Positions 1 through 26,013 of a DNA stretch of 26,013 nt are shown here, piece by piece. The position numbers and the translations under genes are program-made. Where the stretch lies: IMG/VR virus record IMGVR_UViG_3300044712_000543, positions 1 through 26,013 of that record. One strand, given 5' to 3'. Source of the DNA: a virus. Positions within the stretch are counted from its first letter, which is position 1; each line of letters opens with the position of its first letter. Below the pieces are notes generated by a model, which saw only the letters and a program-made list of their open reading frames with translations, searched no databases and was not told where the DNA came from.

Positions 1-874
1 CTCCGTTACTTACGGAAGGATTTGCAGCAGTTTGGAAAGTACTTGAACCTGTAAAAGCCGGATTTGAAAACATTGTTAGTTTTGACTCATTATCTACATT
101 GCCTAAACTTACATCCGAAGCCGTTAAAGAAAGGTCTAATTTGAAATTAGCTGCACTCCGGGAAGTGACCGAGTTATCAGCGTTCATCCTTATAAAAGAA
201 ACCGCAGAAGGATTAGTTAAAGTAAACAAAGCGGATCCAACTGTTGTAGCTCCTAAAGAAGTCCGTCCTGTTGCAGCCGTTAAACCAGTTGAACCACCAT
301 CCCACTTCATTCGATCATCATAAGCAGTATTCCAGTTTGTAGAATTATTAGTTATTGAACTTAACCAAGCCCCGCCGTCTGAAATAGGAATCCCTGCACC
401 AGGATAAACCATGCCAGCACCGCCAGCAGGAGTAGCCCATGTACCATCAGCTCTTAAATAATTACTCGTTCCACCTCCAAGCCTCGGAAGATAACCATGT
501 TGTGACTCTGTTGCATCACCGGTTGTTATGTTTGTAAAAGTTATCGAACTTTCAGCTTGTGTATGACTTGTTAAAGCATAACCAGCCGAAGCATGATTAC
601 CCCATCCATAAGCGGTATTCCAATTGGCTGAGTTATTCACAATAGAAGTCCCCCATGCTACACCTGTTGAAAGTGGAATACCCGCAGCGGGATAAGTAGC
701 ATAATCTGAAAGGAAATTAGCCTTAGTGATCTTTTTAATCAGGTCCCCGCTTGCGCCGGCACGAACATAAATTAATGAAGTAGAAGTTGCAGAAGTAGCC
801 TCCGTTAATGCTGTTATCTTTTGACCATTGACTGCAAAAGGTATTAAAAGTAGTAAGAATAGTAATTTTTTCAT
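1..874 (-). CDS. Tail-fibre-like protein with signal peptide (3' end off the left edge)
   Basis: The gene starts at ATG 874, one base after the stop of the upstream gene, and leaves the window after 291 codons with no stop. Residues 1-18 look like a signal peptide: two lysines, then a leucine-rich core (LLFLLLLIPFAV) and NGQ. The rest has phage-fibre features: an N-terminal stretch reading KITALTEATSATSTSL, the motif LRADGTWATP near 140-149, and SLGNVDNESK near 257-265, a spacer typical of trimeric fibres. A roughly 30-residue unit occurs twice (about 60-88 and 156-185), each with YPxAGIPxSxGxAW and NWNTAY. It is probably a host-binding fibre or appendage at the tail tip. The signal peptide is odd for a virion protein assembled in the cytoplasm. 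A fibre-like protein exported to the envelope is the alternative. No catalytic or chaperone domain is visible in the part present. Confidence 0.8.
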   Translation of the reverse strand, partial: MKKLLFLLLLIPFAVNGQKITALTEATSATSTSLIYVRAGASGDLIKKITKANFLSDYATYPAAGIPLSTGVAWGTSIVNNSANWNTAYGWGNHASAGYALTSHTQAESSITFTNITTGDATESQHGYLPRLGGGTSNYLRADGTWATPAGGAGMVYPGAGIPISDGGAWLSSITNNSTNWNTAYDDRMKWDGGSTGLTAATGRTSLGATTVGSALFTLTNPSAVSFIRMNADNSVTSRSAANFKLDLSLTASDVSLGNVDNESKLTMFSNPAFTGSSTFQTAANPSVSNG

Positions 875-875
875 T

Positions 876-1067
876 TCAATCTGTTATTAAAGAGCTTCCA
901 TCTTCATTTATCAAAGCTGAACCATCTTCATTTATTAAAACACCTATCGGAGTAGGAATCACTGGAGGTACAACCACAGCCAAAGCATCAACCCTTGTTA
1001 CCGTAAATAACATCTGAGTTAGGCTGCAAGTATATACTTTTGGTTCCGCTGTTATCTCAAAAATCAT
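876..1067 (-). CDS. Small structural-region protein with repeated C-terminus
   Basis: This 63-residue protein lies in the tail-appendage block. Its start overlaps the stop of the upstream gene by 4 nt, and it ends one base before the fibre start. I recognise no family. The N-terminal half alternates hydrophobic and polar residues (MIFEITAEPKVYTCSLTQML), which suggests beta structure. The middle is a proline/valine hinge (VVVPPVIPTPIG). The C-terminus holds a near-tandem repeat of about eight residues, LINEDGSA then LINEDGSS then LITD, which is also visible as a roughly 24-nt DNA repeat. A small adaptor joining the BppU-like protein to the fibre is possible from position alone. Confidence 0.7.
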   Translation of the reverse strand: MIFEITAEPKVYTCSLTQMLFTVTRVDALAVVVPPVIPTPIGVLINEDGSALINEDGSSLITD

Positions 1068-1402
1068 GTTATTTCCTCAGTTACCTTAATTACTCCTTTT
1101 TGAATAGTCTTTATATTAGTCCCGTTTGTTAGCTGAACATCATATCTGAAACGACCTTCTTCTGTTATCGGTGAATCTTCAATCCTATACGTGGAAGTAG
1201 AAATTGTTATTTCAGGTGAACCCGCAGCACTCGTCCAAGTTCTAAAGACTGCATTATTCGGACGGATTACTTTAATATCTAATTGCATACCTGTCATATC
1301 ATAAGCAACTGAGTTAAGCTCAACAGAAAATATTAAATCTATTGAATCACCCTTTGTTATTATAATAGGTACATTATCCCACTGAACGTTATATGCTGTC
1401 AT
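1064..1402 (-). CDS. BppU-like upper-baseplate / receptor-binding adaptor protein
   Basis: The 112-residue protein looks like one immunoglobulin-like beta domain. The pattern is GDSIDLIFSVELN near the N-terminus, DMTGMQLDIKVIRP in the middle and RYDVQLTNGTNIKTIQKG followed by a final V-T-E-E-I-T strand. This matches small phage proteins of the BppU N-terminal type, which hold receptor-binding proteins on the baseplate. It overlaps the upstream gene and the downstream gene by 4 nt each, so translation is probably coupled. Position just before a fibre gene agrees with an adaptor role. Assignment rests on overall pattern, not on a catalytic motif. Another Ig-like virion decoration protein would look the same. 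Confidence 0.65.
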   Translation of the reverse strand: MTAYNVQWDNVPIIITKGDSIDLIFSVELNSVAYDMTGMQLDIKVIRPNNAVFRTWTSAAGSPEITISTSTYRIEDSPITEEGRFRYDVQLTNGTNIKTIQKGVIKVTEEIT

Positions 1403-2316
1403 TTTGAAGTCGGTGTTCGTGATCCTAAAGTGTCTTTTTCGTAGTGAAGGTCAAACTCAATGAAGATAGGAAGATCAGCACCGGTCCCAACCCAGTTATC
1501 ACTCGCATCATTAAACCGGTAAATACGTCCAAACATCTGAGATGAAATACCTAAACCTGCACCGGAAATATCTACTTCCGCTGTCATTTCATGTTTATTA
1601 TCAACTCCTGAACAAGTACCGGGAAGTGGAACAGTCTGAGAGGCTATAAAATTCTGACCGATTGATGTTATTGTGTAATCTAACCTCCATTGAACTATTT
1701 TACCTGATTCTTCGTTACCTCTTGGCCCCGGAGTCCAATGAACGTGAGCCCTTAAATTTGAACCTACTTTATAATCATGCGGGAATTGAATAGTGAAAAA
1801 CCCTTCATCACCTTTTGCAAAAGCATAAACCTTAAATGTAGCTCCACTACCAGTAGGCCGGTAACTTATAATATCCGGATCTGTATTGCCAGGTACGTCA
1901 AAGATATTAGGAACTATCCTTATATCGTCCCAAACAGTAGCATCACCTTCTAAAAGGATCCCGGTTTCATCAATGGTAACTTTATTAGTAGAAGTACCAA
2001 ATACTGCTGATTCAGATTCTACATAGTCAGCAAATAAATCAAACTCACCTAAATCAAGATCATCAATTGCACCGGTATAAGGTACTAAAAAGTCATTCCT
2101 AATACCTACCTTAATAGCGTTATTGCCACATTCATCAGTTCCGGCAATTATTTCAGCAGCGTTAGGGTCTGGATTGTTACAGTTGACCAATGGCACAATA
2201 GCCTCGCAATCTACTGAGATTGGAGCTAAATTCAGAAAGTAATTACCTGACTCATCTTGATAAACAGCCTCGGTAAGAACCTGAACTAATGTCTTTGGCA
2301 AATTTACACATCCCAT
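1399..2316 (-). CDS. Phage structural protein with beta-sandwich domain
   Basis: This 305-residue protein has two parts. Residues 1 to about 70 form a Cys-containing module (MGCVNLPK, VDCEAIVPLVNC, DECGNNAIKVGI) that resembles the whole of the protein at 2680-2958. From about residue 125 comes a domain I know from many phage structural proteins. It reads VWDDIR, FFTIQFPHDYKVGSNL, AHVHWTPG, QWRLDYT, FGRIYRF and, near the end, FDLHYEKDTLGSR. This is thought to be a beta-sandwich/jelly-roll appendage of virions, with no known enzyme activity. The protein probably sits on the tail tip or capsid surface, attached by the N-terminal module. It starts 1 nt after the preceding stop and overlaps the next gene by 4 nt. 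Confidence 0.75.
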   Translation of the reverse strand: MGCVNLPKTLVQVLTEAVYQDESGNYFLNLAPISVDCEAIVPLVNCNNPDPNAAEIIAGTDECGNNAIKVGIRNDFLVPYTGAIDDLDLGEFDLFADYVESESAVFGTSTNKVTIDETGILLEGDATVWDDIRIVPNIFDVPGNTDPDIISYRPTGSGATFKVYAFAKGDEGFFTIQFPHDYKVGSNLRAHVHWTPGPRGNEESGKIVQWRLDYTITSIGQNFIASQTVPLPGTCSGVDNKHEMTAEVDISGAGLGISSQMFGRIYRFNDASDNWVGTGADLPIFIEFDLHYEKDTLGSRTPTSK

Positions 2317-2317
2317 T

Positions 2318-2680
2318 TTACCTCCCTACTGAAAATGTACCAGTTGACCCCGTTTTGTAAACCTTTAAAAGTTTAGCCGGATACCATTGACCAAGATAAG
2401 CTGTTGCTTGTGCAGTTGTTATAGTGAAATCATCACCATTACCAAGCTGAACCTCAATTGCAGCAGCCGTTTCAATTAAAATAATAAAAGTACCATCCAT
2501 TGCAGTCTCAGAAGGTACAAAGTCACCTGCTTCAGTTGTCATATTGACAATCTGATTAACAGTACCTCCTATGTCCGGATCAGTACCGGTTACAAAGAAA
2601 GGTATTGTTCCCCCGCTTTCTCCAAGCAATGTCCCAGGTGGAAGCGGATCGCCACATCCTGGAAACTTAATGCCGGCCAT
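2318..2680 (-). CDS. Small structural-region protein, unknown
   Basis: The 120-residue protein is mostly small, beta-forming residues (TGTDPDIGGTVNQIV, AMDGTFIILIETAAAIEVQL, YKTGSTGTFSVG). It has a Gly/Pro-rich N-terminus with two nearby cysteines or cysteine-like positions (KFPGCGDPLPPG). No signal peptide or membrane segment is seen. Its start shares a base with the stop of the upstream gene (2680), and the next gene begins 1 nt after its stop. The family is not recognised. Composition and location suggest a minor virion or appendage protein, possibly a decoration or spacer protein. That is inference from context only. Confidence 0.7.
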   Translation of the reverse strand: MAGIKFPGCGDPLPPGTLLGESGGTIPFFVTGTDPDIGGTVNQIVNMTTEAGDFVPSETAMDGTFIILIETAAAIEVQLGNGDDFTITTAQATAYLGQWYPAKLLKVYKTGSTGTFSVGR

Positions 2681-2958
2681 TACTCAGGATTCTGATTAGC
2701 TGGTTCGCACAAACGTAATCTTAAAGCCGGAAAACCGCAACCATCAACTGTAAAAGCATTGGCTACAATAAAAGCCTCAAGGTTATCAATATTATCACCG
2801 CACTCAATAGCCGGATCAACTTCATCACAAGAAAAATCTGAACAAGCAACATTTATAAATGTAGCTCCCGTAATCGGGTCTTTCATAACACAAGCCGCCA
2901 ACATCTCAAAGAATGTAGCTGGCATTGTGGCACACGCTGGATTTGCAACTATTCCCAT
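2680..2958 (-). CDS. Small Cys-rich structural-region protein, paralogous to the next-but-one gene's N-terminus
   Basis: The protein has 92 residues and eight cysteines. Its layout is MG-x-V, a hydrophobic helix (TFFEMLAACVMKD), GATFINVACSDFSCDEV, then a cysteine near VDPAIECGDN, and finally GCGFPALRLRLC. The same order is seen in residues 1-70 of the protein at 1399-2316: MG-x-V, TLVQVLTEAVYQD, GNYFLNLAPISVDCE, LVNC, and ECGNNAIKVGI. The small protein therefore looks like a free-standing copy of that attachment module. Its job may be to occupy or build the same docking site on the virion. It lies in the tail-appendage operon, 17 nt after the candidate tail-tube gene. Confidence 0.75.
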   Translation of the reverse strand: MGIVANPACATMPATFFEMLAACVMKDPITGATFINVACSDFSCDEVDPAIECGDNIDNLEAFIVANAFTVDGCGFPALRLRLCEPANQNPE

Positions 2959-2975
2959 CTTTTTAAATTATTAAA

Positions 2976-3533
2976 TTATGCCATTGGTGATAAACAACGT
3001 AAAGGATGATTCTTTGACTTCCATTTTGCGGAAAGCATGAACTTAGCAACTTCTTCCCTGCTCTTTGGAATTGGAGCATCCATATTAAATACTGCTTCTA
3101 TGCCAGTGTTACCACCGTAAAGCATTCCGTCTGAAGTCTCATACCAGAACTTGAACTTTAAGTTACATTCCGTAGAAAGTAGAAACTCATAGTTCGTGTC
3201 GTTGGTTTCATCAACTTCAAATAACATATTAAAGGTTTTTGGAGAATAAATTGTACGTCCGCCAGAAATCTGAAGTTCACCTTTCTCCGGAACCGGAAGC
3301 TCCCCAATACCTATTAGTGTACGGATTTTATCAGCCGCTGTACTGGAATCTGATAGTCTTGCCGTCCACTCAGTAATTATATCTACATTCGTAAAGGATG
3401 TAGCATCTGCCTTCGTCACGTAAACTTTAGAAATCTCCCCATAATGAATATCGGGAGAACATTCGTTAAAGCTCACTGCCTCCAATGATCCCGCGCAATC
3501 AACAGGACACGGACTCAAAGATAATACACTCAT
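2976..3533 (-). CDS. Candidate major tail (tube) protein
   Basis: The 185-residue protein has a Cys-rich N-terminus (SPCPVDCAGS, NECSPD) followed by a beta-rich body. The body holds EISKVYVTKADATSF, ITEWTARLSDSS, ELPVPEKGELQISGG, the central VDETNDTNYEF, ECNLKFKFWYE and a C-terminal PKSREEVAKFML. I place it with tail-tube/major-tail proteins of Bacteroidota siphoviruses from this overall pattern, its size and its separate control. It is the first gene after a 75-nt gap holding a good -7 box. No other protein in the window fits the tube better. Against this, tube genes normally precede the chaperones and tape measure, whereas this one follows the tail-tip genes. A tail-tip or decoration protein is the alternative. 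Confidence 0.55.
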   Translation of the reverse strand: MSVLSLSPCPVDCAGSLEAVSFNECSPDIHYGEISKVYVTKADATSFTNVDIITEWTARLSDSSTAADKIRTLIGIGELPVPEKGELQISGGRTIYSPKTFNMLFEVDETNDTNYEFLLSTECNLKFKFWYETSDGMLYGGNTGIEAVFNMDAPIPKSREEVAKFMLSAKWKSKNHPLRCLSPMA

Positions 3534-3608
3534 TTTTTTCTCTCATTTAAATTAATACTCCAAAATTAGTTATACTTTATTTAGTCTAAATAATCATAAT
3601 GATACAAA
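3534..3608 (-). promoter_or_regulatory. Putative promoter/control region before the candidate tail-tube gene
   Basis: This 75-nt AT-rich gap carries TAATTTTG (3561-3568 on the minus strand), an exact match to the Bacteroidota -7 consensus TAnnTTTG, about 28 nt before the ATG at 3533. The matching -33 element is weak: TTTA at 3587-3590, spacer 18 nt. Upstream is a 7-1-7 palindrome, TATTTAGTCTAAATA on the plus strand (3578-3592), overlapping by two bases the shared element at 3591-3607. No terminator-type U-tract is seen. A promoter raising expression of the downstream gene is the simplest reading. Confidence 0.45.
3591..3607. repeat. Copy 1 of a 17-nt intergenic element (TAATCATAATGATACAA)
   Basis: This element differs from the copy at 12823-12839 only at the centre base (A here, T there). 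It contains the odd palindrome ATCATAATGAT (3593-3603). It sits one base beyond the stop codon of the second tail-tip gene, just as the other copy abuts the stop of the capsid gene. Flanking bases also match (CTTTATT and CTAAR on the left side of the plus strand). Such a spaced palindrome could be a DNA-protein operator or part of a phage promoter. Confidence 0.6.
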
Positions 3609-5558
3609 TTAAGTTACATTAGTACAACACCCCGACATTAAAGCCGTTTCATCATAATCAAAGGTTAAATCAATCTTTGCATAGTACTTATCTTCATGTA
3701 GCCACTCATGTTCTACTTCAAGATTATAAACAACGTTTGTGTCACCTACTAAATCTGTTAGAGAAATAGTGTCATGCAGTCTCATTCGATTGAAAACATC
3801 AACCATATAATCAGGCATCTCTTTTGTTCTGGCTAAATACTTCTTAACTTGTCTGCCGAATGTTCTGACAAACCGGCCTTCACCGTTCTTTTGCCCTTCT
3901 TCTTCTAAAGTAAACGAAGGTTCCATTGTCTCAGATTCAAACCATATAGTCTGGTTCATGTCGTACTGGTAAATAATATCCCCTAAGTCGCAAGTATTGG
4001 AATAGTTTATAGTTAAGTACTTACTTGAGTACGCACGAAAGAATAAAACATCTTCAATCCCGAAACTTGAATTAATAGTACTTGAGAGTCTTATTAAAGC
4101 TACATCTGAATTATCAGTTACAGTAATATCTATTTCGTTAGTTCCTTGCACTAAAGCATAAGTAGCCGACAAAGAAATAGAATTTTCACCTTCAAGCGTA
4201 AATGTCGGTAATTGTCCGGAAACTGTATTAAGTACACAATAGACTTTTATCACTTCGTCTTTTCGGACAGAGAAAGTATTACTATAAGCGTATTCACCCG
4301 CACCCGAAGTATTGATAGCTGAAGTAATATCAACCCCGTCAACCGTAAACGTATCATAAGTTTCAGTCTCCCATTCCGTAACTAAATTTGGATAAATACA
4401 CGTAGCCTGAAAGTAATCCGAATAATACAGATAAGAATTAACCGTTTCAAACCTTAGAAAATAAGTTCCTGCATCTAACATTTTACCTAACTCTCCAGAG
4501 TACTGAAAATACTCATTCGTTAAATCGGTGTGAAGAATTGGAACCGAAGAACGGTACATTGCTAAAAGAGTAATTGAGAAATTAGAAACGGTACCTGAGA
4601 TGTTATAAAGTTCTACCCTTGCGTGAGCTTTTGTAGTTGTAGCTTTAAGCGTTATATAATTATAACCCGCCGAGAGTGTAACAACATTTGAAAGAACTTC
4701 CCTGTCGTCGTCGTATTCTAAAATTGCAAACCTCGGAGCAGTACCTGATGTTAAAGTAAGATTACAGACAATATAAACTTCTTCCCCTGCTGTTATTCCT
4801 GAAGCCGTTATCTTAGCATCTCGGAACCAGTAACCCATATTAACACCGTTAGTAGTCTTTACCAGGTCTAACTTTCTCTGATCAGGATCCACAGATATAG
4901 TATCATAAGCAGACCAATTTGAGTCTGCTTGTTCATTGTAAGTTGCGTACATATCCGGCGACTTAAAGAAATACGGTAAAAAACTTCTATGAATAGCAAT
5001 ATTATAGATGTTAAAACTTGCATTACTCGCTGAAGTCTGAACTGTAAAATAAGCAGCAGCCTCAGTTACTAAGGGACGAAAATATAACCTATTAACCCCG
5101 GATTTTAATTGATAATACTCATAACTCCGAGCCGTTCCTGCTGCATTGGTCATTCTTATATAAGGATATTGACCTGAGACATAAGCTAAAGTAATATCCA
5201 CTATATAAAGTTCATCCGGAACTATACTCAAAGGACCAGCAAAGAATCCAATAGCATTATCGCCTCCGGTATTTACACAAGTAATATCAGTTGCACCGAT
5301 TGTAAAAGTATTGTACGTACTATTAAGTCCGGCAAAAGGAATTATATCAGTTAAGTCGCCGGTTTGATCAAATAATCGAATATCTTTTATTGCACCTGGA
5401 TCATCTGTCTCAACGTTCCACTGCATTGCAGGAAGTTTATGCCTCGGAGTCATAATAGGAACCGGGACATCCTGACCTACTTTATTAACTGTTGCTCTCT
5501 GATAGCATTGTTTAGAAATCCTATCATAAACCGGTAAAGAAGTGTATATTGTTTTCAT
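3609..5558 (-). CDS. Large tail-tip protein with three repeated beta modules
   Basis: This 649-residue protein starts at ATG 5558, sharing one base with the stop of the upstream tail-tip gene. The N-terminus (1 to about 75) and the C-terminus (about 515-649, with EGRFVRTFGRQVKKYLARTKEMPDY split across a turn) look like tail-tip framework. Between them lie three related modules of about 110 residues: 81-192 (begins TYNTFTIGATDIT, ends IAIHRS), 217-338 (AYDTISVDPD to LLAMYRS) and 400-512 (TYDTFTVDGVDIT to LFFRAYSS). Each has an internal SGQ/SGT-x-P motif and a hydrophobic edge strand, a pattern like carbohydrate-binding beta-sandwiches. The protein probably builds the tail tip and may touch host surface glycans. 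The C-terminus has a CC pair (GCCTNVT). Confidence 0.7.
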   Translation of the reverse strand: MKTIYTSLPVYDRISKQCYQRATVNKVGQDVPVPIMTPRHKLPAMQWNVETDDPGAIKDIRLFDQTGDLTDIIPFAGLNSTYNTFTIGATDITCVNTGGDNAIGFFAGPLSIVPDELYIVDITLAYVSGQYPYIRMTNAAGTARSYEYYQLKSGVNRLYFRPLVTEAAAYFTVQTSASNASFNIYNIAIHRSFLPYFFKSPDMYATYNEQADSNWSAYDTISVDPDQRKLDLVKTTNGVNMGYWFRDAKITASGITAGEEVYIVCNLTLTSGTAPRFAILEYDDDREVLSNVVTLSAGYNYITLKATTTKAHARVELYNISGTVSNFSITLLAMYRSSVPILHTDLTNEYFQYSGELGKMLDAGTYFLRFETVNSYLYYSDYFQATCIYPNLVTEWETETYDTFTVDGVDITSAINTSGAGEYAYSNTFSVRKDEVIKVYCVLNTVSGQLPTFTLEGENSISLSATYALVQGTNEIDITVTDNSDVALIRLSSTINSSFGIEDVLFFRAYSSKYLTINYSNTCDLGDIIYQYDMNQTIWFESETMEPSFTLEEEGQKNGEGRFVRTFGRQVKKYLARTKEMPDYMVDVFNRMRLHDTISLTDLVGDTNVVYNLEVEHEWLHEDKYYAKIDLTFDYDETALMSGCCTNVT

Positions 5559-7273
5559 TATGCGTAACTTTCACAATTTGCGTTTGGATAATATCTATAA
5601 ACCCATGTTCCTAAATCCGTAGTATCTAATTCTAAAACTATTTTATCACCTTCTGATAAACCTTTACAAACAGTATCGAGTGTAAATGTATCGGTAGTTG
5701 CACCTAAAGGAATAGTCCATGTCTCCCAATTACCAGTACAAGGAATAGTCCCAGTAATAACTTCCCTCACAAGAATATCCCGATCCTGATCCATTGCCTT
5801 AAAAAGTGTCGCTGTTAAAGAAACGCAATCTACTCCCTGTTCGATTATCATTCCTTCATCTTCTAATACTCCGGTATTCTCATTGTCAGCCGGACCATAT
5901 AAAAGAGTGAATTTCATCTCTCCGTTTGGATTAAGTTCAGCCTTTTCTACTGTTCCCTTTGCACCTGAAAACCAAGTTTCGCCTAATTCAGTAGTTACAT
6001 AATCATAAGAATCATAATTATCCGAAGGGCAAACAATGGCAAATATTTCCTGACGTTTAGTCTTTTGAGCCGTCCAGAAAGTAGTCTGAGCAGAGTTCAT
6101 CCGACCATCTATTAAAACCCTATTATGTCTGAAGTAATTATCTAAAAGGTTAGCACATGACAAGTGAGCATTAAGACTAAGCGTTCCTGTTAAAGCTCCG
6201 ATTGAGTATTTAACTTTATAATCAGCACCGTCCAAGTAATTACAAAGAATAACAAAGCCTTCATCTGAGATTGCATCAGGGAAATTAATAATATACTCTA
6301 AATCGGTAGTGACATTTAAACGAGTTTCTTTAATGTTCGTATCAGGATCAGTATTGACACATTCAGCATCATACATTATCACCGCTTGAACGAAATCACC
6401 CCAGTCACCTTCCATTGGATAGAACCTCTCCTGAAAAGGCATCTCCTCTTTTAAGTAGGTGTATTTATTTGAACCTTTGGAAATAGTCTGAGTCCTCAGA
6501 TCCATTCCAGCCACTGGAGGGAACCAACTGACGTGTTCAACATTTATCGTATCTGTCCCAGAATCGTAGTTCCATTGAACCTGAAACATTCCCCAGAGTA
6601 TTTCCATTAACTCATTCCAGCTCATCATAGCTGAATTGGCTGAGTCTGTTGCTGTTGGTCTTATAATGTCGGACTTCTGAGCAATAGTAAGATGAAGTGT
6701 CAAGTTATCATTGACAGTTGCCGGGTTAGTAGCATCAGTAAAGAAATTACTTGAAACCGTAACACCTGCTTTAATTTTATCAGCAAGAAACTCTAAAACA
6801 TTATCCGATCCGATCTTTGCTAACCATCGATTGTGAGTATAAGATATATCTAAAGCAGTAGGAATAAAAGCCGTTGTTGTTACCTCAGTAGGTGTATCAA
6901 GAATATTCCATTGAGTGTCTGCTTCTGCAAGTAGATCAACATAAGCATCATTCTCCTTTGGTGTGACCTCAAATGTACAGTTATCTAAATCGAATCTTCC
7001 GTCTGTTGTAGAAAAATAACCATCCCAATAATAGGCTCCGTTCTTTTCAATTAAGTAAGGTATTTTAGTACAAGGAAAGTCCACCTCAATAGCATACAAA
7101 AGGTCAAAATCATCAGCACCGTTATTATTGGTAAACATCAACGTTCCAGAAAACTTCTTCCGATAGAAAGCCCTCGTCTTATCCCTTTCGTCAATTAAAA
7201 GAGTTGAAAGGAAGTTCAAAGGGAATACTTCTACTGTCGAAGCTGATATAGTTAAGTAGTGCCTGTAACTCAT
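5558..7273 (-). CDS. Tail-tip / distal-tail-type protein
   Basis: The 571-residue protein follows the tape measure with a 4-nt overlap, the normal place for a distal tail or tail-tip hub protein. The N-terminal 110 residues alternate strands: FYRKKFSGTLMFTNN, ADDFDLLYAIEVDFPC, WDGYFSTTDGRFDLDNC and TFEVTPKENDAYVDLL. This is a pattern I associate with the start of Bacteroidota phage tail-tip proteins. The middle contains a helical part with MMSWNELMEILWGMFQVQW, and the rest is beta-rich. No lysin, peptidase or transmembrane segment is seen. It probably forms the hub that closes the tube and carries the large tip protein encoded next. Exact family (Dit or Tal-like) cannot be settled from reading. 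Confidence 0.65.
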   Translation of the reverse strand: MSYRHYLTISASTVEVFPLNFLSTLLIDERDKTRAFYRKKFSGTLMFTNNNGADDFDLLYAIEVDFPCTKIPYLIEKNGAYYWDGYFSTTDGRFDLDNCTFEVTPKENDAYVDLLAEADTQWNILDTPTEVTTTAFIPTALDISYTHNRWLAKIGSDNVLEFLADKIKAGVTVSSNFFTDATNPATVNDNLTLHLTIAQKSDIIRPTATDSANSAMMSWNELMEILWGMFQVQWNYDSGTDTINVEHVSWFPPVAGMDLRTQTISKGSNKYTYLKEEMPFQERFYPMEGDWGDFVQAVIMYDAECVNTDPDTNIKETRLNVTTDLEYIINFPDAISDEGFVILCNYLDGADYKVKYSIGALTGTLSLNAHLSCANLLDNYFRHNRVLIDGRMNSAQTTFWTAQKTKRQEIFAIVCPSDNYDSYDYVTTELGETWFSGAKGTVEKAELNPNGEMKFTLLYGPADNENTGVLEDEGMIIEQGVDCVSLTATLFKAMDQDRDILVREVITGTIPCTGNWETWTIPLGATTDTFTLDTVCKGLSEGDKIVLELDTTDLGTWVYRYYPNANCESYA

Positions 7274-9237
7274 CTTTTCTTTATTATCCTTGTACTATTG
7301 CCTTTTTTATAAATTGTCATATTTCCTAATATGGAAACTTCTTCTTTGTTGTTTAGTCTTTTAAGGTTTAAATTAACCTCATCCAGACGTTTATTCGAGC
7401 CTTCATTATCAATGACTATGTTATTAACTGAAGCCGGAGAAATCTTATTAAATGAATTGAAAATAGCTCTTTTGTCGTCCCTGTTTATTGCTTCTAAAAC
7501 TGAACGGAACTTATGAGCCGGTCCCCGACGAACAACAAACTCTCTTTCATGTACCAATCCTGCGACCCGTTCACCTGTCTTATCCCTTCGTCCACCTTCA
7601 CCGGTCCATCCTCCTGAAGCAAATCCGGCTTCCTCACTTTTAGACCTTGCAGAATTTACAATCGCAAACATTGCTGTTATTGCGCCAGCTGCGAGTGCTA
7701 AACCGATAGGTCCAAACTTAGTATAAGTCTTTATTAAGTTAGTCGCTGAAGTAAAGATATTAACACCCTGAGCAATATTCTCCATTGCTCTTTGTTTCTT
7801 TATCGCTTCTTCTTCTTCCCTTAAAGCCTTTTCTCTTTGTAGCTTTAATTCTGCAAGTTGTTTCTGTTTAGCTTGTACGTTAGCAGCGTAACCGGCTTTA
7901 TAAAGTTCTACTTCTTGGTTTACTGCTTCCTGAGTTTCATCAATCTGAGTGTCTAAAAGTTCTCTATTGCGTTGTGCATCTTCCAGTTGTCGGTCTGCTA
8001 TTTCCTGAGTGAAAGCAAGTAATTCGTTTAGTCCTCTTTTAAGTGCTTCTACTCGGTTTTCTGTTAGCTCTTCTTCAAGTTTCAAAGCATCTTCACCGGC
8101 CTTTATTCGTGCTTCGTATTCTAATTTAGCTTGTTCTCTATTTGAGTTAAATAGTTTCTTACCGAGTTCAACTTCAAAAGCCCAATTCTTTTCTTTTTTC
8201 TCCTCAAGTGCTTTAAAATAATCTTCATCTAACTTATTAAGAAAGTCATTAACTGTTGAAAGATCATCAATAGTTGCCTGAGTGCGTTTTTTATCTCTCT
8301 CAATATCTATTTCAATTTGCTCGTCTGCTAACTTATTTAAATCATCATGTAGTTTCTCTCTCCATTCACGTTCCTTTACTATTCCCTCTTGCAAAAGTCC
8401 TGTACGCATAGACTCAATTCTCTTAACACCTGCAAAGCGTTCTGACTCTAATTCTAATAGCTTAACATTAAGTTGACCGTATTTCTGTTTTAAATCTTCA
8501 TCACCTGGTTGAGCATTTAATAAGTCAGTAGTAGCTTTTAATTCTTCCCTTGTGTTGGCAATCTCTATTTCAATCATCTTATTGTGAGCTGCCATTGCAA
8601 CATCCAATTTCTTAATCCTTTCTGCATCTGTCAAACGCCTGTCTGAAGCATCAAAATAAGCCTTATTAAAAAGAACTTGCTGTTGTCTTGCTTTAAAAGT
8701 ATCTATAATATCTTTTACCCTTAACTCATTTAGCTTTTGTTGTGCCGCGATAGCTTGTCCTAATCCAGCCGTTAAAGATTGCGCACCGGTAACGAGGTTG
8801 TAAAGAACTTGTTTAGTTGCTGCACCTGCAATATTAAAAGCATTTATACCAACTGTTGTCGCTAAGAAAGCCTCTTTTAAAACATTTAAAACAGTAGCAG
8901 CACCACCAATACTAAGTGCCATTTTACCGATAGTCTTACTTATTGAGTCGGTTTGCTCTTCTGCTTTTAGACCTGCTTTATTATATTCATCAAGTGCCTG
9001 TTTTGCTTCTGCTATCTTCTTATTGTACTTTTCGATATGCTCGATAGTCATTGCGTTCTTTTGCGCCGTCTGTAACTTGGAAAGTTCTTTTTCAACATCA
9101 GCAATAAGTCCTATCTGCCGCTTCTGGTTTTTCTCTTGGTTAGTATATAGCTTTTGTGATTCGGCACTAACTTCTTTAATACCTTTAACAGCATCCTTAT
9201 TATCAGCAACAAGTTTAAGTTCTACTTCTGTTGGCAT
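7270..9237 (-). CDS. Tail tape measure protein
   Basis: The 655-residue protein sets tail length and probably helps DNA entry. It is rich in long coiled-coil helices (roughly 15-90 and 280-490, many EEL/KKL repeats). It has a hydrophobic segment near 105-165 (SIGGAATVLNVL and onward) and another near 495-530 (FGPIGLALAAGAITAMFAIV). Residues 538-570 carry the typical tape-measure C-terminal motif: GFASGGWTGEGG, then AGLVHEREFVV. At about 0.15 nm per residue the tail would be near 100 nm. The start at 9237 overlaps the end of the frameshifted chaperone ORF by 23 nt. The order chaperone, tape measure, tail tip is that of siphoviruses. No peptidase or lysozyme insert was seen. Confidence 0.9.
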   Translation of the reverse strand: MPTEVELKLVADNKDAVKGIKEVSAESQKLYTNQEKNQKRQIGLIADVEKELSKLQTAQKNAMTIEHIEKYNKKIAEAKQALDEYNKAGLKAEEQTDSISKTIGKMALSIGGAATVLNVLKEAFLATTVGINAFNIAGAATKQVLYNLVTGAQSLTAGLGQAIAAQQKLNELRVKDIIDTFKARQQQVLFNKAYFDASDRRLTDAERIKKLDVAMAAHNKMIEIEIANTREELKATTDLLNAQPGDEDLKQKYGQLNVKLLELESERFAGVKRIESMRTGLLQEGIVKEREWREKLHDDLNKLADEQIEIDIERDKKRTQATIDDLSTVNDFLNKLDEDYFKALEEKKEKNWAFEVELGKKLFNSNREQAKLEYEARIKAGEDALKLEEELTENRVEALKRGLNELLAFTQEIADRQLEDAQRNRELLDTQIDETQEAVNQEVELYKAGYAANVQAKQKQLAELKLQREKALREEEEAIKKQRAMENIAQGVNIFTSATNLIKTYTKFGPIGLALAAGAITAMFAIVNSARSKSEEAGFASGGWTGEGGRRDKTGERVAGLVHEREFVVRRGPAHKFRSVLEAINRDDKRAIFNSFNKISPASVNNIVIDNEGSNKRLDEVNLNLKRLNNKEEVSILGNMTIYKKGNSTRIIKKR

Positions 9238-9487
9238 CTTTTATCCCTTTCTTAAAATTATCAACATATCCAAAGAAGTCGTAAATATCTAACTTCACTA
9301 TCTCTCTCATATTTGAAATATCACCCTTGCAAACTGTATAAATAATATCACTCCAATATTTGTCAATCTCTTTTATTTCTTCAGTGATTGATTTTAACCT
9401 TCCTTTTCCTTCTCCACTTTTGAACCAATCCGGGTAATCAATTCGTAAGCGGGCATCCACCCCGGTACTAACGAAGCCGCTAAGTAA
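9215..9487 (-). CDS. Tail assembly chaperone T part, made by -1 frameshift from G
   Basis: This is the -1 frame extension of the upstream chaperone gene, running from the slip site (first new codon at 9487) to the stop at 9215. It adds 90 residues: LLSGFVSTG, then VDARLRIDYPDWFKSG and a Lys/Glu-rich helical end. The frame relation is exactly -1, and the frame is open through the T8 run, so a 221-residue fusion (131 + 90) follows. In siphoviruses the GT fusion binds the tape measure and recruits tube subunits, and is absent from the finished virion. A GTG at 9460 could in principle start a separate 81-residue protein, but no good ribosome site is seen. The fusion is the better reading. Confidence 0.75.
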   Translation of the reverse strand, partial: LLSGFVSTGVDARLRIDYPDWFKSGEGKGRLKSITEEIKEIDKYWSDIIYTVCKGDISNMREIVKLDIYDFFGYVDNFKKGIKDANRSRT

Positions 9488-9879
9488 AAAAAACTGTTCA
9501 CCTCTATTTCCTTTCCCCAGCTATCAATTTTAGCCTGCATAAGTCCTTTACTGTAAACCGTCGGATCTTCACCTTCTTCATTAATAAACAAAGCGCAAAG
9601 CCTTAACGCTGCATCATCTTTATCTTCCAGGTTCTTTATGCCTTCCTGAATCTTATAGATAATAATAGACATATTAAAATAGTCATGCTTATTATAGGAA
9701 TCAACGGCTGATTTAAGGTTATTGAATATGTCCTCAAACGTTGCAGAAAACCCAAACTCTAACATGATCTTCTGCATCTCTTTGTAACGAGCAAAAGATA
9801 AGGACTCGCTTATCTCAAATCTTTTACCGTCACAATCAAAATATTTCTCTTTATTAAAATCAATTTTTCTGAGCTTCAT
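9394..9879 (-). CDS. Tail assembly chaperone G
   Basis: The 161-residue protein is the zero-frame product of the tail chaperone gene. It begins MKLRKIDFNKEKYFDCDGKRFEI and is largely helical. Chaperones of this type coat the tape measure while the tail forms. Position directly before the tape measure, size, and the slip site at codons 129-131 (AGT TTT TTT) support the call. About 30 residues follow the slip site in the zero frame, ending KVEKEKEG. The start overlaps the membrane-protein gene by 20 nt. Primary sequence alone gives only moderate support, since this family diverges quickly. The frameshift arrangement is the strong evidence. Confidence 0.8.
   Translation of the reverse strand: MKLRKIDFNKEKYFDCDGKRFEISESLSFARYKEMQKIMLEFGFSATFEDIFNNLKSAVDSYNKHDYFNMSIIIYKIQEGIKNLEDKDDAALRLCALFINEEGEDPTVYSKGLMQAKIDSWGKEIEVNSFFYLAASLVPGWMPAYELITRIGSKVEKEKEG
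9487..9493 (-). other. Programmed -1 ribosomal frameshift site (T_TTT_TTT)
   Basis: On the minus strand the bases read AG TTTTTTTT AC TTA, the T8 run lying at 9486-9493. In the zero frame this is AGT TTT TTT TAC, so T_TTT_TTT fits the X_XXY_YYZ rule with both tRNAs able to re-pair after slipping back one base. The new frame reads TTA CTT AGC GGC and stays open to 9215. The site lies between a tail chaperone gene and the tape measure, where such shifts are conserved in siphoviruses. Confidence 0.8.
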
Positions 9880-10144
9880 ATAACTTGTTTAAAATGGTGG
9901 CAAAAAGGATCCCCATTGCAGGGTAAAATAACTGATCAATTAAATTATAGTCTTTTAAGTGTGTTATCCAATAATAGTGAAAGAGGGCCTGGCCTGTCAA
10001 ACATATCACACAGCGACCTAAAGGTTTTCCCAACCAAGACGGCAGGCCCTCAATCCACCTAAACCAAAAGTTAAATATCATTCCTGGTTCTCCTAAAAGC
10101 CAGAAAACGAAACAAATCACCGTTATTTTTACAATGTCAATCAT
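9860..10144 (-). CDS. Small membrane protein in the tail block
   Basis: The 94-residue protein has a hydrophobic N-terminal segment (about 4-17, IVKITVICFVFWLL) and a second near 70-84 (LFYPAMGILFATIL). Between them is an aromatic stretch with WFRWIEGLPSWLGKPLG followed by a CVIC pair and TGQ. The CxxC flanked by a Gly/Pro loop recalls small membrane proteins of the DUF1360 type, found in many phage tail regions, with no proven function. It overlaps its upstream and downstream genes by 4 and 20 nt. It is not an obvious holin: only two membrane segments, and no charged C-terminal tail beyond NKLYEAQKN. A role in host membrane interaction or superinfection exclusion would be a guess. Confidence 0.65.
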   Translation of the reverse strand: MIDIVKITVICFVFWLLGEPGMIFNFWFRWIEGLPSWLGKPLGRCVICLTGQALFHYYWITHLKDYNLIDQLFYPAMGILFATILNKLYEAQKN

Positions 10145-11238
10145 ACTATTAGTTCATCACAAAGTTTGGCAGCACTTGTTATGTGTCCTACCTGATTGAT
10201 TATTGCAGTAGTATTATTCTGACTTTCCGATTCAGAATATTGTCCTGGAGAAACCAAACCAACTGCAACATCTATTACATTACTCCATTGCGCAGCCGAA
10301 GATTGATCAGAAGGAGCAGATTCATAATAAGTAAAATTGCTTCCATTGTCTATCACAAGACAAATTAATCCTCCTGCCGGACCTTGATCTCTTAAAGCAT
10401 AAACATCAGTAGTTGTAAATGATCTACAAGCCCGCACACGTGCAGGAACTGATTTTAAAATAGCAGCACCACTACCATCAGCAAAGTTTACAGCCCAATT
10501 CTGAAAAGCACCTAATTCTACTGATGTTTGATAATAGTCATTTGCAAATCCACCTACTCCAAATTCTTTTACATTCTCCCACATATAAGAAACAAGATCA
10601 GCAGAAGGAAGGAACCAGTCATTATACTGAACATCCGGAACTACATAAGGAGCTTTAACACAAGGAACGACAAAAGAAATCGTAAGATCAAGCGCAAAGT
10701 AGTCAAACGGGAACATCAGATACTGAGTAGCCACTTCATTATACGAATACTTTGAGAAAATAGAAACATCTCGTTCAGCTTGTGATATTCCCGTTATTTG
10801 AATTGATATAAAATCATCAGTCTGAATTGGTGAAGTAGGTAAAGACTTAATAACATCAATAACATAGTCGCCTGTTGAACCGCATCCTATTGTATCAGGA
10901 TCGCAAATACCACCCTGAATTAAAGAATGATTTAACCAACAAACGAGTCTTAAAGTAGAATCAAACTTTAACCTATTACCTATTTTTTCAACAAAACTAA
11001 CCCCTTTATCTTCAAAGTAAATAACTGACTTCTTCTTTGAGTCCGGAGCCAAATCTTGATAGGCTCCCTTTATACAAGCATCTGCTGATATGTCACATGA
11101 AACCGGATAAGACTTATCTGATACATCTTCACCGTTCTTAACTCTTATGTTAGCTGTCTGAACAAGTCCGGCAATCTTATCCGACCATTCCAGATCATCA
11201 ACGTAACTTTTAATCAGGTTAGCAATCTTATTATTCAT
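10141..11238 (-). CDS. Tail-terminator-like protein fused to a DUF1566/FISUMP-type lectin module
   Basis: The protein has 365 residues. Residues 1 to about 200 look like a tail terminator/tail completion domain: SVIYFEDKGV, STLRLVCWLNHSL, DVSIFSKYSYNEVATQYL and MFPFDYFALDL. The C-terminal 160 residues are the two halves of a DUF1566/FISUMP-type (C-type-lectin-like) domain. Residues 205-274 carry YNDWFLPSADLVSYM, GVGGFANDYY, NWAVNFADGSG and RVRACRSF. Residues 280-365 carry YALRDQGPAGGL, YYESAPSDQSSAAQW and end AAKLCDELIV. In the usual family the GPAGG half comes first and its LCxDL end runs straight into the DWFLPS half. Here the order is reversed. The gene overlaps both neighbours by 4 nt. 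The module probably faces outward at the head-tail joint and may bind glycans. Confidence 0.6.
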   Translation of the reverse strand: MNNKIANLIKSYVDDLEWSDKIAGLVQTANIRVKNGEDVSDKSYPVSCDISADACIKGAYQDLAPDSKKKSVIYFEDKGVSFVEKIGNRLKFDSTLRLVCWLNHSLIQGGICDPDTIGCGSTGDYVIDVIKSLPTSPIQTDDFISIQITGISQAERDVSIFSKYSYNEVATQYLMFPFDYFALDLTISFVVPCVKAPYVVPDVQYNDWFLPSADLVSYMWENVKEFGVGGFANDYYQTSVELGAFQNWAVNFADGSGAAILKSVPARVRACRSFTTTDVYALRDQGPAGGLICLVIDNGSNFTYYESAPSDQSSAAQWSNVIDVAVGLVSPGQYSESESQNNTTAIINQVGHITSAAKLCDELIV

Positions 11239-11699
11239 AATAACTTATTCTTACGAAATATATTTAATATGCCTTGTTCGTAAATATGAACTAACTTTCC
11301 CTTTTCATCTTGATTCAGTGCTAAAATATCCCCTCGTCTTGCGGTGTTCTTACTTAACTTCTCTTTTTCGAGCGGTGTAGTTGCTTTAATAACTGCTATG
11401 CCTAACTCTAATTCGTCCTTTGGAGAAACTAATTTAATACTGCGCCACATCTGATTCGAAAATGAAAAGTCAACAAAGCCCCTATATTTTCCTTCTTTTT
11501 TCTTATACTCTAAATAACTCTTTGAATACGGTGAATACTTTTGGCCTTCCGGATTTAACCCTTTCTCCTGTACTCTCTCTTTAACCATTTCAATAGCTGC
11601 TGATCCTACTTGACTCATAACAGTTCCATGCGCACCCGACTGAAGGTCTTTAATAACACCGTCTAACCTCTTATTGTATTCAAGTATAGTTATTGCCAT
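11235..11699 (-). CDS. Phage virion morphogenesis / tail completion protein
   Basis: The protein has 154 residues. After an N-terminal helix (LEYNKRLDGVIKDLQSG) comes a stretch typical of gpS/HK97-gp10-like completion proteins: a helix with VKERVQEKGLNPEGQKYSPYSKSYLEYKK broken by the NPEG turn, FVDFSFSNQMWRSI, then GIAVIKATTPLEKEKL. The last third (ARRGDILALNQDEKG, LVHIYEQGILNIFRKN) resembles the family's metal-free barrel end. Such proteins finish the neck or the tail end so that head and tail can join. Its place between connector and tail terminator agrees. Start shares a base with the upstream stop (11699). Confidence 0.7.
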   Translation of the reverse strand: MAITILEYNKRLDGVIKDLQSGAHGTVMSQVGSAAIEMVKERVQEKGLNPEGQKYSPYSKSYLEYKKKEGKYRGFVDFSFSNQMWRSIKLVSPKDELELGIAVIKATTPLEKEKLSKNTARRGDILALNQDEKGKLVHIYEQGILNIFRKNKLL

Positions 11700-12772
11700 T
11701 ACAATTTCTGACTTGTTTTTCCAATACCCATCGCCGGCCTACACTTAAGACACTCATTTCTTGACGGCTCAATATGTGCAGCAATAAAATTAATCAACGC
11801 TGCATACCTTTCCGAGTAGTAAGCCATATTAGTACTTAAAATATCATCAGCACCAATAAGAACGTATCTTGAAACTTCACCGCTATTTTTAATATCATAA
11901 GTTAAAAATTCAGCCGATTTATAAAGTATTGCCCATGCAATTGCTGAATCAATCTCGTTATTCTCAAAGTCGGAAGCATCTGAACAAAGCATATTCATAG
12001 CATCACACTTGAACTCACCATGAAGCCTTATCCCTTGTGCATCCTGTGAAACACCCCATAAATCTCTCTCAGTTGGATCATCACCCCTTATCCCTCCTGC
12101 CATACACCAAAGAGTCCAGTTATCTTTAGAAGCGTTATAACAAGGATGATCAGTATTGAAACACCATCTATAACCACCGCACCCGCAAGTCATTTTATTG
12201 TTATACGGAGTGCCGACCGGAGCATAGATAAAATAGTAATTACCGTTTAAATCCAGGTCAATAGGAGCAATTGCGGTATAGTTAGGTTTTGCAGCAGCGG
12301 AAGTTACAGCAACTGTATGCAAAAGTTCAAAATCATCGTAAATCAAAAGATTAACCGTCTCAGTCGTATTCAGGTTAAGCGTAACTCCACGAAGCGTAAA
12401 TACACCACCACGAATATCGGAGAAAATCCTCATGCCATGATAAGTGCTTTTGGAAATAACTTGCGTAAATCTTCTATGACCTATTTCCCCGGTGAACTTC
12501 TCCCTTCGGTATTCGTTATATTTTAATAGTTCAGCAAATATATCAGTCTTAAAAGCGTTTATTCCGTTCTGCCTGGCTCGTTCCATCATTTCCCAAATGG
12601 AATCCTTACCACCAACAGCATCTAATATACGAAGGCTCATGCCTTGTAAATCTGAAATATATAAACCTGAATCGCTTACAGAGTAAGAAGGATCATAGTC
12701 ATTAACACACAAATCTTCTACTGACGTAAATCCTATTATTGTAGAAAAACAACTGTTTATACTCATAGCCAT
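11699..12772 (-). CDS. Cys-rich connector/neck-region protein
   Basis: The 357-residue protein is the first gene after the capsid gene and its hairpin, the usual place for head-tail connector proteins. Residues 40-110 are helical (MSLRILDAVGG, IWEMMERARQNG, IFAELLKYNEYRREKF). Residues 110-185 look like a beta-sandwich (GGVFTLRGVTLNLN, VNLLIYDDFELLHTV, LNGNYYFIYAPVG). The last third is helical with IDSAIAWAILYKSAEFL and NMAYYSERYAALINFI. It has eleven cysteines, with a cluster at 196-223 (TCGCGG, WCFNTDHPC, LWC) and CLKC near the C-terminus. The ATG at 12772 follows the hairpin by only a few bases; a second ATG at 12766 is also possible. The name rests on location and general shape. Confidence 0.6.
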   Translation of the reverse strand: MAMSINSCFSTIIGFTSVEDLCVNDYDPSYSVSDSGLYISDLQGMSLRILDAVGGKDSIWEMMERARQNGINAFKTDIFAELLKYNEYRREKFTGEIGHRRFTQVISKSTYHGMRIFSDIRGGVFTLRGVTLNLNTTETVNLLIYDDFELLHTVAVTSAAAKPNYTAIAPIDLDLNGNYYFIYAPVGTPYNNKMTCGCGGYRWCFNTDHPCYNASKDNWTLWCMAGGIRGDDPTERDLWGVSQDAQGIRLHGEFKCDAMNMLCSDASDFENNEIDSAIAWAILYKSAEFLTYDIKNSGEVSRYVLIGADDILSTNMAYYSERYAALINFIAAHIEPSRNECLKCRPAMGIGKTSQKL

Positions 12773-12782
12773 TAAGAATTAA

Positions 12783-12814
12783 AAAGGTATCTGCAATTTA
12801 ATACAGATACCTTT
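12783..12814 (-). terminator. Hairpin after the capsid gene, probable (partial) terminator
   Basis: The minus-strand transcript would form an 11-bp perfect stem, AAAGGTATCTG with CAGATACCTTT, around a 10-nt loop (TATTAAATTG). Five Us follow, counting the last three stem bases. It begins 25 nt after the capsid stop and ends about 10 nt before the next ATG. The short U-tract suggests incomplete termination, which would let abundant capsid mRNA stop while some transcripts read on. A processing or stabilising hairpin is the alternative. Confidence 0.65.
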
Positions 12815-12822
12815 ATTCTAAG

Positions 12823-12839
12823 TAATCATTATGATACAA
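12823..12839. repeat. Copy 2 of the 17-nt intergenic element (TAATCATTATGATACAA)
   Basis: This copy directly abuts the capsid stop codon (12840-12842) and matches the copy at 3591-3607 at 16 of 17 bases, the one change being the centre of the palindrome ATCATTATGAT (12825-12835). The plus-strand bases to its left, CTTTATTCTAAG, also resemble the flank of the other copy. It lies between the capsid gene and the hairpin. Confidence 0.6.
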
Positions 12840-13853
12840 TTAAGCGCAAGCAAACCTTAATATACCGGTATGTGTTTCAGTACATGGAAGCGGATTAACA
12901 GCGAACAATCCATGAGCCTGAACTTTGAAAGCGGTATAGTAATCATTTCCGTAGCAACCTCTCTCAGTGAATACATCATAAGTAACACCTGGAAGATTGT
13001 AAGAAGGAATACTGTAAGCCATTCTGTCAGCAGTTAATTGTTCTGCATTGGCAGCTCCCAAAGGATACCATGACTTAGTAACAAGTGCAACAGCAGTCTT
13101 ATGAATAAGGAAAGTACTTGACGGAGAAATTGTTTCCACGTTTTCAGGATCAAGATAAATCCTGTTACGAAGATCACCCATTTTGTTTACGTTTCCTTTT
13201 CCGTCTGCATTGGCAAATTCTGCATTACGGTTATAAATCAACTGAAACAGATTATCCCCAGTAATAGCATAAGGAGAATTAAATTTATTACCTCTTGCAA
13301 CTCTTGCAAAGTAACCCCAGATATTATCATTCCAGTTAGCAGCTCCAATAGTAGTAACAGCAGCAGCAACAGTTCCTACTCCACCTGTATAAAGGTTAGT
13401 CCCGGCATTTGCTACCAAACCAGTAATAGCATACTGAGCAGCGGCTTCATCAAGGAGTTTCATAGCAATTGCCATGTTATAAGCGATAGACTTCTGTTTG
13501 TCAATTGTCCTCTCTCTGTAAACCCTGTCATACACTTTAAAAGGAACTTCACCCATACAAACAATCTCATACTCCTTACATTCCGGAGTTGCATCTGTAC
13601 CGGTAATGGTACAATCATCCGAGCAAGTGTCAACATGAAGATCACAAGCAGTGAGCCACTCCAAAGAAACAACCCTCTTCTTATCTTTTACAGTAAGCTC
13701 ACCAAGATTAACCTGTTGGTTAGCAAGAATAGCTTTTGCAGACTCTGCATCAGCAATTAGGTCAGCGTTCTGGATGGGATCAATCCATCTCTCATCCATC
13801 ATAGCCTGAACAGTGGCTAAGTATCCACAATCAATATTAGCAATTACACTCAT
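12840..13853 (-). CDS. Major capsid protein
   Basis: The 337-residue protein follows the scaffold gene and is followed by a hairpin, the standard arrangement for a highly expressed capsid gene. Size fits an HK97-fold capsid protein. Visible features are an N-terminal helical part (TVQAMMDERWIDPIQNADL), a Cys-rich segment at 70-99 (C70, C77, C81, C92, C99), a long helix near 120-145 (KSIAYNMAIAMKLLDEAAAQ) and a Gly-rich segment about 155-170. Late beta segments include TFLIHKTAVALVTKSWYP and GVTYDVFTERGCYG. Nine cysteines in total suggest inter-subunit cross-links or metal sites. The Cys-rich insert resembles capsid proteins of other Bacteroidota phages in my experience. No prohead protease is seen, so maturation cleavage may be absent or done elsewhere. 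Confidence 0.8.
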   Translation of the reverse strand: MSVIANIDCGYLATVQAMMDERWIDPIQNADLIADAESAKAILANQQVNLGELTVKDKKRVVSLEWLTACDLHVDTCSDDCTITGTDATPECKEYEIVCMGEVPFKVYDRVYRERTIDKQKSIAYNMAIAMKLLDEAAAQYAITGLVANAGTNLYTGGVGTVAAAVTTIGAANWNDNIWGYFARVARGNKFNSPYAITGDNLFQLIYNRNAEFANADGKGNVNKMGDLRNRIYLDPENVETISPSSTFLIHKTAVALVTKSWYPLGAANAEQLTADRMAYSIPSYNLPGVTYDVFTERGCYGNDYYTAFKVQAHGLFAVNPLPCTETHTGILRFACA

Positions 13854-13872
13854 TTTTTAACGTTTTGCGGCC

Positions 13873-14754
13873 TTAAGCAATTCCCGCTTTAACAGCCAGA
13901 TTTTTAACTTCAACTCTCTCTTGCGGAGTTAATGTTTGGTCTGACATTATCTTAACATACTCGTCCCTATCTTTAGGCACCCTGACTTTCTTACTTCCTT
14001 GCTGTGTCTGATTCGTATTACCAGAGTTCGATCTGGGTTCAGCAACCTTAAAGTCAAAATATTTATCGGCAATATTCTTAACGTGGCTCTGAAAACTAAT
14101 AGGATAACCATGATCATCCGTTAATACGCTTCCGTCTTCTTTAAGGACTGAGAACCCGTCTTTATCTTTTGAGTGCTTATATTTTTTTAAGTCACTGATA
14201 AGAATATCTTTTAAAGCCTTTGCCTTCTTTGGATCTTCCGGAAGAATAGGATTTAAACTCTCAAACTCAACAATCGCAGCCGACTCAATGTCCTTAAACA
14301 TATTGGCCTCTGATATTTCAATCTCTTTGTTTTTGAGCTTCTCTTCCATTTCCTTTAAAAGAGCCTTCTTTTCTTTTCCATGTTGTGTCACAAGCTGATT
14401 GATATGTTTAATAACCTCTGGATTCTTCAACACATCTTCATCACCTGCAACGGGTACGATCTTTGTTTCAATAACGTGATCAAACAATTCTACTCCAATC
14501 AAATCAGACTCAATCTCATATTTTTCTTTGATTGCTTTCTCCAGTTTTTCGGCTCCTTCCTTCAAGCCTCTATTATACTGGTTCTGCTTATCTGTTGAAA
14601 GTTTTTTAATCCTTTCAGCATCTTTTGATTCGATCAATGAAAAATCAGAAAGTTCTCCGGCTTCGTTATAAAGAGAAGCTACCTCTTCAGTGCTTAGTTT
14701 AAAGGCTTTCTGCACAAATGCCTCAAATGCTTGCGCATCAATTTTTTTATCCAT
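13873..14754 (-). CDS. Head scaffolding protein
   Basis: The 293-residue protein lies directly before the capsid gene, 19 nt away. It is highly charged and mostly helical, with coiled-coil stretches around 45-85 (DAERIKKLSTDKQNQY, EGAEKLEKAIKEKYE) and 124-150 (GKEKKALLKEMEEKLKNKEI). A flexible Asn/Gln/Ser-rich segment near 243-255 (SNSGNTNQTQQGSKK) precedes a basic helical C-terminus (VRVPKDRDEYVKIM, TPQERVEVKNLAVKAG). This is the form of a scaffold: coiled-coil body, flexible linker and a short capsid-binding tail. No protease motif is visible. The start overlaps the upstream small gene by 8 nt. Confidence 0.75.
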   Translation of the reverse strand: MDKKIDAQAFEAFVQKAFKLSTEEVASLYNEAGELSDFSLIESKDAERIKKLSTDKQNQYNRGLKEGAEKLEKAIKEKYEIESDLIGVELFDHVIETKIVPVAGDEDVLKNPEVIKHINQLVTQHGKEKKALLKEMEEKLKNKEIEISEANMFKDIESAAIVEFESLNPILPEDPKKAKALKDILISDLKKYKHSKDKDGFSVLKEDGSVLTDDHGYPISFQSHVKNIADKYFDFKVAEPRSNSGNTNQTQQGSKKVRVPKDRDEYVKIMSDQTLTPQERVEVKNLAVKAGIA

Positions 14755-14929
14755 TTTTCTTTGTCTTTGTTTTAATTTCTGGTGGTATTATTGGAACCTC
14801 TTTTAATTTTCTCTCTGGTAATTTGACGGCTGTAAAACGTTTTGACCATCCACGAGCAACAATGTCAAACCATACTTCATCCTGTACAATCTGAATCTTA
14901 CCTGTCTGCTTTGATGTTATCTCATACAT
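14747..14929 (-). CDS. Small basic protein in the head block, unknown
   Basis: The 60-residue protein begins MYEITSKQTGKIQIVQDEVW and ends in a Pro/Lys-rich tail (EVPIIPPEIKTKTKKNG). The first half is beta-like with WFDIVARGWSKRF. It overlaps the upstream and downstream genes by 8 nt each, so it is part of the same coupled run. I recognise no family. Small proteins here are often head fibre, decoration or completion proteins, or chaperones. No motif lets me choose. Confidence 0.65.
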   Translation of the reverse strand: MYEITSKQTGKIQIVQDEVWFDIVARGWSKRFTAVKLPERKLKEVPIIPPEIKTKTKKNG

Positions 14930-15227
14930 TTCTTTTCCTCCGAGTGCGTTTTACTTTAACCGGTTCTGCTTCTTTAACTTCTTCTTCCGGTTTAACTTCG
15001 ATATTCTCAATCTTACCAGGCTTTGGGTAATCATCTGCTTTAATAACCGGTGGCTCAATCAATCGAATCGGCTTAGTGATCTCTGGTGGTAGTGTTCTTT
15101 TACCTACTTCAAAAGGTTTATCAGGCTCCGGAATCTCAATCCAGCCTAATAAGTTAATCGCAATCTTAGCGGCTCTTTCTTCAAATTCCCGCCTTACTCC
15201 GTTCTTTACTAAAATCTTTTTTGCCAT
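14922..15227 (-). CDS. Small Pro/Lys/Glu-rich head-block protein, unknown
   Basis: The 101-residue protein starts at ATG 15227 after the 112-nt gap. The first 35 residues may form a small helical domain (VRREFEERAAKIAINLLGW). The rest is low-complexity and probably unfolded: EIPEPDKPFEV, KPIRLIEPPVIKADD, KPEEEVKEAEPVKVK, ending in a basic RTRRKRN. A structured N-terminus with a long acidic/basic tail suits a head-associated linker or a protein packaged with DNA. The family is not recognised. It is the first gene of the scaffold-capsid transcript if the promoter candidates in the gap are real. Confidence 0.65.
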   Translation of the reverse strand: MAKKILVKNGVRREFEERAAKIAINLLGWIEIPEPDKPFEVGKRTLPPEITKPIRLIEPPVIKADDYPKPGKIENIEVKPEEEVKEAEPVKVKRTRRKRNV

Positions 15228-15339
15228 GTGAGTAAATAATTTATAAAATTACAACATTATTTTTATTTAGAACAAATAAACATAAAGAAAGTTATTAACA
15301 TAATTATGTAACTTTTTTGTTACTAACAGATTTGTTTCA
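15228..15339 (-). promoter_or_regulatory. AT-rich 112-nt gap with putative promoter before the capsid operon
   Basis: This is the longest gap in the window. Going toward the next gene it contains TTTG (15273-15276), a 21-nt spacer and TAATTTTA (15244-15251), one base from the Bacteroidota -7 consensus TAnnTTTG. The distance to the ATG at 15227 would give a leader of only about 10 nt. Farther upstream is a small inverted repeat GTAAC-N6-GTTAC (15308-15323) without a U-tract, too weak to call a terminator. The call rests on weak consensus in AT-rich sequence. Confidence 0.4.
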
Positions 15340-16296
15340 TTATTGTGTGCCTTTTAGTTCTGGCCTTAAATCAAAAGCAAGTTCATCAGGAATCCAGCTA
15401 ATTGAGTGCCGGCAATTATAACCACCTGCATCAATTAACGGCTGATAACCTGGATAACCAAGATAAGAAGGTATATCATAGATATTCTTCTGCTTAATTG
15501 TGTAGCCTTCCGGATAGTCACCTAAGTAAGGCTTCCAAGTATCCCAGTCCGCAGCTTCGTCCCTGTGCCAAACCTTATTATTATGTGCAGCGCAAAAGTC
15601 TCTTGAATCATCTATTAAGCCACCCTGATAAACAAAGTAGTTCATGTCAAACTCTTCAGCTAAGGCAGAATTATAAGCCCTGTCATACTGTTGATAAAGG
15701 TCATAAGCATATCGCTGGTATTGTTTCTCTAATACTCCGGGACCTTCATCACCTTTCACGGTCTTAATTAATCCTTTTACAAAATCCTTTGTATCGATCT
15801 GTGCAGCTATTGACTTAGAGATATAGTTCTTTGTCTGAGTAGCCATTGTATTGTCTTTAAACAGACTTTCAAGAAATCCACCCCGAACAATATTACCCCC
15901 TTTTATTCCTAACCTTAAATCTATCTTTGCGCTGGTAGCATCAACAACTTTATCGAATCTTTGAGGTAAGTTATCAACTAAAGCAACCCCAAAGTAACCC
16001 CGACCAAGATTTACAAGTCCGTTAGTAGTGCTTATTATGTCACTTGATAGTCCGGCTGTAAATATCGAATTGAACTGGTTATAGAGTTTATCTACTTCAG
16101 CCAACATTCTATAATTGTGGTTTGTGTCCAGCAGTTTACCATCTTTAGTGTCGAAGTCAACAAATACTTCACCCAGAAGATCATCTATGAATGAGTTTTG
16201 TCCTTTAACGACATACCTTTCCATCTTTGACCGATTCTTGTCAATAAACTCCTGCTTCTTTTCGATAAACTCTTTAATTCGTTTTGGCAGTCTCAT
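15340..16296 (-). CDS. Phage head morphogenesis / minor head protein (Mu gpF / SPP1 gp7-like)
   Basis: The 318-residue protein is helical in its N-terminal two thirds (KRIKEFIEKKQEFIDK, EVDKLYNQFNSIF). The C-terminal third carries the family's Cys/His motif. It reads YQGGLIDDSRDFCAAHNN (about 223-240), then KVWHRDE, and GGYNCRHSISWIPDE (291-305), matching the D-x-R-x-x-C-x-x-H ... CRH layout of gpF-like domains. Such proteins bind the portal and enter the prohead, and some are injected with DNA. It lies downstream of portal with accessory genes between. The start overlaps the upstream small gene by 23 nt. No ADP-ribosyltransferase or protease extension is seen. Confidence 0.8.
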   Translation of the reverse strand: MRLPKRIKEFIEKKQEFIDKNRSKMERYVVKGQNSFIDDLLGEVFVDFDTKDGKLLDTNHNYRMLAEVDKLYNQFNSIFTAGLSSDIISTTNGLVNLGRGYFGVALVDNLPQRFDKVVDATSAKIDLRLGIKGGNIVRGGFLESLFKDNTMATQTKNYISKSIAAQIDTKDFVKGLIKTVKGDEGPGVLEKQYQRYAYDLYQQYDRAYNSALAEEFDMNYFVYQGGLIDDSRDFCAAHNNKVWHRDEAADWDTWKPYLGDYPEGYTIKQKNIYDIPSYLGYPGYQPLIDAGGYNCRHSISWIPDELAFDLRPELKGTQ

Positions 16297-16513
16297 AAAA
16301 TTCCTTCTTTAACCTCTGGTAATTACTCATTGAACTCTCAATGTTGAAGTTTTCTTCCTTAATATGCCTAAAAAAGTTATACATAGCTCGTTCAATAGAA
16401 ATAGAAGGTATTAAGTCCCTTTGTGCATCAATCCAAAATAACATTCCAATATCTTCATATTTCCTTCGGTAAATCTTATGTATTACCTTTTCTGACTCTT
16501 TCTCTTTCGGCAT
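16274..16513 (-). CDS. Small helical protein, unknown
   Basis: The 79-residue protein starts inside the end of the preceding glycosyltransferase (38-nt overlap) and runs 23 nt into the head gene. It is charged and helical: KVIHKIYRRKYEDIG, then LFWIDAQRDLIPSISIERAM, then NYQRLKKEFYETAK. The IPSISIERAMYNFFRHI segment could be the recognition helix of a small DNA-binding fold or an assembly factor. I do not recognise a family. An ATG at 16444 would give a shorter form clear of the upstream gene, but it loses the well-formed first helix. Confidence 0.6.
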   Translation of the reverse strand: MPKEKESEKVIHKIYRRKYEDIGMLFWIDAQRDLIPSISIERAMYNFFRHIKEENFNIESSMSNYQRLKKEFYETAKTN

Positions 16514-17159
16514 TATTCAAGTTTTTAAATTCTCTTACTGCTCTCCCTTGTGCATAAGTATAAGTCCTTTGTACGTCCCTTGACTGTTTTCTTAGTGTCT
16601 GGCTACCTAAGTGATCCACTACAACAGAACAAATCAAAGCGTGTTTAATATTCGCTTTTTTGAGTTGTTCAGCATAAACGTTATCTGAAAACCAAAATTG
16701 ATGCGTTTCATCCAGCTTCCCAATATGATTCCAAAGTTCCTTATCAGTGAATATACACCATCCAGCTAATTGATAACCTATGTTATAACCTTCATAAGCG
16801 TAATTCCCTCGTTTAAACCATAACTGACGTTGATCATTCGATAAAGCGGAAGCGGATAAATAACCGTTTACTTTCATTATCTCACCTATCTTAGACCATC
16901 CTTCCCTAAAGATAAGATCATTGTTCGCAAGTATCTGAATCTTATTCTTTGCATATTTAAGCCCTAAGTTCAAAGCTCTGTTATAGTTAAACTCTCCGTT
17001 ATACTCAATGAGCTTGTCCGCTTTGTACTTGTACGGTTGTCCGGTCTCAACTATAATAACATTCAAATCACAATCCTTTCGAGCTGATGTGATACATTGC
17101 TCAGTCATTTCAATCAATCCCGGACTGCTTTGTGTTACTATAATTAAATCGTACATCAT
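16476..17159 (-). CDS. Glycosyltransferase, GT2-like (GT-A fold)
   Basis: The 227-residue protein has a GT-A nucleotide-sugar-binding start (YDLIIVTQSSPGLIEM), the helix FNYNRALNLGLKYAKN and the metal-site equivalent ILANNDLIF (N80, D81). This is close to GT2/GT27-type proteins, where the acceptor region follows (YQLAGWCIFTDKELWN, GKLDETHQFWFSDN). No membrane anchor is present. It is the third of three glycosyltransferases in tandem and starts within 4 nt of the previous stop. The metal site is NND rather than DxD, so activity is likely but not certain. Substrates cannot be read from sequence. Possible targets are virion proteins, phage DNA bases or host glycans. Confidence 0.75.
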   Translation of the reverse strand: MMYDLIIVTQSSPGLIEMTEQCITSARKDCDLNVIIVETGQPYKYKADKLIEYNGEFNYNRALNLGLKYAKNKIQILANNDLIFREGWSKIGEIMKVNGYLSASALSNDQRQLWFKRGNYAYEGYNIGYQLAGWCIFTDKELWNHIGKLDETHQFWFSDNVYAEQLKKANIKHALICSVVVDHLGSQTLRKQSRDVQRTYTYAQGRAVREFKNLNNAERERVRKGNT

Positions 17160-17770
17160 AATATATAGTTTGGTGAAGTCTGATTTAATCCAATATGCCT
17201 CATTTGTAAGTCGGACATATAAATAGGTCTGTAACCACGATCCATATAAAATCCCCCGATAGCCTGATCACCTAACTTAAAATGATTATAGTCTTTAATC
17301 AGGGACCCACAAATCTCAGAAGGGATCAATTGAAAAGCCCCTCCGGTATGAGTAACATAAGAAACATTAAAACCTTTTAGACAATCCCGGCCAAAAGAAC
17401 GAGGCGCATAATTAGGATCCAAATTCAGATCAACCGGTGAAGCAACAAAGTACATTCCATTCACTTCATAGAATTGTAGCATCTTTTCAAGTATTCCCTC
17501 GGTGACTGTCTCAATGTCGTTATCCAACTTAAGGATAAAGTCATAATCTAATAGTTGTTCAGCAGCCAGAACAAAAGCATCTGTTATACCGTAGTTCTTT
17601 TCTAAAAAGATATGGTCATATTTATCTTTAAGATACTTCTGGGTGCCGTCAGTACTACCGTTATCAACAAAAACGTGCTTATCTACTTTCGTCTTTGAGT
17701 AAAATGAATCAATAGTCCTCTTAGTGAGTTCTAACCTATTATATGTTATTGTTACCGCTGCTATTCTCAT
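17156..17770 (-). CDS. Glycosyltransferase, GT2 family
   Basis: The 204-residue protein shows clear GT2 features: the opening MRIAAVTITYNRLELTKRTI, FVDNGSTDGT at 34-43, EKNYGITDAF at 57-66 and the metal-binding LKLDNDIE (D83, D85). Acceptor-side signs include THTGGAFQLI and the C-terminal GFYMDRGYRPIYMSDL. Length is a single catalytic domain with no membrane segment. It overlaps both neighbouring glycosyltransferases by 4 nt, so all three are probably translated together. The sugar and acceptor are unknown. Host capsule and LPS enzymes of this type usually occur with transport genes, which are absent here, favouring modification of phage products. Confidence 0.85.
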   Translation of the reverse strand: MRIAAVTITYNRLELTKRTIDSFYSKTKVDKHVFVDNGSTDGTQKYLKDKYDHIFLEKNYGITDAFVLAAEQLLDYDFILKLDNDIETVTEGILEKMLQFYEVNGMYFVASPVDLNLDPNYAPRSFGRDCLKGFNVSYVTHTGGAFQLIPSEICGSLIKDYNHFKLGDQAIGGFYMDRGYRPIYMSDLQMRHIGLNQTSPNYIL

Positions 17771-18369
17771 AAGTCTGTCTGTCCTGGTATGTGCATTACA
17801 AAATATTCCGGAGTGCTTATCTTCGCACCGTTCTTAAATCTTAAAAGCTGCTGATTGAAATAGAAGTCATGTGCGTAACCGGGACGACCCCAACGAATAC
17901 CCAAGTTTCTCTTATGGCAAACGTTTGAAGTACCTGAACCGCCTAATGCTTTAATGTTACAAGCCCTTTCAATCCATTTCTCTGAGTAAATATAGTCATT
18001 ATACCAAACCCAATCATAGTCTTTTAGTTGTTCATTTATTATCTTTAAATGATCAGATCCCCAAAAGTCGTCCACATCAATATAAACTATATACTCCCCA
18101 TTTGCATTATCTATTCCAGTGTTACGTGGTGTGTTATCAAATAACCCTTTGTGCTTACACTGTAACAGTCTTATTCGGGAATCTTCCAATACATAAGGCG
18201 CAACTAAATCCACTGTCAAGAGGCAATCATCTGAGATAACTAAAAGTTCCCAATCTTTAAAAGACTGATCAATAACTGAGTCAATAGCTCTTACAATCTT
18301 TTGGTCTAAAAAAGAAGCACACCCAGGATAAGGGATTAATCTTGACGGCATGATGATTGAAAACCTCAT
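17767..18369 (-). CDS. Glycosyltransferase, GT2 family
   Basis: The 200-residue protein begins MRFSIIMPSRLIPYPG and has AIDSVIDQSFKDWELLVISDD (the typical GT2 start, here split by the W-E-L-L strand). Next come PRNTGIDNANGEYIVYIDVDD with the DxD-type metal site (D98, D100), and a C-terminal region with GGSGTSNVCHKRN and GYAHDFYFNQQLL. This is a full but compact catalytic domain. It is the first of three glycosyltransferases in tandem and overlaps its neighbours by 4 nt. It is predicted to be soluble and to use a nucleotide-diphospho-sugar; specificity cannot be told. Confidence 0.85.
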   Translation of the reverse strand: MRFSIIMPSRLIPYPGCASFLDQKIVRAIDSVIDQSFKDWELLVISDDCLLTVDLVAPYVLEDSRIRLLQCKHKGLFDNTPRNTGIDNANGEYIVYIDVDDFWGSDHLKIINEQLKDYDWVWYNDYIYSEKWIERACNIKALGGSGTSNVCHKRNLGIRWGRPGYAHDFYFNQQLLRFKNGAKISTPEYFVMHIPGQTDL

Positions 18370-18584
18370 TTCAATAATGATTCAAATATTTCCAAGTTTC
18401 TTTTAGTATTCCGACAAACAAAGCTACAATATCCAACATAAAACGTTATATTCTGAGATTCTGAGTCAGTCCAATATCCTACAAAAGCAGAATCTTTAAA
18501 TCTAAAAGGAATATAAGTTGCACTCTGATCAACTCCCAATTCTTCTAACTGAGTGTTTATAATTTCTATTTTTATCTCTGTCAT
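18366..18584 (-). CDS. Small protein, unknown
   Basis: The 72-residue protein lies between the DUF5131-like gene and the first glycosyltransferase, overlapping each by 4 nt. It looks beta-rich (SATYIPFRFKDSAFVGYW, SQNITFYVGYCSFVC) with a short helix at the end (NLEIFESLLK). No signal peptide or membrane segment is seen. The family is not recognised. Its tight coupling suggests a link to the enzymes on either side, but nothing in the sequence shows what kind. Confidence 0.6.
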   Translation of the reverse strand: MTEIKIEIINTQLEELGVDQSATYIPFRFKDSAFVGYWTDSESQNITFYVGYCSFVCRNTKRNLEIFESLLK

Positions 18585-19162
18585 TTTAAATAGCCTCTTA
18601 CGTTAGGTTTATAAAATATATTATCGTGTTTAATAGAATTAATCCAATCAGCGTTAGGCTTCTTACCTACATACATCAAAGCCCCGACAACAACTAACTC
18701 AAATTGACTAAAGTCATAACCTCTAAAGGAACCAAGTAACGGCTCTATTGAAGCCATTTGCCTTGTCGGCAATCCTTTCATTATATGCGCCCCGTTCCAT
18801 TGTTCAGGTGACTCTATTGTAACACCTAAAACACAATTAGCAGGCCAGTCATATTTAAAATAGTTTATAGGATTCTTTGTTATGAAGATAAACTCACTCT
18901 TTGGCAAAGACTTACATTCATTAATGATTGCCTCAACCCATTCTTTAGGGATAAAGTCACCCATAAGATCAGTATAATGAGTAACGAATATCTTTGCCGG
19001 ACCAACTAACGAAGGTTCAATAAGCCTTTCTTCATAGAACTTTGGAGTAAACGGCTTTCCTTTTTCATGGAAGTCTTTTGAGGCATAACAGTAGTCACAC
19101 CCATGAAGACAACCCTCAACAGGATTCCAAGCCCAATCATAAAAGCCTACTGATCGCATCAT
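18581..19162 (-). CDS. DUF5131 / phage Gp37-Gp68-like radical-SAM-type protein
   Basis: The 193-residue protein has the family opening WAWNPVEGCLHGCDYCYASK. Cysteines 18, 22 and 25 give CxxxCxxC, the iron-sulfur motif of radical SAM enzymes. Later motifs also fit: IFVTHYTDLMGDFIP, EFIFITKNP, LGVTIESPEQWNG, and SIEPLLGSF. The family is common in phages and prophages but has no established reaction. At 193 residues the protein is short, so the TIM-barrel is probably partial. It overlaps the portal gene by 4 nt (ATGATG start; M1 or M2 possible). No TcmP-type partner lies beside it, unlike some bacterial relatives. Confidence 0.8.
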   Translation of the reverse strand: MMRSVGFYDWAWNPVEGCLHGCDYCYASKDFHEKGKPFTPKFYEERLIEPSLVGPAKIFVTHYTDLMGDFIPKEWVEAIINECKSLPKSEFIFITKNPINYFKYDWPANCVLGVTIESPEQWNGAHIMKGLPTRQMASIEPLLGSFRGYDFSQFELVVVGALMYVGKKPNADWINSIKHDNIFYKPNVRGYLK

Positions 19163-20892
19163 ACAAATGGTTGTTCAAGTGGTTCTGGCTCCTCTGCTTT
19201 CATCTGATCAATATACTTCTGAGTCTTTACTTTGACCTTTTCGTTAATTACTTTTAAGCTCATATTATAAATATCAGGTGTTTCTAATTCAAGCTCGTTA
19301 AAGATCGACTCTAAGTTAGCCCAAAGAGTTGAATTATACTCAGTAGTTAGTGACTGAGATATTAACATTCTTGTAGTGGCTTCGGAATAACCCCTGAAAG
19401 GATTGATCAAGCTCTTAACCTGGATCTTCTTCAATTCTTCCGGCCTATCTGAATAAAGTATTTCGTTTATGTCGTCCTCAATAGCTGAAATAGTAGAAGT
19501 GGAAGCACCTGCATCCTTTGCACTCTTTAACTGAGTCATTAAATCTGTCAGAGTCTGGAATTTAAAGTCATTCGGGAACTTATGATGAAGCGTTAATCCT
19601 TCTGAAAGGTCTGTGAAAGTAGCAATATCTTCAACAACAAACTCCCAAATAGATGAGTAATTACGGGCAAAAGGATAAAGAGTGTCATTCATGTTATCGG
19701 ACCCGAAGTTCTTTTCTGTTGCTGTAACGGCTGTTGCAACCTCTGAACGGGTCGCAATTTCGTTATTGAACATCATTGTATGAATCAGAATCCTTAAATC
19801 ATTGATATATTCCTTATTGAATGTTAAAAGCTCAATAGGAGTTGTTTTGTACACTAACAGGTTATCAAGCGCAATCATCTCATCCGGGTTACGTGGCATT
19901 GTCAGAGTGATAACGTCTTTAACCCCTCCATGAAGCGGCCGCTGTCCGGTTCCACTACAAACAGGGCAAGTAGTCTGACCATCCAGAAGCAGTCCACCGG
20001 AGCAATCCTTATTAGAACACTTATCCACATAAGCAAACCTTTGAGGAAAGGCTGTCATTGCTGTTGAAAGGTCTAACTCTGAATCTGTTTTCATTAACTT
20101 TTCCAGAAGTAACAAAACAGAGTGAAATACAGAAACAAAACTCCGGCCTTTCGTTTGTGGATCCCTTATGTAACCAAATCTGACAGCCGGAACCTTATTT
20201 GCTTTCGGCTCAAACTCCTGATAATCGTAGTAATTCTCTTTTATCTTGATCTCTCCCTTTTCAACCTGGATCAACTGAATAGTATCATAACCTAAGTACA
20301 TGGTATATTTCCAGCCGTCTCTCTCAACATCATTGGCCATGTATTTTATCGGAAGCCTCACAATTAAGTACTGAAGTATTTCATTCTTATACTCAAACAT
20401 GATAGCCTCTTTTGATGTAGCAATAAAAGGATATGGAGAAGCCTTCTCTTTGTTCGGATCGAACTCGTCAAACTCAGTAATCAAAAATGCGTTCGGATCA
20501 ATGTAATTATAATCTATAACCGAGTACTCAAGATATTCCTCAACTGACTTTTCACCCCAGTAAGTAGCTATCTGAGCTTCCAACTCCTCAGTCTTGTTCT
20601 GAGAGTCGTAAAGTATCTCTCTTAACAGTGGTTGTTTTCTGAGTGCTTTCTGGAACGGCAATTGAGTAGAATTAAGTATCGAAGGAATAACCGATTTACT
20701 TATCGCTTCCCTTTGTTCAAATTCTTCTTCTGTCTCTCTGGTGACAATCTTCTCTAACAGATCAGTCAGCTCGTCACCTGTTTTCATCTTGTAGTACTTA
20801 TCTGCTAACGCTGTTACGTGTTCGTAATCCTGATGATAAAGTTCTTTATCAATCACCTTCACTAATAATTCTAACCCCTGTACTTTATCCAT
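19159..20892 (-). CDS. Portal protein with four-cysteine insertion
   Basis: I place the start at ATG 20892, where ATGGATAA overlaps the terminase stop by 8 nt. An in-frame codon at 20952 would give 20 extra residues lying wholly inside the terminase gene. From 20892 the protein has 577 residues. Position after the large terminase, size and the mixture of long helices near the C-terminus fit a portal, the dodecameric ring through which DNA passes. The middle carries CSNKDC, eleven residues, then CPVC (residues about 292-312 from the chosen start), followed by SGTGQRPLHGG. This is a DnaJ-like zinc-ribbon pattern. After it come LTMPRNPDEMIALDNLLVYK and the helical clip/stem part. I cannot point to one signature motif for portals. 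Confidence 0.8.
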   Translation of the reverse strand: MDKVQGLELLVKVIDKELYHQDYEHVTALADKYYKMKTGDELTDLLEKIVTRETEEEFEQREAISKSVIPSILNSTQLPFQKALRKQPLLREILYDSQNKTEELEAQIATYWGEKSVEEYLEYSVIDYNYIDPNAFLITEFDEFDPNKEKASPYPFIATSKEAIMFEYKNEILQYLIVRLPIKYMANDVERDGWKYTMYLGYDTIQLIQVEKGEIKIKENYYDYQEFEPKANKVPAVRFGYIRDPQTKGRSFVSVFHSVLLLLEKLMKTDSELDLSTAMTAFPQRFAYVDKCSNKDCSGGLLLDGQTTCPVCSGTGQRPLHGGVKDVITLTMPRNPDEMIALDNLLVYKTTPIELLTFNKEYINDLRILIHTMMFNNEIATRSEVATAVTATEKNFGSDNMNDTLYPFARNYSSIWEFVVEDIATFTDLSEGLTLHHKFPNDFKFQTLTDLMTQLKSAKDAGASTSTISAIEDDINEILYSDRPEELKKIQVKSLINPFRGYSEATTRMLISQSLTTEYNSTLWANLESIFNELELETPDIYNMSLKVINEKVKVKTQKYIDQMKAEEPEPLEQPFV

Positions 20893-22345
20893 TATAATAG
20901 TTTTTAAATAATTCAACGCACTGATACTCAAATAAATCTCCCATGTGACCATATTTCTGATACTTCTCCCCGGTGTCTTTATCGGTTACAATATGCTTAT
21001 CCTTGCCACCGTCTAACGCTTGCTTAGTATACATCATATCGGCAATCATCTTCTTACATGACTCATCAAAAAACACCCTGATAGGTAGTTTTTCTTCCAA
21101 TATAAGATTAACAAAGTCACGTCTTTTGACTAATGAAGGATTGCTAAACAGCGTCCTATCTGATCCATTGTTTAAGTATTTCCGTAACTTAAAAGCCACA
21201 ATCTCATAATGATGTTTAAAATCTTTGTTCATTGTGCTTCTATTCTTACCTGAAGCATCACCGTAGTAAAATAGTCCAGCGTTATGCCGAGGATAACGCA
21301 TCATAAACTCCTCACACACTTCTTCAGTCGAGTTACGTGGATTCTCTAAGGCTATTTCATCAATGAAGTAACAATACCAAAGATCACCTATCTTTTTAAC
21401 CTGGCTTATGCCACATGAGTTATAAGGTACTGTGTTCTGGTCAAAGGATAAGTGAATCGGAAGTGAAGGATCATACTTAACGGTAATAACGTGCTTTAAT
21501 CGATTGAATGATGAATAGAACTCTCCACCGGTTGAGATGAAAGGGTTTGAATATACAAGAGCTTTAAAGCGTTCGTCCGTATTATTATCCTTTATGTTCT
21601 GAATATAAGTACTCGGTAGGTTTGCTGAATTATGATAGGTTGATGATATGGTTACAAACTTATTACCAAATTCCTTTTGAAAAAATGTCTTATCTGAATA
21701 TATCTTATCTGATATTTCTTGAATGTAATTATCCAATGAAAACCATTCATTAATCCAATCAACACGAGCGGGAGAAGTGAGAATGTAAAGAGGGTTGAAA
21801 TCTTCTCCCTCATGTGATAATTTGCCGTCTTTTATGTATAATCCTTGCTGTCTCAGACGTGCAATAATAATCTCTTTTATATCTACCTCTCTGGAATCTT
21901 TTGTTTCGTCTAAAATACACCAAGAAAATTGTTTTCCTTCATGCGCACGAGAATTTTCAAGTGAACCGGTAAATATAATTGCCCCATTGACAAATGATAT
22001 TATAGAATTATAGCTCTCAAAGTTATGATTATCTCTATTAAAATGTGATGGTGGTTGTTTCCCCGATACATACATACCACCTGGATTATCTTTAGACCAT
22101 TCAGTAATGCCTATTGACTTCCAATACTCCCTAATACGAAACAAAGTACTCAAATTTAGCTGCTCGAACGTGTTTGCGGCCACAAAACCAGTACATTTAG
22201 GGAATTGAGATATAAACCTATAAGATATTATACCACCAAGAAAAGTCTTACCTGAACCAACACCGGCTAAAAATAGATTAACTGCCTTCGTTGAAGAAAG
22301 TATTGCTGATTGCGGTCTTGATATGGTTTGTATAACCTCAGACAT
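20885..22345 (-). CDS. terL: Terminase large subunit (DNA-packaging ATPase-nuclease)
   Basis: The 486-residue protein pumps DNA into the prohead and cuts it. The ATPase domain shows Walker A AGVGSGKT (27-34), Walker B SWCILDE (141-147) with D146/E147, and a coupling-type motif ILTSPAR (188-194). The nuclease domain has the three acidic positions expected of the RNase-H-like fold: D302 in LSFDQN, D363 in YYGDASGKN and D470 in GHMGDLFEYQ. Length is usual. The ATG at 22345 shares one base with the stop of the small subunit, and the portal overlaps its end. Order TerS-TerL-portal is standard. The packaging type (cos, pac) cannot be read from the sequence. Confidence 0.95.
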   Translation of the reverse strand: MSEVIQTISRPQSAILSSTKAVNLFLAGVGSGKTFLGGIISYRFISQFPKCTGFVAANTFEQLNLSTLFRIREYWKSIGITEWSKDNPGGMYVSGKQPPSHFNRDNHNFESYNSIISFVNGAIIFTGSLENSRAHEGKQFSWCILDETKDSREVDIKEIIIARLRQQGLYIKDGKLSHEGEDFNPLYILTSPARVDWINEWFSLDNYIQEISDKIYSDKTFFQKEFGNKFVTISSTYHNSANLPSTYIQNIKDNNTDERFKALVYSNPFISTGGEFYSSFNRLKHVITVKYDPSLPIHLSFDQNTVPYNSCGISQVKKIGDLWYCYFIDEIALENPRNSTEEVCEEFMMRYPRHNAGLFYYGDASGKNRSTMNKDFKHHYEIVAFKLRKYLNNGSDRTLFSNPSLVKRRDFVNLILEEKLPIRVFFDESCKKMIADMMYTKQALDGGKDKHIVTDKDTGEKYQKYGHMGDLFEYQCVELFKNYYNG

Positions 22346-22758
22346 TAATCATTATTTGTCTTAATTGTAATACTCGGTAATGATGGAATGTTTACAGTAT
22401 GATCAACCTCTGACTTAGTTTTAATATTCCATTCATCAAACTTTCTCTCTAATATCCAGGCGTATCTTTGCCATTGTGTCTTATCAGATTCAAGTAATTT
22501 AAGGAGTCTGGATTTCTCTGCGACAAGAGCCTTTTTTATAATACGTAAAAACTGAGGATATAAAGGGTTGTTTTGTTGGCTTAAACCTCGCTTCCATTTG
22601 CTAAATGCTTCATAAGAGAACCTTTCTTCTTCCGGTAGTAATTCATTGATAGCAATAACAAGCTCCTCATCTGTACAAATAAGAATAGACTCATTGATTA
22701 CTTGCTCAATTGAATCTAAAACGTTTTGTGTTAACTTTGGAGGTCTGCCTTCTTTCAT
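22345..22758 (-). CDS. terS: Terminase small subunit
   Basis: With the start at ATG 22758 the protein has 137 residues. It opens with MKEGRPPKLTQNVLDSI, an N-terminal DNA-binding part typical of small terminase subunits. It then has a helical oligomerisation region (PLYPQFLRIIKKALVAEK) and the well-known C-terminal motif RYAWILERKFDEWNIKTK, followed by a short beta tail that contacts the large subunit. A GTG at 22782 would add eight residues, but the ATG is preferred because ATGA couples it to the upstream mini-gene. The protein recognises the phage packaging site and hands DNA to the large subunit. Confidence 0.85.
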   Translation of the reverse strand: MKEGRPPKLTQNVLDSIEQVINESILICTDEELVIAINELLPEEERFSYEAFSKWKRGLSQQNNPLYPQFLRIIKKALVAEKSRLLKLLESDKTQWQRYAWILERKFDEWNIKTKSEVDHTVNIPSLPSITIKTNND

Positions 22759-22859
22759 TTCTTTTCTCTTTTCTTCTTCCACTTTTGCGCCTTTTCGTAT
22801 TTCGACAGGCTTTTATCTTTGAACTCTTTAAACTTTGTTTTCTTCTTCTCTGGCTTCAT
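22755..22859 (-). CDS. 34-residue Lys-rich mini-protein
   Basis: The ORF starts at ATG 22859, overlapping the upstream stop as ATGA, and stops at 22755, again overlapping the terminase ATG as ATGA. The product begins MKPEKKKTKFKEFKDK and ends KWKKKREKK, with lysine making up nearly half. It is below usual gene-calling lengths, but the two exact ATGA joints argue that it is translated. It could bind DNA or RNA, or act mainly to couple translation into the terminase gene. Confidence 0.5.
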   Translation of the reverse strand: MKPEKKKTKFKEFKDKSLSKYEKAQKWKKKREKK

Positions 22860-22984
22860 TTCTTATGTTTAAAATACTCGATTTGCTTTAGTCGTTTTTT
22901 AGCAGCTTTCTTACTCAAAGGTTTAGATAGTCTTTTACCTTTCTTTGAGTACACAATATATTTTGATTTGACTTTGCGAATCAT
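22856..22984 (-). CDS. 42-residue basic mini-protein
   Basis: The ORF starts at ATG 22984, directly after the 53-nt gap, and stops at 22856 with an ATGA joint to the next mini-gene. The protein is highly basic. The part reading KYIVYSKKGKRLSKPLSK followed by KAAKKRLKQIEYFKHKK matches a pattern I know from small lysine-rich proteins of many tailed phages and some large viruses (K-Y-x-V-x-S-x-x-G-x-x-L-S-K-x-x-L-S-K). Their function is unsettled; DNA or head binding is often supposed. It heads the packaging operon and is too short for most gene callers. Confidence 0.6.
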   Translation of the reverse strand: MIRKVKSKYIVYSKKGKRLSKPLSKKAAKKRLKQIEYFKHKK

Positions 22985-23037
22985 TATGTAAAATTAATCT
23001 AAATAAAAATAATATTATAACTTATTTATTAACAAAA
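22985..23037 (-). promoter_or_regulatory. 53-nt AT-rich gap before the packaging genes
   Basis: It contains TAATTTTA (22989-22996 on the minus strand), like the -7 box of Bacteroidota promoters, but only 4 nt from the ATG, so a transcript from it would be almost leaderless. No good -33 TTTG is at the right distance. The plus-strand piece TCTAAATAAAAATAAT (22998-23013) also occurs, inverted, in the gap at 15228-15339. In sequence this AT-rich the match may be chance. Confidence 0.3.
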
Positions 23038-23916
23038 TTACCATTGTAAAGCTATTTTTCTACAAACTAAATTTATGCCAGTTCTTATGTCAATCTCTGG
23101 AATGACTTTTGTTAGCTCGGTTTGTTTGTTTATATCCGGTATCTTTTCAAATGTCATTTTTTCAGGTAGCGGAAGCTCATCAACATAGTCTTTATAGCTC
23201 ACTCCAAAGAATCTGCAAATGTGTCCGGCTAAATCTTCTGTATTAATTAATTCAGGACTCCCGACATTCATAGTAACAGGACCATCAATGTACATTAGTC
23301 TCTCAAGTACCTTTACACCGTCTGATATGTGCATCCATGACCTTTTAGAGCCTTTATGAACGGTTATCTTTTCCTTTCGGGATAAGTGATAAGCAAACCG
23401 AATCATTGCAGACCGGTGATCCCCTTTTGTTTCATCTTCATCATAAAACATGAACGGCCTAACTGTAATGTAATTCTTAAGTTCGTAATCTACTAACTTT
23501 TCACCTAAGTACTTAGTGAGTCCGTATAAGTTATTCGGTTCACATATTCGATCTTCACTCAGGACCCCTCCGATATTACCGTACACCTCAGAAGTGGAGA
23601 AGTAAATCAGTTTAGCTTCAAATGCTTTACAAAGCAGTATAACGTTATTTAACCCTGATAGGTTAGTGTCAACTGCTAAATGCGGAGAAGCCTCACACGT
23701 TACTCTGGATACCATTGCAGCGAGTAAATAAACTACATCCGGCTTTGCATCCAGGAAAGCAACAAACAAGTCACCAGAGTTAAGAATATTAACTACCGAG
23801 TAATCTTCTCCGGTTCCTTGTATCTGATCACACCTGAAAACATTATGCTCTTTTCTTAAATAAGGAACCAGCTTTGAGCCTATGTTTCCTTCACTTCCGA
23901 TAACTAATACATTCAT
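23038..23916 (-). CDS. NAD-dependent sugar epimerase/dehydratase (extended SDR)
   Basis: The 292-residue protein is an extended short-chain dehydrogenase. It has the NAD-binding GSEGNIGS (GxxGxxG, 7-13), LLAAMVS after the fourth strand, STSEVYG (107-113) with the catalytic Ser/Thr region, and YGLTKYLGEK (131-140) giving the Y131-x3-K135 pair. C-terminal parts match sugar-nucleotide enzymes (SWMHISDGVKVLERL, TMNVGSPELIN). It probably interconverts or dehydrates a nucleotide sugar such as a UDP- or GDP-hexose and would supply donors to the glycosyltransferases in this window. The substrate cannot be fixed from motifs. It overlaps the methyltransferase-like gene by 4 nt. Confidence 0.85.
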   Translation of the reverse strand: MNVLVIGSEGNIGSKLVPYLRKEHNVFRCDQIQGTGEDYSVVNILNSGDLFVAFLDAKPDVVYLLAAMVSRVTCEASPHLAVDTNLSGLNNVILLCKAFEAKLIYFSTSEVYGNIGGVLSEDRICEPNNLYGLTKYLGEKLVDYELKNYITVRPFMFYDEDETKGDHRSAMIRFAYHLSRKEKITVHKGSKRSWMHISDGVKVLERLMYIDGPVTMNVGSPELINTEDLAGHICRFFGVSYKDYVDELPLPEKMTFEKIPDINKQTELTKVIPEIDIRTGINLVCRKIALQW

Positions 23917-24542
23917 ATATCAAATATTGTTTTTTGTGTTACTTTTTCAATTCCTAAAGCACAGTTTAAAATATGTAATCCTAATTCTGGATTAACGCAA
24001 TTTCTTAATATCTTATCTCTCCTGGTTGTGAACTTATACTCAGAAATATCAAAACCATGCAGTTCAGACCATTCTTTTATATTGCCTCTATTTATGTCAG
24101 CCTCTTTTACTTTAATTGAAGGGAAGTAAAAGTTAGCCCAAAAACAATGCCTCCCTATTATGCGAGTTGGTGCAATAAGCGGTTCATAAAACGGGACTAC
24201 ATTTTCTACAAGCCACTGACCATTAAAATAATGTTTCAAAAAAAGTATTTCCTCATATAGTTTCATGTCTGGGAATACTGGTTTAATTTTATTATTTGGT
24301 TTTGCCCCCCAAAATCTGGCTCGTGAATGAGTAGGACAATTAATAGAACTCCATATAAAGTCAAATTCTGAATAGTGATTTAATAAATATTCATGTGCAT
24401 CTGCAATAACAACTATATCATTAGGAAAATGATCCTTATAAAACTTTGCTATCTCTGGGTTTAATTCCACTGCTGTAACTTCAACATCAGTCCAAAGTTT
24501 ACGATTACCACCAAGCCCAGCATATAAATTTAGAACTTTCAT
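23913..24542 (-). CDS. Compact C5-cytosine-methyltransferase-like protein
   Basis: The 209-residue protein shows the order of C5 methyltransferase motifs. Motif I is MKVLNLYAGLGGN with acidic VELNP (26-30). Motif IV is SSINCPTHSRAR, with C69 in the catalytic place (usual form PPCQ-x-x-S). Motif VI is ENV (113-115). Motif VIII-like is RIIGRHCFWANFYFP (128-141), and motif IX-X is TTRRDKILRNCVNPELG. The usual long target-recognition domain is nearly absent, which makes it much shorter than typical Dcm-type enzymes (330-420 residues). It may methylate phage DNA, or modify another base or substrate. It is coupled by 4-nt overlaps to a radical SAM gene and a sugar epimerase. Confidence 0.75.
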   Translation of the reverse strand: MKVLNLYAGLGGNRKLWTDVEVTAVELNPEIAKFYKDHFPNDIVVIADAHEYLLNHYSEFDFIWSSINCPTHSRARFWGAKPNNKIKPVFPDMKLYEEILFLKHYFNGQWLVENVVPFYEPLIAPTRIIGRHCFWANFYFPSIKVKEADINRGNIKEWSELHGFDISEYKFTTRRDKILRNCVNPELGLHILNCALGIEKVTQKTIFDI

Positions 24543-25642
24543 AACCTATCTATTAAACTTGACCAATATCTTAAAACATCCATATTTTGCTCATAAGTAT
24601 AAAAAGGAGCTCCTGACTTTAAATAGACATCATCATTGAAGCCTTTTTCTTTTGCTTTGTCGTAAATATCCGTACCTGGAAGGATCCACACAATATTAGT
24701 TCCTTTGCGTTTTATCTTACTTCTCATTATGTTCTGTACTGTCTCATTAATGTTATCTACCGAGTCCCCTGGTATGCCAATTAAGAACTGAGACATAGTT
24801 TCTAATCCCATGCCTTCAGCTATCTCAATGCCTTGTAACATCTTTTCAACTGTTGTTCTTTTCTTACATCTATCTAACGAGGGTTGACTTAATGACTCAA
24901 CACCTAACCAAACTGTCTTACAGCCTGCACTCTTTAAAGCCTTGCAAAGCGTTTCATCTAAAGACTCAGCTCTTGAAGCACACTGCCAGGTAAACTTACC
25001 CATCTCTCCTATTCCGGCACAAATATCAATAGCACGACTTTTATTTGCTGTAAAATTATCATCTTCAAACATCCAAGTCTTAAGGCCGTTCTGAACTCTC
25101 CATGATATTTCGTTTAGTACGTTATCAGCAGACCTTGCTCTATATTTGCGATCCCAAAAGTGAGAAGAAGCGCAAAATGAACAATCAAAAGGGCAACCTC
25201 TGGAAGTGATAATAGGCATTCCCATTGTATTCCAAAAGCCGAGTCCGGTATAATCAGGATATGGCAGTGAGTCAATATCTGAAATCTTACCTCTTACCTT
25301 TGGGCTTATATTTCCCTCAATGACATCCATGATCGCTTGTTCACCTTCTCCGATAATAACCTGGTCGTAACCTATTTTGAGCATTTGATATGGCAAAGCA
25401 GAAGGATGATGACCGCCACAAATCAACCGGCCCTTATAATACTTTCTGATCTTTTCAGCGTGCTTAACTGAGAATGAATGAAACGTTACAGCTACTAAAT
25501 CATAATCAGTACTTTTAAAAGCTCCCGACAAGTCAACAGCCGTTACATCAATTCCGTTAGCTTTTAGAGTAGCTTGTAAATAGCCTATTGAAGGAGTTGG
25601 GAATACTTCTGCATCCCAGGGATTAATTAATAGAACTCGCAT
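24539..25642 (-). CDS. B12-binding-domain radical SAM enzyme
   Basis: The 367-residue protein has an N-terminal Rossmann-like domain of the cobalamin-binding type (MRVLLINPWDAE, SIGYLQATLKANG, DLVAVTFHSF, LICGGHHPSALP, IIGEGEQAI). A radical SAM core follows, with RGCPFDCSFCASS (C150, C154, C157; CxxxCxxC). Later motifs match the barrel: WMFEDDNFTANK, VWLGVESLSQPSLDRCKK and QFLIGIPGDSVDNI. Members perform methylations, ring changes or thioether chemistry; the classical DxHxxG cobalamin ligand is not seen, so B12 binding may be base-off or absent. The start overlaps the glycosyltransferase end by 16 nt and the downstream methyltransferase start by 4 nt. Confidence 0.85.
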   Translation of the reverse strand: MRVLLINPWDAEVFPTPSIGYLQATLKANGIDVTAVDLSGAFKSTDYDLVAVTFHSFSVKHAEKIRKYYKGRLICGGHHPSALPYQMLKIGYDQVIIGEGEQAIMDVIEGNISPKVRGKISDIDSLPYPDYTGLGFWNTMGMPIITSRGCPFDCSFCASSHFWDRKYRARSADNVLNEISWRVQNGLKTWMFEDDNFTANKSRAIDICAGIGEMGKFTWQCASRAESLDETLCKALKSAGCKTVWLGVESLSQPSLDRCKKRTTVEKMLQGIEIAEGMGLETMSQFLIGIPGDSVDNINETVQNIMRSKIKRKGTNIVWILPGTDIYDKAKEKGFNDDVYLKSGAPFYTYEQNMDVLRYWSSLIDRL

Positions 25643-26013
25643 AAATCAGGAGTTATTAAATGTTTTGCCCGATAGTCATTTTCAGCAACTAACTGAGGAA
25701 GTAATAAAGAGTTTTTAGCGCAAAGTTCAGCGTGTAACGGATTACCAGGATTTGAATAATGCCACTGATGAACAACAAACGGACTTTCAGTAATCTCTAT
25801 TTGCAGTCCTAACATCTTAATTCGTGCCAATAGGTAATCATCCCCATAAGCGCAACCATCTGAGAAGCGTTCATCATAACCATTAAGCTTAATAAGATTT
25901 TCGGCTGTTATCGCTGAACAAAAGTCATAAGCAACCGGTCTATGAACCGGATGATTGTACCAAGCGTTTTGACCGTTATCCGTTGCACCTACGTTATTGT
26001 TCTTAATTTCTAA
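25627..26013 (-). CDS. Glycosyltransferase C-terminal part (5' end off the right edge)
   Basis: The reading frame is open to the right edge, giving 128 visible residues, so a true start lies outside the window. The apparent TTG start at 25830 is internal. The segment holds FCSAITAENLIKLNGYDERF followed by SDGCAYGDDYLLARIKMLG, the acceptor-side motif of GT2 proteins related to the galactosyltransferase C-terminal domain (GYDE ... GDD/EDD-L). The C-terminus has VVHQWHYSNPGN. With the three glycosyltransferases at 16476-18369 this makes at least four in 10 kb. It overlaps the radical SAM gene by 16 nt. Confidence 0.8.
   Translation of the reverse strand, partial: LEIKNNNVGATDNGQNAWYNHPVHRPVAYDFCSAITAENLIKLNGYDERFSDGCAYGDDYLLARIKMLGLQIEITESPFVVHQWHYSNPGNPLHAELCAKNSLLLPQLVAENDYRAKHLITPDLCEFY

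Follow-up and report, generated by a model that had tools for sequence, protein, structure and literature searches.

A circularly permuted Lcl_C/DUF1566 lectin-like module on a predicted phage tail terminator and its recurrence in phage structural proteins

The 26,013-nucleotide stretch of viral DNA analysed here (IMG/VR record IMGVR_UViG_3300044712_000543; "the window") encodes a predicted tail terminator—the ring that caps the tail—extended at its C-terminus by a putative C-type-lectin-like domain of the Lcl_C/DUF1566 type whose two halves stand in swapped order. Models and sequence comparisons support reading this extension as a circularly permuted domain, and we consider it highly probable that the wider account holds, i.e., a permuted lectin-like module on a tail terminator, with a proposed binding face and a cassette-like spread between structural genes. 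The anatomical case is strong, and we infer the binding function from sequence comparison. Circular permutation is seldom seen in natural proteins, and its use in a travelling insertion module would be rarer still.

The gene, its carrier domain and its neighbours

The module gene (10141-11238, minus strand, 365 aa; the plus strand has no open reading there) lies inside the phage structural cluster of the record, which is probably a 26 kb virus fragment. Upstream is a neck/tail-completion-like gene (11235..11699, minus strand; profile matches to Phage_tail_S and phrog_6195) and downstream a gene for a small protein with a CxxC motif (9860..10144, minus strand), whose start overlaps the stop of the module gene (ATGA). 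A similar gene comes next after the module gene in L091 and, in L001 and L002, after that for the terminator. The tape measure gene (7270..9237, minus strand; phrog_20660, 2e-8) follows two small genes beyond the module gene, and the order in which the latter stands between neck/tail-completion and tape measure genes is repeated in L001 and L002.

Residues 1-193 (10660..11238, minus strand) form the carrier domain, which is mostly at pLDDT >90 in the full-length AlphaFold2 model. A structure search with these residues returned T5 p142 (Z 10.3 over 132 residues) and lambda gpU (Z 9.6), and as the top matches were nearly all tail terminators, we take the terminator label to be correct; the domain also matches phrog_8145 (PHROGs). 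The predicted gpU/p142-type fold and the gene order thus agree in supporting the tail-terminator-like identity that the original prediction had proposed. The window protein has both fold and gene position in common with T5 p142 and lambda gpU and differs from them by ~170 extra residues, the lectin-like module. About 17 terminator relatives stop after the carrier domain and have no module. Among terminator relatives, the module was found only in the window and in L153/L215, with an FN3 domain between terminator and module in L153, and the terminators of L216, L218 and L220, 66-69% identical to that of L153, are without it.

Elsewhere in the window, enzymes, some of them sugar-related, are encoded among the phage genes (16476-18369 and 23038-25642): an NAD-dependent epimerase, two glycosyltransferases of the GT2 type and a radical SAM protein with B12 binding, together with a weak cytosine methylase match. 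A DUF5131 protein (18581-19162) has the structural genes on one side and the glycosyltransferases on the other.

The swapped halves of the module

Downstream of the carrier domain, a probably flexible linker (residues 194-204; 10627..10659, minus strand; the full-length model has pLDDT <50 for 195-204) leads into the module, all of which is on the minus strand. The first part of the module (DWFLPS...RVRACRSF, residues 205-274; 10417..10626) corresponds to the second half of a normal Lcl_C domain. It is followed by a new connector that bridges the former C- and N-termini (residues 275-279; 10402..10416), placed by alignment of the permuted modules, and then by the normal first half (YALRDQGPAGG...SAAKLCDELIV, residues 280-365; 10144..10401), which runs up to the stop codon. 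These are the two halves that were first noted from the sequence.

Their order was compared with that in a normal-order protein from an Atribacteria bin (L110). BLASTP aligned window residues 280-365 to L110 290-373 (54% identity, E 3e-22) and residues 205-274 to L110 376-446 (46% identity, E 1e-10), i.e., as two blocks in reverse order that leave only 2 residues, at the joint, between them in L110. Profiles of each half, built from all permuted modules, behaved consistently across 92 normal-order copies: the GPAGG-half profile matched upstream of DWFLPS in 81, the DWFLPS-half profile matched downstream of the joint in all 92, and neither matched on the wrong side of the joint or in shuffled sequences. 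The swapped order is thus borne out, as is the position of the break, precisely at the joint.

The second-half motif of Lcl_C (DWxLPS...VRAxRxF) is present in the window module. The first-half GPAGG sub-domain, however, sits C-terminal of that second half rather than directly N-terminal, and we therefore file the module as a circularly permuted Lcl_C/DUF1566 relative, not as an ordinary member. Pfam gave no useful match to the whole window protein or to either half, and PHROGs found only the DWFLPS half of the module (phrog_4245, 6e-9). Pfam Lcl_C/DUF1566 (PF07603) matches 26 of 32 permuted modules at E <=0.01, the window module not among them. Standard profiles can thus miss permuted domains, Pfam being blind to the window protein and seeing only the second half in most relatives. 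The Fib_succ_major (FISUMP, PF09603) profile had no match in the window record; of the combined DUF1566/FISUMP label given originally, the DUF1566 part is retained as Lcl_C/DUF1566, whereas the FISUMP part is dropped, PF09603 being a different domain.

A model of the module by itself, made from an alignment with 31 relatives, is a confident one (pLDDT 93, pTM 0.88) and predicts that both halves pack into a single compact domain; in the full-length model, with few module rows in the alignment, the module is at low confidence. Over 71 residues, its DWFLPS half can be superposed at an rmsd of 2.0 on the C-terminal domain of Legionella Lcl (Lcl-CTD, 8q4e), and sequential structure aligners match only one half to 8q4e, as expected of a circular permutation. 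A search of solved structures with the permuted profile gave 8q4e (E 4e-13), matched as two segments whose order is exchanged (profile 1-70 to 8q4e 98-165 and profile 86-116 to 8q4e 51-83, the latter segment weak alone), and no solved structure had both halves in the permuted order. A viral structure library returned only half-domain matches, normal DUF1566 proteins among them. On the structural comparison that had been proposed as a check, the module is a putative C-type-lectin-like domain, matched over one half.

The original prediction had left the choice between a circular permutation and a cut tandem pair. Were the halves remnants of such a pair, they might complete each other between ring subunits by domain swapping and act as a clasp or an assembly aid. 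Arrays with permuted ends do exist (the nested modules of L095, L104 and L169, below), and Lcl-CTD is trimeric, with subunit contacts mostly in the DUF1566 part (PMC11162425). Yet a single chain is predicted to be compact, and single modules also occur in the loops of other domains, where swapping would need matched neighbours. We regard domain swapping as decidedly unlikely. The compact single-domain prediction, together with an identical cut fixed in 35 relatives, favours permutation over a cut tandem pair, and the window module is best supported as a circularly permuted Lcl_C/DUF1566 C-type-lectin-like domain.

Recurrence, insertion places and spread

Successive scans, which used first the DWFLPS half, next the permuted modules and last two DNA patterns, collected at least 35 distinct permuted modules from ~30 phage records, nearly all of which start with (F/Y)(N/D)DWFLPS and end with SAAKLC(N/D)DL. 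The suggestion that the arrangement might recur in related phages therefore proved right, and it extends well beyond the neck gene. The window comes from a metagenomic record, for which misassembly is always possible, but a chimeric assembly, a frameshift or a chance resemblance is refuted by the family itself, since ~30 records that come from many metagenomes, and from two Bacteroidota bins, have the same order and ends; we assign these explanations a negligible probability.

Across the whole family the permuted order is rare: in a search with the DWFLPS half alone, it was found at one of the best 80 loci. Since normal order is widespread in bacteria, we take the permuted order to be derived. 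The original claim of a rearrangement was said to fall if the family commonly occurred in this order; the swapped order is common in one derived branch only, the rest of the family being in normal order. On trees, the order labels need 3 changes versus 19.3 when shuffled, and an AU test did not reject a single permuted clade (p 0.69), which fits—without proving—a single permutation event, and one such event probably lies behind all permuted modules. In free trees the permuted group was not an exact clade, and exact monophyly was neither shown nor rejected.

Two of the permuted loci are in Bacteroidota genome bins (L111 and L113). For isolated phages, no permuted module was found among 50,697 phage records, and plasmids gave one match to the DWFLPS half, in normal order. 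A close-relative scan with the window module alone gave no match, and alignments were needed; genome contigs scanned with an alignment also gave none. The YxLRDxGPAGG pattern had 9 matches in genome contigs, only two of them (the Bacteroidota bins) permuted, and as normal-order relatives begin with YxLRDxGPAGG too, this connector was rejected as a marker of permutation.

The sequence before the module sorts into 19 clusters of places in at least 10 unrelated carriers; L137 and L150 represent the same FISUMP loop, so we count ~18 places. Modules stand after terminators, after the tail protein family of L091, L098, L138 and others, after members of a second carrier family (L090, twice; L104; L157) and after FN3 or propeller proteins (L023, L154). 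At least four FISUMP-domain loops also hold modules (L102/L136/L148/L174; L137/L150; L105; L155), with the Fib_succ_major match interrupted in L102 (profile 1-41, gap, 31-187) and the domain likewise split in L105, L136, L148, L150 and L155. In L172 the module is inside a small protein, and in L113 it lies ~10 residues past the start of a tail protein, whose match to phrog_19846 starts, at profile position 10, directly after the module. L150 has a carrier ~85% identical to that of L105 but no module at the place where L105 has one; its own module sits elsewhere. Finally, a second permuted module may be nested within a first (L095:12556-13542; L104:2437-3864, the same as L111; L169:4389-5546), always just before the final SAAKLC helix, which leaves that helix twice at the protein C-terminus. 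These ~18 natural insertion sites, one with occupied and empty counterparts in near relatives, offer a way to ask which virion-protein loops tolerate a whole domain.

Two further observations were made on these loci. FISUMP itself seems circularly permuted, or in arrays with permuted ends, in L150:3957-6029 (profile order 60-187, then 1-47 to the stop) and L137:4134-8096 (where the array begins at profile 49), with the cut at another loop (YDND | YGLLYNWY). In L090:4550-6471, two adjoining genes each carry a permuted module, and the last ~100 bases of these modules are nearly identical while their variable parts differ, a pattern that fits local gene conversion.

As to how the form arose, the short connector would have linked the old domain ends, and the chain would have opened anew in the loop of a few residues between helix SAAKLCDDL and strand DWFLPS. 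As chain neighbours in the ancestor, the new ends should lie side by side, and with adjacent ends the module could be placed after a domain or in a surface loop without disturbing its carrier. Its movement from one structural gene to another, in the form of a coding cassette, would rest on ordinary recombination followed by selection, for which Ig-like domains are a precedent; this is the simplest account. Ig-like domains are reportedly promiscuous on tailed phages (Fraser et al. 2006, as cited in PMC6199706). They are accessory, sporadic and appended to many different virion proteins. They have an unrelated fold and are not permuted, and the permuted module, unlike them, is also inserted within other lectin-type domains and within itself. 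It is also conceivable, if unlikely, that the coding cassette is actively exchanged, i.e., that Bacteroidota phages insert the module in frame into virion-protein loops and into itself, possibly by a dedicated recombination route, and thereby shift its variable binding face between sites on the virion.

Were the module carried by a dedicated mobile element, with in-frame insertion of coding cassettes into structural genes, this would account for ~18 places with fixed ends, for the three self-nested modules, all at one internal position, and for the two places in the homologous carriers L105 and L150. No target-site duplication was found, however, at 14 internal or nested insertions, where flank repeats average 7.4 nt against 7.0 nt expected. 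A 9-nt repeat at L105 (ACTCA[GC]TGG), considered as a target duplication, was within chance. The modules, moreover, average only 37-60% identity, depending on the region, which speaks against a recent burst, and a search for shared enzymes, covering reverse transcriptase only, found none in common. We therefore hold such an element to be very unlikely, and continue to favour ordinary recombination.

The variable face, its proposed function and known systems

Column entropies of the permuted modules mark residues 242-267 (10438..10515, minus strand), from the invariant SxE to the RACR motif, as hypervariable. Mean pairwise identity is 37% from residue 242 to the connector, against 55% in the earlier part of the DWFLPS half and 60% in the other half. 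This stretch aligns without gaps to Lcl 369-394, with the invariant E241 on Lcl E368, and the Lcl segment contains four lysines (K369, K380, K385 and K391) that have been tested for a part in glycosaminoglycan binding (PMC11162425). Together, the hypervariability and the alignment to the Lcl lysine stretch lead us to infer an exchangeable, putative binding module. The window module keeps none of the four lysines, so that the ligand of Lcl need not be shared; the binding face is probably common to both and the ligand different.

If the ring has six copies, six modules on flexible linkers would stand at the head-tail joint, where the hypervariable face may serve to bind surface ligands, glycans or others. 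With a lectin-type module carried on a tail terminator, binding of phages to surfaces or glycans may not be confined to the tail tip. The module could instead be cleaved off, or aid assembly without binding.

The window module and Legionella Lcl_C/DUF1566 (PF07603; 8q4e) have homologous halves and probably share a C-type-lectin-like fold. They differ in that the halves of the former are reversed, with new ends at the SAAKLC/DWFLPS joint, in the lack of all four heparin/chondroitin lysines and in the carrier, a tail terminator instead of a collagen stalk. FISUMP is likewise lectin-type and common in the same phage proteins; it is a separate family that hosts inserted permuted modules and is not carried by the window. 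Closer in setting are the DUF1566/C-type-lectin DGR targets of Bacteroides phages (Bacuni, PMC8143477; Hankyphage, PMC6199706; zeta crAss-like, PMC12386605), which are also lectin-type proteins of Bacteroidota phages with a variable face. Those targets are fibre or tail proteins accompanied by a reverse transcriptase, whereas modules of the window type are permuted, sit on many carriers and mostly lack one.

That the module is, or recently was, a DGR target would explain both variability and spread. In DUF1566 proteins targeted by DGRs, variation falls on this stretch (PMC8143477). In L110, a close normal-order relative, the variable stretch is rich in Asn (SENNANNAWNQNFNNGNQNNNNKNNNKR), and the gene overlaps a downstream frame that, by eye, resembles the start of a DGR reverse transcriptase (L110:2033-3394 and 3234-3872). 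A reverse transcriptase (L115) is also present in the record of L090, but this is the only one in 29 module-bearing records; it adjoins another lectin-type gene, of FGE type and ending GWRAVLRGGSAYHSS...GARLCYIP, lies ~26 kb from the modules and is likely part of a separate DGR. No reverse transcriptase was found in the 26 kb window, probably a fragment, and a repeat scan of 9800-11300 found no template-like repeat. A DGR, furthermore, rewrites a repeat and inserts no domains. We reject it as the general mover, given the single reverse transcriptase, and see only a very small chance that the module is or was a target; the reading as a permuted binding module spread by recombination is retained.

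The permuted form of a DUF1566/lectin domain is not described in the consulted portions of PMC8143477, PMC6199706, PMC12386605 and PMC11162425. A literature search outside subscription journals, and thus short of proof of novelty, found no paper that combines "circular permutation" and "DUF1566".

Normal-order DUF1566-like proteins are present in the Pseudomonas phages Cruim01 (L008) and Aurca01 (L005), and in Cruim01 a gene for a retron-type polymerase lies close by, as does an RNA feature with the annotation RT-15. At 876-1067 of the window, a small protein has C-terminal LINEDGSxLI repeat units, and like short repeats end proteins in L096 and L102.
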